A DNA stretch of 64,000 nucleotides. It comes from Paenibacillus sp. HGH0039. Lineage in GTDB: Bacteria > Bacillota > Bacilli > Paenibacillales > NBRC-103111. Shown piece after piece: positions 1-64,000 of the stretch. The translations under genes and the position numbers were made by a program. Within the stretch, counting starts at the first letter, position 1; each line of letters begins with the position of its first letter. The stretch is taken from positions 363,609-427,608 of the forward strand of contig NZ_KE150412.1 of NCBI RefSeq assembly GCF_000411255.1. Reading direction: 5' to 3'. The notes below the pieces were generated by a model, which made no database searches, was not told the origin of the DNA, and worked only from the letters and a program-made list of their open reading frames with translations.

Positions 1-1315
1 ATCGGCTCTTGACGGGATAGAACGCTCCCTCCCTCTTCCCCATATCTTCCTGCGGATGGAAGCCTCCGGCGGGACATAATCTTTCGCCTTTCAGATCGGC
101 GATCAGCGCTTCACGGTCGAGAATATGATGAAACGCTTCCCGGAACAAAGGATGATTGTGGGGGCCGTTTTTACGTTGGTTGAAGACGAGCATACTGCTG
201 CAGCTGAACATCGTTTCCATGTTCCGCCATCCCCTTCCTCCGCTGACCAGAGCCTCCCGCCTCGCGCCGGATGTCTCTCCGTGGGACGTCATGATGGACG
301 TCCAGTCGGGCTCTTTCAACCGTCCGGATTCCTCTCGCGGAAAAATGAGCACTTCCACGCGGTCCAAATGGGCCCGGCCCCGGAAGTGAGCGGGGAAAGC
401 TTCCAGCACGCATCTACCCTCATTGCGGCATTCGACCCGAAAAGGCCCTGTGCCTACGGGCATCTCCCCAAATGCGGCCTCGTCCCGGCGCACAACATCC
501 TCCGGTACGATTGCGGCCGCGATCGTACACAAAAATCTCAGGAACAAGTAATTCGGTTCCCTTAGCCGGATGACGACCGTCTTCCAGTCGGGAGCGTCCA
601 TCCGCTCAATGTCCCGGAACATCCACCCGCTGTCATAACGGCCTTGATCGTGCCTGAGACGATTTAGCGTAAACATCACATCTTCCGCCGTAAGTTCCCG
701 GCCGTGATGGAACAGAATGTTTTTTCTCAAATAAAAGGTCCACTCTCTGGCGTCCGCACTGCTTTCCCAGGAATGCGCTATGCAGGGAATAACGAGCCGC
801 TGCTCTTCGTCATATTCGACGAGGGTATTAAACAACTGCCGGGCCATATGACAGTCGAAAGCATAGTAGACAAGTCCGGGGTCCAGCGTCGTAATCGAGC
901 GGAAAACGGGCATACAAAGCGTCTCCTGCGGAGAATCCGGCACTCCTGCCGTCGAGAAACCGATGCCTTCGGAAATCCAGTCCATAAACCGGTCCTTGAC
1001 GGCGGGACCGCCGAACCGGTTCATCAGCTCCATCGCTTCATGAACCTCCCCCTGCTCCGTGCGCCGGCGGACTTCCTCCAGCAGAAGCTCGTCGGAATCC
1101 AGCACGAGGGTCAGCTTCGATTTGTTGCCGCGGCCCCTGCCGGGCTGCCAATCTATCCATCCCTGCTCACACAGTGTGCGGACGATCAGCTTCACGTAGC
1201 GGGGCGTACAGTGCCAGATACCGGCCAGCTCGTCGACCGTAACGGGAAAAGGCTTCTGATGCTCCCGGTCTCTGAAAAACAGCCGGAGTTCCAAAAAAGG
1301 CAGCACGGTCTGCAT
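1..1315 (-). CDS. SgrR-type transcriptional regulator with solute-binding domain (3' end outside window)
   Basis: Reading leftwards from the ATG at 1315, about 438 codons stay open to the window edge, so the C-terminus is missing. Residues 1-110 look like the SgrR N-terminal winged helix (start MQTVLPFLELRLFFRDR; segments VTVDELAGIWHCTPRYVKLI and LCEQGWIDWQPGRGRGNKS). From about residue 165 the chain resembles an SBP_bac_5 peptide/nickel-type binding protein (STLDPGLVYYAFDCHMARQL, LRKNILFHHGRELTAEDV, GEMPVGTGPF). Proteins of this build are cytoplasmic regulators that sense a small ligand. It is divergent from an MFS carrier whose start lies 125 bp away, so it probably controls that carrier. 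The ligand is unknown. Confidence 0.85.
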   Translation of the reverse strand, partial: MQTVLPFLELRLFFRDREHQKPFPVTVDELAGIWHCTPRYVKLIVRTLCEQGWIDWQPGRGRGNKSKLTLVLDSDELLLEEVRRRTEQGEVHEAMELMNRFGGPAVKDRFMDWISEGIGFSTAGVPDSPQETLCMPVFRSITTLDPGLVYYAFDCHMARQLFNTLVEYDEEQRLVIPCIAHSWESSADAREWTFYLRKNILFHHGRELTAEDVMFTLNRLRHDQGRYDSGWMFRDIERMDAPDWKTVVIRLREPNYLFLRFLCTIAAAIVPEDVVRRDEAAFGEMPVGTGPFRVECRNEGRCVLEAFPAHFRGRAHLDRVEVLIFPREESGRLKEPDWTSIMTSHGETSGARREALVSGGRGWRNMETMFSCSSMLVFNQRKNGPHNHPLFREAFHHILDREALIADLKGERLCPAGGFHPQEDMGKREGAFYPVKSR

Positions 1316-1440
1316 GTTTTCGTTCCTCCGTTTCGATAAATCCGTTATAAAAGGTGAACTGATTCCATCAAATCATACACTTTTCATCCCCTTTTGTGTA
1401 GCTATACTGAACATAACGACAAAAAAGAAGGGTGATACTC

Positions 1441-2685
1441 ATGAAAGCGAAAACGACAAAACGATTCCGTATTCCCTCCTTTCACCCCGTCGCCTGGGGA
1501 GTCATTATCGGGACTTTCCTGTCCCGGACAGGTTTTTTTATGACGATTCCGTTTCTCGGCATTTATCTGGGCAAGGTCAAAGGCATTGATCCCGCGACGA
1601 TCGGAGCCATTCTCGCGGTAAGCTTGTTCGTGGGCACGCTGGGCAGTTTTGCCGGAGGCGCGCTGTCCGACCGCCTGGGCCGTTATCCCGTGATGATTGC
1701 GTCGATGGCGGCCTGGAGTCTGGTGTTTATCGGCTTCGCCTTCGCCGATGCGACCTGGCTGTTTTTTGTCCTAAGCGCTTTAAACGGGCTGTTCCGGAAC
1801 GTGTTCGAACCTGCTGCGCGTGCCCTGCTGGCCGATGTGACTCCGGCCGAAAGCCGCGCGGAGGTGTTTAACGCACGCTATTTCGCCATCAATATCGGCG
1901 GTGCCGTCGGGCCATTGATCGGTCTGAAGCTGGGTGTCGGAGGCACGTCGTCCCTGCTGCCTTTTCTGGTCAGCGCCGCTATCTACGCCGTCTATGCCGC
2001 GCTGCTGGTCGTGTTTATGTTCTCCTTCAGGCATCTGCTCCAGAGCAGGGATGAACCCGGCGCGACCGTAAAGCAAATGATGAAGATTGTTTTTAGCGAT
2101 AAGGTGTTTCTCTATCTGCTGCTCGGCAATTTTTTCGTCGCCGGGGCTTACTCGCACCTCGACACAACCTTGTCGCAGTACATCGGACATGACCGGGTAG
2201 CGGTCTACTCCAGCCTGTTTGTCGTCAACACGTTATGCGTGCTAGTCCTGCAGTATCCGTTGACCCGGTTTATGAAGCGCTACACGTCCCTGACGTCGCT
2301 GAAAACGGGCTGCCTCCTGTTCGGTGCGGGACTTTTCGGTTTCGGCCTCTTTGAGAATACGGCTCTGCTCTTTCTCTCGATGATCGTGTTCACCATGGGC
2401 GAAATTCTGTGCTTCGTCGTCGGGGATGTGCTCATCGGCGAAATCGCTCCCGAGCGTCTTCGGGGCGCTTATTACGGAGCCAGCGGCTTCGCATTCCTGG
2501 GGCAGAGCCTGTGCGCCTGGATCGGCGGGCTCCTGCTACAGGGACTGGGCTTCGGTCAGGGACCGGTCATCTTCGGTATTTTGACGCTGCTCGCGTTCGC
2601 CGCATTCCCGTTCTTTCACAGAGGGCAGCAGCTTCGTGAAAATCCCGCAGGTGCCAAAACCTCCGAGCTGTCCGAGTCTTGCTGA
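1441..2685 (+). CDS. MFS transporter
   Basis: A 414-residue major facilitator protein with about 12 hydrophobic segments. The loop 2-3 motif is visible as GALSDRLGRYPVMIAS at roughly residues 70-85. ATG at 1441 is chosen because AGAAGGG (1427-1432) lies 8-9 nt upstream; an in-frame GTG at 1432 would overlap that ribosome site. It is the divergent partner of the SgrR-type regulator, a pairing typical of regulated efflux or uptake carriers. Substrate cannot be read from the sequence. The C-terminus is short and hydrophilic. Confidence 0.9.
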   Translation: MKAKTTKRFRIPSFHPVAWGVIIGTFLSRTGFFMTIPFLGIYLGKVKGIDPATIGAILAVSLFVGTLGSFAGGALSDRLGRYPVMIASMAAWSLVFIGFAFADATWLFFVLSALNGLFRNVFEPAARALLADVTPAESRAEVFNARYFAINIGGAVGPLIGLKLGVGGTSSLLPFLVSAAIYAVYAALLVVFMFSFRHLLQSRDEPGATVKQMMKIVFSDKVFLYLLLGNFFVAGAYSHLDTTLSQYIGHDRVAVYSSLFVVNTLCVLVLQYPLTRFMKRYTSLTSLKTGCLLFGAGLFGFGLFENTALLFLSMIVFTMGEILCFVVGDVLIGEIAPERLRGAYYGASGFAFLGQSLCAWIGGLLLQGLGFGQGPVIFGILTLLAFAAFPFFHRGQQLRENPAGAKTSELSESC

Positions 2686-2765
2686 CGCCGCAGCGGGAAG
2701 AACGTCCCCTTAACGGGTGCGCCTTCCCGTTTCACTTTGGCGTCGTCTAATCGACCGCAGACGGA

Positions 2766-2816
2766 ATACAGCAAAGCCGCTCTCAGGCGTTAAGCCCGGG
2801 AACGGCTTTGCTGTAT
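2766..2816 (+). terminator. Hairpin between convergent genes
   Basis: A perfect 14-bp stem ATACAGCAAAGCCG (2766-2779) / CGGCTTTGCTGTAT (2803-2816) with a 23-nt loop sits between the MFS stop and the stop of the convergent DJ-1 gene. The flanking T-run is weak, so it may act from both sides. Confidence 0.65.
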
Positions 2817-2852
2817 TTCAGCGTTTTAGCGTCCGACTGAACAAGTCCGGCC

Positions 2853-3422
2853 TTACGGAGATGTGTAATAGGGATAGTGCATCTTCGCCTGCACTTCTTT
2901 CGCGAAGGCCGCATCCGTCAACGATTCGACCACATACAGCCCCAGGTCCAGCGAAGCCGACACTCCTCCACCGGTGAAAATATCCCCGTCCCGCACCAGA
3001 CGGTTCTTGACGACTTCGGCGCAGTAAGGGGCGAGCAGCCCGTAAGCGGAAGGATTCGTCGTCGCTCTCCTGCCTTCGAGGAAGCCCGCCGCCCCCAGCA
3101 GCAAGGAGCCCGTGCAGACGGACACTTTGTACGGAACCGGGGCGGCCGTTTTTATCCAGCTTATAAATTCCGTGTCACTTCTTAACCGGCGGGTCGATAA
3201 GCCTCCCGGGATGAAGATCAAGTCGTATTCCGACAAATCCGGCTTAACGCGATGAATTTTGACCGTCATGCCCCGGTCGTCCGTCACTTCCGTTTTGTCC
3301 GCGCCTAATTCCCAAGTTACGTTCTCCTTGGCCTTCAAAATCCCCATCCAAGTAACGGCCTCGTAAAAACCGATAAAATCGAGCGCCGTCATACCGTCGA
3401 ACAAAACAAACCCCATTCTCAT
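2853..3422 (-). CDS. DJ-1/PfpI family protein (isocyanide hydratase-like)
   Basis: A 189-residue single-domain DJ-1/PfpI superfamily protein. The start MRMGFVLFDGMTALDFIGFY carries the acidic residue in LDFIG typical of the isocyanide hydratase/InhA-like branch. The nucleophile elbow is VCTGSLLLGAAGFLEG with Cys103, followed by RRATTNPSAY. No AraC-type HTH is attached, so it is the enzyme-like form and not a GlxA-type regulator. AGGTGAAGAAGG precedes the ATG; a second ATG six nt downstream is also possible. Convergent with the MFS gene, no operon partner. Substrate unknown. Confidence 0.88.
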   Translation of the reverse strand: MRMGFVLFDGMTALDFIGFYEAVTWMGILKAKENVTWELGADKTEVTDDRGMTVKIHRVKPDLSEYDLIFIPGGLSTRRLRSDTEFISWIKTAAPVPYKVSVCTGSLLLGAAGFLEGRRATTNPSAYGLLAPYCAEVVKNRLVRDGDIFTGGGVSASLDLGLYVVESLTDAAFAKEVQAKMHYPYYTSP

Positions 3423-3465
3423 CCTTCTTCACCTGTCCTCTCCAAAAGTTGAAAAGAAAAAGTAC

Positions 3466-3480
3466 CCGACTGAAAATCGG
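3466..3480. repeat. Short hairpin repeat CCGACTGAAAATCGG, copy 1
   Basis: CCGA/TCGG stem with a heptanucleotide loop. The identical 15-mer occurs at 20379-20393. On the minus strand this copy is followed by TACTTTTTCTTTTC, so it might act as a weak terminator or processing signal. The rest of 3423-3717 holds no gene that I can support. Confidence 0.5.
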
Positions 3481-3717
3481 ATACTTTGCCCAGGCGTACG
3501 GCGTTTGCTCAAGGACCATGCGTGTTGGTAACCGCGATCATCCATGCAGCAGCGTCGGTGCGCTCCCTCATGGTACTCCATGTCTACGCCAGTCACACAC
3601 CGCTTACAGATTGTCATTATTTTACATGTGATAACTGATATTTTCAAGCATGTTTATGCAGAAGATCCGTTAGCTTTCACTCGCTTGAGACAGCGACCAT
3701 GCTGGGCGCACAACCAA

Positions 3718-3754
3718 AAGCATTGCAGATTCTCATGTCGAGATTGCAATGCTT
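3718..3754 (-). terminator. Terminator of nucleoside operon
   Basis: Perfect 10-bp stem AAGCATTGCA (3718-3727) / TGCAATGCTT (3745-3754). Read on the minus strand it lies about 30 nt after the nupC stop and is followed by TTTTGGTTG, a short T-rich tail. Confidence 0.75.
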
Positions 3755-3783
3755 CGATGACTTTCCGTTGACTTTTTTACTTT

Positions 3784-5007
3784 CTACATAAACATGCCGG
3801 CGATCGTACCGCTTAATAGATTAGCTAGTGAAGCCGCAATCACTGCCTTAAAGGCAAGACGTCCCACTTCAGTACTTCTTTCAGGAGCTAACGATCGCAT
3901 TGAGCCTAACAAGATCCCCATGGAACCGATATTCGCAAATCCGCAAAGCGCGAAGCTTACGATCGCAATCGTCTTTGGTGACAAATGCTCCATTTCCTTA
4001 GCAAACGAACCAAAGGCGATCATTTCATTCATGACGAATTTCTGCCCCAAAAAACTGCCCGTTATCGTAGCCTCGGACCAAGGAACGCCGATCACAAATG
4101 CGAGCGGAGCAAATAACCAGCCCAGAATCATCTGAAGGGACAAGTCTCCGTACCCGAACCAGCTTCCGACCCAACCTAGCAGTCCGTTTAGTAGCGCTAC
4201 CATAGAAACAAACGCGATCAGCATGGCGATAATCTGTACTGCCATCCTCATCCCTGCCGAAGCGCCTTTCGAAATAATATTGATGAGGTTATCCTTGGTT
4301 TCCGAATCTTCCTCTTCAAGTTCACGAGAGCCTGCCTCAATCGGTCTATCGGTTTCCGGAATCATAATTTTCGCAATGATGAGACCCGCTGGCGCCGACA
4401 TCAAGCTCGCGGACAATAAATAGGCTATCGGAATGCCTAATGCGGCATAGGCAACCATGATTCCTCCCGCGACGGAGGCGAGGCCGCCGACCATGATCGC
4501 GAACATCTCTGACCGAGTCAAGAACTTCATATAGGGCTTGATCATGATCGGAATTTCCTGCAGCCCCAGAAAGATATTCCCTGCCGCTGCCAACGATTCC
4601 GCCCGGCTTGTCTTCAGCAATTTGCCGAGCCCTCCGCCGACGACCCGCATGAAAAACTGCATGATGCCGAATCGGTATAGAATGCCGATCAGCGGCGTAA
4701 TGAACACAGCCAGCATCGCTACGCGAATGGCGAATATATTCCCCGTGGCCTGCGTCTTATCCGCCAAGCTTCCGAACACGAAGGAAAGACCTTCGTATCC
4801 GTAATGGAATAAGTTCGTAAACCCTGTGGATACGACCTCCAGTATCTGCTTGCCGGTATCCCATTTGAGTACGATATAACCGAATACCAGTTGAATTCCA
4901 AGCCCGACGATAACCGTACGATAATTAATCTTTTTCTTATGGTCAGACATCAAATAGGCAATCCCCAAAATAACCATGCAGCCTACAAGTCCCCATAAAA
5001 TGCTCAT
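3784..5007 (-). CDS. nupC: NupC family concentrative nucleoside transporter
   Basis: A 407-residue integral membrane protein of the CNT family. Visible features are an N-terminal block of three helices (MSILWGLVGCMVILGIAYLM), the gate motif around FIGTPLIG-type sequence (here FITPLIGILYRFGIMQFF), the core motif GNIFLGLQEIPIMIKPY, and a C-terminal TNIGSMGILLG-like segment (CGFANIGSMGILLGS). It would import nucleosides with a cation. It is the last gene of the nucleoside operon, only 4 bp behind ribokinase, supplying substrate for the nucleoside hydrolase at the operon's head. Length is normal for the family. Confidence 0.93.
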   Translation of the reverse strand: MSILWGLVGCMVILGIAYLMSDHKKKINYRTVIVGLGIQLVFGYIVLKWDTGKQILEVVSTGFTNLFHYGYEGLSFVFGSLADKTQATGNIFAIRVAMLAVFITPLIGILYRFGIMQFFMRVVGGGLGKLLKTSRAESLAAAGNIFLGLQEIPIMIKPYMKFLTRSEMFAIMVGGLASVAGGIMVAYAALGIPIAYLLSASLMSAPAGLIIAKIMIPETDRPIEAGSRELEEEDSETKDNLINIISKGASAGMRMAVQIIAMLIAFVSMVALLNGLLGWVGSWFGYGDLSLQMILGWLFAPLAFVIGVPWSEATITGSFLGQKFVMNEMIAFGSFAKEMEHLSPKTIAIVSFALCGFANIGSMGILLGSMRSLAPERSTEVGRLAFKAVIAASLANLLSGTIAGMFM

Positions 5008-5011
5008 GTTA

Positions 5012-5935
5012 TCAGCTCATTTCTGCTAGTTCGTAAGCATAGGGGATGGATTGAAATGCGCCTTTGCGCTGAACAACTATCGACGAGAAACGGCTGGCAA
5101 ACTTGACCGCCTCCGCGACATGCCCGAGCTGCTTCCGCTCCTGTCTCCGCAACTTTGTGCAGAAGGAACCTATAAAGCTATCGCCGGCGGCAGTAGTATC
5201 AATCGCCGAAACTTTCTCGGCGGGAATCGATAAATTGCCGTCACGGTGACAAATGAGGCTGCCCCGATCGCCGAGCGTGACGATCACGCATCCTACGCCT
5301 TGTTTAAGCAGAGTCTCTGCCCCTTGCACCATATCCTGTTCGGAGTTCGTATCGCAACCGGTGATCATGTGCATCTCGCTTTCGTTCGGGATGAGGAAGT
5401 CCGTGACTTGAAGCAGCGTCGGCGGAATCGCCTTGGCCGGCGCCGGGTTCAGCACCGTGACCTTCCCTTCTTCCTTCGCAATTGTAAAAATATGCTGAAT
5501 GACTTCAATCGGCACTTCGAATTGTGCCAGAATGACATCGGATAATTTGATAATTTCTCTGGATTCCTCTATATCCTGCGTTGTAATTCCCATATTCGAG
5601 CCGGCGCTGACGACGATCATGTTGCTGCCGCTGCTGCTGAACAGGATCAAGGCTTCACCCGTAGGCAAATCCGGGTTTACGCCGACATGTTCGGTATGAA
5701 TGCCTTCCTGCTGCAAAGTAGAGACCAATTGCTTGCCGTATTCATCCGCCCCGACTTTGCCGATAAAGTGTACGGAAGCTCCAAGCCGGGCCGCCGACAC
5801 GGCCTGGTTAAATCCTTTCCCGCCGGGACCGACAAGTTTCCCCGTTGCAAAAATGGTCTCCCCTTCGTGCGGGAGGGATTCCAGCAATAAGCTGGAATCC
5901 ATATTAATACTTCCTAGTATGCATATCTTTTTCAT
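5012..5935 (-). CDS. rbsK: Ribokinase
   Basis: A 307-residue PfkB-family sugar kinase. N-terminal glycine-rich ribose site GSINMDSSLLLESLPHEGET and GPGGKGFNQAVSAARLGA; C-terminal signature DTTAAGDSFIGSF, in which the last Asp is the catalytic base and the GAGD-like turn forms the anion hole. It phosphorylates D-ribose to ribose 5-phosphate in the cytoplasm. Neighbours make sense: the upstream nucleoside hydrolase releases free ribose. The upstream gap to the DcuC gene is 68 bp. Ribosome site is weak (GAGAG before ATG). Confidence 0.93.
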   Translation of the reverse strand: MKKICILGSINMDSSLLLESLPHEGETIFATGKLVGPGGKGFNQAVSAARLGASVHFIGKVGADEYGKQLVSTLQQEGIHTEHVGVNPDLPTGEALILFSSSGSNMIVVSAGSNMGITTQDIEESREIIKLSDVILAQFEVPIEVIQHIFTIAKEEGKVTVLNPAPAKAIPPTLLQVTDFLIPNESEMHMITGCDTNSEQDMVQGAETLLKQGVGCVIVTLGDRGSLICHRDGNLSIPAEKVSAIDTTAAGDSFIGSFCTKLRRQERKQLGHVAEAVKFASRFSSIVVQRKGAFQSIPYAYELAEMS

Positions 5936-6003
5936 TTTTCTCTCACTCCAATCCTATAAAACCCTCTGTCTAAGTGTTCTTGCACAGCGATCATCGTTAC
6001 CGC

Positions 6004-7362
6004 TTAAGAGAACATCACGTAGGACAACACCAGCGTACTGATGATGCCGACTATAATCGGAACAGAGGTTCGCTTGATAACTGCCATCGGGCTTTTCTGA
6101 ATGATGCTGCAAACGACAATGATACATGCAGCCACCGGCGAAACCGAACGCACAAGGTTCGCGATCAACTGCATCGGAATGGACAGCATCGCCCCGTCAA
6201 TGCCTACGTTTTGCGCAATGTCGGGCAGCAATCCGACCGAGGCGTAGAATACCGCAAGCCCGCCGCCGCTGATCAGGCCGATAAGGGCCGTGATCCCCGA
6301 GAAAGCAAACATCAGGATCATGCCGGCGCCATTCAAATCTTTTACCGAATCGGTCAGCATATCTACAATGCCGAGCGCCTTCAGGCCGTCAACAAGCAAG
6401 CTTGCGGCAACAAGCAGCGAAACAACCATCGCAAGCCCGTCCCCCATACCCCGGAAGAATACCATCAGTTCTTCGAACACTTGCTGAATTTTACGTTTAC
6501 GGATCATTTCGACAATGACTGCAACGATCAGCGAAATAAAGGTGATTTCAACAAGACCGATTTTGATCGATTTAACGAAGATACCGAATACCGTAATCAG
6601 GACGAGTGGAAGAATCGGAAGGAAGCCATAATAAGTTGGCGGCAAATCCTCGCGCAGCGTTCCAAGCTTTGATTCGTCGATTGTATCGGTTTCCGGATGT
6701 TTCTTATCCATATATTTCTGCCAGAAATAATGCGCGAAGGTCATCAATATAAGCGTCGGAATCGAAATGACGGCATGATATTTCATGACGTATTCCATTA
6801 AATCAATGCCCAGCGTCTGAGCGGCAATGACATTATCCGCGCCCAGCGGTGTCGGGATGATCGTCGCTGTTGTCGCAATAACGGCACCTGCCGTCAATCC
6901 GGACATGCCGATTCGCTTCAAAACCGGATACAGCGTAGCCATGAGCAGAATGGCAAGGCTCGAAGCGCTCGGAACCACAAGCGATAGCAGGTTACCGACT
7001 ACGAAAATGACTGGGACGAGCACATAGACCGATTTAATTCCGGATAACGGCTTCATCAAGGTTTGAACGGTCACTTCGTTAGCGCCAATTTTCGTCATAT
7101 AGGATGAGAAGCCGAATAATACCATGATCGTCATACCGATATTGCCTAAATTGCTTATAAAATTATTTGTAATCGACTTCATCGGGTCAAACCATCTGGA
7201 ACCCGTCGCCGCTTCCGCGGGTAAAACGCTATGTCCCATAAATACAGCGCCGTATAAGAGTACAATTCCTGCAACGAACAAAACAACGGTGGCATTGACT
7301 TTCTTACTGATCATCCAGCCTGCAAGCACGACCACGATCAAGCCAAATATAAGTTCTGTCAA
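6004..7362 (-). CDS. DcuC family C4-dicarboxylate-type transporter in nucleoside operon
   Basis: A 452-residue, about 12-helix carrier resembling DcuC. Supporting segments: FGFSSYMTKIGANEVTV, NLLSLVVPSASSLAILL, ATTATIIPTPLGADNV and SGGGLAVFYASVGLLP, similar to the Dcu/GntP-like fold. Start is TTG at 7362 with GGGGAG eight nt upstream. It lies between nucleoside hydrolase and ribokinase, all on one strand with short gaps, so it is probably co-transcribed. Family members move succinate, fumarate or malate; the context suggests another solute such as a nucleoside or ribose derivative, but that is inference. Confidence 0.85.
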   Translation of the reverse strand: MTELIFGLIVVVLAGWMISKKVNATVVLFVAGIVLLYGAVFMGHSVLPAEAATGSRWFDPMKSITNNFISNLGNIGMTIMVLFGFSSYMTKIGANEVTVQTLMKPLSGIKSVYVLVPVIFVVGNLLSLVVPSASSLAILLMATLYPVLKRIGMSGLTAGAVIATTATIIPTPLGADNVIAAQTLGIDLMEYVMKYHAVISIPTLILMTFAHYFWQKYMDKKHPETDTIDESKLGTLREDLPPTYYGFLPILPLVLITVFGIFVKSIKIGLVEITFISLIVAVIVEMIRKRKIQQVFEELMVFFRGMGDGLAMVVSLLVAASLLVDGLKALGIVDMLTDSVKDLNGAGMILMFAFSGITALIGLISGGGLAVFYASVGLLPDIAQNVGIDGAMLSIPMQLIANLVRSVSPVAACIIVVCSIIQKSPMAVIKRTSVPIIVGIISTLVLSYVMFS

Positions 7363-7391
7363 GTCGAGATCTCCCCTCTAAGTTGTTAGAT

Positions 7392-8315
7392 TTATTTTGC
7401 TTTCGCAATACATTCGATCGCCCATGTACGGAATGTATCCACGTCAATATCCAGGCAAACGTTTACATTCGGTTCTTTATTGTAACGGTTATTTTGATCC
7501 ACAATCGTCGTGCCGACCGTGTACACACCCGCATTCTCAACATCCACGAAGTATTTCTGAGTTTTGAATAATTCAGGTTTAACGATATAGGCGATCGCGC
7601 ATAAATCATGCATTTTCAGCCCCGTCTTTAAGCTGCCGCCGCGATAGTGCTGGAACATGGAATACAGCATGTTGCCGGTTTCATTCAAATCGCGAATCTT
7701 GACCACGTTATCGGGTGTCAAGGTTGCTTTACGGGTTACATCCAATCCGACCATTGTAATATCCAAGCCTGAGGCAAAAACCATCTTGGCCGCTTCCGGG
7801 TCCGCGTAAATGTTATACTCTGCCGTCTGAGTATGATTCCCTGCAGACGCCGAACCGCCCATCAAGACAATCCGTTCAATACGTGATTTGAGTTCCGGGT
7901 ACATCGCCAGGAACAAAGCGATATTTGTCAGCGGTCCGATTGGCACGAGCGTTATCTTCTCCTCGCTGCGCATAATCGTCTCGCGAATTGCATGGACGGC
8001 GTGTTCAGCATGAATGTTCGTTGTTGGCTCCGGAAACTCGTATCCACCCATGCCGGACTCCCCATGAATGTGACTGCTATCCTCATACGGCATACAGAGG
8101 GGTTGTTTTGCGCCTCTGGCAACAGGAGTGCCTGTACCGAAGAACTCGATCAGCTTAAGCGCATTTTGGGTCGTTTTGTCAACGGATACGTTTCCGGCGA
8201 CGGTTGTCAGCAGCTTGACGTCCAGCGATTCATGGTGCAGGGCTACGCCAATCGCAACCGCATCGTCAATTCCGGGATCCGTGTCAATAATAATAGGAGT
8301 TTTTCTTACGCTCAT
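7392..8315 (-). CDS. Ribonucleoside hydrolase (inosine-uridine preferring type)
   Basis: A 307-residue enzyme of the IunH/Rih family, which splits ribonucleosides into ribose and base. The calcium-binding signature IIIDTDPGIDDAVAIGVAL is near the N-terminus, followed by TTVAGNVSVDKTTQNALKL, the metal/ribose region LVPIGPLTNIALFLAMYPEL, and MGGSASAGNHTQTAEYNIYADPEA. ATG at 8315 is chosen because GAGAGGATG lies 9-12 nt upstream; ATG 8327 and TTG 8342 have no room for a ribosome site. First gene of the operon, divergent from the LacI regulator, with an operator near its promoter. Confidence 0.93.
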   Translation of the reverse strand: MSVRKTPIIIDTDPGIDDAVAIGVALHHESLDVKLLTTVAGNVSVDKTTQNALKLIEFFGTGTPVARGAKQPLCMPYEDSSHIHGESGMGGYEFPEPTTNIHAEHAVHAIRETIMRSEEKITLVPIGPLTNIALFLAMYPELKSRIERIVLMGGSASAGNHTQTAEYNIYADPEAAKMVFASGLDITMVGLDVTRKATLTPDNVVKIRDLNETGNMLYSMFQHYRGGSLKTGLKMHDLCAIAYIVKPELFKTQKYFVDVENAGVYTVGTTIVDQNNRYNKEPNVNVCLDIDVDTFRTWAIECIAKAK

Positions 8316-8400
8316 TCTGTTCAACATCCTCTCAAATTGCAAAATTTAACCCTTAGGTTATCCTTCCCTAACAGCTAACAAAATAATAACTTTGGAATGT

Positions 8401-8454
8401 GTAACCGGTTACCTATTTCGAGTTTATGTTAATTCAATACGAAACTAATGTCAA
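8401..8454 (-). promoter_or_regulatory. Nucleoside operon promoter and operator O1
   Basis: On the minus strand TTGACA (8454-8449), 17-bp spacer, TAACAT (8431-8426). Just downstream of the expected start lies the perfect 12-bp palindrome GTAACCGGTTAC (8401-8412), with the central CG of LacI-family operators. Position implies repression by roadblock or promoter occlusion. Confidence 0.75.
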
Positions 8455-8479
8455 CAAGAAGATCGTTGGAAAGCCTGCA

Positions 8480-8538
8480 TTGACAATCGTATGACGATAC
8501 AGTAAGATAATCATATTTATTTGTGTAATCGATTACAC
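8480..8538 (+). promoter_or_regulatory. lacI-type gene promoter and operator O2
   Basis: TTGACA (8480-8485), 17-bp spacer, TAAGAT (8503-8508). Downstream is the perfect 16-bp palindrome GTGTAATCGATTACAC (8523-8538), sharing the GTAA-CG-TTAC layout of O1. This suggests autoregulation of the regulator and co-ordinate control of both divergent units. Confidence 0.75.
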
Positions 8539-8561
8539 CTTAATGAATAGGAGATGAGGGC

Positions 8562-9545
8562 ATCGCAACGATACGGGATGTTTCTAAATTAGCCGGAGTT
8601 TCCGTTGCTACCGTTTCTCGTGTCATCAATCAAAAAGGTTATGTTCACGAGGATACGCTGCAGAAAGTTCATAAAGCCATTAAATTGCTTAATTATGTAC
8701 CGAATGACGTCGCGCGCAGCCTCTCCAAGAAATCGACCAAGACTATTGCGCTGTTCGTTCCGGATATTACCAACCCTTTCTTTAACGAGCTTGCGCTTGC
8801 CGTAGAGAAAGTAACACAGTTGTACGGGTATACAACGATCCTGTGCAACACCAATGAGTCGGCCAAAATCGAAAGGCAATACATCCAGAACTTAAAGCAG
8901 AAATATATCGATGGGTTCATCATGGCAACCAATACCTTAACGGAAGAGGAAATTGACCAACTCGATATCCCTATGGTCGCTGTGGACCGCAGCAGCTCTC
9001 CCGTCGTCCCCACCGTCACTTCGAAGAATCGGGAAGGGGCTCACTTAGCCGTGCAAGCCTTATTGCAGCAAGGATGCAACAAAATTGCGCATATCAGAGG
9101 GCCTAAGGGCTTGTGGATTGCGGAAGAGCGGTGCCAGGGCTACCTTGATTTGGTTGAAAATATGTCATGGTTTACACCCAAGCTTATTGCCAATGGGAAT
9201 TTCCAGTTAAAAGAAGCGGCTGAAGCCGTGAAAAAGCTGTTCAAAGAGCATCCCGACATTGACGGGGTATTCGCCGGTAATGACCTGATGGCAATCGGTA
9301 CGCTCCGTGCCTTGCAGGAGCACGGTATTCGTGTGCCGGATCAAGTCCAAATTATCGGCTATGACGGCATTTCGTTAGCTGAAATGGTCTTCCCTGAATT
9401 ATCGACGGTATCGCAGTCTATCTATGAAATGGGCATGCTTGCCGCGCGAATTCTGATCAAGAAAATTGAACAGATACATTTGGATGAGGAAAACCACCAA
9501 CTGGAAGTAAAGCTTATCCAGCGTGGAACTACACGGCATGGATAA
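8562..9545 (+). CDS. LacI family regulator of the nucleoside operon, apparent ATC start
   Basis: A 327-residue LacI/RbsR-like repressor. The DNA-binding head reads ATIRDVSKLAGVSVATVSRV then a hinge helix NYVPNDVARSLSKKST, followed by a periplasmic-binding-like sugar domain (TIALFVPDITNPFF, IIGYDGISLAEMVFPELST). The reading frame is closed upstream by TGA at 8544, and the codon where family members have Met is ATC (8562), placed 7-8 nt after AGGAGA. No in-frame ATG, GTG or TTG exists before TTG 8685, which would delete the DNA-binding head. Either ATC is used as a start or this copy is mutated. Likely senses ribose or a nucleoside. Confidence 0.85.
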   Translation: MATIRDVSKLAGVSVATVSRVINQKGYVHEDTLQKVHKAIKLLNYVPNDVARSLSKKSTKTIALFVPDITNPFFNELALAVEKVTQLYGYTTILCNTNESAKIERQYIQNLKQKYIDGFIMATNTLTEEEIDQLDIPMVAVDRSSSPVVPTVTSKNREGAHLAVQALLQQGCNKIAHIRGPKGLWIAEERCQGYLDLVENMSWFTPKLIANGNFQLKEAAEAVKKLFKEHPDIDGVFAGNDLMAIGTLRALQEHGIRVPDQVQIIGYDGISLAEMVFPELSTVSQSIYEMGMLAARILIKKIEQIHLDEENHQLEVKLIQRGTTRHG

Positions 9546-9652
9546 TCCTTGGGACAGATCGACTCAGGTTCGATGGGAAGCTTATTTCCCTACTTATTTT
9601 TTTCAAGCAGGTTTGACCAATAAAATTTACGGGTTGACGGTTAAAACAAAAT

Positions 9653-9688
9653 AAAAGCTTGGGCCAAATGCGGCACAAGCTTTTTCTA
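9653..9688 (+). terminator. Terminator of lacI-type gene
   Basis: Stem AAAAGCTTG (9653-9661) / CAAGCTTTT (9676-9684) followed by TCTAATTTT, about 110 bp after the stop codon. Confidence 0.8.
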
Positions 9689-9817
9689 ATTTTACAGGTT
9701 ATTATATCTCCCTGGTTATCGGGGGTCGCCCCATGTTGTTCATCATGAGAAAAGCCCATGTCCGCCAGTGGTTTGCAGGAACTATGCCTGTCAGAACTTT
9801 TGCGCAAAAATTGCACA

Positions 9818-10708
9818 TTAGCGGTTCGGGTCGCCGGACAAATAAAGCTCTCTTGCGGTCTGCAGGAACAGTTTCACCCCGTGTGGAGCCTCCTTCAAAG
9901 AAGGAACCGCCAGGTGAATCTCTCTAAAAGGCTGCGGGTCAATTGTCCGGATGCGGACATTAGGCGGCAGTGCCGACAGCGACAACGAAGTTTTCGATAC
10001 GATCGAAACGCCCAGCCCTTCTTGAATCAGGCTCAACGCCGTGTTTATGTTGTGGCCGTCATATTTGGCGCGCAAAGTGGTTCCGAATTGCTGGAACAGC
10101 TCGTAAATCGGCGTTACAAACCCACCTCTGCACACAATCATAGGTTCATTGTCCAGATCCGTGATATGGATTGTCGGGCGGCTTTGCAATGGATGATCAT
10201 CCCGAAGCAGCAAACATAATTCATCTCGGAAGAACGGAATCGTTTCCAGTTCGTTGATCGGCGGAATAATCCATCCGACATCGATCGTTCTGGAATCTAG
10301 CCATTTTTTAATCTCGTCTGTGGTCCCTTCGTACAGTTCGAATGTCAGCCCCGGGTGCTTCTCCCCGATCACCCGCAATATTTTCGGCAAGAAGTGCGCG
10401 GACACAATCGGGAACGCCCCGACGCGAACGGTGCCGACTTCAAACCCTTTTTCAGCCGTTACCTCCTGCTCTACCTTATTGTAGCCGTGCAAAATGTCTC
10501 TGAATATGGCAAGCAAGCGCAAGCCAATATCGGTGAGAATGACCCCGCTTTTCCGATCCCGTATCATGAGGGTGACTCCTAATTCCGATTCAAGCGCAGA
10601 GATGGCGCGGCTTACGGCAGGTTGCGTCATATTCAATTGCTCACCAGCTTTGGTAAAGCTGCCGGTCTCGACTATTTTCACAAACAACATCAGCTGCGAA
10701 TGTGTCAT
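9818..10708 (-). CDS. LysR family transcriptional regulator
   Basis: A 296-residue LysR-type regulator. The winged helix is MTHSQLMLFVKIVETGSF then AGEQLNMTQPAVSRAISALE at residues 1-60; an effector domain (VRVGAFPIVSAHFLPKILR onwards, CysB/CbbR-like fold) fills residues 90-296. ATG at 10708 is the usual LysR starting point, although the best ribosome site AGAGGAG sits 14 nt upstream, rather far. The frame is open to an ATG at 10744. It is divergent from the EamA permease (100-bp gap) and probably activates it. Inducer unknown. Confidence 0.9.
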   Translation of the reverse strand: MTHSQLMLFVKIVETGSFTKAGEQLNMTQPAVSRAISALESELGVTLMIRDRKSGVILTDIGLRLLAIFRDILHGYNKVEQEVTAEKGFEVGTVRVGAFPIVSAHFLPKILRVIGEKHPGLTFELYEGTTDEIKKWLDSRTIDVGWIIPPINELETIPFFRDELCLLLRDDHPLQSRPTIHITDLDNEPMIVCRGGFVTPIYELFQQFGTTLRAKYDGHNINTALSLIQEGLGVSIVSKTSLSLSALPPNVRIRTIDPQPFREIHLAVPSLKEAPHGVKLFLQTARELYLSGDPNR

Positions 10709-10807
10709 AACAATTATGGTATCTCCTCTATAATAAACATGCATTTTATTTATCTAGTGAGCTATTGTACCATAGTAAGCACCATCACACAAAGGAGCTG
10801 TAGAACC

Positions 10808-11737
10808 ATGCAACTTTCGCGAACACTTACTTTTATCCTTTTAACGTTTTTAGTTATGATGTGGGGGGTGAACTGGCCGCTTTCCAAATATGCACTCGAA
10901 TTCGCGCCACCGCTGCTTTTCGCCGGCTTGAGGATTTTTATCGGAGGTCTCATTTTGCTTCTTTTCGCTTTGCCGCGTTATAGAAAACTTAATATGAAGC
11001 ATACTTGGAACATCTACCTGATCTCCGCATTGCTGAACATCATTCTCTTTTTCGGCTTTCAAACTTTCGGACTGAATATGATGCCGGCCGGTTTGTTTTC
11101 GACGATCGTGTTCATGCAGCCCGTTCTACTCGGTATCGGAGCTTGGTTGTGGTTGGGTGAATCCATGACTGGTTTCAAAATAATCGGCTTGATTCTCGGC
11201 TTCATCGGAGTCGCTGTTATCAGCATAAACGATGGCTCCGGGAATATTTCGTCCGCCGGCATCTTGCTCGGTTTAGCCAGCACGATTACTTGGACGTTCG
11301 GTACGATCTATATGAAGAAAACCTCAACTAGAGTGGATGCGATCTGGTTGACTACTCTTCAGATGATTTTTGGCGGAATTGTATTGTTGGTTGCGGGTAC
11401 TACCGTTGAAAACTGGACGGATATCGTCTGGAACCAGCCGTTCATCTCGACGTTGTCGGTTATTGCGATCTTCTGTACGGCCTTGACCTGGCTCGTTTTC
11501 TTTCTGCTTGTCAGATCGGGCGAAGCCGGCAAAATCGGTTCGTTTAATTTTCTGGTCCCCCTCATTGCGATCGTGATCAGCGTTCTCTTTTTGGGCGAAA
11601 CGATCACTCCCAAGATGGTGGTGGGACTCATTCTAATTCTCATAGGTGTTGCACTGGTAAACCTCAAACTGAAATCTCTGCAAAAGCGGGACAAAAAGCA
11701 CACGGGGAATATGAAGACGAGGAGAGACCATGTATGA
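10808..11737 (+). CDS. EamA/DMT family transporter
   Basis: A 309-residue protein with ten hydrophobic helices in two EamA repeats (MMWGVNWPLSKYALEF; LLGLASTITWTFGTIYMKK). Start ATG 10808 has AAAGGAG ten nt upstream. Members export amino acids, drugs or metabolites across the cell membrane. Divergent LysR regulator suggests inducible expression. The last codons overlap an ATG (11730) that opens a degenerate downstream reading frame, as if a translationally coupled partner had been lost. Tail after residue 285 is charged. Confidence 0.9.
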   Translation: MQLSRTLTFILLTFLVMMWGVNWPLSKYALEFAPPLLFAGLRIFIGGLILLLFALPRYRKLNMKHTWNIYLISALLNIILFFGFQTFGLNMMPAGLFSTIVFMQPVLLGIGAWLWLGESMTGFKIIGLILGFIGVAVISINDGSGNISSAGILLGLASTITWTFGTIYMKKTSTRVDAIWLTTLQMIFGGIVLLVAGTTVENWTDIVWNQPFISTLSVIAIFCTALTWLVFFLLVRSGEAGKIGSFNFLVPLIAIVISVLFLGETITPKMVVGLILILIGVALVNLKLKSLQKRDKKHTGNMKTRRDHV

Positions 11738-11857
11738 CGATATCGTCCATCTCACGATGCCGGAGTGCATGTAGAGTTTACTCAAGAAGTATACAGTCGT
11801 TTAATAGATTCTAAGGTGCTTTCATTTGAACGACAACCACAAAATCCGGCCTTTTAA
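11730..11857 (+). pseudogene. Relic of a gene once coupled to the EamA gene
   Basis: An ATG overlapping the eamA stop starts MYDDIVHLTMPE and hits TAG after 14 codons. In a shifted frame the coding-like stretch GVHVEFTQEVYSRLIDSKVL continues to TAA at 11857. The two halves look like one short gene broken by a frameshift or deletion. Parent family not recognised. Confidence 0.4.
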
Positions 11858-11945
11858 TTAATAAAAAAAATGCATGCGAACCTTGGCGAGGGCGGTTTTG
11901 GCTACACCGGAATGCCAAATACTGCGTGCGGCCGATCATTTGAAT

Positions 11946-11970
11946 CCTGTTCCTCGGAGCAGGTTTTTTT
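11946..11970 (+). terminator. Intrinsic terminator
   Basis: CCTGTTCC (11946-11953) / GGAGCAGG (11956-11963) hairpin followed by seven T. It closes the eamA unit before the next gene. The region 11858-12092 otherwise shows only a kinase-like GEGGFG coding echo that I do not call. Confidence 0.7.
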
Positions 11971-12092
11971 GTGCCGTCGACCCTATTTGGAAAGGTGCGT
12001 CCAACAATTGGAAGACAGTGAAAGGAGTTTGGAAAGTTTTTCCGAATAGTTCCCTATACCTACAAACATACATCAGAAGGGAGTCAAAAGAA

Positions 12093-12620
12093 GTGCAACG
12101 TACTACTAGACCTACATACAATCCGTCCAATAGACCAACATCCGCCCAAACTAACAGGACGGCTAGCGGTCAATCTAGGGCGGCAAGTCCCCAAGTAAAC
12201 AGGGATACTGTCAGCCAAGCAGGTAGAGCGGGGAGTCAGTCCGGCAGTACCGGCAATGTTAAGGTCGTTGTTTGCCGCAAATGTAAGTCACCACAAATTG
12301 TTGCCAACAAGAGAGGTTACAGCTTTGCTAAAATGTTCAAAACCCTTGGGTGGATGGCTTTACTTCCTCTCCTATTTTTGGTAGTCACTGTAGCTGGAAG
12401 TTATATGGTGTGGACTAATGTCAAACTCGGCAGCGGCGGCGGAAGCAGCGTAAATGGCGGATTTTTTGAAAGTCTGACAACTATCATCGGCATTTTATGT
12501 TGGATTTCATTCACCTTGTCCTTACCTGTAAGTATCCTAGTCGGGTTCGTTGGGAGAAGTGAAATTGTAAACGGTTGTATGAACTGCGGCTTTAAGTGGA
12601 AACCTGCTAAGAGGAAGTAA
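12093..12620 (+). CDS. Membrane protein with split zinc-ribbon, unknown function
   Basis: A 175-residue protein. Start is GTG 12093 with AAGGGAG nine nt upstream, although the frame is open further up. Residues 1-55 are a Ser/Thr/Asn/Gln/Arg-rich disordered tail. Then comes CRKC (Cys61, Cys64), two transmembrane helices (about 86-108 and 127-153), and CMNC (Cys162, Cys165) before a basic end. The two CxxC knuckles flank the membrane segment and could pair on the cytoplasmic side to hold one zinc ion. No family recognised; possibly a membrane-tethered sensor or host-range protein. Monocistronic, closed by a terminator at 12774-12802. Confidence 0.7.
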   Translation: MQRTTRPTYNPSNRPTSAQTNRTASGQSRAASPQVNRDTVSQAGRAGSQSGSTGNVKVVVCRKCKSPQIVANKRGYSFAKMFKTLGWMALLPLLFLVVTVAGSYMVWTNVKLGSGGGSSVNGGFFESLTTIIGILCWISFTLSLPVSILVGFVGRSEIVNGCMNCGFKWKPAKRK

Positions 12621-12773
12621 AATTGATGAGGATGGTCAAATTTTGATAGGCCTCGTTTGTCGACTTCCCGACTTTACATAAGGCGATTGTCTACATACAC
12701 GATAGGAAATTACTTTCATCGACTGAACAAGAAGAACTTAAAGAGTTACAGCCGATTCATAGTAAGACAATTC

Positions 12774-12802
12774 GCCCCCACCGATATGGCAGGGGCTTTT
12801 TT
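12774..12802 (+). terminator. Terminator of zinc-ribbon gene
   Basis: GCCCC (12774-12778) / GGGGC (12792-12796) followed by six T. The 150 bp before it contain a short coding-like stretch without a start, probably a relic. Confidence 0.65.
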
Positions 12803-12836
12803 GTGCGTGCAGATACCAGTACACCTCAACTGTTAG

Positions 12837-13385
12837 TTAGGGGGCAAAGACTTCCGGATTATCGTTTCGCCAGGCGCCTATGCACCCTATTAAGCAGGCC
12901 GTGCAGCTTATCATCCTGCTGCCGATCTCACTGTCCGCGTAGTTAATTGCGATATTTATGCCCGGCTTGCGCCATGCCAAAATTCGACCGGAAAATCCGG
13001 GCCATTCACATTCTTCATCCAGTTCGGGCTGACCATATGCCTTTATCGACTCATCCGGTGTTGAGCGCATCGTGATTCCCTTGGGAAGATTTCCGGGAAA
13101 CGGAGTTTTAATTCTGTCATCCGACCCGGGCGCAAGAAAATGTATCGCCCCAATGATCCATCCATCTTCTTTTGTATAATTGAGCCCAGTCAGATCATTT
13201 ATTTTGGGTGCGCGATAAAGATCGATGCGTATCGATGTTTTCACAGACCAGATGATATCGTCGTTAAAATAGCTGTTTGCGGGCGGCATTCGCTTGATGC
13301 CGAATGATTGCAGCAAAGCTTGAACATTCTTGGGACTGTATGGATGCCCAAGCATTTCAATGAGCTGTTCAGATGGTTCTTTCAT
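12837..13385 (-). CDS. Hypothetical protein, immunity-like, paralogue of next gene
   Basis: A 182-residue soluble protein with no signal or membrane segment. AAGGAAGGG stands about 8 nt before ATG. It shares a layout with its upstream neighbour: a start around EMLGHPYSPKNV, a middle beta-rich part, then GITMRSTPDESIKAYGQPE, where the neighbour has LGHSSIYPPL and NDSRSQIEAKLGTP. A Cys cluster (SCTACLIGC) ends the chain. This plan, a helix with a DSxxxIxxxxGxP turn, recalls polymorphic-toxin immunity proteins, but I do not recognise a named family and no toxin gene is adjacent. Confidence 0.65.
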   Translation of the reverse strand: MKEPSEQLIEMLGHPYSPKNVQALLQSFGIKRMPPANSYFNDDIIWSVKTSIRIDLYRAPKINDLTGLNYTKEDGWIIGAIHFLAPGSDDRIKTPFPGNLPKGITMRSTPDESIKAYGQPELDEECEWPGFSGRILAWRKPGINIAINYADSEIGSRMISCTACLIGCIGAWRNDNPEVFAP

Positions 13386-13424
13386 GCTTATATCCCTTCC
13401 TTTCGGGTCGGTTGCGGCAGTACA

Positions 13425-13901
13425 TCACGGGCAGAGGCCATATTTTCGCTTGCCGTTTGTTGGAACAGCCAACTTCAGAAATTGAAACCTTTCCCCTTCA
13501 AAGGCTGCCGTCCACACAAGGCCATCCAAATAGTAGTTATCCAACTCCTCGGCTCTCCTCGTGGGTGTGCCCAGCTTGGCTTCGATCTGGGATCTTGAAT
13601 CATTTTGTAACAATCCATAGGGAATCTGACCTACATATTTTCCATGTTTCTTATTTTCTTCCATAATCGTCATGGTTAATTCGTCAAATATATAATCACC
13701 CTCGCTTTTCTTAATGATACCGTTGTTTTCATCGCCAATATCGAAATGGAGAACGAGACCCTCTCCACTCACAAAATAGGTCGTATTAAGATTCCTCCGC
13801 ACATTCGGCCGCCAAGTTATCTTGTCCCTCGAAAGCTGATCGACCAAAGGAGGGTAAATGCTGCTGTGTCCCAAATATTCAATATAATCCAGAGGGTTCA
13901 T
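13425..13901 (-). CDS. Hypothetical protein, immunity-like
   Basis: A 158-residue soluble protein, same strand as the preceding entry and 39 bp upstream of it, so the two likely form an operon. ATG 13901 is preferred (GGAAGG 11 nt upstream); GTG 13910 is an alternative. Central region is rich in acidic residues (VLHFDIGDENNGI) and the C-terminal third carries DSRSQIEAKLGTPTRRAEEL then a WTAAFEGERFQF strand, like lone immunity proteins. Function not known. Confidence 0.65.
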   Translation of the reverse strand: MNPLDYIEYLGHSSIYPPLVDQLSRDKITWRPNVRRNLNTTYFVSGEGLVLHFDIGDENNGIIKKSEGDYIFDELTMTIMEENKKHGKYVGQIPYGLLQNDSRSQIEAKLGTPTRRAEELDNYYLDGLVWTAAFEGERFQFLKLAVPTNGKRKYGLCP

Positions 13902-14081
13902 TACTTCCACTTCCTTCCTGCCCTTTAGTTTTAATTATCCCGATTATTCGTTCAAGGGTCAATGTCACATATCCTATAAGTTATCGACAGTATTCCGTAA
14001 AAACACGAATGTACATGTTTAGTTGAGAATGGTAGGATGAGGAAAACATATTTTGCAGTCGAGAAGGAGAAAAAAGAATTT

Positions 14082-14678
14082 ATGAAAACCTGTGTATACA
14101 TGGTCAGGCACGGAGAATCACCTAAAATGGAAGGGAACGAAAGAACACGCGGACTGACTTTAAAGGGCGAATCCGATGCCCAAATTGTAGCTCAATTGTT
14201 GAAAGATGAGGGTATAGACACGTTCATCTCAAGTCCATATAAAAGGGCCATATTAACACTAGAGGGGCTAGCCCGATCTTTAGGCAAAGAAATGATTATT
14301 ATTGAGGAACTAAAAGAAATCGTATTTATTGGTGATGATAAAATACTGCCTGATACGGAAGTGTATCCGTTAGTAAAGAAGATGTTTTCAGACCCAGACT
14401 TTTCGTTGCCTGGAGGAGAGTCTTTTACAAATTGTCAAAACCGTGTTGTAACTATTTTTAAAAACATTATAAGCGAATATAAGGGGCAGAAAGTTGCTAT
14501 TGGAACTCATGGAGCCGTTATGACGATGATGATGGGATATTTCGATCCCCGGTTTGATTTGGACTTTTTATTAAAGACTTCAAAGCCTGATATCTACAAG
14601 ATGGAATTTGATGAAGGAATGTTAACTAGTACAGCGAGGCTATGGCGGGTAAGTTTGCCGGAACCTAAAGGGCAATAA
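14082..14678 (+). CDS. Histidine phosphatase family protein
   Basis: A 198-residue phosphoglycerate-mutase-like protein. The catalytic RHG is in YMVRHGESPKMEG near the N-terminus; ISSPYKRAILT supplies the second Arg, LKEIVFIGDD the acidic region, and GTHGAVMTMMMGYF the second His. ATG 14082 is chosen since it directly precedes the first strand (MKTCVYMVRHGE); AAGGAG is 12 nt upstream. It would dephosphorylate small metabolites or proteins. Stands alone, followed by a terminator. The central part is slightly short compared with true mutases. Confidence 0.88.
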   Translation: MKTCVYMVRHGESPKMEGNERTRGLTLKGESDAQIVAQLLKDEGIDTFISSPYKRAILTLEGLARSLGKEMIIIEELKEIVFIGDDKILPDTEVYPLVKKMFSDPDFSLPGGESFTNCQNRVVTIFKNIISEYKGQKVAIGTHGAVMTMMMGYFDPRFDLDFLLKTSKPDIYKMEFDEGMLTSTARLWRVSLPEPKGQ

Positions 14679-14685
14679 AACGTCA

Positions 14686-14715
14686 GAAGCCTGCCGTTGG
14701 CAGGCAGGCTTCATT
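14686..14715 (+). terminator. Terminator of histidine phosphatase gene
   Basis: Perfect 10-bp stem GAAGCCTGCC (14686-14695) / GGCAGGCTTC (14703-14712), loop of seven, then ATTATTTC. Confidence 0.8.
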
Positions 14716-14805
14716 ATTTCAGATGTGTCTCCTATATCGAACACCTATTATTTATGACCCTCGTGTCCTCAAACCCAAAACCTGTTTCGGGAACCGGTTG
14801 ATCGA

Positions 14806-15837
14806 TTATTCGGAGCGGTATAGCTGGCCGCATGCCGCGTTAATGTCCGATCCGAACTGAGTTCGGACCGTGACACTGATTCCCTTCGACTTCAAGATCC
14901 GAACAAACGCTTTAATCCGATTAGGTTCAGATTGCTGATAGTTGTCCGGCGTAACTTCGGTCGAATTGAATGGAATCAAGTTAACGTGGTAGAGATGTTC
15001 CACAGGTCCCCTTCCCCTTAACAACTCCGCAACTGCTTCCGCATGCGCAGCCGAGTCGTTGACTCCTCGAAGAAGAATATACGCAATATACACCTTTCTC
15101 CCTGTATGTTCGATGTGACGATCCAATGCCTTCAGCACGTCATAGAGTGGGAATCGGTCGTTGATCGGCATCAGCTCGCTTCGCTGATCGTCGAACGGCG
15201 AATGCAGCGAGAAGGTTAGATTGACTTGCGGAAACTCACGTGTCAGCTTGTCGATACCCGGCAACAGGCCGATGGTGGAAATCGTAATTCGTCGATGTCC
15301 TAAACCAAAGAGATGCGGGTCGGTCAAAATCGTTACGGCATCAAAAACATACGGGTTGGCGAGCGCCTCCCCCATGCCCATAAATGAGACGCTGTCCAAG
15401 ACGTGGCCGTTCAAGCGAAAGTGCAGCAATTGGTCGGTAATTTCGTCGGCGGTCAGGTTTCGTTTCAGGCCGATGGTACCGGTGGCGCAAAACCTGCACC
15501 CGAACCCGCAGCCGCACTGCGTGGAAATACAATACGATTTCCAGCCCCGCTCATATGTGAGTCGTACGGCCTCCACGCGCTCGTCGCCCGCAATGGCAAA
15601 CAGCACCTTGTTAACCTGTTTCGACGTGAGTTCTTTTACCGGAACGATACTGCAGACGTTCGGACCAAGCATCCGGGTCAACTCGTCGCGCAAAAATTGG
15701 GGCAGCATGGTCATCCGTTCGTATTCGCCGACGTTGTGCTTGAAAATCGCGTCCATAATCTGAGCATACCGATATTCGGGTTGCTTGAGGTCGGACAATA
15801 TTTGCCGAATCGTTTCATATTTCGAGGGTAGTCTCAT
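14806..15837 (-). CDS. cfr: Cfr-like 23S rRNA (A2503-C8) methyltransferase
   Basis: A 343-residue radical-SAM enzyme. The cluster motif is Cys110-x3-Cys114-x2-Cys117 within CGCGFGCRFCATG, and the C-terminal methyl-carrier Cys is Cys336 in INAACGQLY. Segments KSYCISTQCGCGFGC, IGLKRNLTADEITDQ, SFMGMGEALAN, QVNLTFSLHSP, ELMPINDR and VYIAYILL match Cfr as I know it far better than housekeeping RlmN, which has SQVGCAL and CSTGKQGF at the equivalent places. Cfr methylates C8 of A2503 in the peptidyl-transferase centre and gives resistance to phenicols, lincosamides, oxazolidinones, pleuromutilins and streptogramin A. AAGGAG is 5 nt before ATG. Preceded by a long attenuation leader. Confidence 0.9.
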   Translation of the reverse strand: MRLPSKYETIRQILSDLKQPEYRYAQIMDAIFKHNVGEYERMTMLPQFLRDELTRMLGPNVCSIVPVKELTSKQVNKVLFAIAGDERVEAVRLTYERGWKSYCISTQCGCGFGCRFCATGTIGLKRNLTADEITDQLLHFRLNGHVLDSVSFMGMGEALANPYVFDAVTILTDPHLFGLGHRRITISTIGLLPGIDKLTREFPQVNLTFSLHSPFDDQRSELMPINDRFPLYDVLKALDRHIEHTGRKVYIAYILLRGVNDSAAHAEAVAELLRGRGPVEHLYHVNLIPFNSTEVTPDNYQQSEPNRIKAFVRILKSKGISVTVRTQFGSDINAACGQLYRSE

Positions 15838-15863
15838 GTCTTCTCCTTACTGCCGGAGAAAAC

Positions 15864-15893
15864 GTAAAAAAAGCAACCGTCAGTCGGCGCTTT
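15864..15893 (-). terminator. Attenuator 2: terminator just before cfr-like gene
   Basis: On the minus strand AAAGC-G-CCG / CGG-T-T-GCTTT folds around ACTGA and is followed by a T-run (15870-15865). It ends only 26 nt before the cfr-like ATG, so it is inside the transcript leader. A competing partner GCGCTTT (complement of 15921-15927) can pair with AAAGCGC of the terminator 5' arm. Confidence 0.65.
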
Positions 15894-15948
15894 GACACGT
15901 CGTTAACCAACTAGACAGAAAAAGCGCATACAGTTTGCAGATGAATCG

Positions 15949-16062
15949 CTATGTGCACCTGTCGATAGATGGGTAAACCTCCGGCAACCGAATTGTTTTT
16001 TTGTGAACCGCTTCACCTAACAAGAACCGGCTCACACAATCATCTACAACCTCGTTCTTCAT
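15949..16062 (-). CDS. 37-codon upstream ORF in cfr-like leader
   Basis: ATG at 16062 has a perfect AGGAGG (16077-16072) nine nt upstream; the peptide begins MKNEVVDDCVSRFLLGEAVH and ends at TAG 15949. It lies between attenuator 1 and attenuator 2. The strong ribosome site and position suggest a translated leader peptide whose elongation could influence folding of attenuator 2. It includes a segment able to form its own hairpin (GTGAGCCG with CGGTTCAC, one G-U pair). No homologue known to me. Confidence 0.6.
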   Translation of the reverse strand: MKNEVVDDCVSRFLLGEAVHKKTIRLPEVYPSIDRCT

Positions 16063-16120
16063 CGCTTTCATCCTCCTAGAAATGGTTGATCTCTTTCAGC
16101 TTTACATTCTTTGTCAAAAT

Positions 16121-16158
16121 AAAAAAGAGCCACAAGAAAGTTACCTTTCTTGTAGCTC
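16121..16158 (-). terminator. Attenuator 1: strong intrinsic terminator in cfr-like leader
   Basis: Minus-strand stem GAGC + ACAAGAAAG / CTTTCTTGT + GCTC (16158-16145 with 16140-16127, one mismatch), tetraloop, then TTTTTTATTTT. It lies about 170 nt after the predicted start of transcription and more than 280 nt before the cfr-like ATG, so transcripts stop here unless the hairpin is prevented. Confidence 0.85.
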
Positions 16159-16224
16159 AAAAAATACGGCACATCCAACCCTATAAAGGGTAGGAAAAGG
16201 ATCTATTTTTTGAGTGAAAAGAAT

Positions 16225-16300
16225 AAGGTAACTTTCTTGCCAATAAAGAATAAACCAAATTTTTGTTTTATTCTTTAAAAAGCGGCAAGAAAATTTACAT
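16225..16300 (-). promoter_or_regulatory. Antiterminator switch and AUG-UAA start-stop element
   Basis: Minus-strand CAAGAAAGTTACCTT (16239-16225) is perfectly complementary over 15 nt to AAGGTAACTTTCTTG (16147-16133) inside attenuator 1, so pairing them destroys the terminator. The same segment can instead be sequestered by TTTCTTGCC (16292-16284) pairing with GGCAAGAAA (16241-16233), extended by a 10-bp inner stem (16276-16267 with 16254-16245). ATGTAA at 16300-16295 ends two nt before the sequestering arm, so a ribosome held there would cover it. Confidence 0.75.
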
Positions 16301-16336
16301 TATCCTCTTCAACTCCGATCGTTAAGTGTCAGCACG

Positions 16337-16365
16337 ATCTTAACATGCCCGCTTCTACATTGCAA
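16337..16365 (-). promoter_or_regulatory. Promoter of cfr-like transcript
   Basis: Minus-strand TTGCAA (16365-16360), 17-bp spacer, TAAGAT (16342-16337). Predicted start near 16330, giving a leader of about 490 nt. It begins 12 bp after the stop of the YdeI-like gene. Confidence 0.65.
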
Positions 16366-16376
16366 CATCCTGGATC

Positions 16377-16691
16377 TTAATCATCCCGTAGACGTCCATT
16401 ATCATTCCATTGACCGTACATTTTGTTTTCTCTCGTGTTTGCTATGAATTTGTCTAATCTGCTTTCAACTAATTCCGGTTGATTTTTTATGCTTTGTATC
16501 GTGTCGATTCGAACTCTTTTATAAAGATCCGGAAATGCCTTGAAATTCTCATAGACTTGCTTTTCCTCTTTCAGCCTTTGCTCTATAACCGGATCGATTC
16601 GAAAAGAATCGTAATCCATCTTCCTATTTTCCTGCAGCCAAAACCTCAACTCTTCTCTCGATTTGACGGGAATTAAATGATCCATTTCCAT
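16377..16691 (-). pseudogene. YdeI/OmpD-associated family gene with in-frame internal deletion
   Basis: A 104-residue frame. Its first 24 residues (MEMDHLIPVKSREELRFWLQ) and last 75 (SFRIDPVIEQRLKEEKQVYE to the end) match the two ends of the YdeI-like family, usually about 190 residues long, but the middle, including the CWV and SPRSKKSSW core, is absent. The join is at about NRKMDYDSFRID. Reading frame is intact, so a shortened protein could be made, yet the conserved core is gone. No clear ribosome site; it follows the VOC gene by 17 bp and may be read through from it. Confidence 0.6.
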
Positions 16692-16708
16692 AGTTGATTT
16701 AGAATAAG

Positions 16709-17173
16709 TTACTGTTTGCTCGCTATTACGTTATCCAGAAACTTATCTGCGTCGCTATTAAATTTCCAGTTAACTCCGAATTTATCAACCAGCATTCCAA
16801 AGCACGAAGACCAAGGAGTATTGGATAACGGCATGATGACATAGCCGCCGACTGACAAATTAGTAAAGTATTCTTCCAGTTTTTTCTTATCATCCATGAC
16901 CAGACTAATCAGAATATTGTTCCCTTTCACCAGCTCGCCTGTTATCGCCTTCATGGAAGGCAAAATGTCCGACATCATGATTTTCCCGCCTGCGAATTCT
17001 ATGGAAGACTCCATGATCATATTTAACTCATTTTCCGGCATTGGGTAGTTCGGATCTTGCGGGATATCCCCGAATTTCACTTTTTTTACTTCGGTTGCGC
17101 TTAGAGCCTCCGAATAAAATTCAATCGCTTGTTCTGCATTTCCATCCAAATTTAAGTATACAATAGCTGCCAT
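16709..17173 (-). CDS. VOC family protein (PhnB-like)
   Basis: A 154-residue protein of the glyoxalase/VOC fold, PhnB-like subgroup: IVYLNLDGNAEQAIEFYSEA at the start, GGKIMMSDILP in the middle, ISLVMDDKKKLEEYFTNLSV, then WSSCFGMLVDKFGVNWKFN, typical of the subgroup formerly labelled 3-demethylubiquinone methyltransferase-like. Metal ligands are not all evident, so it may bind without catalysis. It is divergent from a WYL regulator, suggesting that this regulator controls it. AAGGAGGTAATG-type ribosome site before ATG. Confidence 0.88.
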   Translation of the reverse strand: MAAIVYLNLDGNAEQAIEFYSEALSATEVKKVKFGDIPQDPNYPMPENELNMIMESSIEFAGGKIMMSDILPSMKAITGELVKGNNILISLVMDDKKKLEEYFTNLSVGGYVIMPLSNTPWSSCFGMLVDKFGVNWKFNSDADKFLDNVIASKQ

Positions 17174-17272
17174 AAAGCATTACCTCCTTCTTGTGATACA
17201 TGTAGTATAATCGACGAAAGGTGACATCTATATGTCACCATTTCATACTGAAGTAGAAAAAGAGGCGAACCG

Positions 17273-18184
17273 ATGGAAAAGGTTGAGAGACTACTCTCTA
17301 TCATAATGATTTTGCTGAAAAAAAAGATCGTTTCAACAAACGAATTCGCGCAATTATTTAATGTTTCCAAAAGAACCATTCTTCGCGATATGGAAACCTT
17401 GAGCTTATCCAACATCCCGATTTATTCTATCCATGGAGTTCATGGCGGCTACGGTATTATGGATGAATACAAGGTTGATAAACGTCTTTTAAGCAGCTCC
17501 GACTTAGAGAATATATTGACTGCGCTCGGCGGATTGGAACAAATTCTAATTAGCGAAGAAGTTGAACTAACGATCAAAAAAATAGAAGCCATGGTTAGCC
17601 CATTGGCTCCGAAAAGTTCGATTCAACTGTCTTTTTATGATTGGGAGGGTCGGTCTGAAATTATTCAAACCTTGAGGACGTGTCAAGAATCCATCTTAAA
17701 GAGAAGGTTAGTTTCATTTGATTATATAGATAAAAATGGCACCGCGACGAATAGAATTGTCGAGCCCTATCAGCTTCATTTTAGCGAAACGAGTTGGTAT
17801 CTCAAAGGATTCTGTTTACATCGTATGAGCAATAGAACGTTTAAATTATCTCGGATCGATCATCTTCATATGGATGAACAAACGTTTAGCCCTAGAGATG
17901 ATTTGTTGGAACAAGAACGCGAAGCAAGTTATCAACCGCAACTAGTCGCTATTCAGGCATTGATTTCGCCTAGCATAAAAGATCAGTTCATTGAAAGGTA
18001 CGGTCGAAAGAGTATTGAAAACTATAGTTCCGAATGTTTATTAGCCACCATTTATGTCCCTCAAAACAGTACGGGATTTCAATTTTTAGCAAGTTTCGGC
18101 ACAAATCTAAAAATCGTAGAGCCCAAAACATATGTCGAAGACTTTCGAAATTATTTAAATAAAATGATGGATATATACTCCTGA
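17273..18184 (+). CDS. WYL-domain transcriptional regulator (YafY/DeoR type)
   Basis: A 303-residue regulator. Residues 1-60 form an HTH_11-type winged helix (STNEFAQLFNVSKRTILRDM). The WYL domain follows at about 140-215 (KRRLVSFDYIDKNGTATNRI, RIVEPYQLHFSETSWYLKGF, with WYL as SWYLKGFC) and a WCX tail ends the protein. Such proteins bind nucleotides or other ligands through the WYL domain. Divergent from the VOC gene with a 99-bp gap. Spacing to the ATG: GAGGCG seven nt upstream. Confidence 0.9.
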   Translation: MEKVERLLSIIMILLKKKIVSTNEFAQLFNVSKRTILRDMETLSLSNIPIYSIHGVHGGYGIMDEYKVDKRLLSSSDLENILTALGGLEQILISEEVELTIKKIEAMVSPLAPKSSIQLSFYDWEGRSEIIQTLRTCQESILKRRLVSFDYIDKNGTATNRIVEPYQLHFSETSWYLKGFCLHRMSNRTFKLSRIDHLHMDEQTFSPRDDLLEQEREASYQPQLVAIQALISPSIKDQFIERYGRKSIENYSSECLLATIYVPQNSTGFQFLASFGTNLKIVEPKTYVEDFRNYLNKMMDIYS

Positions 18185-18218
18185 AAAGGTCTCGTTTCTC
18201 GATAGCATTGCGGCACAC

Positions 18219-18250
18219 TTGACTTTCCCCTGCACGGGAAACTGTATACT
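18219..18250 (+). promoter_or_regulatory. MerR-type promoter with long spacer and dyad operator
   Basis: TTGACT (18219-18224) and TATACT (18245-18250) are separated by 20 bp. The spacer contains the inverted repeat TTTCCC-N6-GGGAAA. An overlong spacer with a central dyad is the hallmark of promoters activated by MerR-family twisting. Confidence 0.75.
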
Positions 18251-18280
18251 CTCATTATCTTATAAATTGGAGGTGATAGT

Positions 18281-19099
18281 TTGTTTAAAATCAGTGAGTT
18301 TTCCAGGCTAAGTAAGGTCACCTTAAAAACACTGCGTTATTATGACCAAATTGGCATACTAAAGCCGCGAAAGGTGGATCACGATACCGGCTATCGTTAC
18401 TATTCCGCAGATCAGCTTCTTGAGCTCAACCGAATCTTAATCTATAAGGAATTGGGTTTCACATTGCCACAAATTACACAGTTGCTCCACGAAGATATTA
18501 CATTGGAGAATATTCAAGGAATGTTTAAGCTGAAAAAAAGCGAAATCCAGCAACTCATCGATACGGAACAAGCCAAGCTCGCCCGGATTGAGGAGCGTAT
18601 GCAGCTTATAGAAAGAGAGGGGCAAGTCGAAACAGGACAAGAAATCAGGATCAAAGCAGAAGACGCTCGACAGTTTCTTTTTCTGCAAGCGCACGGGAAA
18701 GAAGAAGACATTCCACACCTGTTTCATACTTTTAATCCATTATTAACTAAGGAAATTCGCCAATTGGCTCAAGGTCCGCAGGTTGTGTTGTGGAAAGAAA
18801 TAGACGGAAAGGAGGATGAGTTTGAATTTGTAATCGGTTATTTTTTAACCTGCGAGCTTCCATTATCTCCAGATCCGTTTCAACTGCGGACTCTTCCTCC
18901 TGAGCCGATGATGGCCACAATGGCCTTTCGTTCGGATTCTAACTTTGCCTGTACAGCCTGTGTTGATTTGGCTAAATGGATTGAGAAAAATAACTATCAG
19001 ATCAAGGAAAACGAACCTGGCAGGGAAATCTATTACCCGTTATCTACAAAAGAAGATGCACAATTAATGGAAATCCAAATTCCAATTAGTCATAGATAA
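18281..19099 (+). CDS. MerR family regulator with GyrI-like effector domain
   Basis: A 272-residue BmrR-like regulator. Start is TTG 18281, with GGAGGTGA just upstream. The HTH reads MFKISEFSRLSKVTLKTLRY then YDQIGILKPRKVD and the coiled-coil dimer helix lies at about 75-115. The C-terminal half resembles GyrI-like multidrug-binding domains (VVLWKEIDGKEDEFEFVIGY, EIYYPLSTKEDAQLMEIQIP). It is followed by an MFS efflux gene 21 bp later, so the pair forms a drug-inducible efflux operon. The upstream MerR-type promoter suggests self-activation. Confidence 0.9.
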   Translation: MFKISEFSRLSKVTLKTLRYYDQIGILKPRKVDHDTGYRYYSADQLLELNRILIYKELGFTLPQITQLLHEDITLENIQGMFKLKKSEIQQLIDTEQAKLARIEERMQLIEREGQVETGQEIRIKAEDARQFLFLQAHGKEEDIPHLFHTFNPLLTKEIRQLAQGPQVVLWKEIDGKEDEFEFVIGYFLTCELPLSPDPFQLRTLPPEPMMATMAFRSDSNFACTACVDLAKWIEKNNYQIKENEPGREIYYPLSTKEDAQLMEIQIPISHR

Positions 19100-19120
19100 C
19101 TGGAGGAGGAGCGGATTGAA

Positions 19121-20296
19121 TTGAAAAATAATCGGATCATCTATGTTCTGGCACTTGCTGCTTTTCTGATCGGAACCATTGAATACATTATTACAGGAGT
19201 CATTGAAATGATCGCCGCGGACTTGGGGGTATCTACTTCCGAAGCTGGGTTATTGGTGACTGTATTTGCTCTCTCAGCGGCCATTGTCGCTCCGATTCTG
19301 ATTGCATTAACGATAAATGTGGATCGCAAGAAGCTGCTGATGGCTGCCCTCAGTGTGTTTATTGCCAGCAACGGACTTATGTTTGTAAACCTTTCTTACG
19401 AAACCGTACTTTGGGTACGAATTATTCAAGGAGCTAGCGGAGGAATCACTACCGTAGTAGCCATGGCAGTAGCGACACGACTCGTTGAAAAAGAAAGAAG
19501 GGGCAATGCCATCGGGATCATTTTGATGGGGCTTAGCAGTTCGCTAGTGCTGGGTGTTCCAATCGGCACATTTTTTAGTGAGATGTTCGGATGGAGAGTT
19601 CTATTTATTGGGATCGGTTTATTAAGCGTTCTTCCATTACTCATCATCTATAAAAAGGTTCCGTCAATCAAAGAAGAAGAAAAGGTTACCCTTAGGATGC
19701 AGCTCTCCATTTTAAGAAATTCAAAAATTTTGACCGCCTTGGTTATTACTTTATTTTATGTCGGCGGCTATTCTACGCTGTTCACTTATATTACGCCTTT
19801 CTTGCAAGCCACATCCTCTCTTTCCATTACCGAAATTAGCGGTGTTCTATTCCTGGCGGGAATATGCAGCTTCGTCGGATCAAGAGTGGGCGGACAATTG
19901 GCAGATGCAAAGGGATCGAAATTCACCATTTGTCTCGGACTCCTGTTACAAGGAGCAACTCTCCTTTTATTCACTCTAGCCGATGTCAATCTCTTTGTAT
20001 TGATCTTGGTTTTAATGATTTTTATGTTAGCCACTTGGAGTATTTCCCCCGCCCAGCAGCTATATCTGGTTACTCTGGCGCCTCGAAATCCGGACATTGC
20101 CCTAAGCGTAAATACTTCGTTCATCCAATTTGGTTTTGCACTGGGATCTGGATTAGGCGGACTTGTCATCAGCCGTACATCTGTCCTGTATTTGAATTGG
20201 CTGGGTCTTGTCGCTGTAGGCATAGCTTTACTTCTTGCGATCTTACTATTCAAAAAAATGAGCAGCGGGATTGCAGCCCCTATTGGTACTAAATAA
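19121..20296 (+). CDS. MFS efflux transporter (DHA1, AraJ/YdhP-like)
   Basis: A 391-residue, 12-helix permease. Start is TTG 19121 with GGAGGAGG ten nt upstream. It begins ALAAFLIGTIEYIITGVIEM like AraJ/YdhP/PbuE-type carriers, and has VDRKKLLMAALSVF in loop 2-3 and RIIQGASGGITTVVAMAVAT in helix 4-5. In an operon with the MerR regulator, hence probable drug efflux. Ends just before a short non-coding gap. Confidence 0.9.
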   Translation: MKNNRIIYVLALAAFLIGTIEYIITGVIEMIAADLGVSTSEAGLLVTVFALSAAIVAPILIALTINVDRKKLLMAALSVFIASNGLMFVNLSYETVLWVRIIQGASGGITTVVAMAVATRLVEKERRGNAIGIILMGLSSSLVLGVPIGTFFSEMFGWRVLFIGIGLLSVLPLLIIYKKVPSIKEEEKVTLRMQLSILRNSKILTALVITLFYVGGYSTLFTYITPFLQATSSLSITEISGVLFLAGICSFVGSRVGGQLADAKGSKFTICLGLLLQGATLLLFTLADVNLFVLILVLMIFMLATWSISPAQQLYLVTLAPRNPDIALSVNTSFIQFGFALGSGLGGLVISRTSVLYLNWLGLVAVGIALLLAILLFKKMSSGIAAPIGTK

Positions 20297-20378
20297 AAAT
20301 GAAATGGACTAAACAGGGGTGGATTTAAATTATATTCCGCCCCCAAATCTGCCCCTATCCTTCCTTTATATTGAAGTG

Positions 20379-20393
20379 CCGACTGAAAATCGG
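20379..20393. repeat. Short hairpin repeat CCGACTGAAAATCGG, copy 2
   Basis: Identical 15-mer to 3466-3480, here in a slightly longer TGCCGA/TCGGCA stem between convergent genes. No T-run on either side. Confidence 0.5.
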
Positions 20394-20423
20394 CATATTC
20401 AACAATAGAGGTAGGATGTTTTT

Positions 20424-20993
20424 TCATAACGTACTACGCCGTAGTTCATAAAAATACTGCACAATCGGATGCTTTAACTTCATCTTCTCGGACATGTTCA
20501 AAATTCGCTTTTTTCCAACTCGTCTGTCCACCAAAGCTAGAATATTCAATAAGATATCATGGCTCTCTAAACTTTCTTCTATAGAAGTGGTTAAGAACTT
20601 ATTAGCCACAGCGATAAAATTTGATTTACTTAAGGAAGCCTGTGCTGACAAAAGCTCCTTTGCATATTCTGAACTTTTTCTATTTCTTACAATTACTTTT
20701 AGACGATCTTCCGGAACTGTCCCCTTGGTAGTTATTCGGGCAGCTTCAATTTCTTCATTGCTGATAGGAATTTGGATATCTGGATCATTCTTAATTTCCA
20801 ACTCCGTCTGATACCATCTGATTAAGTTAGTTGCATCATTCATATTGAGCACGTTCTTTTTATCTACCGTAATATAACAATCCCCTGCTTTATCAGGTAA
20901 ATAACGGTAACTGGTTGCACGATATTCGACTCTTCTATCTAACGCAGGACAAAGAAAACTCTCGAGATTTTGTTTCAATTTGCTCCAGGACAT
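20424..20993 (-). CDS. SF0329 family protein, unknown function
   Basis: A 189-residue soluble protein (MSWSKLKQNLESFLCPALDR, YRATSYRYLPDKAGDCYITV, VLNMNDATNLIRWYQTE, then KRILNMSEKMKLKHPIVQYF at the end) that I recognise as the SF0329 family, widespread and uncharacterised. ATG 20993 is chosen because AAGGTG lies six nt upstream; a GTG at 21002 would overlap that site. It stands at the left edge of the AT-rich island. Its biological role is unknown. Confidence 0.75.
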   Translation of the reverse strand: MSWSKLKQNLESFLCPALDRRVEYRATSYRYLPDKAGDCYITVDKKNVLNMNDATNLIRWYQTELEIKNDPDIQIPISNEEIEAARITTKGTVPEDRLKVIVRNRKSSEYAKELLSAQASLSKSNFIAVANKFLTTSIEESLESHDILLNILALVDRRVGKKRILNMSEKMKLKHPIVQYFYELRRSTL

Positions 20994-21136
20994 GTACTTC
21001 ACCTTGTTCTATATTAATATCTGCCTACTGAGGCAGTCGCTCTATTAATCTATCATACAATAACCGGCACTCCATCCACTATGTTTGAATGAAAATACCT
21101 CCACTGCTGAGGGGAAAGATCAACAGGATAGTTCAT

Positions 21137-21160
21137 AAAAAAGCCTGCTTTCTCAGCAGA
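21137..21160 (-). terminator. Terminator left of defence island
   Basis: Minus-strand CTGCT / AGCAG hairpin followed by GCTTTTTT. It lies about 240 bp beyond the nuclease-like gene. The interval 20994-21399 holds no gene; it also contains an inverted repeat GCATTTACCT (21171-21180) / AGGTAAATGC (21283-21292). Confidence 0.6.
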
Positions 21161-21314
21161 CCTTGTCGAGGCATTTACCTTTCAATATCCTCCCGATATA
21201 TCTATACTAGGCACCTCACATAGCTCGAGAGGATAGAACCGATATAATAGCCCAAGTACTTCTTCTTTGGATAAAAAATACTAGGTAAATGCGGCTCTTA
21301 AAATGTTAGTTCTT

Positions 21315-21398
21315 TACGAGCGGCGCACAGCATTACACATGTGTGGAGTAAACAGTGGACAACAAACATTTATGTCCGAATGAATATTGTTTGCTCTA
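21315..21398. repeat. Imperfect island repeat, copy A
   Basis: About 84 bp directly behind the nuclease-like gene. Shares blocks CACATGTGT, ACAGTG, ATGTCCGAA and GTTTGCTCTA in the same order and orientation with 25327-25403, which stands just behind the retron RT. Internal complementarity (AGCAAA with TTTGCT in copy B) suggests a hairpin. Confidence 0.6.
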
Positions 21399-21399
21399 C

Positions 21400-23073
21400 T
21401 TAATCTTGCTCAGTAATGGACGCGAGTTCCAAGAAATATAGTTGCATTAAATTGATTTCCGGACTGGGGATATAATCTAAAACAAATGTTGTATATCCAT
21501 TTCCTAAGTTTGTCATGAACCAACCATCTAGAGCATTGTTAAATTTTCCATATCGTAAATAATAACCGAAACACTCCAACTCTTCTGCTCCCAGAGCTTG
21601 AACACCTAAATAAGATTTAATTCTGTCCTGAACATAATTAATAAAATATTTCTCATCTCTATTAATAGCTCTAACTTTATTAAAGATGTGCTCCAGACTG
21701 AAAATATCTACAACCCAAGGATAGTCTTTATCATCATCTTTGAATTCGAGATATTTATTAACACGATTAGATAGATTTAAGTAATTATTAATGGTTATAC
21801 ATATCTTGAGCACCTTCGTATGGTCTTGTTCACACAAATCCAAAATTATTTTCCGAGAATACTTTTTATCACTATTGTAATACTTAGAGTTTTTATTATT
21901 AATGTTATTTTTAACTCTCCATCCTTGAATATAAGCCTTTTGAATAACTCGGTCAAAGTTTTGTTTCATTCTTGTATCAGACTTATTAGAGTCTCTGAAT
22001 GGTTCTTTTAAAACCTCTGATTTGCACTCAAAGCACAGTGTATATTCTCCATAGAGCACAATAATATCTTGTTCATCCCCATTTTCATCGTACAAATTAT
22101 TATAAACGCTCTCTTTCCCAAAAAAGTCCTTCAATAACATAATTGTGTATTCTTCTACAAAATCATCTTTCCTACCTCTCTTACCTTTCCCACCTTTCAT
22201 TTCTTCATGTTCTAATATATAATTCCAAAACTCGTCGAGTATAAAATTAGAACGCGGAAAAAATATTCTGTCTTTATGACAAATCCCCAAGGAGAACTCT
22301 TCCCTGTAATATTTGTCAGTCGGATAACTTAAAGTCACTTCATTCTCATTTCTCAATATAGGGAAAAATCTATTAATAAACTCTTTTTCTTTAATACCGA
22401 ATCTTCTTAAAACTTTCGAAAATTGTTGCACGGAAAAGCTAGTCAAGAAACTCTCGAATTTGTACTTCTCTTTTTCATATAGCAAATCATTGAGTATGTT
22501 TTTTCTGCAAGCTTGATATATAAAGTCATATAGAATACAAATCAATAACCCCTTCTCAATTTCTAGAGTTGTTAGATTATCTTTGATGAAAATTGTATCA
22601 ATCACTTTACTGTTGATTTCTAAAGCACGTAAATACTGAAACCAAGAAGTATTTGGATAATCGAAATGGTAATTAATGAAATTTTGGGAGTGAAAATTGC
22701 GTAAAGACATATGAATATCTTCTTGCTCTTCTTTTTGATTAAACTGTTCCATACAATAATAGTTTACAATTTTTACAAACTTTTTCCTCAGCCATTTTAG
22801 CTCGTTGGATCTGTTCTTAATTTTCGTGTTATTTTTAATGACCGAATTCTTTTTATACAAATAAAACAATCTATTAACCAGTTTTGGAGACACCCGTTTG
22901 TCTCTATTTTCAAAGACATATCTCGTGTTATCCATTATTAAACTATTTATTAACCAAAAAACTTCATATGGATTATACTTTCGAAACCTAGTAATAATTT
23001 CTGTTATTTCATTCTCTAAATTATAATCCTCAAGTTCGAAAAACTCTTCAAGCAACTTTCTCTTATTCTCCAT
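21400..23073 (-). CDS. Large protein with PD-(D/E)XK-like nuclease motif, probable defence protein
   Basis: A 557-residue, Lys/Asn-rich protein coded by AT-rich DNA. Residues 1-300 are mostly helical with no motif that I recognise. At about residues 335-365 the order Glu (DDFVEEYTIMLLKDFF), then NGDEQDIIVLYGEYTLCFEC ending in ECKSE, fits a restriction-endonuclease-like PD-(D/E)XK core (D-x11-E-x-K). It has no helicase, methylase or membrane segment. Its start overlaps the stop of a truncated frame. With a retron and an AbiTii-like gene nearby, a phage-defence role is likely but inferred. Confidence 0.6.
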   Translation of the reverse strand: MENKRKLLEEFFELEDYNLENEITEIITRFRKYNPYEVFWLINSLIMDNTRYVFENRDKRVSPKLVNRLFYLYKKNSVIKNNTKIKNRSNELKWLRKKFVKIVNYYCMEQFNQKEEQEDIHMSLRNFHSQNFINYHFDYPNTSWFQYLRALEINSKVIDTIFIKDNLTTLEIEKGLLICILYDFIYQACRKNILNDLLYEKEKYKFESFLTSFSVQQFSKVLRRFGIKEKEFINRFFPILRNENEVTLSYPTDKYYREEFSLGICHKDRIFFPRSNFILDEFWNYILEHEEMKGGKGKRGRKDDFVEEYTIMLLKDFFGKESVYNNLYDENGDEQDIIVLYGEYTLCFECKSEVLKEPFRDSNKSDTRMKQNFDRVIQKAYIQGWRVKNNINNKNSKYYNSDKKYSRKIILDLCEQDHTKVLKICITINNYLNLSNRVNKYLEFKDDDKDYPWVVDIFSLEHIFNKVRAINRDEKYFINYVQDRIKSYLGVQALGAEELECFGYYLRYGKFNNALDGWFMTNLGNGYTTFVLDYIPSPEINLMQLYFLELASITEQD

Positions 23074-23266
23074 GATATTCCCCTTCTGATAATGATTTAT
23101 CTGATTTTTTCACCGAAATTACAAGTTCATTTGTAAACAACTGCTCAGAAGTAACAATGAAACTTATATAAGATAAATCTCCAACGTCAGTTATCAAAGG
23201 TTCTTCGGTATCTTTATTCAGGATGACCACTCGAAACTCATTTTGATAATCACTAGTTATATCTTT
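23063..23266 (-). pseudogene. Truncated frame fused by overlap to nuclease-like gene
   Basis: A 67-codon open frame (contains NEFRVVILNKDTEEPLITDV and SYISFIVTSEQLFTNELVIS) closes with TAA inside the first codons of the nuclease-like gene, an 11-nt overlap typical of coupled genes. It is blocked upstream by TGA at 23267-23269, next to a run of eight A, and no normal start exists before GTG 23230. Probably the surviving 3' end of a partner gene. Confidence 0.45.
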
Positions 23267-23381
23267 TCAAAAAAAACAATTGTGTTCTCCTCGGCGAAAA
23301 GGAGTGATTTACATTGAAATTATCGTACAGAACAGGTTGATTCCTTAGAGTCTTTGGTCAGGACTAATATCTTTTCGAATT

Positions 23382-23410
23382 AAAAAATGAGAGGGGCTAA
23401 TCGCCCCTCT
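23382..23410 (-). terminator. Terminator of AbiTii-like gene
   Basis: Minus-strand AGAGGGG / CCCCTCT stem, loop of seven, followed by CATTTTTTAATT; about 55 bp after the stop codon at 23466. Confidence 0.85.
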
Positions 23411-23414
23411 ACTA

Positions 23415-23443
23415 TTTCCGACAATATATCTCAACTATCAGTC
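23415..23443. repeat. Cassette repeat, downstream copy
   Basis: 29 bp with 24 identities to 24855-24883, same orientation. The two copies bracket the AbiTii-like/HhH gene. Confidence 0.55.
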
Positions 23444-23465
23444 TTTCCTGACCAACATTGGCTTA

Positions 23466-24650
23466 TCAGTCAAAGCTAACAGTATCTTGAATTTTGCTTA
23501 TTGTTTTTGCACCAACACCTTTAATGGTACTTATATCATCCAAACTTAAACGTCCTTTAGCTACGCGCATTTTCACAATTTCTTTTGCCATATTTCTATT
23601 GATATCTAGAACAGCCTCAAGTTCATCAAGTGATGCTGTGTGAATATTCATTTTCTCCGACACTCCTTTTTGCTGTACATCATGATATTCAAGAATACTA
23701 GCGCAAATTAAATAAACGTGAAAAACAGCCTTAATAGCTTCCGCTCTAGATAGCTGAGCGTGGACGCCTTTGTTGGTCAACTTATGCAATCTTTGTAGAT
23801 AACTACCAACAAAATCGACATGAATCTTAGCTAAATCTCTGTTACTATCACTTGAAATGGATCTATCCATAAAAGCCCATATTCTATTTATATATTGATT
23901 TTTTCCTAAAGAGCGCCCATTATATAGTTCATCTGTAGCAGGAAATAATTCATCAGCTAAATTTTCTATGAGTCTTCTACAAGAAGTTAGGGCATGTGAC
24001 CACTCCTCTGAATTATCAGTGGACACTGATTTAAACGCCTGCATTAATTTTTCTGCAAGTTCGGGGTTAATATCAAGTAATTTATCATCAATAACAAACT
24101 TCAAAATATCAAAGGCTGATTGTGGCGCATCTGAAAAAGCAAGCGTATTGTACAATAAGGATGCTCTTTCATGTGCTGTCTTTCTAACATAATTCAAATG
24201 ATTATTTAAATTGTTTTTATAGTACGTGCCGTCATTACCTTTCTTTGTTCTTACAAGATCATTATATCTCTCCTCTATAAATCCGATATTTTTGTATCCT
24301 CCACCTGATTTATTTGCTTTTACATTTAGCTCTTCAAGTGAGCAATGTTCATCTATGTCTACTCCCAATTTTTTTAATTCTTCTGTAACTTCGTTTAACT
24401 TCGTTAAATTAGCCTTAGTATTGCTTTTATTCGTAGCAACTAGCATATCAATATAGTTCTCAAGAGGTTGAGTATACTTAGTATTTCCCAGTTGAATTTC
24501 GCCCCAAATGATACAACTCTCATCGCTAATCATTTTTGATACTCTCAATAACTTTTGAATACCGACAAGTACACTACCCTTGGAACTTTCTAATTCTTTT
24601 ATAGATTCTTTTAGCACAATAATAGCTTCTTGAGTAGTTTTTGAATGCAT
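23466..24650 (-). CDS. AbiTii-like protein with C-terminal helix-hairpin-helix domain
   Basis: A 394-residue soluble protein. The N-terminal 100 residues (QEAIIVLKESIKELESSKGS, LRVSKMISDESCIIWGEIQL, LENYIDMLV) resemble the AbiTii domain of abortive-infection proteins. The middle (about 150-320) is helical with TSCRRLIENLADELFP and KGVHAQLSRAEAIKAVFHVY, like nuclease-associated helical modules. Residues 335-394 are a ComEA-type HhH DNA-binding unit: MNIHTASLDELEAVLDINRN and LSLDDISTIKGVGAKTISKI. Such a build suggests binding of foreign or damaged DNA in phage defence. It stands alone, between direct repeats, with its own terminator. Confidence 0.6.
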   Translation of the reverse strand: MHSKTTQEAIIVLKESIKELESSKGSVLVGIQKLLRVSKMISDESCIIWGEIQLGNTKYTQPLENYIDMLVATNKSNTKANLTKLNEVTEELKKLGVDIDEHCSLEELNVKANKSGGGYKNIGFIEERYNDLVRTKKGNDGTYYKNNLNNHLNYVRKTAHERASLLYNTLAFSDAPQSAFDILKFVIDDKLLDINPELAEKLMQAFKSVSTDNSEEWSHALTSCRRLIENLADELFPATDELYNGRSLGKNQYINRIWAFMDRSISSDSNRDLAKIHVDFVGSYLQRLHKLTNKGVHAQLSRAEAIKAVFHVYLICASILEYHDVQQKGVSEKMNIHTASLDELEAVLDINRNMAKEIVKMRVAKGRLSLDDISTIKGVGAKTISKIQDTVSFD

Positions 24651-24854
24651 TCAGCCATCCCTCTCCCCCAAAATAATAACTCAACATAGCTGGTTTCTAA
24701 AAATCTCACTATAATTGAGCTTCTAATAACAAATATCCAAATTTATTCATTCGACATAATCCTACCATATATTCCAAAATAAACGCACGAAATTTATTCT
24801 TACATTTCGTATTTAAGTAATAAAGAGTAGGGATTTCTCCCCAACCTTTAATTT

Positions 24855-24883
24855 TATCCGCCAATACATCTCAGCTATTAGTC
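24855..24883. repeat. Cassette repeat, upstream copy
   Basis: Partner of 23415-23443 (24 of 29 identical). It lies 5' of the AbiTii-like gene. The surrounding interval 24651-25460 has no gene; it also holds a 13-bp direct repeat AGTAAATAAAGTC at 24996-25008 and 25064-25076. Confidence 0.55.
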
Positions 24884-25205
24884 ATTGTGCCATTGATTTA
24901 AAGTCGACTTACAAAACCTCGTCTACCAAATCACCGCAAACCCTTTCCCCACTTGGCTTAAACACCTCTCGCCCTCTCTCCCCTGGTTCAACACGAGTAA
25001 ATAAAGTCATCCTGCAAATCAGAGTAAAATCGGGGGCAAATCGGAGAAAAACCTTGATAAACAAGTAAATAAAGTCGAGGTGAAGGAAGGGGATTCAACT
25101 AGGAAAATGAATGGGATTACAGGAAGGACGTTAGAGAAAAAAGTTGAGGAAAGCCTAATTTATCGGAGATTGGCGGGTCATACGACCCGTTCCAAAGATG
25201 AAAAG

Positions 25206-25247
25206 AGCCGAGGAAAACAGGAGTGGATACCTGAATTTCGCTCGGCT
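25206..25247. terminator. Bidirectional hairpin behind retron
   Basis: AGCCGAG (25206-25212) / CTCGGCT (25241-25247) with inner CAGG/CCTG pairing. T-runs exist on both strands (TTTTT on plus, CTTTTC on minus). It lies about 210 bp beyond the RT stop. Confidence 0.7.
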
Positions 25248-25326
25248 TTTTGATACGACTTTATAGGCTCCTGTGAGAGCTTTACAAGCTTTGGGAGAGC
25301 TTTAATTGGCTTCTACATTCATTTCG

Positions 25327-25403
25327 TACAAGCAGCGCGACTGATTTCACATGTGTAGAGTTGACAGTGACAGCAAATGTCCGAAGGGACAGTGTTTGCT
25401 CTA
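25327..25403. repeat. Imperfect island repeat, copy B
   Basis: Counterpart of 21315-21398. It starts 58 bp behind the RT stop and includes a compact hairpin around GTCCGAAGGGAC flanked by AGCAAA and TTTGCT. Both copies sit behind the last gene of a minus-strand unit. Confidence 0.6.
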
Positions 25404-25460
25404 ATGATGATTTGAATCTATTCATTCAACTTAAAGTACAGAAATTTAAAAAGGGAAATC

Positions 25461-26471
25461 TCAGTTCCCCCAATTAATCTCATCTAGTTTTTTCAAGAAT
25501 TCCAAACCTTCATCTGGTTCTATCATTTTTATGAAATTAGCTATACCATATAGGTATTCTTTAAAATATGATTTACTTTCAGATTCAATTTTTTTTAAGT
25601 GACTATAAACACCAAATTTTTTGCAATAATAAATATGTTGCTCAAGTCGCTTTTTATATTTTCTTTTTACTTTGACATCTTCGTTTACAATTAATCCAGT
25701 TACCTCTTGCATGTTATTATCTGTCTGCAATCTTAACTTTTTATAATTAATATCAAAGCCCTCATTAATTATAATTGACTTTATTGTTTCTATATATTGC
25801 CTGACATTCTCATCGCCTGACATAGTGATGTCATCTGCATAACGTGAATAATCCGCATTCATCTTTTTAGCAAGAGCCAATAATCTTTTATCCATTCTTT
25901 GGCAAAGAATATTTGAAATATAGGGGCTGGTAGGGGCTCCCTGAGGTAGCGAACCATTATATGTAGTTAGTGCAGCCAGAGTATAGGAAAGTTCTTTAGT
26001 ATAGCCATGATGGTAAAACATATAGAATATACGATCAAATTTAATAGTAGGAAAAAAATTTTTAATATCTATATTAAGAACTACTTTCTTCTTAGTGTGC
26101 AATAAAGCATTATCTTTAATATTTCTTCCTTTTACAAATCCAAAAGCATTAGAATGAATAGCAAAAGAAGATAGGACATTATCAAGTACCCATCTTTGTA
26201 TTGTTTTCATATTATAGCTAGGTGTTGAAATAGTTCTTAGAGACCCATTCGATTTAGCTATTTGATATTCCTTATAAAACTTATTCGAATTCATAATATA
26301 ATGACCTAGTATTTTACTTTCAATCCCCATTAATAGGGATAGATGGTTATTATCAAAAATTACAGGTAAGCCCTGTTCATTTAAGGCTTTTGCATAGTTT
26401 ATGCATATTTTTTTGTATCTTTTTCCATATCCTTTTTGCGTTAACGATGATTCCAACAAGTTTAAGTCCAT
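25461..26471 (-). CDS. ret: Retron reverse transcriptase
   Basis: A 336-residue group of RT blocks in order: LRTISTPSYNMKTIQRWVLD, FGFVKGRNIKDNALLH, VVLNIDIKNFFPTIKF, LPQGAPTSPYISNILCQRMD, and the catalytic YADD in ADYSRYADDITMSGD. Retron hallmarks are present: NAxxH (NALLH) in region X and VTG (QEVTGLIVNEDVKV) in region Y, which distinguish it from group II intron and DGR enzymes. It would copy the structured RNA encoded directly upstream into branched msDNA. Last gene of the PRTase/HTH/RNA/RT unit. AT-rich coding. Confidence 0.95.
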   Translation of the reverse strand: MDLNLLESSLTQKGYGKRYKKICINYAKALNEQGLPVIFDNNHLSLLMGIESKILGHYIMNSNKFYKEYQIAKSNGSLRTISTPSYNMKTIQRWVLDNVLSSFAIHSNAFGFVKGRNIKDNALLHTKKKVVLNIDIKNFFPTIKFDRIFYMFYHHGYTKELSYTLAALTTYNGSLPQGAPTSPYISNILCQRMDKRLLALAKKMNADYSRYADDITMSGDENVRQYIETIKSIIINEGFDINYKKLRLQTDNNMQEVTGLIVNEDVKVKRKYKKRLEQHIYYCKKFGVYSHLKKIESESKSYFKEYLYGIANFIKMIEPDEGLEFLKKLDEINWGN

Positions 26472-26486
26472 GATACCCTCGTTTAA

Positions 26487-26703
26487 ATAGTCAGTAGCTT
26501 CTACTTTGATCTTGTTTTTTGCGCTGCCTTTAACCTGTTTTGGAAATTTAGTAAATTATTAATGTGGTTTTCATTAATTATTTACTACTGCAATGAAATA
26601 TTGCAGTGGGTAAAAGCAGCGGTTTTCTGATTTTGCCCAAATCAATTAAGTGACATTATTATAGATAGAGACTCTCTACCGTATCTAGAAGACTACTGAC
26701 TAT
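26487..26703 (-). ncRNA. Retron msr-msd RNA
   Basis: Delimited by the a1/a2 inverted repeat: minus-strand ATAGTCAGTAG-T-CTTCT (26703-26687) pairs with AGAAGCTACTGACTAT (26502-26487) over 16 bp with one bulged T. A likely branch G follows a1 at 26685. The msr part has a TAGAG/CTCTA hairpin (26678-26666). The msd part is enclosed by CGCTGCTTTTA / TTAAAGGCAGCG-type pairing (26621-26611 with 26532-26522) and holds hairpins ACTGCAAT/ATTGCAGT (26607-26587) and ATTAATG/CATTAAT (26578-26558). It fills the gap between the HTH gene and the RT ATG. Confidence 0.85.
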
Positions 26704-26714
26704 CACATAGTAGT

Positions 26715-27032
26715 TTACTTGATTTTTTTTGTAAATCCAATAGGAATGTATAATTCATCAAAACCCATTGGTTTTTTTGTAAATATGCTATTAACTTCGA
26801 AAGATTCAAAGTAATCAATGTGTAACATATTATACTTTTCTAATAACTTTACAGCGGCTGAGGTAAGTTTATAGTACCCCTCTAATGTTAATAAATTTTC
26901 CTCTTGAAGTTTATTAATTAAATTTTCTACTTGAAAAAAACTCAGTCCAAAATTATCACTTATTTCTCTGTATGAGTAGCTAGCTTGAACCGAATTAAAA
27001 TACACTAATATCAGTAAGTTTTTATAATCCAA
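26715..27032 (-). CDS. Winged-helix protein of the retron
   Basis: A 105-residue small protein with a winged-helix pattern (SYSYREISDNFGLSFFQVEN then LINKLQEENLLTLEGYYKLT). TTG 27032 is preferred, since GGAGGG sits seven nt upstream; GTG 27047 is possible but would place the ribosome site inside the gene. It overlaps the end of the PRTase-like gene and precedes the retron RNA. In retrons of this composition the HTH protein is thought to act with the PRTase-like effector and the msDNA; its precise role here is inference. Confidence 0.75.
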   Translation of the reverse strand: MDYKNLLILVYFNSVQASYSYREISDNFGLSFFQVENLINKLQEENLLTLEGYYKLTSAAVKLLEKYNMLHIDYFESFEVNSIFTKKPMGFDELYIPIGFTKKIK

Positions 27033-27930
27033 TCTTACTCCCTCCACCCTCTCTTTTAACTGATAGGTTTTGGTTTGACCTAGTCTTCTTCTTGTTTTTT
27101 CTATTTAGTTGAGTATATCTCTTAAACAAAGAATTCCACTCTTCTCTCTTTCCAGAAAAATCTGTATGATACCAGAATGAACTGATGGTATTATTAGGTA
27201 TGTTATGAGAAAATCCAACCAAAAGTTGGCTATCCCGAAAACCCATAACATTATTATTTCCTTTTCCCCAAATTGTTTCTTCAAAATCGTTAATTAGTAA
27301 TCTATGTGAATCATTTAAAAATTTATGATTTTTGAAAACCTTATCGTACTTAAATTCTGCAATAACTGTTACATCAAGTTCTGTTTGATTAGCTAAGTAT
27401 TTATCGATCACTTCATGTGCTGTTTCAGTAATAACAATAAGTCGTATGATTATTTTTCTTCCAATTAATTCACTCTCGTTCTCCTTGAGAAAAGAAACAA
27501 TAGTCCCACCGCTACCAGAAATGTCATCAAAAAAAATCAACGTAGTAATATCATCATCTATTTGATCTAAACCAACTTTTATTGTATCTTTGTACAATTC
27601 TATGCCATTTTCTTTAATGACTTCCTTTAGGAGCATTGTTAAGTCAAATGAACTATTTGCTCTACCATCTTTAGAGACCATAGGAATAATACAAATATCT
27701 TCAAGGGGGTAACTATTTAATACGTCTATTAATTGACTCTTCATCAATTCTTTAATATCTCTCTTAGTAAAGAAGATAAATTCTGAAAACAAATGCAACA
27801 AAATTTCCTTTATTTCATCTAGAGATGTGTTCTCCAACCATGATACCAACTTACTTTCAATATCCTTAGTATACAGTTCCTCTTGACCATATTTCTCTAT
27901 AAAAACTTGGGCGACCTCATTTATATTCAT
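27022..27930 (-). CDS. Phosphoribosyltransferase-like retron effector
   Basis: A 302-residue protein. The PRPP-loop motif is clear: TLIFFDDISGSGGTIVSFL, with the paired Asp and the GSGGT turn of type I PRTases, preceded by a core strand CIIPMVSKDGRANSSFDL. The N-terminal 90 residues are helical (LLHLFSEFIFFTKRDIKELM) and the C-terminal tail is basic (YTQLNRKNKKKTRSNQNLS). PRTase-like proteins with HTH partners occur in one retron class (type III in the scheme as I recall it). Proposed effector whose toxicity is held back by RT-msDNA until phage attack. First gene of the unit. Confidence 0.8.
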   Translation of the reverse strand: MNINEVAQVFIEKYGQEELYTKDIESKLVSWLENTSLDEIKEILLHLFSEFIFFTKRDIKELMKSQLIDVLNSYPLEDICIIPMVSKDGRANSSFDLTMLLKEVIKENGIELYKDTIKVGLDQIDDDITTLIFFDDISGSGGTIVSFLKENESELIGRKIIIRLIVITETAHEVIDKYLANQTELDVTVIAEFKYDKVFKNHKFLNDSHRLLINDFEETIWGKGNNNVMGFRDSQLLVGFSHNIPNNTISSFWYHTDFSGKREEWNSLFKRYTQLNRKNKKKTRSNQNLSVKREGGGSKIGL

Positions 27931-28040
27931 TTTGACCCCTCGAAAAATAAGTTGGAAATAACTTTTTACAATTCTTCATAGACTAACATTGCTTTGTCCA
28001 AATCATGATAAGTTTAGTTTTTAGGTATTTTTGCACACTT

Positions 28041-28049
28041 ATTATATCA
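28041..28049 (-). promoter_or_regulatory. Extended -10 promoter of retron operon
   Basis: Minus-strand TGATATAAT, an extended -10 element with no good -35, about 110 bp before the PRTase-like ATG. Between this and the cntE stop (28373) GC content rises and I see no gene; this is the island's right edge. Confidence 0.55.
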
Positions 28050-28372
28050 CTCCCCAACCATTACCAGTAGTAGTCTTCCTTTTTTATTATCGTTCCACTC
28101 GAGGCATTGGGAAAGAGGCGGACTTGCTCCCTCATCTGCCACAACGGGAAAGGAAGAAGAACCATGCAATTTACACCGTTCGAAGAGTGCCATCGCCTGA
28201 AGTGCCGGCATCGAAGTCCGGAACACCACCCTCGGCTACCCAAAATGCAGCTCATTTTAAAGAAATCAGCCGCAAGTTCGACAGATGGCCGGTATCGCAA
28301 GTTATCAGAAGCTGGTTTGAATACGCCGATAGCCTGCAAGCTTGCAAGTTTGTGACTGATCAGCATTCAAGT

Positions 28373-29560
28373 TTATCTTGAGCGGGCAAAAATCTTACGT
28401 CGATCATAGGCAAAAAAGATCATCGACAAACCTAAAATCGCACAGATCAGGTACATAAACGAGTACGAGGAAAGATCCGCGACGGGGCCCATAACGACAC
28501 CGCCCAGCGAAACGCCTAAATCGGCCGTAGCGATAAATAAACCGAGTAGCACATTGCGATCATGCTGCGGTAATACAAAAGTCAAATACGTCGTCAAGGT
28601 CGGATAAAGCAGGGCCTGAGCGATGCCTGTTAAACCTGCGCCGACATAAAAAAACACCGTTCCGCCGGCTGCGGAAAAGCTTACACATTGCGCCCCTGCG
28701 GCTAAAATGAGCATAATCACTATCATAAAGGACGAATGCCACTTTCCGTCCGAAGGAATTTTCTTCCTGAGCGCAAAACGGGCGGCCACTACGGCCGTCG
28801 CCTGAATCATCAGATAAATAGCTGCATTGCCGCTTTCGATCTGCATGGCATATAGGGGAATAAAGGTTGTCACGGCTCCGAATACAAGGGAAGCTGTCAG
28901 CATCAGAACGCTGCATTTGAATAGATGCGGGTTTTTAACCAGATGGCCGAAGGAGTGGAGCATCGTGGCGCCAGGTCCCGGCTGACCCGCAGCGGGTTCA
29001 GCCTCTTTTTTTTCCATACGGGCACTGTAACCCACCACTCCGGTAAGAATGGCAATCGTAATCATGGCCGCTGTAAAATAACGGCTATCCGCTGTATGCC
29101 ACATGCCCAAAGCCAACAAAGGACCCATAATATTCGGCATGGAAGCGCATAAGGAATACATTGAGATGCCTTGCGACCGGTCCTTATCCGGCAGCGCGTC
29201 TATAATACCAAGCTGCAGGGCCATGGAGAAAAAAGCGGTACAGACCCCTTGCAGCATACGGGCGGCGAAGTATCCCCCGAGCCCGGTAAACGTGTACAGG
29301 AGTAAGGCTACTCCGTTTATAACAAGAATCGTGCGCAGCACTTTAATCGGACCGTGCTTGTGAATCAAATGACCCGCCCAAGGCCGAAAAAACATGGTTG
29401 TAAATAAGTACGCCCCCATAATAATCCCGATCGTTGTATTCGTGGCCCCCAGCGATTCGCCCTTCAAAGGAATGATGACGTTTAAAATAGAGTTGGCGCT
29501 GAAATACAATAGAGTCAACATATACAGCCTCAGAAAAGGCCAGGACAAAGCTCCTCTCAC
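28373..29560 (-). CDS. cntE: CntE-like MFS exporter of opine metallophore (locus 1)
   Basis: A 395-residue, 12-helix MFS protein. GTG 29560 is chosen because AAGGAG lies eight nt upstream (start VRGALSWPFLRLYMLTLLY); an open frame extends further but overlaps cntF. Motif region FFRPWAGHLIHKHGPIKVL marks loop 2-3. It is the last gene of cntKLMABCDFE and, as in staphylococci, would export the newly made opine. No terminator was seen directly behind it. Confidence 0.88.
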   Translation of the reverse strand: MRGALSWPFLRLYMLTLLYFSANSILNVIIPLKGESLGATNTTIGIIMGAYLFTTMFFRPWAGHLIHKHGPIKVLRTILVINGVALLLYTFTGLGGYFAARMLQGVCTAFFSMALQLGIIDALPDKDRSQGISMYSLCASMPNIMGPLLALGMWHTADSRYFTAAMITIAILTGVVGYSARMEKKEAEPAAGQPGPGATMLHSFGHLVKNPHLFKCSVLMLTASLVFGAVTTFIPLYAMQIESGNAAIYLMIQATAVVAARFALRKKIPSDGKWHSSFMIVIMLILAAGAQCVSFSAAGGTVFFYVGAGLTGIAQALLYPTLTTYLTFVLPQHDRNVLLGLFIATADLGVSLGGVVMGPVADLSSYSFMYLICAILGLSMIFFAYDRRKIFARSR

Positions 29561-29601
29561 CGTTCTTGCTCCTTCCCGATTCTCTCCGTCCACCCCATAC
29601 G

Positions 29602-30345
29602 CTAGGTAATGATCATCTGCAATAATTTCCTTGCATACGCGGATTGAACGTCTTTTAAGTGTGCGATGTTCACCGTTTCTTCGATTTGACCCTGTCGCAT
29701 GAAAACGACCCTGTCGCAAATATAGGCGGCAGCCTGGATGTCATGGGTGATGAAGATGTATCCCATGCCGTAAATTTCCCTCAATCTTTTGAGCAACTCA
29801 AGCACATGGATTTGAACCGAACCATCCAGCGAGCTGATGGCTTCGTCCAACAAAATACATTTCGGCTCGGTTGAAACGGCTCTGGCTATGCACACCCGTT
29901 GAGCTTCTCCGCCCGATAATTCATGGGGGTATTTGGTCCGATAGGACGAGTCCAGTCCAACTTGATGCAACAGCAGATCAATCTTACCCGAAGCCTCTTT
30001 TCGGGCTTTGTTTTGCAGCTTCAAGGGTTCCATAATAGCCTGCTCAACCGTATAAAACGGATTAATGGAGGAGGTATAATCTTGAAAAACAGCGCTAATG
30101 TTCCCCCGTCTCGCATTCCGCGCCCCTATCCTCTTTCCCTCGAATAGAACGGTTCCTTGATCCGGCTCCTCAATTCCTATGATCAATCGGCCCAGTGTGG
30201 ATTTGCCGCTTCCGCTTTCTCCGATGATGCCCAGGCATTCCCCTTGCCCGCATTCGAAGCTAATGTCTGCTAACACGTTTTGTTTTTTCGCGGAAAATAA
30301 GCCGCCCGTTTTGTACGATTTCCCGACGCCTTTAACCCTCAGCAT
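29602..30345 (-). CDS. cntF: CntF-like ABC transporter ATPase (locus 1)
   Basis: A 247-residue oligopeptide/nickel-type ABC ATPase. Walker A GESGSGKST, Q-loop SAVFQDYTSSINP, signature LSGGEAQRV, Walker B CILLDEAISSLD, H-loop ITHD. The Walker B has Ala-Ile in place of the usual Pro-Thr, an unusual but family-tolerated change. Overlaps cntD by 14 bp. Works with CntD to power import of the metal-opine complex. Slightly short, lacking the C-terminal oligopeptide-binding extension. Confidence 0.92.
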   Translation of the reverse strand: MLRVKGVGKSYKTGGLFSAKKQNVLADISFECGQGECLGIIGESGSGKSTLGRLIIGIEEPDQGTVLFEGKRIGARNARRGNISAVFQDYTSSINPFYTVEQAIMEPLKLQNKARKEASGKIDLLLHQVGLDSSYRTKYPHELSGGEAQRVCIARAVSTEPKCILLDEAISSLDGSVQIHVLELLKRLREIYGMGYIFITHDIQAAAYICDRVVFMRQGQIEETVNIAHLKDVQSAYARKLLQMIIT

Positions 30346-31153
30346 GGCTGACGCCTCCCATTAGGTTCCTAAAATGATGATGCAGCGAAAGCTTCGAGGA
30401 GACCAAATAGCGGGTATATTCGTGGCGTGCATCAGAGAAAATGGCCGGGGTCGGCCCTCTTTCCACCACTTCTCCTTCTTTCATAACCAGCACCTCATCC
30501 GCAAGTTTTCGGACAATGCCCAGGTCGTGCGAAATAAAAATCATGGAGCAGCCCATTCTCTTCCTGAGTTGCGCCAACTGTTCAACGACCTCGAATTGGG
30601 AGATCGTATCCAGTGCCGTAGTCGGTTCGTCCGCGATCACCAGATCGGGTTCCAGCACAATAGCCAGCGCAATCATCACGCGCTGAAGCATGCCCCCCGA
30701 AAGCTGGTGCGGATACTTGTTCATCACCGCTATCGGATCTTGGAGCCTCACGCTTTCCATGGCTTTTTTCATCTTCGCCGTTATTTCGTCGCGGCTCCAG
30801 CCGAAATGTTCGGCAAGTGTTTCTTTTAAATGAACCCCGACCACACAAGAGGGATCGAAGGCTCGCATGCCGTTTTGCAAAATCATGCAGAGCTGTTTCC
30901 CCCTTCTTTTTCTCATTTCTTTCTCGGGCAGCTCGCTTAAGTTTACTCCGCCAAACAGAATGTCCCCGGATTGGCGGATATTGGCTTTAGTCAATCTCAT
31001 AACGGCCCTGCAGGTCAGAGACTTCCCGCTTCCGCTTTCTCCGACGATGGCCAGACAGCTTCCCTGCTTTACATGAAAGGAACTGTTCGGGATCATCACT
31101 TCACCGGTCAGGTGATCCCAAACTTTTAAATTTTTCACTTCTAAACTATTCAT
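30332..31153 (-). CDS. cntD: CntD-like ABC transporter ATPase (locus 1)
   Basis: A 273-residue ABC ATPase: Walker A GESGSGKSL, signature LSGGMLQRV, Walker B LVIADEPTTALD, H-loop ISHD. ATG 31153 (MNSLEVKNLKVWD) is chosen from family starts, with GGGGTGG 12 nt upstream; ATG 31174 has no room for a ribosome site. Follows cntC by 8 bp and overlaps cntF. Half of the heterodimeric motor for metallophore uptake. Confidence 0.92.
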   Translation of the reverse strand: MNSLEVKNLKVWDHLTGEVMIPNSSFHVKQGSCLAIVGESGSGKSLTCRAVMRLTKANIRQSGDILFGGVNLSELPEKEMRKRRGKQLCMILQNGMRAFDPSCVVGVHLKETLAEHFGWSRDEITAKMKKAMESVRLQDPIAVMNKYPHQLSGGMLQRVMIALAIVLEPDLVIADEPTTALDTISQFEVVEQLAQLRKRMGCSMIFISHDLGIVRKLADEVLVMKEGEVVERGPTPAIFSDARHEYTRYLVSSKLSLHHHFRNLMGGVSHAEG

Positions 31154-31160
31154 GACCGGA

Positions 31161-32054
31161 TTAAGCCACCCCATTTCCTTGAATTGCCGTACCGGCAGCG
31201 GCGGTCTGACCTTGCGGCTTTGGATCGGAAGTCCTTAATTTAGGATCTAACGCAGCTTGGAGCGCATCGGACAGAAAATTGACAGCCGACACGACAAGAA
31301 CGATCGCTAAACCCGGCGCTAACATTAGCTCCGGCTTCGAGAACATGACTTCCCTTGCTTCATTCAACATCATGCCCCACTCTGCATTCGGAGCTTGAAC
31401 GCCTAAACCGAGGAAGGAGAAGCCCGATAACTGCAAAATCATGGAACCGAAAGAGCTGCTTGACAGAACGGCAATGTCGGGAAGCGAAACGGGCACAATA
31501 TGCTTGACCATAATTTGAACGCTGCCGGCGCCAAGCGCTTTAGAGAACTTCACATAGTCCGCTTCGGCGTATTGCATGACAGACGTTCGGATGACGCGGG
31601 CAAACCATGCCCATTTCGTACATACAAACGCGATCAATATATTTTCAAAGCCTACGCCCACAATACCGATCACGGCCAAGATCATGACATAACCTGGAAA
31701 AGAAAGCATCACATCGCAAATTCTCATCACGACGGCATCTGTTCTTCCCCTGAAATACCCGGCAATAAAGCCGAAAAAGGCACCGATTCCTACCGTCAGG
31801 ATCAAGGCGGCCATCACCCAGAGCACGCTTGGCCGGATCCCGTATATTAATCTGGATAAAACACATCGCCCCAGGTGATCGTTGCCTAACAGATATTCCA
31901 GCGACGGACCCGCAAACCGAAGCTCCATATGCACTTCCCCGGGAGCATGCGGCGCTATCAGAGGGGCAAAGATCCCGGCAGCCATGGTTGTAACGAGAAT
32001 GAATAAAGATAGGACAGCCGGCTTGTCTTTCACTATACGTTTAAATCGTTCCAT
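31161..32054 (-). CDS. cntC: CntC-like ABC permease (locus 1)
   Basis: A 297-residue permease of the DppC/NikC type: GNDHLGRCVLSRLIYGIRPS near residue 60, six helices, EAA-like loop (YVKFSKALGAGSVQIMVKHI) and the C-terminal FLSDALQAALDPKLR. ATG 32054 overlaps the cntB stop codon by one base, indicating translational coupling. The last 20 residues are Gln/Ala/Gly-rich. Confidence 0.93.
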   Translation of the reverse strand: MERFKRIVKDKPAVLSLFILVTTMAAGIFAPLIAPHAPGEVHMELRFAGPSLEYLLGNDHLGRCVLSRLIYGIRPSVLWVMAALILTVGIGAFFGFIAGYFRGRTDAVVMRICDVMLSFPGYVMILAVIGIVGVGFENILIAFVCTKWAWFARVIRTSVMQYAEADYVKFSKALGAGSVQIMVKHIVPVSLPDIAVLSSSSFGSMILQLSGFSFLGLGVQAPNAEWGMMLNEAREVMFSKPELMLAPGLAIVLVVSAVNFLSDALQAALDPKLRTSDPKPQGQTAAAGTAIQGNGVA

Positions 32055-32986
32055 TACATCCCCTTCCTTAGTTTGGGATTCATCGCCGCAAGAATCATGT
32101 CCGACAAGGTATTGAACAGAACGAAGGCCGCCGCCAACACAAGGACATAAGCTTGGATGATCGGGAAATCCCGGCTTAGAATGGATTTGACACTTAACGT
32201 CCCCAGCCCGGGCCACGCGAACAGGTTTTCTACAACGACCGTGCTTCCCAATATAATGGGGATGGCCATACAAAACACAGAAATGGCCACCTGAAGCGAA
32301 TTTCTTAGGATATGCATCGTTATTTTTCTTTCCGGTAAACCGCTTGCCCTGCCGTACAACACATAGTCCTCGTTCAACTGGCCGATCATGGAGCTTCTGA
32401 CGATCCGAAAGTAAATGCCTGTGTAACTGATGGTAATCACGGTAACCGGTAATAGGTAACTTTTGAAGGAGTCCATGCCGCTTGTCGGGAGAAGATCCAG
32501 ATGGACGGAAAAATACCATGCCATGAGCGACGCAAGCCAGTACGACGGCATAGAAGTCAGCAAAAACGAGACCCCTCTAACCGATTTGTCCACCCTCTTC
32601 CCTTCTTTCCATGCGCAGATCACGCCTAGGACAATAGATAGGACAATAATGGCAGCCATCGAAACCAGCGTCAGCTTTAATGTATTCAGAAAAGCGGGGC
32701 CCAGTAAGGACCAGACCGGTTTTCCCGTCACGTACGAATGGCCGAAATCGAGCTGCAGGCAGGAAACGAGCCAATTGAAATAACGGGTTAGAAACGGCTG
32801 GTCCAGTCCGAGCGCCCCTTTCGTTTCCGCGATTAATTCTTCGGTTATATTCGGCACGCCTTGCGCGTGCAGGACTACTTCGGCCGGGTCCAAAGGAGAC
32901 AGATGATTTAAAACAAACGTTAAAAAGGATATAATCACAAGCAAAGGAAGCGATAGTAACGCTCTTTTTAGGATATAACTGCCCAT
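32054..32986 (-). CDS. cntB: CntB-like ABC permease (locus 1)
   Basis: A 310-residue permease of the DppB/NikB type (MGSYILKRALLSLPLLVIIS, LGLDQPFLTRYFNW, DFGHSYVTGKPVW, YGRASGLPERKITMHILRNS, PNPKLRK-type end as MNPKLRKGM). ATG 32986 is chosen, with AAGGAG six nt upstream; an ATG at 33037 is in frame without a ribosome site. Pairs with CntC to form the channel. Confidence 0.93.
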   Translation of the reverse strand: MGSYILKRALLSLPLLVIISFLTFVLNHLSPLDPAEVVLHAQGVPNITEELIAETKGALGLDQPFLTRYFNWLVSCLQLDFGHSYVTGKPVWSLLGPAFLNTLKLTLVSMAAIIVLSIVLGVICAWKEGKRVDKSVRGVSFLLTSMPSYWLASLMAWYFSVHLDLLPTSGMDSFKSYLLPVTVITISYTGIYFRIVRSSMIGQLNEDYVLYGRASGLPERKITMHILRNSLQVAISVFCMAIPIILGSTVVVENLFAWPGLGTLSVKSILSRDFPIIQAYVLVLAAAFVLFNTLSDMILAAMNPKLRKGM

Positions 32987-33045
32987 AGCCATCTCCTTCT
33001 TTGCACAGGGCACCAACCAAGTGGTATCCCTGTGCATTCATTTAG

Positions 33046-34650
33046 CTACTCAAAGTACATTCGCTCAAAAAGCAGCTCGTATTGCGTTTGCTTAAACGAG
33101 ATCCCTTTCAAATTTTTGGGAGCCAGAACGGTGACGCTGCCATTGGTGATGGGGATAAAGACGCTTTCGTCATGGACAAGAGTTAAAATTTCCGCGTATA
33201 ACGATCTCCGTGTCTTCTCGTCGGCAGACACCATCACATCATCGATTTTCTTATAGAGTTCGGCCGCTTTCGGTATGCCTCTGGTTGTATGCAGATAAGA
33301 GCCTTCCGCTGTAAAGGCGGCAATCGTACTTTGCGGATCGTAGGCGAGCCCCCATGTTTGGTTGAACAGCAGATCATAGTCTCCCGTGGCTCTTCTTTTC
33401 GCGATAGAAGAAGATTCTTCGCCGATAAGGTCCAGCTTGGCCCCCATTGTTGTCAACGTATGTTGAAGGAATTCAGCCTGCGTTTTTTGGGAGGAAGAAT
33501 TGACGTCGTAGTAAAGCTTCATGGCTAACGGGTTTCCGTCTTTGGTTCTGACTGCTTTGCCGCTCTCCAGGCTCCAGCCCGCTTCTTCCAAAATCTTTTT
33601 CGCTGTTTCCGGATCGTAGCCCCGCTTCTTCAAATCGACGTCCGCATACGGGACATTGGAGGAGAATAGAGTGTAAGCCGCCGTTTCCATTCCGCTAAAA
33701 ATTTGCTTGCTGACGGTTTCCCGGTCAATGGAATACCAGATGGCCTCGCGTACGGCCTTTTCATGAACGGGGCCTGATTTGCTGCTGTTGGCCACGATCA
33801 TTTTCGTATTCATCGCTTTACTTCTGACCAGCTGGAAATCGTCCGATTGAACTAACCGATTCATCGCTTCCACATCAATGCTGTCCGCGCCTCGATCATC
33901 CGTAAAGATAAAGTTGACTTCGCCCTTTTGCAGCGCCAAAAATGTCATTTCCCCTGCCGGAAGAACTTTCGCCGTCACTTTCTTCACTTTAGGCGCGCCG
34001 GCCCAGTAGTTTTCATTGGCTTCAAAAGTGGCGTACTGATCGGTTTTATGTTCCGTGAGCTTATAGGGTCCCGTGCCGTTGTATCCGCTCACGCCATCCT
34101 TTGTCTCCCCGTTAACGAAATTTTTGGGGGAGATGAATACGTAAGGCCGGGTCATCGACAATTCCAGCAAAGTCGGATAGTAGGGCTCCGATAGATTCAA
34201 TTCCACCGTAAACTCATCCGGCACATTACAGCTCACGATCTTAGCGGAAAGTTTGATCCAGGAATGCTTGCTTGCGTTTTTTTGCACGGCTTCGATATTT
34301 TTCTTCACAGCCTCCGCGTTAAACGGTTCTCCGTCGTGAAAGGTCACATCTTTTCTCAGATGAAAGGTGTATGTTTTCCCGTCCTTTGAAGTTTCCCAAG
34401 ACTCGGCCAGCAGCGGCTTGATTCCGTCTTCCGTATTTTCGACTAATGATTCGTATACCATTCCTTGCGCCGGCATTGAACCCGTGTACAAATGGGGATT
34501 CATATCGTTGATATCTTTTGCCGTGGCGTACACCAGTTCTTTGCTTCGTTCCGTGGACCCCGTATTCGCTTTCTTCTCGCCGGCGCAGCCTGCCAGCAGC
34601 GCAATGGAAATCATGAAAGCAGCTAATAAACCCGCTATTCTTCTCGTCAC
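33046..34650 (-). CDS. cntA: CntA-like metallophore-binding lipoprotein (locus 1)
   Basis: A 534-residue SBP_bac_5 lipoprotein. Signal peptide MTRRIAGLLAAFMISIALLA with lipobox LLAGC. Family segments include DINDMNPHLYTGSMPAQGMV, LRKDVTFHDGEPFNAEAVKK and NGTGPYKL. GTG start with GGAGGAG five nt upstream. It captures metal-loaded opine outside the membrane and hands it to CntBC. Its closest relatives by context are nickel/cobalt/zinc-opine receptors, not peptide receptors. Confidence 0.92.
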   Translation of the reverse strand: MTRRIAGLLAAFMISIALLAGCAGEKKANTGSTERSKELVYATAKDINDMNPHLYTGSMPAQGMVYESLVENTEDGIKPLLAESWETSKDGKTYTFHLRKDVTFHDGEPFNAEAVKKNIEAVQKNASKHSWIKLSAKIVSCNVPDEFTVELNLSEPYYPTLLELSMTRPYVFISPKNFVNGETKDGVSGYNGTGPYKLTEHKTDQYATFEANENYWAGAPKVKKVTAKVLPAGEMTFLALQKGEVNFIFTDDRGADSIDVEAMNRLVQSDDFQLVRSKAMNTKMIVANSSKSGPVHEKAVREAIWYSIDRETVSKQIFSGMETAAYTLFSSNVPYADVDLKKRGYDPETAKKILEEAGWSLESGKAVRTKDGNPLAMKLYYDVNSSSQKTQAEFLQHTLTTMGAKLDLIGEESSSIAKRRATGDYDLLFNQTWGLAYDPQSTIAAFTAEGSYLHTTRGIPKAAELYKKIDDVMVSADEKTRRSLYAEILTLVHDESVFIPITNGSVTVLAPKNLKGISFKQTQYELLFERMYFE

Positions 34651-34675
34651 GTCTTCTCCTCCAGTATGCAGCGTA

Positions 34676-35992
34676 TTATATGTTCTTTGATCCGGGCCTG
34701 ATTTCTATTTCACTTCGTATCCTCTTCAAGTCTTCTTCAAAACTTTGGACGGTGAATGCATCCGACAACAGCTCGCCTTGCAGCCTATGCCGGGCCGCTT
34801 CCTCTATTTTCCGCTCATAAGTTGCAATGAACGTATCGATCGTCGGACAGCTTGAATCTACATACCTCGCAATGCCTTGTATGATTTTTATTCGGTAGTA
34901 ATCTTCCTTGGGCATGCGCGGGATGTCCCAGTACCCTTCATGGTTGACAAAGATTTGCCGAATGGGGACTGCCGAGAAATCGAAATATTTCCCATCCTGA
35001 TCCGGTTCGGAAAAAGGATCGATTAACAGCGATGTATACCGGATGTATACCAAATACTCTTGATGGATCGTTTCGAAATGAAGGAAGTTTTCGATCTCAT
35101 GACGCGATAAGCTTTCCGGCCGCACCGGATAATTGTCGTCTGTCATGAACTTAAGCAAGTTAAGGCCGTCTATATTTAGCTTGCGGATAATGGCCGTCAT
35201 CTCTTTCCAACAGGCCACCATATCGCGGATTAAACCGGGTGTAATGGGACCTTCGGGAAACATTTTGTATACAAATTTCTTGGGAGCCGCTTCTCCGAAC
35301 AGGACATTTAACGAAAAGTCATTCATAAACAGAGGCGGGTGGACATATAAGGAACTATTTCTCGTTTCCGCTTCGAGTGGAGAACCCATGATTTCCAAGG
35401 TTATACCCAGTTGTTCATACAACGTACGAAGCTTCGTCACATGATCGGATGGAGCCTTCGTCGAGCCAATGAACACTTTTTTCTTGATTCCTGTCGTGAT
35501 GACCTGATCGGACGGCTTGTCGTGCCTCCAGCGCGTATCGCCAAGATAGGTGGAAAAGCTAATAATTTCCGCATCCGCACGAATATCCGTCATATAGTGG
35601 CGGATTAAGCTGTTTGAACCGAAGGTCGGGGAAATTAAGACCACACACCTTACTTGCCGCAAAAGCCGTTCATGGATTTGTTGGAGTACCCCTATGTATG
35701 CATCCGCCGTAACGGACAAGATCACGGTATCCCATCTTCCCGTAATGCTCTCATATCCGTGAAAAACATCATCGATGACGCACTCGCCCTGCAGCCGCCG
35801 GTGCTTTTCATTTTGAATGTCTGCGCGGATACGCCGGTTGCTCTGCTTAAGCGCCGCAAAGAAGTGTTCGGAACGAACGGACTTTCGACCGGCGATTCCT
35901 ACGCGGCAGTCCGCAACTTTTTTTAGCAGGACGGCCAATTGAATCGAAGCGGGCCCCGTTCCCAGCACTAAGACTCGTTGAAAATCACCCAT
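34676..35992 (-). CDS. cntM: Opine dehydrogenase (staphylopine synthase type, locus 1)
   Basis: A 438-residue NADPH-dependent opine synthase. Rossmann start VLVLGTGPASIQLAVLL; GRKSVRS near residue 36 fits an NADP phosphate site; VILISPTFGS-like VVLISPTFGSN; catalytic region AETRNSSLYVHPPLFMNDFS; DPFSEPDQDGKYFDFSAVP. The discriminating position is Asp152 in SFSTYLGDTR, equal to Asp150 of S. aureus CntM as I recall it, reported to favour pyruvate. It joins the CntL product to a keto-acid. cntL lies 27 bp upstream. Confidence 0.92.
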   Translation of the reverse strand: MGDFQRVLVLGTGPASIQLAVLLKKVADCRVGIAGRKSVRSEHFFAALKQSNRRIRADIQNEKHRRLQGECVIDDVFHGYESITGRWDTVILSVTADAYIGVLQQIHERLLRQVRCVVLISPTFGSNSLIRHYMTDIRADAEIISFSTYLGDTRWRHDKPSDQVITTGIKKKVFIGSTKAPSDHVTKLRTLYEQLGITLEIMGSPLEAETRNSSLYVHPPLFMNDFSLNVLFGEAAPKKFVYKMFPEGPITPGLIRDMVACWKEMTAIIRKLNIDGLNLLKFMTDDNYPVRPESLSRHEIENFLHFETIHQEYLVYIRYTSLLIDPFSEPDQDGKYFDFSAVPIRQIFVNHEGYWDIPRMPKEDYYRIKIIQGIARYVDSSCPTIDTFIATYERKIEEAARHRLQGELLSDAFTVQSFEEDLKRIRSEIEIRPGSKNI

Positions 35993-36019
35993 CTGACCCT
36001 TCCTCTCCCAAAATGAAGC

Positions 36020-36814
36020 CTACGCTTTTTGATACAAAGCGATATCAAACACGTGACCGGGACGCAAAACAGTTTCAACCAAGCTCCATTTACGTCTGTT
36101 CACCTCTTGCATGGGGTAATTGAATAAAGATTTCAAGCCGCCGCCGTATCTCATGGCCACAATCACATGCCGATTGGTTAGCCGATCCAATTGGTCCAGC
36201 AGTTCGTATTTATTGGCAACCGTTGAGCTGAATATGATGTGAGTCACCTCTTGTATACCGTCCAGATGCTCTGCGAACACGTTCTCCAGCCTGATTTTCA
36301 ATCCACTTCCCAACTCCTCTACAACCCTTCTTCCAAGTTCTACAGCCTCCCTGTCAATATCAATGCCGACCACTTCCGCGCCGGTTTGCTTCGCTATGTA
36401 CAAGGGCGTCATGGGAAATGAACCCGAGCCCACCAGCAGCACTTTCGAATCCGCTGTCACTTGAAAGCTTCCAAATTCTTTTTCGATGCATGATTCTATA
36501 TTTCGGAAATACTCCGTCCTTTCCGCGTCTCCATTCAGCAGCTTCCATGCACGGTATTTTTCCATAATCGCGACACAAAACGCCGACGTCTTCCTCAAAT
36601 CTTCCACTAGCCGGGACATATGGCCGGGATCTTGCCGGTTCAATTGTTCCCATGATTCTTCGTTAGCCTCGTTCGTAATAAAAGCGGAATAGTCATCTAA
36701 GATCGCTTCTAACTCGGCGCTTCGCTGAGCGGTACCTTCGTAACGATCGGTGAAATGCGTAAATTTCGCTTGAAACCCGGTTAAAGTTTGTAGAAATTGT
36801 TCGTCCTTATGCAT
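36020..36814 (-). CDS. cntL: CntL-like nicotianamine-synthase-related enzyme (locus 1)
   Basis: A 264-residue SAM-using aminobutyrate transferase. SAM-binding stretch VLLVGSGSFPMTPLYIAKQT at about residue 135, followed by VVGIDIDREAVELGRRVV; MRYGGGLKSLFNYPM near the end is typical of the family. It transfers an aminobutyrate unit from SAM to histidine, here probably D-histidine supplied by CntK. GGAG seven nt before ATG. Second gene of the operon. Confidence 0.9.
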   Translation of the reverse strand: MHKDEQFLQTLTGFQAKFTHFTDRYEGTAQRSAELEAILDDYSAFITNEANEESWEQLNRQDPGHMSRLVEDLRKTSAFCVAIMEKYRAWKLLNGDAERTEYFRNIESCIEKEFGSFQVTADSKVLLVGSGSFPMTPLYIAKQTGAEVVGIDIDREAVELGRRVVEELGSGLKIRLENVFAEHLDGIQEVTHIIFSSTVANKYELLDQLDRLTNRHVIVAMRYGGGLKSLFNYPMQEVNRRKWSLVETVLRPGHVFDIALYQKA

Positions 36815-36841
36815 ACCTTCACTCCAATCTTATTCAGGATA

Positions 36842-37675
36842 TTAAACATCAACAAAAGCTCTGCCTTGGGCTACAATTCCAACGGATCCTTCAATGCTGA
36901 GGCTTGTTACCTCGTCTTCCTCCCATTCGGCCATGACAGTTATGGTGCCGCCGGGCTGCTTGATTTGCGCAGAAACGGTCCCCTTGTGTTTCCAAGACAG
37001 GAAGGCACCCAGTGAAGCCGTGCCGGAGCCGCACCCTCTTTCCCAAATCAGGCTGTCCAAGGGTGGGACATATATGAGCGGAGCCAATTCGTCCGAATGA
37101 CTCTTGAATAACAAAATGCCGATCACTTTGGCTTCCGAAGTCGCTCCAAGCAGCTTCGCCAAGGCCTCTGCCCGATTTCTCACGGTCTCATTGAAATGAT
37201 CGACTTCGATCACAATATGTAGAAAGTCGGGATATCTCACCGTGACGATATCCAAGTCATCGCCTTCAAACTTGATTGTCTTCCGATCGATTTTTTTGGG
37301 CACAGGCATTGCAAGCCGGCACACATACTCTTCCTTGACTTTTTGCACCTGACAGGTGACTAACTGCTCCGTTCCGGAAGCTTCGAGGACAATTTCCATG
37401 AAATCGTCAGGATTCATTCCTTTTTCAGATGCAAGAAAAGCGGCTAAGGCCATGCAAGCATTCCCGCAAAACTCACCTCCCGCCATTCGCAAATTGGCAT
37501 CGGCTTCATAGTTGCCGGGTTTTTCGATGAAGCCTACTTGTTCGGCGTACACACTGTCGTAAGACATCATTTTAGCGGCAATGGGCTTATAGTCCTCAGC
37601 CAAGTGATTCGTTCTCACAAGAATGGTCATATTCTGGGTGGGATTGCATTTCACAAAGTCGATTTCATGTTTCAT
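36842..37675 (-). CDS. cntK: CntK-like histidine racemase (locus 1)
   Basis: A 277-residue DapF-fold, PLP-independent racemase. Two catalytic cysteines are present: Cys70 in AGGEFCGNACMAL and Cys215 in ERGCGSGTASLG. It starts VKCNPTQNMTILVRTNHL, unlike true diaminopimelate epimerases, and matches the staphylopine CntK group by context. It converts L-His to D-His for CntL. First gene of the operon, 66 bp behind the Zur-box promoter. No counterpart exists in the second metallophore locus. Confidence 0.9.
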   Translation of the reverse strand: MKHEIDFVKCNPTQNMTILVRTNHLAEDYKPIAAKMMSYDSVYAEQVGFIEKPGNYEADANLRMAGGEFCGNACMALAAFLASEKGMNPDDFMEIVLEASGTEQLVTCQVQKVKEEYVCRLAMPVPKKIDRKTIKFEGDDLDIVTVRYPDFLHIVIEVDHFNETVRNRAEALAKLLGATSEAKVIGILLFKSHSDELAPLIYVPPLDSLIWERGCGSGTASLGAFLSWKHKGTVSAQIKQPGGTITVMAEWEEDEVTSLSIEGSVGIVAQGRAFVDV

Positions 37676-37741
37676 CAGACAACTACCCCTGGACCGATTT
37701 TTTTAAAAAAATGTAGGATCACGTCGCTCTACCGAATTTAA

Positions 37742-37793
37742 TCGTAATCGTAACGATTACTATTATCATACTCACAATGCAGGAAAGCGTCAA
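37742..37793 (-). promoter_or_regulatory. cnt operon promoter with Zur box
   Basis: Minus-strand TTGACG (37793-37788), 17-bp spacer, TATGAT (37770-37765). TCGTAATCGTAACGA (37742-37756) lies over the start of transcription and matches the Bacillus Zur consensus TCGTAATnATTACGA at 12 of 14 fixed positions. Zinc-bound Zur would repress cntKLMABCDFE when zinc is ample. Confidence 0.82.
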
Positions 37794-37797
37794 TCAT

Positions 37798-37824
37798 AAA
37801 AAAAAGATGCCCGAATCGGGCATC
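37798..37824 (-). terminator. Terminator of maa
   Basis: Minus-strand GATGCCCG / CGGGCATC stem, three-nt loop, then a run of eight T. It separates maa from the cnt promoter, which starts 5 bp beyond. Confidence 0.9.
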
Positions 37825-37966
37825 CAAGGTTCCTTTTTATTGAGTGAAGCGATAAAAGATTGCCGCCTCTGCTTGCGGCGCTTCCGAAGAAGAAATGCGG
37901 CACGTACGATCCGGCAAACGGAAAAGACCGCTTCCGCGGAAGCAGCCTTTTGCAGCGGTTCCGGCT

Positions 37967-38569
37967 CTAAGCTTCCCGGAACTGGTTCCTGTCGTCCTCT
38001 GTGATCGGTCGAAGGACGCGGCACGGATTGCCCGCGGCAATAACGTTTGCGGGGACATCCTTCGTAACCACGCTCCCCGATCCGATAATCGTATTGTCGC
38101 CGATCGACACGCCGGGATTGAGTATCGCCCCGCCGCCGATCCAGACGTTGTTGCCGATCGAGATCGGGAGCGCGTATTCCACCTCATTCGCTCTCGGTTC
38201 CGGATGAATGGCATGGCCTGCAGTAAACACGCTCACATTGGGACCGATCAGAACGTTGTTCCCGATCGTTACCCGATTGCAGTCGAGCACCGTTAAATTA
38301 TAATTGGCATAAAAATTTTCCCCCAGCGAAATATTGTAACCGTAATCGCAGCGGAATGGGGGTTCTATAAAAAAGACTTTGCCCGTACGTCCGAGAAGCG
38401 CACGGAGCAGTTCGTTCCGTTTCTCGACTTCGCCGGGACGCAGCGCGTTGTAGTCGAATAAGACTTCCTTGGCATGCTGCCGTTCGAGCAGAAGCTCCTC
38501 GCCGAAAGCTTTATAGGGTTTACCGGCTAACATCTTTTGTTTCTCGGTCATAGGCTTCGGGTCCGTCAT
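37967..38569 (-). CDS. maa: Maltose O-acetyltransferase-like sugar acetyltransferase
   Basis: A 200-residue left-handed beta-helix enzyme of the Maa/LacA/NodL group. N-terminal Mac domain TEKQKMLAGKPYKAFGEELL; hexapeptide turns from about residue 95 (VTIGNNVLIGPNVSVFTAGH); catalytic His in TAGHAIHPEPR; then ISIGNNVWIGGGAILNPGVS and GNPCRVLR. It transfers acetyl from acetyl-CoA to a sugar hydroxyl in the cytoplasm. Single gene. The 120 bp behind the stop hold a GCTTCCGCGGAAGC palindrome and the terminator. Confidence 0.93.
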   Translation of the reverse strand: MTDPKPMTEKQKMLAGKPYKAFGEELLLERQHAKEVLFDYNALRPGEVEKRNELLRALLGRTGKVFFIEPPFRCDYGYNISLGENFYANYNLTVLDCNRVTIGNNVLIGPNVSVFTAGHAIHPEPRANEVEYALPISIGNNVWIGGGAILNPGVSIGDNTIIGSGSVVTKDVPANVIAAGNPCRVLRPITEDDRNQFREA

Positions 38570-38639
38570 CGTGTCTGAACTCCTTTATGTTCGTTTTGCA
38601 TCATTTTCATTCTAACATGTTTACCGTACGAGCCAAAAC

Positions 38640-38716
38640 GCTAAGCGTTTACATTTCGTATATACCTTTTACTGGGATTTATGGTAAAATGAATTACGAA
38701 AGTATAAGCGCTTTAA
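38640..38716 (+). promoter_or_regulatory. Two cre-like sites before sugar dehydrogenase gene
   Basis: GCTAAGCGTTTACA (38640-38653) and TATAAGCGCTTTAA (38703-38716) each match the CcpA consensus TGWAANCGNTNWCA at all but two positions. They lie between maa and the secreted dehydrogenase gene, so catabolite control of either gene is possible. Confidence 0.45.
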
Positions 38717-38795
38717 CTTTCGAAAGCGAAAGGAGGATCGCCTTCGTCTATAAGCAAACCCTTAGTGCCATTCCAAATCAAAAGGACGTGTGGGA

Positions 38796-41036
38796 ATGAT
38801 TATGCATTGCAAACAGGTTGCTTTAAGTCTCTGCTTTTGTCTTCTGCTTGCTTTAATACCCGTACCGGGAACAGCCAAGGCGGAAAGCGTGCCGGCTCCC
38901 TGGAAGCAGCAAAACATCGGTTCGCCCGCTCTGGCGGGCAGCGCCTCCTATGACCCGGGTGCGGGCCGTTTTGAAGTCAGCGGCTCCGGCACGGATATTT
39001 GGGGCAAATCGGACCAGTTCAATTTCGTCTATCAGCCCTGGACGGGGGACGGCTCGATCATCGCTCTCGTTTCCTCGCAGACGAATACCCACGATTTCGC
39101 CAAAGCGGGCATTACGATCCGGGAAACGCTGAAGCCCGATTCCAAACATGCCGATCTGCTTCTGACGCCTTCCAACGGATTCACGTTCCAGTATCGAACG
39201 GAAACCGGCGGCGCCTCCGAGAGCGAGAAAATCGCTTCGACCAGCCCGGCGTGGGTAAAGCTGGAGCGCAAAGGAAACGTCATCCGGGGGTATGTGTCCA
39301 ACAACGGATTGAACTGGGGCGACCTGGGGACGCTTACTTTAAAGATGAACGCCTCCGTGTTTGTCGGTCTTGCCGTCTCCAGCCATAACACTTCCAAGCT
39401 GAGCACCGCCACGTTTACTAATGTGACGGTAAACGCGGCGGGCGATGTGTTTCCGCCGACCGAACCGACGAACGTTCAGGCCAGATCCGTAACCGATACG
39501 TCTGCGGAAATCGCCTGGACCGCATCGCTGGACGATGTCGGTGTCACCGGCTACGATTTGTATAAGGACGATGTTTTGACCCAGGCGAACGTTGCCGGTA
39601 TTTCCTATACCTTTACGGGCTTGAAACCCGCCACCACTTACCGGTTTACGGTAAAAGCCAGGGACGCGGCCGGAAACAGCTCGGCAGCCAGCGCACCTCT
39701 GTCGGTGACGACAACCAGCGGGTCCGATACGGAGAGCCCCGCCGCTCCGGCCGGACTTGCGAGTTCAAGCAAAACCTCCACGTCCGTCCAGTTAACCTGG
39801 ACCGCAGCGACGGATAACGTAGGCGTGTACGCCTATGATATTTTCACGGACGGGAAATTGGCCGGCAGCACCGACAAGACCTCATTCAACGTGACGGGTC
39901 TTGCCGCCAATACCTCCTACAGCTTTACGGTGAAAGCCAGGGATCTTGCTGGCAATGTGTCCCCCGCCAGTAAAGCGCTGTCGGTTAAGACGAACCCGGC
40001 CTCTTCGGAACCTTACACGCCCGAGGTCGTCGCTTCCAATCTGGAAACGCCGTGGGCGGTCGACTTCGCGCCGGACGGCCGGATTTTTTTCACCGAACGC
40101 AACAGCGGAAGAGTGCGCGTCATCGTGAACGGCCAGTTGAAGTCCGCGCCGGTCATTACGCTGGGATCGCCTTTCTACTACATGCCCAAGAGTGAGGGCG
40201 GTCTGCTGGGACTAGCGCTCGACCCTGATTTCGCCAACAATCATTATATGTATATTTACCACTCCTACAAGACCTCCGACAACAAAGTCGCCAATCGGGT
40301 GGTCCGTCTGATCGAAAGCAACAATACCGCCAAAATCGACAAAGTCCTGATCACGAATCTTCCCGGGGCGGTGTATCACAACGGCGGCCGTCTTAAAATC
40401 GGCCCGGACAAGAAGCTCTATTTCAGTGACGGCAACTACGGCAACAAGGATGACACTCTAACCTATCTCGGAGGAAAAATATTCCGGCTGAATCTGGACG
40501 GCACGATCCCGTCCGATAATCCGTTCGGCGCTTCTTCGCCGATTTACAGCCGGGGTCACCGGAATCCGCAAGGATTGGCCTGGCAGCCCGGAACGAACCG
40601 GCTATTCGAGTCCGAGCATGGAGAATCGTCCAAAGACGAGATTAACTTCATTCAACCGGGAGCCCATTACGGCTGGCCGCAGTACGAGGGCGGAAATCAG
40701 AATCAACCGGGCATTACGCCGCCCCTCCTTTACGCCAGCGGGACGACTTGGGCGCCTTCTGGTATCACGTTTGTGACCAAAGGGCCGTGGGCCGGGAATC
40801 TGCTTGTCACCAACTTGAAGGGCAAACAGATTATCCGCATGACCGTCAAGGAACAGAACGGCAAGCCCGTCATCGACAGCGGCAGTCTCAATTATTTGTA
40901 CGTGAATAAGTATGGCCGCATCCGCGACATAGTCGAAGCTCCCGACGGATCGCTTTATTTCGTGACCAGCAATAACGGGGATAAGAACGGAGACGGATCG
41001 CCCGATAAGCTGGTCCGTCTGGCGCCTAACTTTTAA
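38796..41036 (+). CDS. Secreted PQQ-type glucose/sorbosone dehydrogenase with FnIII domains
   Basis: A 746-residue exported protein. Signal peptide at 1-32 (LCFCLLLALIPVPGTAKA). Residues about 35-220 resemble a concanavalin-like DUF1349 module (WVKLERKGNVIRGYVSNNGL). Two fibronectin III repeats follow at about 225-310 and 320-400 (PTEPTNVQARSVTDTSAEIA; PAGLASSSKTSTSVQLTW). The last 340 residues are a six-bladed soluble-GDH-like propeller: TPWAVDFAPDGRIFFTERNS, GGLLGLALDPDF, YHNGGRLKIGPDKKLYFSDG and RGHRNPQGLAW. ATG 38796 has AAAGGA nine nt upstream. Likely oxidises sugars or plant glycans outside the cell, if PQQ is available. Confidence 0.9.
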   Translation: MIMHCKQVALSLCFCLLLALIPVPGTAKAESVPAPWKQQNIGSPALAGSASYDPGAGRFEVSGSGTDIWGKSDQFNFVYQPWTGDGSIIALVSSQTNTHDFAKAGITIRETLKPDSKHADLLLTPSNGFTFQYRTETGGASESEKIASTSPAWVKLERKGNVIRGYVSNNGLNWGDLGTLTLKMNASVFVGLAVSSHNTSKLSTATFTNVTVNAAGDVFPPTEPTNVQARSVTDTSAEIAWTASLDDVGVTGYDLYKDDVLTQANVAGISYTFTGLKPATTYRFTVKARDAAGNSSAASAPLSVTTTSGSDTESPAAPAGLASSSKTSTSVQLTWTAATDNVGVYAYDIFTDGKLAGSTDKTSFNVTGLAANTSYSFTVKARDLAGNVSPASKALSVKTNPASSEPYTPEVVASNLETPWAVDFAPDGRIFFTERNSGRVRVIVNGQLKSAPVITLGSPFYYMPKSEGGLLGLALDPDFANNHYMYIYHSYKTSDNKVANRVVRLIESNNTAKIDKVLITNLPGAVYHNGGRLKIGPDKKLYFSDGNYGNKDDTLTYLGGKIFRLNLDGTIPSDNPFGASSPIYSRGHRNPQGLAWQPGTNRLFESEHGESSKDEINFIQPGAHYGWPQYEGGNQNQPGITPPLLYASGTTWAPSGITFVTKGPWAGNLLVTNLKGKQIIRMTVKEQNGKPVIDSGSLNYLYVNKYGRIRDIVEAPDGSLYFVTSNNGDKNGDGSPDKLVRLAPNF

Positions 41037-41059
41037 ACCTTGCGTGTGAATGAAAAAAA

Positions 41060-41106
41060 GAGCGGGATCTCCCGCTCTTTTTGCTCTTTTTGCTCTTTTT
41101 GCTCTT
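41060..41106 (+). terminator. Terminator with tandem TTTTTGCTC tail
   Basis: Perfect 8-bp stem GAGCGGGA (41060-41067) / TCCCGCTC (41070-41077), then TTTTTGCTC repeated three times. The unit looks like slippage of the terminator 3' end. Confidence 0.9.
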
Positions 41107-41158
41107 TCAGCCCTCTTTTTTAAAGCCGCCGAACGACGGGCTTCTCGTTAAAACCGGT

Positions 41159-41902
41159 TCAACTTCGGCCGGTTCTGCTGACGCTTTTGCCAAAAAACAG
41201 GCAAGCCAGAAGAACGGCAAGCATAAGTGAGCTGATGGCCGGGACGACAAGCTGTGAAAGAAGCGCCAGACCTTTGCCGTCCACTACGAAAACAGCCGCT
41301 ATCGCAAAAATCAAGACAAACAGGACCAGCACGGTAAACCAGAAAGGCGCGGAGGAAACCCGCGATCTCTCCTCTGCCGGTACGCGTAAATGCCGATGTA
41401 TCCACCAGGCCGTCCCTATCAACCCGATCAGCGTGCTTCCGTGCTGCGCCGCTTTGTATACGGGTACTTCCAAGCTTCCCGCCGTTATCGTTCCGCCGAG
41501 GAAGGAGATATGGTTGACCAGCCAGGCGCCTTTATGCGTGAATTGGTCCCATATCAGGTGAGTCCCGGTGCCTGCCAAGCCCAGAACCGCGACGGTGAAC
41601 CAGCCTTTGAAGGAAGCGGGAATTGCTCCTTCCCTTCTCCAGCGATAAGGAAACCGGCCGGGCAAATAATCGTAAAGCGCAGGCCGGACAACGGTTTCGA
41701 ACAGCAGAAACAGCATAAGGATCATTGGAAGATTAAAAAACACGATCCCCGCTCCATGGTGGCTCCATACGCCCGCAGCCCGGAACCGGACAAAATATTC
41801 GAAATCCGGGGACATGCACCCGATAATCAGAGCGGATACCGGAAGGGTCGTTTTGTTCCACCACGGCATAACCGCGACGGGATGCGCGAACGTAAAAGGC
41901 AT
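41159..41902 (-). CDS. DUF4184 family membrane protein
   Basis: A 247-residue membrane protein with about six helices, beginning MPFTFAHPVAVMPWW, the signature start of DUF4184. Conserved acidic/His sites include GCMSPDFEYFVRF and GTHLIWDQFTHKGAW, recalling membrane metal-dependent hydrolases of the YdjM/DUF457 group. Function is not established. Convergent with the dehydrogenase gene and divergent from the pentapeptide gene; no operon partner. Confidence 0.85.
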   Translation of the reverse strand: MPFTFAHPVAVMPWWNKTTLPVSALIIGCMSPDFEYFVRFRAAGVWSHHGAGIVFFNLPMILMLFLLFETVVRPALYDYLPGRFPYRWRREGAIPASFKGWFTVAVLGLAGTGTHLIWDQFTHKGAWLVNHISFLGGTITAGSLEVPVYKAAQHGSTLIGLIGTAWWIHRHLRVPAEERSRVSSAPFWFTVLVLFVLIFAIAAVFVVDGKGLALLSQLVVPAISSLMLAVLLACLFFGKSVSRTGRS

Positions 41903-42041
41903 GGCTCTCCTCCTCTCTCGCCTGTCCGAAACAGCCGCTTTTTTAATTGATAAGAAAAAAATCCTTTCGTTCCGGGCGTACCTGCCTTTAAAATGGAGGT
42001 TGTTGCAATATACGCACGGTTATACGAAGGGAGTATTTACC

Positions 42042-42926
42042 ATGTCTCAACCTGATGAAAATCCGGAAACGGTTTCCTATAAAAACCCGCAGGCGCTCCT
42101 GTCCGACTGCGAGAAATGCTTCGGCCTCTGCTGCGTGGCGCTGCCTTATGCGGCATCCGCCGACTTTGCGAAAGACAAGGACGCCGGCCAGCCGTGTCCC
42201 AATCTGCAGCAGGACTTCCGGTGCGGCATTCACACCGGCCTCCGCCGGCAGGGCTTCAAAGGCTGCACGGTCTTTGACTGCTTCGGCGCCGGACAGAAGG
42301 TGTCTCAGGTGACTTATGCCGGAGAAGACTGGCGCCGGGTCCCCGGGTCCGCGAAGCAGATGTTCGAGGTGTTCCCGGTTATGCGGCAGCTCCATGAGCT
42401 TCTGTGGTACTTGTCCGAAGCGCTGACTCTCCAGCCCGCCCGTTCTGTACACGGCGAGCTGCGCACCGCGCTGGACGAGACGGAACGCCTGACTTTCCTC
42501 GCCCCGGAAGCGCTACTGGAGCTTGATGTCGTCGCACACAGGGGGAAAGTCAACGAGCTTCTTTTGCGGACGAGCGAACTCGTCCGCGCCGACGCCGCGA
42601 GCCGGCGGAAAGGCGGCACGCAGCGCCGCAAAATCGGCCGGGGCGCCGACCTCATGGGCGCGAAGCTGAAGGGAGCCGATCTGAGCGGCGCCAACTTGCG
42701 GGGAGCGTACCTCATCGCCGCCGATCTCCGGAACGCCGATCTGAGAGGGGCTGACCTGATCGGCGCGGATTTCCGCGACGCCGATCTCGGCGGAGCCGAT
42801 CTGCGCGGGAGTTTATTTCTCACGCAGGCCCAGCTCAATGCGGCGAAAGGCGATGCGCGCACGAAGATTCCGGCAGCGCTCGTTCATCCCTCGCATTGGT
42901 CTGCCGCCGGACATGGAACGCAATGA
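42042..42926 (+). CDS. Pentapeptide repeat protein with Cys-rich N-terminal domain
   Basis: A 294-residue cytoplasmic protein. ATG 42042 has GAAGGGAG upstream. Residues 18-85 hold a cysteine cluster (LSDCEKCFGLCCVALPY, CPNLQQDFRCGIHT, GCTVFDCFG), consistent with a bound metal or cluster. Helical middle. Residues about 200-265 are pentapeptide repeats A(D/N)Lxx (GADLMGAKLKGADLSGANLR, ADLRNADLRGADLIGADF), forming a right-handed quadrilateral helix. Such pairs of domains are also found in actinobacteria; function unknown. Not a canonical Qnr, since the repeat block is too short. Confidence 0.88.
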   Translation: MSQPDENPETVSYKNPQALLSDCEKCFGLCCVALPYAASADFAKDKDAGQPCPNLQQDFRCGIHTGLRRQGFKGCTVFDCFGAGQKVSQVTYAGEDWRRVPGSAKQMFEVFPVMRQLHELLWYLSEALTLQPARSVHGELRTALDETERLTFLAPEALLELDVVAHRGKVNELLLRTSELVRADAASRRKGGTQRRKIGRGADLMGAKLKGADLSGANLRGAYLIAADLRNADLRGADLIGADFRDADLGGADLRGSLFLTQAQLNAAKGDARTKIPAALVHPSHWSAAGHGTQ

Positions 42927-43125
42927 CCGGACGACAAGTGCGATTTGACGAGAACGTGAACCCTGCACGTAAACAACGGAGCATTCGATTTTGGGCCGCG
43001 TGTTGCGGAAGAGAAGTGCCGCGAGCCCAATCGGCTTACGCTTCCCTCCGCCTCTCTTTTACAGTATAAGGGTCCCGCCCACATTTTAACAAAAATATAC
43101 GTTAAGGACTGTTGAATAGTTAAAA

Positions 43126-43161
43126 AGCCGGGTTTTCCTACTCTAAGGAATCCGGCTTTTG
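43126..43161 (+). terminator. Intrinsic terminator
   Basis: AGCCGG (43126-43131) / CCGGCT (43152-43157) with inner TTCC/GGAA, then TTTTG. It closes the pentapeptide gene. The rest of 42927-43347 holds only the sigma gene's upstream region. Confidence 0.75.
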
Positions 43162-43347
43162 TATTCTTCTCGCAGTGAATGTAAGGATTGCAGCGGCCGC
43201 CATGCGGATCGCTAAACTCCCGGTTGTCTACCTGATCTAAGTCCGCCGATACTCAGCCGTTTGCAAAAAAAGAAAGAAAGAACCGAACCTTTTTTCGATA
43301 GAGAGACAATATAGGGTGTAAGCTGCTTACTCAGGAGGGCCCTCTGA

Positions 43348-43923
43348 ATGCAAAGTGAATATATGTACCAATTGCTCACAAAAATGAAAGATGGTGATCG
43401 ACAGGCGTTTCACGCGTTGTATGACGCCACTTATCAGAACGTCTACCGGACAGTCTCCTTTCTGGTGGATCATCGGCAGGATCGGGAAGATGTCATGAAT
43501 GAGATCTACATGCAAATGTGGACCTCACTTGCCAACTACGATACGAACCGGCCTTTCCACTTCTGGCTGCACGGCTTGGTCATCCGTCAAGTGCAGAGAT
43601 TTCGGGTCAAGAGCTGGCGGAGATTCCGAATTTTTGAACGCATCCGTGCCTTCTCACGGGAGGAATCTCATTGGGATGAACCTGCCGTGTTGATGGATGG
43701 GACGAACCGAATGATATCGCAGGCCATCCAAAAACTGACCGACAAACAGCGAACGGTGATTGTCCTCCGCTTTTTTCACGACTATACGCTGGAGGAAATC
43801 GCGACATTGCTCGATATTCCGCTGGGTACAGTCAAGTCCAGATATCATGCCGGTCTTCAGGCGCTTCGAAAAAACGTATGGAATCTCCCCCCGGAAAGGA
43901 TGGAAAAGATCAATGACTATTGA
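43348..43923 (+). CDS. ECF-type RNA polymerase sigma factor
   Basis: A 191-residue sigma-70 family factor. Region 2 spans about 15-85 (DRQAFHALYDATYQNVYRTV, QDREDVMNEIYMQMW) and region 4 about 125-180 (LTDKQRTVIVLRFFHDYTLE, IATLLDIPLGTVKSRYHAG). It overlaps the next gene, a membrane-spanning anti-sigma-like protein, by 11 nt, so the two are translated together. It would drive a stress or envelope regulon. Not close to SigM at 61478; the ECF subgroup is uncertain. Confidence 0.92.
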   Translation: MQSEYMYQLLTKMKDGDRQAFHALYDATYQNVYRTVSFLVDHRQDREDVMNEIYMQMWTSLANYDTNRPFHFWLHGLVIRQVQRFRVKSWRRFRIFERIRAFSREESHWDEPAVLMDGTNRMISQAIQKLTDKQRTVIVLRFFHDYTLEEIATLLDIPLGTVKSRYHAGLQALRKNVWNLPPERMEKINDY

Positions 43924-44968
43924 ACGCAAAATCCGTGAACATCTGCACGAAGAAGCCGAAACGATGGAGTGCCCACCGGCTATTACCAGACGAATCGAAC
44001 AATCCTATTCTCACTATTTGCAACGAAAAAGGAGCGAAATAACCATGAAAAAACGATTAATCGGCGGAATAGTCGCTGCTGCGATTTTGATTCCGACCGC
44101 GGCCTACGCGGCCCCTACTTTGATTGAAATGCTAACGAGAACACCAATGACTGCCGAACAAGTCAAGGTGGATGAGGTTGGCAAAGCAGCGCTTGAGAAG
44201 CTGTATCACGCATTTCCCGAAACAAAATCGTTTGAGATTATCGAGGCAAGCAGCGTTCAAGGTGTCCAAACAAGCATCATCCTGCAGGAAAAAGGAGGAA
44301 CCGGCAAGAAGATTACCCTTCATACCAACGCCGTTACGGGTGCGATTGAACACGTGATTCAAGAGAATTGGGAGCCTAAGGAGAAGCCGCTCACTGCTTT
44401 AACCGATCAGGAAATCAAGTCAAAGACAGATGTTCTGATTGATAAACTGTATGGCAGCATCAAACAGTATGAGTTTGCTATGGAGCAAATGGAGAACCCG
44501 GATCAAAAAACGTTTATGTTGAATTACAGCAAAAAGGGTTCAAAAACACCGTTCTACCAGGTATTCGTTCAGGGCAATACGATCAGTGCTTCTTTGATCG
44601 GAGGTGAGACTGCGCCTTCAACCATTCAAGTAGAAGGTTTCTTCTCAAGAGACGGTAAGCCCGATTACTTTGCCGACGACTTTTTAAACGATGCCAAACT
44701 GTTTTCTTTACTAAAAATCAGCCCGACAGAATTAAAACAAGAACTAGCAAAAGGCAAATCGGTTGTGGAAGTGGCCTCATCTAAACAGGTCTCTAAACAA
44801 CAAGTGATTGACGTCATCGCAAAAACACAGGTTGACGGACAAATTCAAGGTGAAAAGAATGGCGACGTTCCTCCAGGCAATCGCTCAATTGAACAGATGT
44901 TAAAAGCTATTGAACCAAAAGTATTACAAGTGATTGAGCACAAAAATGAAACACCCTCGAAGAAATAA
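43913..44968 (+). CDS. Membrane anti-sigma factor-like protein
   Basis: A 351-residue protein with a cytoplasmic N-terminus (MTIERKIREHLHEEAETMEC), one membrane helix at about 44-62 (RLIGGIVAAAILIPTAAYA) and a large extracellular part. PepSY-like repeats may be present around FPETKSFEIIEASSVQGVQT. Near the end, LAKGKSVVEVASSKQVSKQQ resembles a short repeat found in exported proteins. It starts 11 bp inside the sigma gene. Position and topology point to an anti-sigma factor, though the classic zinc-binding ZAS motif is absent. Confidence 0.75.
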   Translation: MTIERKIREHLHEEAETMECPPAITRRIEQSYSHYLQRKRSEITMKKRLIGGIVAAAILIPTAAYAAPTLIEMLTRTPMTAEQVKVDEVGKAALEKLYHAFPETKSFEIIEASSVQGVQTSIILQEKGGTGKKITLHTNAVTGAIEHVIQENWEPKEKPLTALTDQEIKSKTDVLIDKLYGSIKQYEFAMEQMENPDQKTFMLNYSKKGSKTPFYQVFVQGNTISASLIGGETAPSTIQVEGFFSRDGKPDYFADDFLNDAKLFSLLKISPTELKQELAKGKSVVEVASSKQVSKQQVIDVIAKTQVDGQIQGEKNGDVPPGNRSIEQMLKAIEPKVLQVIEHKNETPSKK

Positions 44969-44970
44969 CT

Positions 44971-44990
44971 AGTCAAGGCGGATGAGGTTG
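44971..44990 (+). repeat. Partial duplication of anti-sigma coding sequence
   Basis: AGTCAAGGCGGATGAGGTTG, just behind the anti-sigma stop, matches 44161-44180 inside the gene at 19 of 20 bases. Probably a remnant of a local tandem duplication. Confidence 0.55.
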
Positions 44991-45018
44991 CTGTTCTAAC
45001 CTCAACTCTGCACAGTGA

Positions 45019-45060
45019 CCCGTAAGATGGACACTTTTAAAAAAGTGCCCCTCCTGCGGG
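45019..45060. other. Imperfect inverted repeat between convergent operons
   Basis: CACTTTT (45032-45038) / AAAAGTG (45041-45047) nested in an outer CCCG / CGGG pairing. It lies behind both the anti-sigma gene and the methyltransferase gene. It may end transcription from the right; an insertion-sequence tip is another reading that I cannot test. Confidence 0.4.
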
Positions 45061-45173
45061 TTACTTGTGTTTGGAGTCGCTTCCCGGTAAAATCCGCTTT
45101 TTGCGGCCAGCTTACCAAAAACGCATGGAGTGAACCCTCGTTCACGATCCTCCCCATTGTTAAACTACTTCGA

Positions 45174-45875
45174 TCATTTGCTTTCTTGATCGTCAGGCGC
45201 CTCGAATCGCAGTACATACGCCTGCTCGTAAGCATATTGAAGATGGTCGGCCACACGTTGGTACCACCTTTTACCCGGTGACAAATCGAGATACCATGTC
45301 GGTATCATGCGCCGGATGCCGACACGAAAACCCTCTTGAAAGAACATTTCCGCTATATGGTCGAGGGTATGCTCCTGCATGGGGATGGAGGCATTGCTGT
45401 TGATCCGCTCTTGGATATAGGGCAGACTTGGATTTTCGCTGTAATCGGCGAAGGTAGCATAATAGACCCCTCCCGGCTTTAGCGCTTTCTTCATCTTCCT
45501 CGCATGTTCTCCGAGATCGGGAATCAGATACAGCACTGCTAAACTGAAAGCCAGATCAAACCGTCCCTCGAATTGCTCCGGCTCCGCAGTGGCCACATAT
45601 TGAATCGGCAGATCGCCTTTACGGCTATTGGCCACCTCGACCGACCGGCGTGCCAGGTCGGTACCGATGCCTTCCTTGAATGGTCTCTGCTCGTAGAGCA
45701 GCCGGAGGAACCCTCCCTGATTGCAGCCAAAATCCAGTACGCTGCACTGCGAGAGGTCTTCTTCCGGGATAAAGCTGAGCACCCGTTTCCAGTGGGGGAT
45801 ATGATCGTTCTCCATCCCCTGGTCACCCTCTTCATGATGCTTCCACCAAACATCGTACAGAACATCCTGATTCAA
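45174..45875 (-). CDS. SAM-dependent methyltransferase at the end of opine locus 2
   Basis: A 233-residue class I methyltransferase: motif I VLDFGCNQGGFLRLL, motif II region IGTDLARRSVEVAN, post-I YVATAEPEQFEGRFDLAFSL and LKPGGVYYATFADYS. TTG 45875 is chosen, since GGAGG lies eight nt upstream. It is 32 bp behind the EamA exporter gene and on the same strand, so it is likely the last gene of the second metallophore operon. It may methylate the opine or an intermediate, or may be unrelated. Substrate not predictable. Confidence 0.85.
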   Translation of the reverse strand: MNQDVLYDVWWKHHEEGDQGMENDHIPHWKRVLSFIPEEDLSQCSVLDFGCNQGGFLRLLYEQRPFKEGIGTDLARRSVEVANSRKGDLPIQYVATAEPEQFEGRFDLAFSLAVLYLIPDLGEHARKMKKALKPGGVYYATFADYSENPSLPYIQERINSNASIPMQEHTLDHIAEMFFQEGFRVGIRRMIPTWYLDLSPGKRWYQRVADHLQYAYEQAYVLRFEAPDDQESK

Positions 45876-45907
45876 TCGCTTTTCCTCCTCGTTTCAACGG
45901 ACACTTT

Positions 45908-46771
45908 TTATATTCTAAGCTTTGTCTTAGGGCTACTTTGGCGGTTCCCTCCGCACAATATCATGCAGCCGGCTACAATCAATACACCGCCTGCGACAGT
46001 CAGCAGGTCAGGAACTTCGTTCCAGAACAGATAGCCGAATAAAACGTTCAGAAATAAGCCGAAATAGCTGACTACCTGAACGATGATCGCATTCTCATGG
46101 GTAAAGGCCTTCGTCAGGAACAACTGACCAAGAAGCGATACAAGCCCGATGATCACCAGCATTACAGTCTCCCGGGCATCCGGTATAACGAACGAGTCCC
46201 ACATGAAGGGAATAGCAACCAGCATAGAGGTCGCCACAAAATAAAACACAATCTCATAAGATGGATGCGTCCTGCTCAGATATCTTATCGATATGCTCGC
46301 TGCTGCGGAGAAAAAAGCGCTGAGCAGTCCGACGAGCGCATAGACCGAGTAACTGGAATATTCATGCAGTTTCATCAGCAGGAGAGCCCCCGCTAAAATA
46401 ACAGGAAATACCACCGCTCCCCTGCGACTCAGCTTCTCTTTCAGAATGAGAACGGATAACATGGCCACAAAGATAGGGGCTAACTGTGCCAAGAGACTCG
46501 CGTCCGTGAGCGGAATGTTTGATAACGTGTAAAAAAAGGCAAGCATATACAGGCCGCCGCTCAGCCCTCTTACCGCGAGCATCGGGATCCCCTTTCTTGA
46601 GAAGGCTACTCCGCTGTATCGCATCAAGATCAAGATGAGCAGGGTTCCTACAAGCCCGCGAAAGAACGCGATTTCGGCGGCGGGGATGGTACTGCTGATG
46701 CCTTTCACCAGCGCGTTCATCACACTGAACACGAGGGAAGACAGAAGAGAAAGCAGGATTCCGTTTTTCAT
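45908..46771 (-). CDS. EamA-type exporter of opine metallophore locus 2
   Basis: A 287-residue DMT permease with ten helices (MKNGILLSLLSSLVFSVMNA; AAEIAFFRGLVGTLLIL; second repeat VYALVGLLSAFFSAAASISI). ATG 46771 with GAGG five nt upstream; it begins 20 bp after the ATPase stop. In pseudopaline clusters of Pseudomonas the exporter CntI is also an EamA protein, whereas staphylopine clusters use MFS CntE. So this gene probably exports the second opine. Confidence 0.85.
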   Translation of the reverse strand: MKNGILLSLLSSLVFSVMNALVKGISSTIPAAEIAFFRGLVGTLLILILMRYSGVAFSRKGIPMLAVRGLSGGLYMLAFFYTLSNIPLTDASLLAQLAPIFVAMLSVLILKEKLSRRGAVVFPVILAGALLLMKLHEYSSYSVYALVGLLSAFFSAAASISIRYLSRTHPSYEIVFYFVATSMLVAIPFMWDSFVIPDARETVMLVIIGLVSLLGQLFLTKAFTHENAIIVQVVSYFGLFLNVLFGYLFWNEVPDLLTVAGGVLIVAGCMILCGGNRQSSPKTKLRI

Positions 46772-46790
46772 ATTCACCTCAGACTGCATC

Positions 46791-48509
46791 CTATTCGCGC
46801 ATAAACGCCGATACCAGTTGACGCGTGTAAGGATGACGTTCTTCACTGCAGAGCTGGTCGACTGGGAAACGGTCCATAATCCGCCCTTCCTTCATTACCA
46901 GGATACGGCTGCACATTCGCTGAATAACAGCAATATCGTGAGAGATGAACAAGCAGGACATGCCGAGTTCCTGTCTTAACTGCTTCAGCAAGTTCAAAAT
47001 TTGCGATTGTACGGTAATATCCAGACTGGAAGTGGGCTCGTCACAGATCAGAAGCCGGGGTTTAAGCAGGATAGCTCGGGCGATGGCCACTCGCTGGCGC
47101 TGTCCCCCACTGAGCTCATGGGGGTACCGGTCTCCGAGCGTCCGCTCCAGACCGACCATCTCCAACAGCTTGGCGGCCGTGTCTCTTCTTGACTGCCCTC
47201 TCCCTGCAAATTCCGAAAGATCATGACTTTGAAAATTATCAAACGGCTCCACAATAGAGCGCCAAATGGGCAGCCGGCTATTCAAAGATGAAGCGGGATT
47301 TTGAAAGACGGCCTGTATATCCTTACGTACCAACCGCAGCGCACGCCCTGTAAGGGCATTCAAGGATACTCCGTCAAAAATCACGTCTCCCGCATCCGGC
47401 CGCTCCAGCGCTAACAGCAGCTTGGCGACCGTGCTCTTCCCGCATCCGCTCTCCCCGACCAGCCCTAGACATTCCCCTCCATAAATTTCAAAAGATAGTT
47501 GCCGGACTGCCGCCTCCTGCTCGCTCTTGTTAGGGTAACTTTTTACAAGTTCAACGACTGTCATTAAAGGTGGATTGGGGGCGGTCTGACTCTCACATAA
47601 GCTATCATTGTTCTGCATGCTCGTTAACCTGCCGTGAGGAATGATCCGTGGACAAGCATCCCATAGCTGCTGCGTATAGGGATGCTGAGGCAGCCTGCAG
47701 ATTTCAGCCGCTTCCCCCATTTCCAACAATCGCCCCTCCCGCATAACCGCCACCCGGTCGGCAGTGCGATGCACATGGCGAAGATCATGGGAGATAAACA
47801 GCACTGCGCATTCCGTTTGGGCGCGAAGCTCGTCCAGCAGACCAAGGATCCGGTCAGCCGAGAGCGCGTCCAACGCCGTGGTTGGCTCATCCGCGATTAA
47901 CAAGGCGGGATGCAGCATAAATGCTGCGGCGAGCGCCGCCCGCTGCAGCTGGCCGCCGCTGAGTTGGAACGGATAACTGCCATACACGCGCTTCGCGGGC
48001 AGCATGACCTTCTCCAGCCAGCTCAGCGCCAGGGTTTCCGCCTCTTTCGATGGCATCCTTTGATGGACACGGATCATTTCGGTCAGCTGAGCGCCGATTT
48101 TAATCAATGGAGTAAAGCTGCTTTGGTAGTCCTGACTTACCCAGCCGATTCTGCGGCCGAGCAGCCCGTTTCTTTTCCTGCCCCGCAGTGTTAGAAGGTC
48201 CTCTCCTTGAAAGGTGATTGTTCCCAGAGCTACCTGGAGCGACGAAGGCAGCAGACCCGTAATGGCCGCCGCGGTCACACTTTTGCCGCTGCCGCTCTCC
48301 CCAACGATGGCCAGCGTCTCCCCTTTTCGGATTGAAAAGGATATATCCTGGATAATGGGCTGAGACCGATCGTGTCCTCTCCTGCGGATACATAACTCCT
48401 TTATGACCAGTACCGGTTCATCAGATGATGGGATTACCCGCCCAAGTTCAACGGCTGACAATGAAGCACCGATAGCTCCCGGGGACCTTATCTCATGCTC
48501 CGTACGCAT
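46791..48509 (-). CDS. Fused double ABC ATPase of opine locus 2
   Basis: A 572-residue protein with two complete ABC domains. Domain 1 (about 35-285): GESGSGKSVT, LSGGQLQRA, LLIADEPTTALD, ISHD. Domain 2 (about 315-560): GESGCGKST, LSGGQRQRV, LLICDEPTSSLD, ISHD. It equals CntD plus CntF joined in one chain, as in some DppDF-type systems. ATG 48509 overlaps the permease stop; GGAGG is eight nt upstream. A GTG directly before it is possible. Drives uptake of the second metallophore complex. Confidence 0.92.
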   Translation of the reverse strand: MRTEHEIRSPGAIGASLSAVELGRVIPSSDEPVLVIKELCIRRRGHDRSQPIIQDISFSIRKGETLAIVGESGSGKSVTAAAITGLLPSSLQVALGTITFQGEDLLTLRGRKRNGLLGRRIGWVSQDYQSSFTPLIKIGAQLTEMIRVHQRMPSKEAETLALSWLEKVMLPAKRVYGSYPFQLSGGQLQRAALAAAFMLHPALLIADEPTTALDALSADRILGLLDELRAQTECAVLFISHDLRHVHRTADRVAVMREGRLLEMGEAAEICRLPQHPYTQQLWDACPRIIPHGRLTSMQNNDSLCESQTAPNPPLMTVVELVKSYPNKSEQEAAVRQLSFEIYGGECLGLVGESGCGKSTVAKLLLALERPDAGDVIFDGVSLNALTGRALRLVRKDIQAVFQNPASSLNSRLPIWRSIVEPFDNFQSHDLSEFAGRGQSRRDTAAKLLEMVGLERTLGDRYPHELSGGQRQRVAIARAILLKPRLLICDEPTSSLDITVQSQILNLLKQLRQELGMSCLFISHDIAVIQRMCSRILVMKEGRIMDRFPVDQLCSEERHPYTRQLVSAFMRE

Positions 48510-49402
48510 CACGAATACCTCCTCTTACGGCGGCTGTAACGGTCGCTCTGAACATCAAGTGCGTCTCTCAAACCGTCGCTCAGCAGATTCAATGCGATTA
48601 CAACAGCAAGAATAGTGAGACCCGGATAGATCATTAACTGCGGTGCCGCCTGAAAATAGGGTCGTCCTTCGCTCAGCATCCCCCCCCACTCGGGAGCAGG
48701 AGGTTGTACGCCCAAACCGAGATAAGATAATGCTGAAATAAGAAGGATTGTCCTCCCCACATCCAGGGCAGCCAGTACGGCCAGCGGGGAGGCGACATGC
48801 CGGATGAGATGACGCCGATTGACCGCCCAAGGGGTACTGCCGGCGACGATCGAAGCCAAGATATAATCTTGTTTCTTCTCGGACATTATGGTCCCGCGTA
48901 CCACTCGGGCATAGCTGATCCACTTGATGCAGGAGACGGCAAGCAGAACCTTCATCAAACCCGGCCCCAAGAAGCCCGCAACTGTAACGGCAAGCAGAAA
49001 TTCGGGGAGAGCGGCTGCCGCGTCGGCCAGCCTCATGAAATAAGCATCCGTGCGGCCGCCCCTATAGCCGGACAGAATGCCGATCGGAATGCCGATCACC
49101 ATGACAACCGTCACGACGAGAAATGAGAGGCCCAGCGTGACCGGAGTGCCCGCCAGAAGCCTGGACCAAATACACCGGCCTAGATGGTCTGTGCCGAGAG
49201 GGTACTGCAGGCTGGAGGGTTTCAGCCGCTCCGACATGCTGATCAGCAGCGGATCATGGGGAGCAAGCCATCCCCCGAACAAGGCCGGCAGGAGAAACAA
49301 CGCGATCATCAGGATCCCGACGCAGGCCATTCGGTTATGACGCAGCCTGTTCCATGCCGTGTTAGGAGCCGATGCGGTGCTATTCGCAATGCGACCGTTC
49401 AT
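48509..49402 (-). CDS. ABC permease, CntC-like (locus 2)
   Basis: A 297-residue DppC/NikC-type permease: LGTDHLGRCIWSRLLAGTPV, EAA loop DYILASIVAGSTPWAVNRRH, SALSYLGLGVQPPAPEWGGM and LSDGLRDALD near the end. ATG 49402 overlaps the upstream stop as ATGA, a coupled start. Its order, behind the CntB-like permease, mirrors locus 1, but sequence identity between the two is visibly low outside motifs. Confidence 0.92.
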   Translation of the reverse strand: MNGRIANSTASAPNTAWNRLRHNRMACVGILMIALFLLPALFGGWLAPHDPLLISMSERLKPSSLQYPLGTDHLGRCIWSRLLAGTPVTLGLSFLVVTVVMVIGIPIGILSGYRGGRTDAYFMRLADAAAALPEFLLAVTVAGFLGPGLMKVLLAVSCIKWISYARVVRGTIMSEKKQDYILASIVAGSTPWAVNRRHLIRHVASPLAVLAALDVGRTILLISALSYLGLGVQPPAPEWGGMLSEGRPYFQAAPQLMIYPGLTILAVVIALNLLSDGLRDALDVQSDRYSRRKRRYS

Positions 49403-50343
49403 GCTTCTCTCCCCTTCGAATAACGAATTCTGGGGTCCATATACCCCAGGCTGATATCCGACAGCAGATTGGCAAGACCAATGCACAGACCCGAAAACAG
49501 AACATACCCTTGGATGATCGGATAATTACGCTGAGTAAAGGCTTCCATCGCAAGGCTGCCGAGACCCGGCCATCCAAAGAGAGATTCTGTGACAACGGAA
49601 CCGGCCAACAGGCTGCCGATGCTGAGCCCGAAGAGCGAGATCACCGGAAGTAAAGCGGCTCTTAGCGCATGGTTTACCGTAATCCGCCATTCCGGGATTC
49701 CCCTTCCTCGTGCCGCCCGGATATATGGCTGCGAAAGGGTGTCCAGCAGTCCTGATCGCAGCAGCCGGATATACTCCGGCACCATGACAAAACCCAGCGT
49801 AAGCGATGGCAGAACCAAATGCCGAAGATCTCCTCCGCCCATCACTGGCAGCCAGTTCAATTGATAGGAAAATAGATAGATAAGCAGCAGCCCGAGCCAG
49901 AAGGTCGGCATGGAGATGCCCAGTAATGCGATCAAGCGGCTGATATGGTCCGGCCAGCGGCCTTGATACTTAGCCCCCAGTATGCCAAGTGGAACCGCGG
50001 TCAGCAGAACGACCAACATGGCTCCCGCCATCAGGGAAAACGTAGCCGGCATACGTTCTATGAGAATATCAAACACATCCCGGCCTGTCGTATAAGATTG
50101 TCCGAGATCCAGCCTTAGAACCCCGGCAAACCACCTTACGTATTGCTCGTGAATCGGCATATTCAGACCAAGCTTCTCTTTTACAGCCGCCGCATCCACA
50201 GCGGATACCGCCCCTTCGTCCGCTTTCAGCACAGCCCGCACCGGATCGCCGGGTGCCAGCTTCATCAGGGCAAAGGTAACGATACTCAAGAAGAAGAGAA
50301 CACAGGCGAGATACGCAATCCGCCCTGCCGCAAGCTTGATCAT
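49399..50343 (-). CDS. ABC permease, CntB-like (locus 2)
   Basis: A 314-residue DppB/NikB-type permease: MIKLAAGRIAYLACVLFFLS, LGLNMPIHEQYVRWFAGVLR, DLGQSYTTGRDVF, ARGRGIPEWRITVNHALRAA and a C-terminal YMDPRIRYSKG. It begins one base beyond the binding-protein stop. Six predicted helices. Forms the channel with the CntC-like partner. Confidence 0.92.
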   Translation of the reverse strand: MIKLAAGRIAYLACVLFFLSIVTFALMKLAPGDPVRAVLKADEGAVSAVDAAAVKEKLGLNMPIHEQYVRWFAGVLRLDLGQSYTTGRDVFDILIERMPATFSLMAGAMLVVLLTAVPLGILGAKYQGRWPDHISRLIALLGISMPTFWLGLLLIYLFSYQLNWLPVMGGGDLRHLVLPSLTLGFVMVPEYIRLLRSGLLDTLSQPYIRAARGRGIPEWRITVNHALRAALLPVISLFGLSIGSLLAGSVVTESLFGWPGLGSLAMEAFTQRNYPIIQGYVLFSGLCIGLANLLSDISLGYMDPRIRYSKGREA

Positions 50344-50344
50344 C

Positions 50345-51955
50345 CTAGTTCACATCCAGCTTATTCGTGACAATGTAGAACTCTTCCGCTCCGGGCTTCC
50401 ACCCGCTGATCCCTTTGTTTATACCTACCAGTATATTCGGATAAATAATATAGGAATGAGGGATCGCTTCCGTAATGACTTCAACGGCCTGCTGTGTGAG
50501 CATATTGCGCTTCTCCACTTCCCCCGTTTCGTTCAGTGCCTTCAGCAGAGGAGCAAGCTTCTCGACTTTAACCCCGGCGGGATTATAGGATTCGCCCGGC
50601 ACATAAGCCGAATTCAGAAACGAGCCCCCGTCGCCGCGTGGCGAGGTAAGGTAACTGGATGTCGAAAGGTCCCAATCGTTGTGATCCTTGATGTAGACAT
50701 CCGGATATTCCACCGATTCGATCTTTAGCTCAATTCCCACTTTGGCCGCCTCCGATTGGAGCAACTGCGGGATCAGCGGGAGCTCAGGGTTAATTCCGCT
50801 GAAGGCAATCAGCTTGAGAGTAAGCGGTTTGCCGTCTTTCTCCAGCTTGTCCTTCGCGTTTTTCTTGTATCCTGCACTTTCCAACAGCTCCAGTGCCCCT
50901 TGCGGGTCAAGCTTCTGATAGCCGCCTTTCCTGCCGAATGGCAGTGTGCTGTTAAACGGTCCGTTCGCAGGAAGCGCATGACCCAGCATCACGTCTTTGA
51001 CGATAGCATCCCGGTCGATGAGTTTATCTATCGCTTGTCTTACCCGGATGTCTTGAACCGTGGCGCTCTTGGGATTGTACGTAAAATAATGCGTGCGGAG
51101 ACTGGTAACCGATTGTATCGAAAGCTGTCCGTCTTGCTGGATCGCCGCCAGCGATTCGGGCGCCAAATGATACACAATACCCGCCTGCTTGGACTGTAAA
51201 GCCAGCGTCCGTACGTTAGCATCGGAATTAAATTGATACTTGATTTCGCTGAGCTTGGCCTTACCGTCCCAATATTCGGCGTTCCGCACCAGGGTAACCT
51301 CTTTCCCCGGAATAAAGGAGGCTACTTTGAATGGCCCCGTGCCCACCGGTGATTTGTTGAATGCTTCCTTTCCCACAGCTTTCTCGGCCGCTGTACTGAT
51401 GATGCTTGCTGTCGGATGAACCAGTTCAGCGGGAAATGCAGGGAACGGTTCCTTGGTTTTAAAAATCAGCTCTTGTCCGTTTGCTTCAATGGACTCTACC
51501 TTCAAGGAAGCGGACAGGGCCGCGCTGTCAGCGATTCCTCGCTCGAATGACGCTTTTGCGGCGGCGGCATCCAGCTTAGTGCCGTCCTGGAAGAAGATCC
51601 CGTCACGCAGGGTAAACGACCATATCCGGGAGTCTTTTGTCTCCCACTTTGCGGCGAGCCAAGGCACCACCTGCATCTTCTCGTCCAGACGTACCAGCGT
51701 TTCCGAGACCCCCGCTCTGAGGGGAACCCAGGTGTTATGCGGGTCCAGCGTATCGCTCGGGAGACTGTGGACAATGGTTAATTTCTTGACGGCTTCCCGC
51801 TGCGTTGCATCGCCTGTCTCGGAAGGTTGTCCTTCCTTTAGCGGAGCGGCTTGATTGCAGCCGGTTAACAAGAGTACCGCACACAGCACGATCATGGCTG
51901 AAGTCGTTCTCAACCTTGGGCGGCTTCCCCCTTTTCGTTTGAATAAATCATACAT
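50345..51955 (-). CDS. Metallophore-binding lipoprotein, CntA-like (locus 2)
   Basis: A 536-residue SBP_bac_5 lipoprotein. Signal helix TTSAMIVLCAVLLLTGC with lipobox LLTGC at about residue 33. Domain segments: SLPSDTLDPHNTWVPLRAGV, LRDGIFFQDGTKLDAAAAKA, PVGTGPFKV. ATG 51955 is chosen over ATG 51979, since GGAGGAG lies ten nt upstream. By operon context it binds the opine-metal complex of locus 2. Confidence 0.9.
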   Translation of the reverse strand: MYDLFKRKGGSRPRLRTTSAMIVLCAVLLLTGCNQAAPLKEGQPSETGDATQREAVKKLTIVHSLPSDTLDPHNTWVPLRAGVSETLVRLDEKMQVVPWLAAKWETKDSRIWSFTLRDGIFFQDGTKLDAAAAKASFERGIADSAALSASLKVESIEANGQELIFKTKEPFPAFPAELVHPTASIISTAAEKAVGKEAFNKSPVGTGPFKVASFIPGKEVTLVRNAEYWDGKAKLSEIKYQFNSDANVRTLALQSKQAGIVYHLAPESLAAIQQDGQLSIQSVTSLRTHYFTYNPKSATVQDIRVRQAIDKLIDRDAIVKDVMLGHALPANGPFNSTLPFGRKGGYQKLDPQGALELLESAGYKKNAKDKLEKDGKPLTLKLIAFSGINPELPLIPQLLQSEAAKVGIELKIESVEYPDVYIKDHNDWDLSTSSYLTSPRGDGGSFLNSAYVPGESYNPAGVKVEKLAPLLKALNETGEVEKRNMLTQQAVEVITEAIPHSYIIYPNILVGINKGISGWKPGAEEFYIVTNKLDVN

Positions 51956-52000
51956 CCTTCCCTTACTCCTCCTTACCATGAATCGGCTTTATAAAAAATC

Positions 52001-53374
52001 CTATTCCGTTTTAATTCCAAGCTCGGCATGCCTTGTCGCATGTGCATCCCAAGAGAGCTCTAGCTCGCTTAGAATGAGGTCTGCCTCCCTCTCTGTCGTA
52101 TCCGTGAAAAGATCGGGCTGGAAGTGCTCTATGCCCTCTTCTTCCACAAAAGAAGACAGCTTGCTCTCAAACTTGGTGATGAAGGCGGACGTTTGCGGCA
52201 TCGAGAGATTTAACTTTTTGCCTAAACGCTCCACCAGCTTTATTTTCTTATAATCCTCGTACGGCACTCTGGGAATGATCCATTTGCCCTCGGAGTCTTT
52301 CGAAATTTGTTTATAAGGAAAAGCCGAGAAATCCGGATATTTGCCTTGTTCATCCGGTTCGGCAAACGGGTCGATCAGAATGGAAGCATATCGGACATAT
52401 AAGAGGTACTCTTGCTTGATCGGATCCGCTCGGGTAAAGCCTTCGATATCCTCCCGGGAGAGTGTGGTCTCATGAACAGGATAGTTGTCATCGTTAAGGA
52501 ACTTAAGCAGATTGATCGGTTCGGCGTGCAGGCGGGTAACAAGCTCCCCTATTTCCTTCCACAGCAGCAACATAGATTGGATCGCCTGTGGGGTAATGGG
52601 TCCTTCCGGGTACAGCTTGTACATATATTTTCTGGAGGGTATACGGCTAAATATCTCACTCATTGAAAACTCATTGATGAAAAAGGCCGGATGTACATAA
52701 GTCGTAATACTGCGACTTTCGGCAGCCACAGGATGGGAAACGCTTTCGAATTGAATGCCGAGCGACTCAATAAACCGTTTTATATCGCCAATCGCCCGAC
52801 TGTCCGGCTTACTGCTGCCGACTGTAACTTTGCGCTTGAGCCCTCGTACGATCGATCTCAGCACTGTGCACTGGCCCTCTTCAAATGCGAACCTGGAGGC
52901 GCCGTAATAGGTGGAAAGAGAGAGGATCTCGATATCGGAGCCCGAGGGTCTCACCAGACTCTGCACCAGCAGATTCGATCCGATCCCTGGCGAGAGAAGC
53001 ACAATTCGCTTTACCTGAGAAAGGTTCTCCAGCCTTAACGCGCCGATGACATCTGAATAGCTGTCGGATGGCGTACATAGAATCACGGTATGCCACTTAT
53101 CGTCAATTCCATCGAAGCCATCGTAGTAATCGTCCAGTCGGACCTCACCCGTAAGATGACGCTTTGATTGAATCTGTACGACAGAAGAAAGGGTATAGCC
53201 TTGCCGATCCAGCTCACATAGAATACGGGTAGAATGCGCCCCCTTGCGATTCGCCAAGCCCAGCCGGCCGCACCATCCCCGGCCTACATCCACAGCGATA
53301 TGAATGCCCGCCGGTCCCGCTCCCACGATCAATGTATTTCCGAGCGGGGGAATCACCTGCTCAGGACTAGTCAA
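52001..53374 (-). CDS. cntM: Opine dehydrogenase (pseudopaline type by key residue, locus 2)
   Basis: A 457-residue NADPH-dependent opine synthase, divergent from the locus 1 copy. Rossmann motif IVGAGPAGIHIAVDVG; NRKGAHS for the NADP phosphate; IVLLSPGIGSNLLV; catalytic region SRSITTYVHPAFFINEFSMS; DPFAEPDEQGKYPDFSAFP. At the position of S. aureus Asp150 it has Ala159 in SLSTYYGASRF, as Ala153 of P. aeruginosa CntM, reported to favour 2-oxoglutarate. TTG 53374 has GAAAGGA nine nt upstream and overlaps the cntL stop; TTG 53380 is an alternative. Confidence 0.9.
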   Translation of the reverse strand: MTSPEQVIPPLGNTLIVGAGPAGIHIAVDVGRGWCGRLGLANRKGAHSTRILCELDRQGYTLSSVVQIQSKRHLTGEVRLDDYYDGFDGIDDKWHTVILCTPSDSYSDVIGALRLENLSQVKRIVLLSPGIGSNLLVQSLVRPSGSDIEILSLSTYYGASRFAFEEGQCTVLRSIVRGLKRKVTVGSSKPDSRAIGDIKRFIESLGIQFESVSHPVAAESRSITTYVHPAFFINEFSMSEIFSRIPSRKYMYKLYPEGPITPQAIQSMLLLWKEIGELVTRLHAEPINLLKFLNDDNYPVHETTLSREDIEGFTRADPIKQEYLLYVRYASILIDPFAEPDEQGKYPDFSAFPYKQISKDSEGKWIIPRVPYEDYKKIKLVERLGKKLNLSMPQTSAFITKFESKLSSFVEEEGIEHFQPDLFTDTTEREADLILSELELSWDAHATRHAELGIKTE

Positions 53375-54185
53375 AGGCAATCGTCCTTTCCCGGGTTAGT
53401 CGTTTGGATTCCATAAGAACCGTGTCGTAGAGGCTATTGTTTCTAACAACGGGCGTCAGATTCCACTCATAAGACAAGTCCGCATGCAGAGGATAATTAA
53501 AAAGCGACTTCAATCCGTTGCCGTAACGCACAATAATTTTGGTGTCCGGCCTCGCCGTGCGCTTCACCTCTTCAACGATCTCCAGCTTATTCGCAACGAG
53601 AGAAGCGACAAAGACATGGGTAGCCTCTCGGATAAACGGATGGTCCGATAATCGGCCTCCCGCAAACTCCACTAGGGTATGCAGTCCGGAAGCCGAGGCA
53701 ACCTGGAAACCGAGTTTGACGGCTTCCTCATCAATATCCAGGCACAGTACCTTGGCGCTCGATTCCTTGGCTATCGTTAAAGCCGACAGCGGATAAGCTC
53801 CCGAACCGATAAAAAGCACTCTGGATGCCGGTCCGATCCCGAATAAATCAAGCTCCTCCTGAACGGCATGGGACAACTGTTCGATGTAAGAGGTAGCTTC
53901 CAGCTCTTGGTTGATCAACAGCCGCGATTGATATTTCTCCATGTCACACAGTGCCTTGACCGATGTCTCCCGCAGTTTCTCGCTGTATTGTCTCACTTCA
54001 TCATGGGTTCCCCATTCATGCCAACGCTTTTCATTTTCGTCGTTCACCATAAACCGGCAAAGATCGTCAAGCTTGATCTTTAGAAGTTCGAAGCATTCCG
54101 GATATTCTCTTGAGAACGCATTCAATTGATTGATTTCATACTCAAGCGATTGCAACGAGAGCAAGAAAGCGTATTTACTTTTCAC
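53367..54185 (-). CDS. cntL: CntL-like nicotianamine-synthase-related enzyme (locus 2)
   Basis: A 272-residue enzyme related to the locus 1 copy: SAM site VLFIGSGAYPLSALTIAKES, VLCLDIDEEAVKLGFQV, and VRYGNGLKSLFNYPL near the end. GTG 54185 (KSKYAFLLSLQSLEYEI) is chosen because GGGGAG lies five nt upstream and it aligns with the locus 1 start; ATG 54212 lacks a ribosome site. With no racemase in this operon, L-histidine is the simplest substrate, as in Pseudomonas. First gene of the operon. Confidence 0.88.
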   Translation of the reverse strand: MKSKYAFLLSLQSLEYEINQLNAFSREYPECFELLKIKLDDLCRFMVNDENEKRWHEWGTHDEVRQYSEKLRETSVKALCDMEKYQSRLLINQELEATSYIEQLSHAVQEELDLFGIGPASRVLFIGSGAYPLSALTIAKESSAKVLCLDIDEEAVKLGFQVASASGLHTLVEFAGGRLSDHPFIREATHVFVASLVANKLEIVEEVKRTARPDTKIIVRYGNGLKSLFNYPLHADLSYEWNLTPVVRNNSLYDTVLMESKRLTRERTIAFD

Positions 54186-54440
54186 AAATTCTCCCCTTCC
54201 CAGCTTAATCATCCGCTTAGCGGTTTTTAAAAAACAATTGTAAGAGGCTCACTCCTTCCCGACTTCATATAAAATTGTAAAAGACAGTTTAAATATTACA
54301 TCAATTGGATGATTTGAAATATAGCTAACTATGGCTATTTTTTCCTTTCTTTTACTCTCCACTATTCAGCATTACATCCGTGTGTTCTTATAAAATTGCG
54401 TATGTGTCACTGGCCCGACGAAACTTTATCATGGAATAAA
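54186..54440 (-). other. Upstream region of opine locus 2, no Zur box seen
   Basis: No sequence close to the Zur consensus was found. A possible promoter is minus-strand TTGATG (54304-54299) and TACAAT (54279-54274) with a 19-bp spacer. An ATAGC / GCTAT dyad lies at about 54320-54338. Assignment is weak. Confidence 0.3.
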
Positions 54441-54479
54441 AAAACCAGCAGCGGCAAGTTTTTTGCCGTTACTGGTTTT
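54441..54479 (-). terminator. Terminator of NUDIX gene
   Basis: AAAACCAG / CTGGTTTT outer stem with inner GGCAA / TTGCC. Minus-strand T-run of seven follows. It separates the NUDIX gene from opine locus 2. A second CTCATTT / AAATGAG hairpin lies at 54513-54533. Confidence 0.8.
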
Positions 54480-54609
54480 AAAATCAGTCTCAAGTAAAAA
54501 CACTAATTGGTCTCATTTATTGATCAAATGAGTCTCAAGCATAGCCGTTACTGGATGCTCCCAATAGAACATTTCTTTTGTGCCGGATGCGGTCTACCGA
54601 CTTTACCGG

Positions 54610-55014
54610 CTACAGAAGCAGCTTTAATTCATGAAGCCGGTCGAAAATGAGACGGCTGACAGGAGAGACATGTTCCCGGTCGCCGTAAGCCAACCAGACC
54701 AGCTCCTCGATTTCGGAAGCCGGGCTTAGATCGCCTTCGAAATCCGCTTGGTAACAAGCCATCCGCACGAGAACTCCTTCCTCTTTTCCGTGAGCCTGGG
54801 CTTCAAACGTCCCGAAATGCGACACCGTTTCGGGTTTGATGCGGACGGAAACCTCTTCCTCCACTTCACGCACAAGCGTCTCCGTGTCGGTTTCGCCGGG
54901 GTCCCGTTTGCCGCCGGGAATGTAATACGTATCTTTTCCTTTGGAACGCGCGCTAAGAATGCGGCCGTTATCCACATAGATCCACGCGATTTTATCAATA
55001 CTTGCTGCTGTCAT
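54610..55014 (-). CDS. NUDIX hydrolase
   Basis: A 134-residue single-domain protein. The Nudix box is GGKRDPGETDTETLVREVEE followed by EV, which fits GX5EX7REUXEEXGU except for Val in place of the penultimate Gly. It starts MTAASIDKIAWIYVDNGRIL and contains DTYYIPGGK, similar to MutT-like enzymes that hydrolyse nucleoside diphosphate derivatives. Substrate unknown. Single gene with its own terminator. Confidence 0.9.
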   Translation of the reverse strand: MTAASIDKIAWIYVDNGRILSARSKGKDTYYIPGGKRDPGETDTETLVREVEEEVSVRIKPETVSHFGTFEAQAHGKEEGVLVRMACYQADFEGDLSPASEIEELVWLAYGDREHVSPVSRLIFDRLHELKLLL

Positions 55015-55131
55015 ACGATGTACCCCCGCTTGATTTTTCTCAAAAGTATACCACCTTCCGTCCTTTTTTCAAAGGCGCAGGCAAGCACAAAGCGGGCGGG
55101 GTACCTCGGTCTTCACACCGCGGCCGGCTGT

Positions 55132-58100
55132 TCATTTCCGGCCGGCGGCCCTCAGCAGCAGCGTTACGGCTTCCGCACGCGAAGCCGGATCACCCGGCGC
55201 GAATATGCCGCCGTCGCGTCCCGCGACAAGTCCCAGCCCGGCGGCTGCGCCGACATACCCGCGTGCCCAGACCGGAATGTCGCCGTCGTCGGCAAAACCG
55301 GTCTGCGCCGTCGGCTCCGCCGGCAGCTTCAGCGCACGGGCGGCCATGACCGCCATCTCCGCGCGGGTGATATCCGCCCCGGGCCGGAACGTGCCGTCCT
55401 CGTAGCCGTCGACGATGCCGGCTTCGACGGCTTGAGCCGCCGCCGTCCCGGCCCAGGCGCCGATATCGGCCGCGTCCGCAAAGCCGGGCAGGGCCGCGTT
55501 GCCTTCAAGGTGCAGCGCTCTTGCCAGCAGCACCGTGAATTCAGCCCGCGTCACCCTGGCGTCCGGCCGGAACGTGCCGTCGGGATACCCGTCGGCAATC
55601 CCCTCCGCGGCCGCTCGGGAGACCGCTTCCTCCGCCCAGTGTCCCGCGGTGTCCCGGAAAAGCGGAGGCGGATTCGCGCCGTCCTCCTTCACGGCAAAGA
55701 CGGCGAATATCCCCGTGTCGGACGCCTCCACGCTGATTTTGCCGCCCGCGGATGCGCCTCCGAGCCGGGTCCACTCTTTCCGGCCGGGATCATAGGTGAA
55801 GACGGCAGCTTGACGGCCCGCGCCTGTCTTCCCCGCTTCGTAAGCCAGTGTTACCTTAATCGGCTTTATCAGGCTCGTGCCCGCGCTGCGCGTCACTTCA
55901 AAGACAGGACTGACTCTCTCCTGTCCCCCGCCATTAAGACCGGAAGGTGCCGTGATTTTTCGGATGCCGAACGTAACGGTTTCCTTCGAGGCTCCGGCAG
56001 GAATCTCGATACTGATCTCGCTTCCGAGACGAGTTGTTCCCCCTTCGCCCGGCTTCAACGTGAGTACGCCGGTCTCGCCGTCAGGCTGTGTACCGCCTGC
56101 GCCGCTTGAGCCGCCGCCTGTACCCGTCTCGCTGCTTCCGTCTCCCGGACTCCCCGGATCAGGGTCCGTTCCCGGATGATTGATGGACTCTTTTAAACGG
56201 GCGTTTAAATCGCGGAACGTGTCAATGACCGTTTCGAAACGGACCGGATACTCCAGCAACAGACTCTCTACCTGGCGGCGTATATCTGGACTGCCTTTTC
56301 CCGTGGACAGCAGCTTGCCGGCTTCGGCGATCAATTCCTGGTACGGCGCCATTTTGTCGTCGCCGAATACTTCGAACTCGTAGATCGAGTACCCGTATTT
56401 GGTGCCGTCGACCGGCTTTCTCTCGACTCCCTGGAATTTCACGTATCTCGCCTTTACAGGCTGAAAGTCGATGGTGTCCAGCTTGCCGGCGGAAGACAGG
56501 ATCTTGTCACCCCCTTTGACATTGGTCCACGTCTGCTTATCTTCGGATACGAGAAGCTTGAACTTCTCCGCCGCCGTCTCCCATCCGATCTGGATTTTGT
56601 TGATCGTCTGGGCTTCTCCGAGATCGACGATCATCCAGGAAGCGTCATCGTACGCGCTCGACCACCGGGTGAACAAATTGCCGTCGATCGTATTGCCCGG
56701 CGTATGCTCGGGAGCTTCGAGGGGAGAAGACTCCGCTTTTTGGTGAAGAGCCAGATTGTTGACGTCCAGCAGAGGAAGAAACTCGTTGTAAATGTGCACA
56801 TTGTCGATCGCGCCTCTAAAGGCGTTCGTTTCGCTTCCGATTTTCCGAACCGGCAGCATCAGCGTCTGAATGCGTCTGACCGGCAGAGCGAGTTTTTCGG
56901 CGTATTCATTGCCGTTCACATATAGAGACACACCCATCGCATCGCCCGTCAAGTAAAGATGCGTCCATTTGTCAGCCGGTACCTCATAATTGAATACGCT
57001 GTCATAATCCTCTTTGGAAAAGCCCAATTTGCCCGTTTTTCCTTGTTTCAGCTTAATTTTCCCGATAGGAGACTCCATCAGTACGGCATCGTCCGGGTTA
57101 TCCCGTTCCGGCTTGATCCACATGGAAACCGTCCAGCCGAAGCCCATCGTGTCAATCGAAGTCTCGACGTAGCTTTTTCCGCCCCGGAATTGGGCTGCCT
57201 TGCCGTATTTTCCTTCTGTAAAAGCGATATTCTCGCCTTTTCCGTGAAACTTGTTTCCGGAAGTGTCTTCCGTACCCCCGTCGAACGGATACCGGATTAC
57301 CAAGCCGTCCGGCTGATCCACGTGTATGCGGTGCAGGCGGTTCACGCCCGGCGCTTCGCCGATTTCAGCCGCCGTCGCCATAAACGCGTCGTAATCGCTG
57401 CCTTCCCGCGCTCCCTGCCACATTTTCTCCGAAAGAACCTGCATCGCAGGCAGCATCCGGACATGAGAATCGTCCATCGAAACGCCGGTTTCGTACGAAA
57501 TATCGTTCCAAATGGCGAACATGCCGCCTTTGAGCCGCGGTAGCCCGTAGGGCAGCGTAACGCCCGGCCATTTCACCGGCTCCCACTGCCGGTAAAGAAA
57601 CGGGGTATTCAAATAATCGCGGTACAACCGCGGTACAAGATACATATAGTTGGTATCGGAATTGACGATGTCATAGCCCAAATCCATCGCTTGTTTCGGC
57701 CCTCCGTACGGCTCATACCAAATGTCCATGGTGGCCTCGTTGCTGATGGGAGTCGCCCCCGCATATTCATTCAAGCCGCCCCACAGATACGGATGCTTGC
57801 CTTTGCTGTTGATATGCTTGATCAGCGTATCCATATATCCGCGGAAAACCTCTTTGGAAGGACCCCCATATTCGTCCGTCCCGATATGGACATCCGGCCC
57901 GAGAAACGTCGGTTCCCCGTTGTTGTAGCCGTCGATATATTCGTCGAAAAGACTTTTGACAAAATCCACGGTTGCGGGCTTCGAAATGTCAAGAGTGTGG
58001 TCCGTCCCGAGTGAAGGATCGTACGTCGTGAATATACGGGAATGGCCCGGCGTATCGATTTCAGGGATAACATTAATTCTGTAATCGCTTCCAAGACGCT

Positions 58101-59682
58101 GCAGCTCGCGGAACTCTTCCTTCGTGTAATGGCCGTCGGAGCTCGCCAGGCCGGGATAACGCTCGCTTTCCAGACGGAAGGCGGCCCGCTGCCCGTTCTT
58201 AAACGGAACGCCGACGTCATCGTTCAGATGAATCTGCAGGTCCGTCATCTTGTACCAGGCCAGCAATTTCACGTAATCCCTTAGAAAATCAATCGTGTAA
58301 AACTTCCGGGCGACATCGATCATCAGCCCCCTCGTTTCGTACTTGGGGTAGTCGCGCGCGGTTCCGACCGGAAGATGGCGGCGCTCCGTGTCTCCTTTCA
58401 GAATCTGAAGAACCGATCGGGTTGCCCAGAAGACGCCTTTCGTTTCCGGAGCTGTAATCGTAACGGACTCCTTCACATCCAGCAGATAACCTCCCGCGCC
58501 CAGATGCTTCATAGCCGGGTCCAGCGTCATGTACACGTCCCCGGCAGATGCTTTGCCTTGAACGATCTCCGGATTCAGGCCGGTCATCTCTTTCAAGTCG
58601 GCCCGGACGGTCTCCGCCGTTTGCCGCAAGGCCGGATCACTGATTACGATTCTGGAGGAGGCCGACAGGGCAAAGCGGCCCGTTCCCCCGGCCCATTCGC
58701 GCAGCGAAGGAATGACTTTCGGTTCGGGATTGAGACCCGGTGTCTGTGTGAACAACCCGGGAACATGCACGCCGATGTTGCCGGTTACTCCTTTCCGCGA
58801 AGGATCGGATTCGCTCTCCACCTGCAGAAGGAGCTGGACGGTTCGGTCCGACAACGGCGGGTGAACGGTTCCTTCTTTGTCGATGACCGGCAGAGCGTCG
58901 CTGCCGTACACGGATATTTTATAACCGGGCGGCATGGCAGGCAGGTTTAGAGAAGTCTGCCCCTTCACGACCGGGTCGAGCTTTTGAATGCCGCTGATGA
59001 TTTTGGCGATCGGGTCCTCTTTATACACCTCGAATTCGTAAAAAGAATACCCGTACAGGATGCCGTCGCTCGCCGGCGCACGCTCCACGCCCTGGAACTT
59101 GACGTATCTCGCTTCACGGGACGGGAAATTCAGCACTTCTTTGCCGCCTTCGCATTGGATCAGGCCGTCATTCTCTCGTATGTTCTCCCATACGTCGCCG
59201 TATACGGAAGTGAGCACCCGGTACGATTTGGCGGGCGTCTGCCAATGGATCGCCACCTGGCCGATCTCCTTTTTCCCGCCGAGATCGACCTCAAACCACT
59301 GATCGTCCGTTTTGGCGGACGACCACCGGGTCCCCATATCCCCGTCTACGGCCATTTCGGGATACAAGCCGTAATCCACTTCATTGCCCGAAACTTTAAC
59401 GGATTTCTTCAGGGCAAAGTTTTCGCTGCCGACAGGCGGTGCGGTCAGAGGCAAGGGCCCGGGACGTACGTCCGGAAACGGCCGATCCGCCGATCCGCCG
59501 TACGTTTCTTCCGTAACTGGAGTGTCTAGCGGTGCACTTCCCGTTTGCGCGTCCGTTCCTAACCCGAGCGGGTTTTGAGCGGCATACACGGCGGGCTGGC
59601 CCGCGCTTAAAACGATCGAAAATACAAGTACAAATGTCAGCATGAAGGAAAGCTTCGCTTGCATTCCTTGATTCGTCTTCAT
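55132..59682 (-). CDS. Giant GH20 beta-N-acetylhexosaminidase with SLH cell-wall anchor
   Basis: A 1516-residue exported protein. Signal peptide 1-34. An F5/8 type C module at about 84-215 (SENFALKKSVKVSGNEVDYG), GH20b then GH20 catalytic barrel at about 310-780 (YETRGLMIDVARKFYTIDFL; the Asp-Glu catalytic pair near residue 597 in HIGTDEYGG), a LamG-like module at about 795-970, and a second F5/8 type C at about 972-1115. A Gly/Ser/Asp linker, a beta domain, and three SLH repeats fill 1340-1516 (HWAEEAVSRAAAEGIADGYP; VDGYEDGTFRPGADITRAEM). It would sit on the S-layer and split GlcNAc from chitin-like or host glycans. Confidence 0.92.
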   Translation of the reverse strand: MKTNQGMQAKLSFMLTFVLVFSIVLSAGQPAVYAAQNPLGLGTDAQTGSAPLDTPVTEETYGGSADRPFPDVRPGPLPLTAPPVGSENFALKKSVKVSGNEVDYGLYPEMAVDGDMGTRWSSAKTDDQWFEVDLGGKKEIGQVAIHWQTPAKSYRVLTSVYGDVWENIRENDGLIQCEGGKEVLNFPSREARYVKFQGVERAPASDGILYGYSFYEFEVYKEDPIAKIISGIQKLDPVVKGQTSLNLPAMPPGYKISVYGSDALPVIDKEGTVHPPLSDRTVQLLLQVESESDPSRKGVTGNIGVHVPGLFTQTPGLNPEPKVIPSLREWAGGTGRFALSASSRIVISDPALRQTAETVRADLKEMTGLNPEIVQGKASAGDVYMTLDPAMKHLGAGGYLLDVKESVTITAPETKGVFWATRSVLQILKGDTERRHLPVGTARDYPKYETRGLMIDVARKFYTIDFLRDYVKLLAWYKMTDLQIHLNDDVGVPFKNGQRAAFRLESERYPGLASSDGHYTKEEFRELQRLGSDYRINVIPEIDTPGHSRIFTTYDPSLGTDHTLDISKPATVDFVKSLFDEYIDGYNNGEPTFLGPDVHIGTDEYGGPSKEVFRGYMDTLIKHINSKGKHPYLWGGLNEYAGATPISNEATMDIWYEPYGGPKQAMDLGYDIVNSDTNYMYLVPRLYRDYLNTPFLYRQWEPVKWPGVTLPYGLPRLKGGMFAIWNDISYETGVSMDDSHVRMLPAMQVLSEKMWQGAREGSDYDAFMATAAEIGEAPGVNRLHRIHVDQPDGLVIRYPFDGGTEDTSGNKFHGKGENIAFTEGKYGKAAQFRGGKSYVETSIDTMGFGWTVSMWIKPERDNPDDAVLMESPIGKIKLKQGKTGKLGFSKEDYDSVFNYEVPADKWTHLYLTGDAMGVSLYVNGNEYAEKLALPVRRIQTLMLPVRKIGSETNAFRGAIDNVHIYNEFLPLLDVNNLALHQKAESSPLEAPEHTPGNTIDGNLFTRWSSAYDDASWMIVDLGEAQTINKIQIGWETAAEKFKLLVSEDKQTWTNVKGGDKILSSAGKLDTIDFQPVKARYVKFQGVERKPVDGTKYGYSIYEFEVFGDDKMAPYQELIAEAGKLLSTGKGSPDIRRQVESLLLEYPVRFETVIDTFRDLNARLKESINHPGTDPDPGSPGDGSSETGTGGGSSGAGGTQPDGETGVLTLKPGEGGTTRLGSEISIEIPAGASKETVTFGIRKITAPSGLNGGGQERVSPVFEVTRSAGTSLIKPIKVTLAYEAGKTGAGRQAAVFTYDPGRKEWTRLGGASAGGKISVEASDTGIFAVFAVKEDGANPPPLFRDTAGHWAEEAVSRAAAEGIADGYPDGTFRPDARVTRAEFTVLLARALHLEGNAALPGFADAADIGAWAGTAAAQAVEAGIVDGYEDGTFRPGADITRAEMAVMAARALKLPAEPTAQTGFADDGDIPVWARGYVGAAAGLGLVAGRDGGIFAPGDPASRAEAVTLLLRAAGRK

Positions 59683-59972
59683 TTACTCATCCTCATTTCT
59701 TTGTGAAGGACTTTAGATCGTTTTTCCGGTCCTGCGCGTAAGAGACATAGGTCGGGCCCGGCTCCTGCTGTTGCTTTCCGATTATTTTCCGGTTTCTTCA
59801 TTCCCCTCCTTCCGATGCTTGATGCGATGAATAGACCCTTCCACTGTTAATACTAAAAGCCCCCCTCCCCCGTTAAAAAGAGATAACTTCTTACATTTAT
59901 ATACAATCGTTTACATCGGGTATCGGACACCCTCCCGAACCGGATGTTTAGCGCCTCAGCACTTCAAACAAA

Positions 59973-59997
59973 AAAAGCCTCCGATACGGAGGCTTTT
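59973..59997. terminator. Bidirectional terminator
   Basis: Perfect AAAAGCCTCCG (59973-59983) / CGGAGGCTTTT (59987-59997) with a three-nt loop. It ends the sigM operon. The region 59683-59972 is the GH20 gene's upstream part; no regulatory site recognised there. Confidence 0.9.
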
Positions 59998-60070
59998 TCA
60001 CAGCGGTTCTCGCTGACCGTTCAACGGGGCACCTTAGCTCGCGTCTTGCGTCTCCCGGTTCCGCTGCCGA

Positions 60071-60418
60071 TCAAGGCTTCGGATTAATCATCCAGCTCGT
60101 TACGAATACCACCGCCAGGAAAAGGACATAAACCAGTTGGATCGCGAGAGCCCAAAGACACAGCTTTTTACTCCGGTTTCGCAGGAAAAGACCGGTTAGC
60201 GCACTTAACGTGCTGGCGGCAAAAAGAAATTCAAGAACGTCCAGCGTCCACACATTAAACAGAAACGTAAGATTGATAACGGCCAGCTGAACCACCGCCA
60301 GACTGCATGACAAATACCCCGCCCACGATTCTTTGAGAAAAGGGCTGCCCGGCCTGCCGTTTTTTCCGTTTCCGGGCCTTTTCTTTTTAAAACCGGCAAA
60401 CCATGAAGTCAGTTCCAT
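60071..60418 (-). CDS. yhdK: YhdK-like small membrane protein
   Basis: A 115-residue protein with a basic N-terminal tail and three hydrophobic helices (about 33-52, 58-77, 85-108; LSCSLAVVQLAVINLTFLFN, LWALAIQLVYVLFLAVVF). It overlaps the end of the anti-sigma gene by 10 bp. In B. subtilis the sigM operon ends with yhdK, a small membrane partner of the YhdL anti-sigma factor; length and position agree. Confidence 0.7.
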   Translation of the reverse strand: MELTSWFAGFKKKRPGNGKNGRPGSPFLKESWAGYLSCSLAVVQLAVINLTFLFNVWTLDVLEFLFAASTLSALTGLFLRNRSKKLCLWALAIQLVYVLFLAVVFVTSWMINPKP

Positions 60419-61500
60419 AACCGGACCTCCCCGACTTTAATTCCCCGGACCAGGGCGTTATTGCGCAGGGCGGCCAAATCCTTGACGGGCCCTGTCACCA
60501 CAGCTCCATACGTTTTGATCCCGTTGTCTTTCAAATACCGGATTCTCTTATCCAGTTCCAGCGATTGGCTCCGGGAAAATAACGCCGCCATCTTTTCATA
60601 GTTTTTCAGAAAGACGAGGGTGTCCATAAACTGCTCCGCGTTTTCTTTCGTATCGTTAAAAGGCGACCACGCGTCCCAGTCCTCTTGTGCCGGATAGCCG
60701 ATCGGTCCGATCACGCGGCCACCGCTGTCCACGCCCCGCTGCTCGAAACCGGTGTCTACCGCGTACCAGACGACTTCGACCGTGCCGCTTTGGAGCGCTT
60801 TAAGCGCTTCGTCCGTGCCGGTAACGCGGTTCAGCGAAACGTAGGCTTCGGCCACCGTCCCTTCAGGCAGCTTTTCAAGCCGCCGCCATTCCGTGCCCGT
60901 CAAATAGGGCAAGCTCGGAAAACCGGGATGAACGAGCATCCGGTTCGCTACGGTCGGAACTTTCGGCAGCGGAGCATCCGTCAAGTACTCCGCCTTCGGA
61001 AAACCGTTCGGCCTTCCGAGTATAAAGGAAGCCGACTGCTTTCCCGCACGGATGTCCCGGTTCCCGACTTTTTTCCACAGCTCCATATCGACGGTTAGCG
61101 ACAACGGATGCACCTGCGTTTCGATCTGCATCTCTTCCAAAGTCATATTCGGTTCGGTGACATAAACGGTTTTGTCCAGAACTTCAATCAATTTGTTCGC
61201 ATTCAAGGACGGATGAAGCGCATAATAGACGAGTGTTCCCATATACGCTACGGGCAAAATCAACAGCAGGACGACAAGTGTAATCAGGGTAGAAGTCCAT
61301 CTGGCCCTCCACTTGCTCCTGCCGATAATCATCTCCTCGCTTTGTTTTCCGGGTATACTTCCTCCCATTTCCTCTTCCAGCAGCGCGTTGTAAGCATCCA
61401 ATTTATCGAGTTCTTCTTCCATTTCACGCTCGTCCGCTTCGGACAATGTTCCTTCTCTGAACGCTTTTAGGCGTTCTCTAAACGGATCCTGGTGGTTCAT
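60409..61500 (-). CDS. yhdL: YhdL-like anti-SigM factor
   Basis: A 363-residue single-pass membrane protein. Cytoplasmic N-terminus DPFRERLKAFREGTLSEADE with EMEEELDKLDAYNALLEEE, a membrane helix at about 72-95 (STLITLVVLLLILPVAYMGT), then a large outer domain resembling the sigma-regulator C-terminal domain (LPEGTVAEAYVSLNRVTGTD, VVWYAVDTGFEQRGVDSGG). ATG 61500 has GGAGAG about 11 nt upstream; the frame begins inside the sigma gene. It sequesters SigM until cell-wall stress. Confidence 0.87.
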   Translation of the reverse strand: MNHQDPFRERLKAFREGTLSEADEREMEEELDKLDAYNALLEEEMGGSIPGKQSEEMIIGRSKWRARWTSTLITLVVLLLILPVAYMGTLVYYALHPSLNANKLIEVLDKTVYVTEPNMTLEEMQIETQVHPLSLTVDMELWKKVGNRDIRAGKQSASFILGRPNGFPKAEYLTDAPLPKVPTVANRMLVHPGFPSLPYLTGTEWRRLEKLPEGTVAEAYVSLNRVTGTDEALKALQSGTVEVVWYAVDTGFEQRGVDSGGRVIGPIGYPAQEDWDAWSPFNDTKENAEQFMDTLVFLKNYEKMAALFSRSQSLELDKRIRYLKDNGIKTYGAVVTGPVKDLAALRNNALVRGIKVGEVRLWN

Positions 61501-62005
61501 GGCCGGGCTCACTCTCCTTTCTTTTCATTTGCCGTAATTTCTGTCTCCCCCGGAAAAGCAGACTTTTTAACGTAGAAAGTTTCAGGTTCAAGACATCGGC
61601 CGCCGCCTGGCAGGACATTTCCTCCACATCACACAGCCGCACGGCATCCCGGTACTTATCCGGAAGCGAAGAAACCGCCTGCACGATTTTTTCTTTCCCT
61701 TCTTTCTCCAAAAAAGTTTGTTCGGTAGACCCCTTAACGGGTACTTGAGCAAAAAATTCATCCTGTTTCAAATCCATCCGTTTGTGCTTGCGCAAATAGT
61801 CGATATACGTGTTTTTGGCCACCGTAAAAAGCCACGATTTGATCCTTGGTCCGCTGTAATCCTCCAGGTTCACATACGCTCTATAGAAGGTTTCCTGAAG
61901 AATATCTTCCGTCAAATGGTGATCTTTGCACAAGGAAAACAGATAGGCGTATAGGTCTTTGAAATACTTGCGGTAAATGTCTTCCAGACTCAACGATTCA
62001 TTCAT
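61478..62005 (-). CDS. sigM: ECF sigma factor SigM
   Basis: A 175-residue ECF sigma factor. Region 2: LEDIYRKYFKDLYAYLFSLC, HLTEDILQETFYRAYVNLED, IKSWLFTVAKNTYIDYLRKH. Region 4: LPDKYRDAVRLCDVEEMSCQ, AADVLNLKLSTLKSLLFRGR. ATG 62005 has AAGGAGG five nt upstream; the frame is open to 62029. Followed by yhdL and yhdK as in B. subtilis. Controls cell-envelope stress genes. An ECF-type promoter lies directly upstream, so it is likely self-activated. Confidence 0.88.
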   Translation of the reverse strand: MNESLSLEDIYRKYFKDLYAYLFSLCKDHHLTEDILQETFYRAYVNLEDYSGPRIKSWLFTVAKNTYIDYLRKHKRMDLKQDEFFAQVPVKGSTEQTFLEKEGKEKIVQAVSSLPDKYRDAVRLCDVEEMSCQAAADVLNLKLSTLKSLLFRGRQKLRQMKRKESEPGHEPPGSV

Positions 62006-62026
62006 GTTCTCCTCCTTCGGTAAAAA

Positions 62027-62053
62027 CACGGTTATCTCCTGTTAAAAGTTGCA
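62027..62053 (-). promoter_or_regulatory. ECF-type autoregulatory promoter of sigM
   Basis: Minus-strand TGCAAC (62053-62048), 17-bp spacer with a T-run just after the -35, then CGTG (62030-62027). This fits Bacillales ECF promoters of the TGCAAC/CGT type, placed directly before the sigM ribosome site. Confidence 0.65.
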
Positions 62054-62090
62054 TAACCGGTTCGTTCAAACTTTGCATCCAAACCAAAAA

Positions 62091-62111
62091 AAACCGTGCG
62101 GCGCACGGTTT
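62091..62111 (-). terminator. Terminator of sugar permease operon
   Basis: Perfect 9-bp stem AAACCGTGC (62091-62099) / GCACGGTTT (62103-62111), GGC loop, T-runs on both strands. About 70 bp behind the permease stop. Confidence 0.9.
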
Positions 62112-62181
62112 TTAGCGATAAACTCCACAAGGTTTTTTCTGTTTTTTCTATAGATAAGTTAGTTTCCGCCGATTAACCGGC

Positions 62182-63054
62182 CTATTCTTTCACCGCGCCT
62201 ACCACGATGCCGGTTACGAAATAGCGCTGCAAGAAAGGATACACGAGCAAAATGGGCAGGGCGCTGATAAAGATTTGCGACGCCCGGATCGTACGCTGAG
62301 ACAGGCTGGCAACGGCTGCCGGGTCCAGCTTCGACATGTCCGCCTGCACGATGATCGTCTGCATAAACGTGGCAAGCGGAAGCTTCTCCGAATCCCGGAT
62401 ATAGATGATCCCGTCGAAATACGAATTCCAATGCCCGACCATCATAAACAAGGAGACGGTAGCCACGACGGGCAGAGAAACCGGCAGGTACACGCTCAGG
62501 AACGTGCGGAACTGGCCGGCCCCATCGATAAAGGCCGCTTCCTCCAGATCTTTGGGCACCGTGCGGAAGAAGTTCATAAGCAGAATAATGTTAAAGACGC
62601 CCACCAGCCCGGGAAGAATAAGGGCCATCAACGTGTTCATTAGTCCGAGCTTCAGGATCAGAATATAGCTTGGAATAAGTCCCCCGCTGAACAGCATCGT
62701 CACGACAAAATACCAGAGATACAGATTGCGCGCACGGAATACGTGACTTTCTTTGGACAGCGCGTAGGCGGCAATGGTGTTCACGACCAGGGCCAGCGCC
62801 GTCCCGATCACGGTTCTCTGCACGGACACCCACAACGACGACAGGAAATTCGCGTTATCGAATGTTTTGGCGTAGGCTTCGAATGTAAAGCCGATCGGCC
62901 AGAAGGTGACCAGTCCCGCATTCGCCGGAGCCGAAGCACTGAGGGACACCATCAGCAGGTGATACAGAGGAAGCAGGCAAAGAATGGCCAGAACCGTTAA
63001 AAACACATTGTTGAACAGACTGAATATCCGGTATGGCAGTGTTTTATGATACAT
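62182..63054 (-). CDS. Carbohydrate ABC permease, LplC/YtcP type
   Basis: A 290-residue MalG-like permease with six helices. Family pattern: LYHLLMVSLSASAPANAGLV, IAAYALSKESHVFRARNLYL, EAA motif DLEEAAFIDGAGQFRTFLSV, and the C-terminal LVYPFLQRYFVTGIVVGAVK, typical of the LplC subgroup frequent in Paenibacillus. It follows the LplB-type permease by 15 bp. No ATPase is in the operon portion seen; such systems often share one (MsmX). Likely imports an oligosaccharide, perhaps linked to complex glycan use. Confidence 0.92.
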   Translation of the reverse strand: MYHKTLPYRIFSLFNNVFLTVLAILCLLPLYHLLMVSLSASAPANAGLVTFWPIGFTFEAYAKTFDNANFLSSLWVSVQRTVIGTALALVVNTIAAYALSKESHVFRARNLYLWYFVVTMLFSGGLIPSYILILKLGLMNTLMALILPGLVGVFNIILLMNFFRTVPKDLEEAAFIDGAGQFRTFLSVYLPVSLPVVATVSLFMMVGHWNSYFDGIIYIRDSEKLPLATFMQTIIVQADMSKLDPAAVASLSQRTIRASQIFISALPILLVYPFLQRYFVTGIVVGAVKE

Positions 63055-63069
63055 GCGCTCACTTCCCTT

Positions 63070-63996
63070 CTAGAAAATTCGGTACCCGGCAAACCGGTAG
63101 GCCAGTCTGTACGAGACCGCGATCAGGATCAGGCTGATAAACGATTTGAACAGACTGACGGCCGTGGCAAAGCTGAACTGCCCGCTGAGAAGACCTTCCC
63201 TGTACACGAACGTGTCGATAATATCGCCCTGCTGGTAAATGAGCGGGCTGTACAGGTTGAACACCTGGTCAAAGTTCGCGTTGAGCACGTTGCCGAGCGC
63301 CAGAGTCGCAATCACGATCGTAATCGGGATGAGCGCGGGAATCGTAATGTAGAACGTCTGCTTCCAGCGTCCGGCCCCGTCTACTTCCGCCGCTTCATAC
63401 AGCGACGGGTTAATGCCGGAGAGCGCCGCCAGGAAGATGATTGTGTTAAAACCGAATTCCTTCCAGACGTCACTGAAAATGATCGTGAACCGGAACCAGC
63501 TGCCGTCTCCCAGGAAGAAAATCGGCTTGATGCCGAACACGGCAACAAGAAATTGGTTGATTAGCCCGGTCTGAGCGAGCATATCGATCAAAATTCCCGA
63601 AAGCGTCACCCAGGACAGAAAGTGCGGCAAATAGACGAGCGTTTGAATTGTTCGTTTCAGCGCCATTTTCCGCACTTCGTTAAGCAGCAAAGCAAAGAAA
63701 AACGGAATGATCAGATTCATGACCATTTTCGAACAAGCGAAGAACAACGTGTTCCACGTAATTTTTAAAAAATAATCGTTTTCCCACATATACCGGAAAT
63801 GCTTCAATCCGACCCAGGGAGAGCCCGAAATCCCCAACGCCGGTTTATAGTCCTGGAAAGCCATGATAATCCCCGACATGGGGATATACGAAAATATAAA
63901 CACGAGAACGGCCGCCGGAAGGACCATCAAATGCAGGATCCATGGCTGCTTGTAGCCTTTTTGTCTGTCTGTGCGCCGGGCTTTCCCGGCATTCAC
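63070..63996 (-). CDS. Carbohydrate ABC permease, LplB type (5' end at window edge)
   Basis: A 308-residue MalF-like permease: YKQPWILHLMVLPAAVLVFI, YIPMSGIIMAFQDYKPALGI, EAA motif SLYEAAEVDGAGRWKQTFYI, and ISLILIAVSYRLAYRFAGYR at the end. The given start is GTG at 63996, four bases from the window edge, so the ribosome site cannot be judged and the true start may lie outside. Partner of the LplC-type permease. A binding protein gene is expected just beyond the window. Confidence 0.9.
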   Translation of the reverse strand: MNAGKARRTDRQKGYKQPWILHLMVLPAAVLVFIFSYIPMSGIIMAFQDYKPALGISGSPWVGLKHFRYMWENDYFLKITWNTLFFACSKMVMNLIIPFFFALLLNEVRKMALKRTIQTLVYLPHFLSWVTLSGILIDMLAQTGLINQFLVAVFGIKPIFFLGDGSWFRFTIIFSDVWKEFGFNTIIFLAALSGINPSLYEAAEVDGAGRWKQTFYITIPALIPITIVIATLALGNVLNANFDQVFNLYSPLIYQQGDIIDTFVYREGLLSGQFSFATAVSLFKSFISLILIAVSYRLAYRFAGYRIF

Positions 63997-64000
63997 CTGC

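Follow-up and report, generated by a model that had tools for sequence, protein, structure and literature searches.

The locus in Paenibacillus sp. HGH0039 raises the question of how a leader RNA might control a gene for resistance to ribosome-targeting drugs when its upstream open reading frame (uORF) consists of a start codon and a stop codon. We addressed this question by analyzing a 64,000-nucleotide stretch of contig NZ_KE150412.1 (the window), for which an earlier note had described a mutually exclusive terminator and antiterminator before a cfr-like gene. That gene is a genuine cfr: its product exceeds the cut-off of the Cfr model and, with 268.8 bits against the RlmN model TIGR00048, falls under the cut-off of 290, and is thus distinct from RlmN. 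As argued below, the leader is very probably a ribosome-mediated transcription attenuator with a one-codon (start-stop) uORF as its sensor, in which arrest of the ribosome by a drug occupying the peptidyl transferase center (PTC) would lead to readthrough, and the switch would originally have been that of an ABC-F gene.

All of the elements that had been placed from the letters, including ATGTAA, were found at those positions on the minus strand (table 1). The 15-mer CAAGAAAGTTACCTT is, as claimed, an exact complement of 16133-16147, a segment that takes in the loop and some of the 3' arm of the terminator, which is the sole terminator-like site in the region. The proposed holding hairpin is present as two stacked helices (P2 and P3), and it proved to be the inner part of a longer hairpin with P1 as the outer helix. 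P1, the conserved Shine-Dalgarno (SD) sequence GGAG, and an extended -10 promoter were absent from the earlier description. A generic consensus promoter scan of the region returned nothing, and the leader promoter came from the alignment, in which it was the top scorer within the 62 nt preceding the SD; the extended TG was present in 148 of 149 leaders, and the -10 ended 18-20 nt before the SD in 137 of 149. Just upstream of the promoter lies a 104-aa ORF (16377-16691, minus strand) without any NCBIfam match. Perfect inverted repeats in the leader reach 15 nt, whereas the longest one in each of 300 dinucleotide-preserving shuffles was typically 7-9 nt and reached 14 once. The leader MFE is -79.8 kcal/mol, compared with -37.3 +/- 4.2 for the shuffled sequences (z about -10). 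No Rfam cis-regulatory RNA or riboswitch scored over its gathering threshold in the leader, and sub-threshold miRNA matches were hairpin noise; elsewhere in the window, a ZMP-ZTP riboswitch (RF01750, 44.6 bits) was observed at 3481-3606 on the minus strand.

Table 1. Features of the cfr leader region in the 64,000-nucleotide window, in order of transcription.
Feature	Position	Strand	Basis
Promoter: TTGCAA (16360-16365), 17-nt spacer, extended -10 TGTTAAGAT (TGnTAAGAT; hexamer 16337-16342)	16337-16365	minus	Leader alignment
SD GGAG of start-stop ORF, 12 nt before AUG	16313-16316	minus	Conservation
P1 (outer anti-antiterminator helix), 5' arm GAGUUGAAGAGGAUAAUGUAA, with part of SD, AUG, and UAA	16295-16315	minus	Pairs with 16212-16232 in free MFE fold
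Start-stop ORF, AUG-UAA	16295-16300	minus	RTG plus TAA, TAG, or TGA in 139/149 distinct leaders
P2, 5' arm (holding arm of the earlier note)	16284-16292	minus	Pairs with 16233-16241
P3, apical hairpin AAAGAAUAAA/UUUAUUCUUU, arms 16267-16276/16245-16254	16245-16276	minus	Fold
P2, 3' arm GGCAAGAAA	16233-16241	minus	Fold
Antiterminator strand CAAGAAAGUUACCUU	16225-16239	minus	Perfect complement of 16133-16147; pairs there once footprint is masked
P1, 3' arm GUUACCUUAUUCUUUUCACUC, highly conserved	16212-16232	minus	Alignment; served as search pattern
Antiterminator extension CUCAAAAAAUA (16204-16214)/UAUUUUUUGAG (16156-16166), enclosing a small hairpin	16156-16214	minus	Masked fold
Intrinsic terminator GAGCUACAAGAAAGGUAACUUUCUUGUGGCUC (16127-16158) and U-tract (16121-16126)	16121-16158	minus	-22.7 kcal/mol
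ABC-F remnant between terminator and cfr, encoding KLKEINHF-stop	16076-16102	minus	Intact Lsa-type ABC-F of relative L057 ends ELKEINHF-stop
Second leader ORF, 37 codons (MKNEVVDDCVSRFLLGEAVHKKTIRLPEVYPSIDRCT; EVVDD...SIDRCT), with internal hairpin	15949-16062	minus	30/31 cfr loci
Hairpin UUCUCC/GGAGAA sequestering cfr SD	15841-15860	minus	Sequence and fold
cfr, 23S rRNA A2503-C8 methyltransferase, 343 aa	14806-15837	minus	TIGR04432, 635.7 bits (cut-off 550)

By scanning a species-representative collection for the conserved P1 3' arm as a DNA pattern, we obtained 60 named loci, which fall in Paenibacillus, Cohnella, Brevibacillus, and Gorillibacterium. A covariance model (R1) built from the 5' domain of the leader matched 189 of the 395 genomes of the window's order, approximately half, and 45 of the 399 genomes of its class, where strong matches outside the order were confined to a few families; the genomes being a sample, both fractions are indicative. 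Altogether, we collected 149 distinct homologous leaders in Paenibacillus, Cohnella, Brevibacillus, and related genera; nearly all stand before cfr, an Lsa-type ABC-F gene, or the two together. Within the window's family, Cfr was observed in 31 of 104 genomes, and in 27 of these 31 the leader precedes cfr or an ABC-F gene that is itself ahead of cfr. No plasmid copies of the window's leader were found, and plasmid Cfr proteins were less than 60% identical. These comparisons indicate that the leader is a conserved RNA element recurring across Paenibacillus and its relatives; the 149 homologues, together with the z score, ruled out a chance structure or the plain terminator of an upstream gene.

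The genes behind the leader are consistent in kind. An Lsa-type ABC-F gene and/or cfr lies downstream at 53 of those 60 named loci. Of the seven others, five end within 400 nt, and two (L091, where the leader is decayed, and L073) have neither gene. Among 19 lower-scoring order-level loci, 17 showed ABC-F or Cfr, one an interrupted ABC-F gene, and one was cut short, and ABC-F and/or Cfr was present in all 20 class-level loci. The ABC-F proteins of relatives score over the cut-off of the Lsa family model NF000167. At L073, in Paenibacillus alvei DSM 29, the start-stop leader is intact and a large NRPS-like gene follows some 800 nt downstream, but neither an ABC-F gene nor cfr lies within 4 kb. 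The ABC-F remnant behind the terminator indicates that the window has lost its ABC-F gene by deletion, which left cfr directly behind the switch. Other partial ABC-F remnants were observed in relatives L077, L094, L105, L115, and L119, and the remnants differ, which suggests that deletions placing cfr straight behind the switch occurred more than once. Judged from these arrangements, the leader originally served an Lsa-family ABC-F gene with cfr behind it, and in the window the switch now adjoins cfr. The same genome carries a second leader copy (G000:C2:1904048-1904170, L157) with a 7-codon uORF, MYTFLRA, before an intact Lsa-family ABC-F gene.

To characterize the uORF, we parsed the leaders as GGRG, 10-13 nt, and RTG, which gave the 149 distinct sequences. 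The start codon is ATG in 144 and GTG in 5, and 139 leaders are start-stop forms, with TAA (87), TAG (43), or TGA (9) as the second codon; the other ten have uORFs of 2-8 codons (MYISC in two, MDFSC in three, and MEFSC, MYNFSC, MYTFLRA, MWNFLANI, and GTG-AAG-stop). Since this parse presupposes RTG, the leaders were re-parsed using downstream anchors only, and the SD-spacing-RTG pattern was missing in just 3 of 138 leaders, two of which retain ATGTAA but have the SD arranged differently. The SD hardly varies (GGAG in 137, GGGG in 12), and its distance from the start codon is 12 nt in 126 leaders, 11 in 16, 10 in 4, and 13 in 3. The conserved GGRG-N10-13-RTG is thus predicted, from sequence only, to be a translatable uORF with a well-placed SD. 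The earlier note had regarded the poor spacing of the ribosome site before the AUG as a weakness; a spacing of 12 is indeed longer than usual, but the objection falls because the upstream GGAG is recognized as the conserved SD. The nearer AGAGG (spacing 3-4) was rejected as an SD because it is not conserved. L224, L160, and L238-L240 comprise GTG-TAG start-stop leaders and one neighbor changed to GTG-AAG-TAA, a two-codon uORF.

We then examined the predicted folds of 143 complete leaders, using thermodynamic folding in which co-transcriptional kinetics are ignored. The free RNA formed the 5' helix and the terminator in all 143 and the antiterminator in none, whereas masking from the SD to +16 of the AUG, as by a ribosome with the AUG in its P site, produced the antiterminator in 129 of 143; it failed to form in the other 14. 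Together with the perfect 15-nt complement, these folds bear out the mutual exclusion of terminator and antiterminator that had been read from the sequence. As the edge of the mask was moved in 72 leaders, the fold flipped in 6 at +0, 15 at +6, 18 at +9, 53 at +12, 60 at +14, 66 at +15, and 67 at +16, and footprints of similar size placed in P3 or further on flipped 0 of 72. In these models, the flip at +12 to +15 would coincide with the point that the leading edge reaches when a ribosome occupies the start-stop AUG; the initiating-ribosome toeprint was measured at +16 on the vmlR uORF (PMC9226507). The CUUGC of the P2 5' arm starts 11 nt past the A of the AUG in 118 of 149 leaders, inside the ribosome footprint. 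In the GTTACTTATT group, MAFFT had placed the P2 3' arm 1 nt out of register; pair counts from that alignment (A1) therefore misrepresent P2, and we relied on arm swapping and masking instead. The cognate arms of P1 scored -16.9 compared with -15.5 +/- 0.15 when swapped between leaders, and those of the antiterminator -20.3 compared with -19.45 +/- 0.09; both beat all 100 shuffles, with kinship not removed. Double compensatory changes were few (3 of 41 pairs).

Could AUG-UAA be a by-product of base pairing, in a switch driven without translation by a small ligand, a protein, or RNAP pausing? The OFF fold is highly stable, and within its helix P1 the GURR of the start-stop site is base-paired to GUUAC; positions 4-6 (URR) are paired there with G-U permitted, so that pairing alone could keep URR. 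P1 pairing therefore favors UAA, UAG, and UGA as well, and the two constraints on the stop codon can be told apart only in part: a UGG second codon was seen once, where about three would be expected were positions 5 and 6 independent. We accordingly rejected the variety of stop codons by itself as proof of coding constraint, and regard stop-codon identity alone as suggestive of a start-stop constraint. Pairing does not, however, account for the rest of the pattern. Although 97% of predicted OFF folds leave the first SD G unpaired, this G is nearly invariant, and the U of the AUG, unpaired in 80%, is retained (the underlying parse required TG); the conservation of both is thus unexplained by pairing alone. 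In addition, the SD distance is almost fixed, the AUG position also begins real ORFs of 2-8 codons (MK, ME, MDFSC, MDNFSC, and MYNFSC), masking to just +12 to +15 suffices for the flip, and the targets are ribosome-drug resistance genes. Taken together, these points make a switch without translation very unlikely.

The proposal that a ribosome at AUG-UAA works the switch is instead supported by the 139 start-stops among 149 leaders, the near-invariant SD, the flip at the footprint edge, and the target genes, which provide ribosome protection and 23S methylation. From this, we infer initiation at the AUG, drug-dependent arrest, induction, and the class of drug, as follows. Without drug, a ribosome would initiate at the AUG, terminate immediately at the UAA, and depart; the 5' region would then pair with 16212-16232 (P1) and 16233-16241 (P2), the antiterminator strand would be locked, and the terminator would halt RNA polymerase. 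The release of fMet from AUG-UAA complexes is the classic release-factor assay, and several PTC drugs block it. Initiation-arresting PTC drugs (pleuromutilin, lincosamide, or streptogramin A) would likewise block fMet release at the UAA. We proposed that, with the release factor unable to hydrolyze fMet-tRNA, the ribosome stays on the AUG and shields about 15 nt downstream, so that P1 and P2 could not form, 16225-16239 would pair with 16133-16147, the antiterminator would win, and transcription would proceed. We incline slightly to the further view that the start-stop ORF may be a dedicated, conserved sensor, reporting only drugs that inhibit peptidyl transfer as well as release-factor-catalyzed fMet release; it would be blind to tetracyclines, macrolides, EF-Tu and EF-G inhibitors, and amino-acid starvation, and the nascent peptide would be irrelevant.

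A translational sensor could also read the general status of termination or initiation, such as release factor shortage or slow recycling, and not the drug directly. In a start-stop ORF without an elongation codon, the dwell time is set by initiation and release alone, and single-codon or start-stop ORFs have been reported in ribosome profiling of E. coli and Campylobacter (PMC4909307, PMC11955535). The target genes, however, confer resistance to PTC drugs, and the start-stop label changes to or from 2-8 codon uORFs at least seven times on a tree of 58 ABC-F proteins, with three of the changes forced by well-supported branches; release right after the start is therefore not always the read-out, whereas start-codon occupancy can be. 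We consider this explanation slightly less probable than a switch without translation. Equally improbable is a longer uORF as the sensor, either an upstream ORF or TTG-AAG-AGG-ATA-AUG-UAA (MKRIM) right after the GGAG with AUG-UAA merely as its end, since the MKRIM frame, although the window and many relatives keep it open (NTG at -12), was rejected because its NTG has zero spacing from the GGAG and is replaced by CTG or GCG in L051, L092, L097, and L124, because the frame is broken at spacing 10, 11, or 13 (23 of 149) and by TGA in L052, and because a ribosome at the NTG would reach about +4 relative to the AUG, where just 12-15 of 72 folds flip.

The uORF thus varies readily in length but keeps its AUG, as would be expected were start-codon occupancy the signal. 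Class-level members outside the families of the order include MDNFSC, MDNLSC, MK, ME, and start-stop forms. The leader of the mobile lsa(E) gene (L274 and L287; Enterococcus plasmid NZ_CP023426.1), which precedes a gene annotated as lsa(E) at 100% identity, has the uORF MYNFSC and is present at no less than 99% identity on more than 100 plasmids; by its covariance-model match and shared elements (see below), it can be placed in this RNA family as a distant member. The 6-codon forms adjoin lsa(E) at the drawn root of the ABC-F tree, which is a midpoint root where long branches meet.

The start-stop switch is probably not the sole control of cfr, because a second conserved ORF and a hairpin sequestering the cfr SD follow it. 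The 37-codon ORF was present in 30 of the 31 cfr loci examined, with one frameshifted, and also where an ABC-F gene intervenes. The region 15841-16062 looks like a second layer, acting as translational control of cfr, and the gene would thus probably be under two controls.

If true, no translational sensor could be smaller than the start-stop ORF, and its switch would separate a ribosome held at the start codon from stalling by a nascent peptide; the interconversion of start-stop and 2-8 codon forms provides a natural experiment on the importance of the peptide. The leader precedes Lsa-type ABC-F and Cfr genes that are kin of clinically mobile resistance genes, and the deletion suggests a simple capture route, in which a resistance gene gains the switch of another gene when the gene between them is lost. 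A gap in uORF surveys is also exposed: the default minimum of uORF4u, which was used to find several published leaders, is three codons (PMC10219788), and a start-stop ORF would therefore go unlisted.

The switch is of a known kind, belonging with the ribosome-mediated transcription attenuators of ARE-ABCF genes such as vmlR and cplR. As in those systems, we observed a terminator between promoter and gene, an exclusive antiterminator held by an anti-antiterminator that contains the uORF, and a uORF with its SD; the ARE-ABCF target is present in relatives (Lsa-family ABC-F), and the window retains its remnant only. A sense codon after the start, a trait of the described attenuators that the mechanism may not require, is absent in 139 of 149 leaders. 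In Bacillus subtilis, the vmlR leader likewise precedes an ARE-ABCF gene and has a very short uORF (Met-Ile-Asn) within an anti-antiterminator hairpin (SL-1), an antiterminator competing with a terminator, and an SD-sequestering hairpin, and its induction by lincomycin needs the start codon and SD (PMC9226507); its uORF has three codons compared with AUG plus stop in the window, where the gene directly behind is cfr after the loss of ABC-F. Short uORFs also precede ARE-ABCF genes in the leaders of Clostridioides difficile cplR (MRI), VmlR2 (MK[L/Q]), and LsaA (MAGN), and that of cplR is sequestered in the repressed conformation (PMC10201436), but these have three or four codons. Start-codon or SD mutations abolish induction in both the vmlR and cplR leaders (PMC9226507, PMC10201436). 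In the Streptomyces are5sc leader (uORF MLV), the PTC drugs lincomycin, clindamycin, tiamulin, and pristinamycin IIA stall ribosomes at the uORF start codon (PMC12421871); this gene is an actinobacterial ARE5, and its uORF has three codons. The enterococcal lsa(E) leader is similar in SD, AUG, P2 arms, antiterminator strand, and terminator (34 bits against the covariance model) and differs in its 6-codon uORF and an SD spacing of 7 from GGAGG. No start-stop antibiotic sensor in bacteria was found in the open-access literature searched. Regulatory ribosome stalling on an AUG-stop in a 5' leader is described for the AUGUAA of Arabidopsis NIP5;1 (PMC11915504), a non-homologous eukaryotic system that responds to boron and acts on mRNA decay. 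Relative to the known ARE-ABCF attenuators, the new element would thus be the predicted start-stop sensor itself, which lies below the three-codon default of uORF4u.
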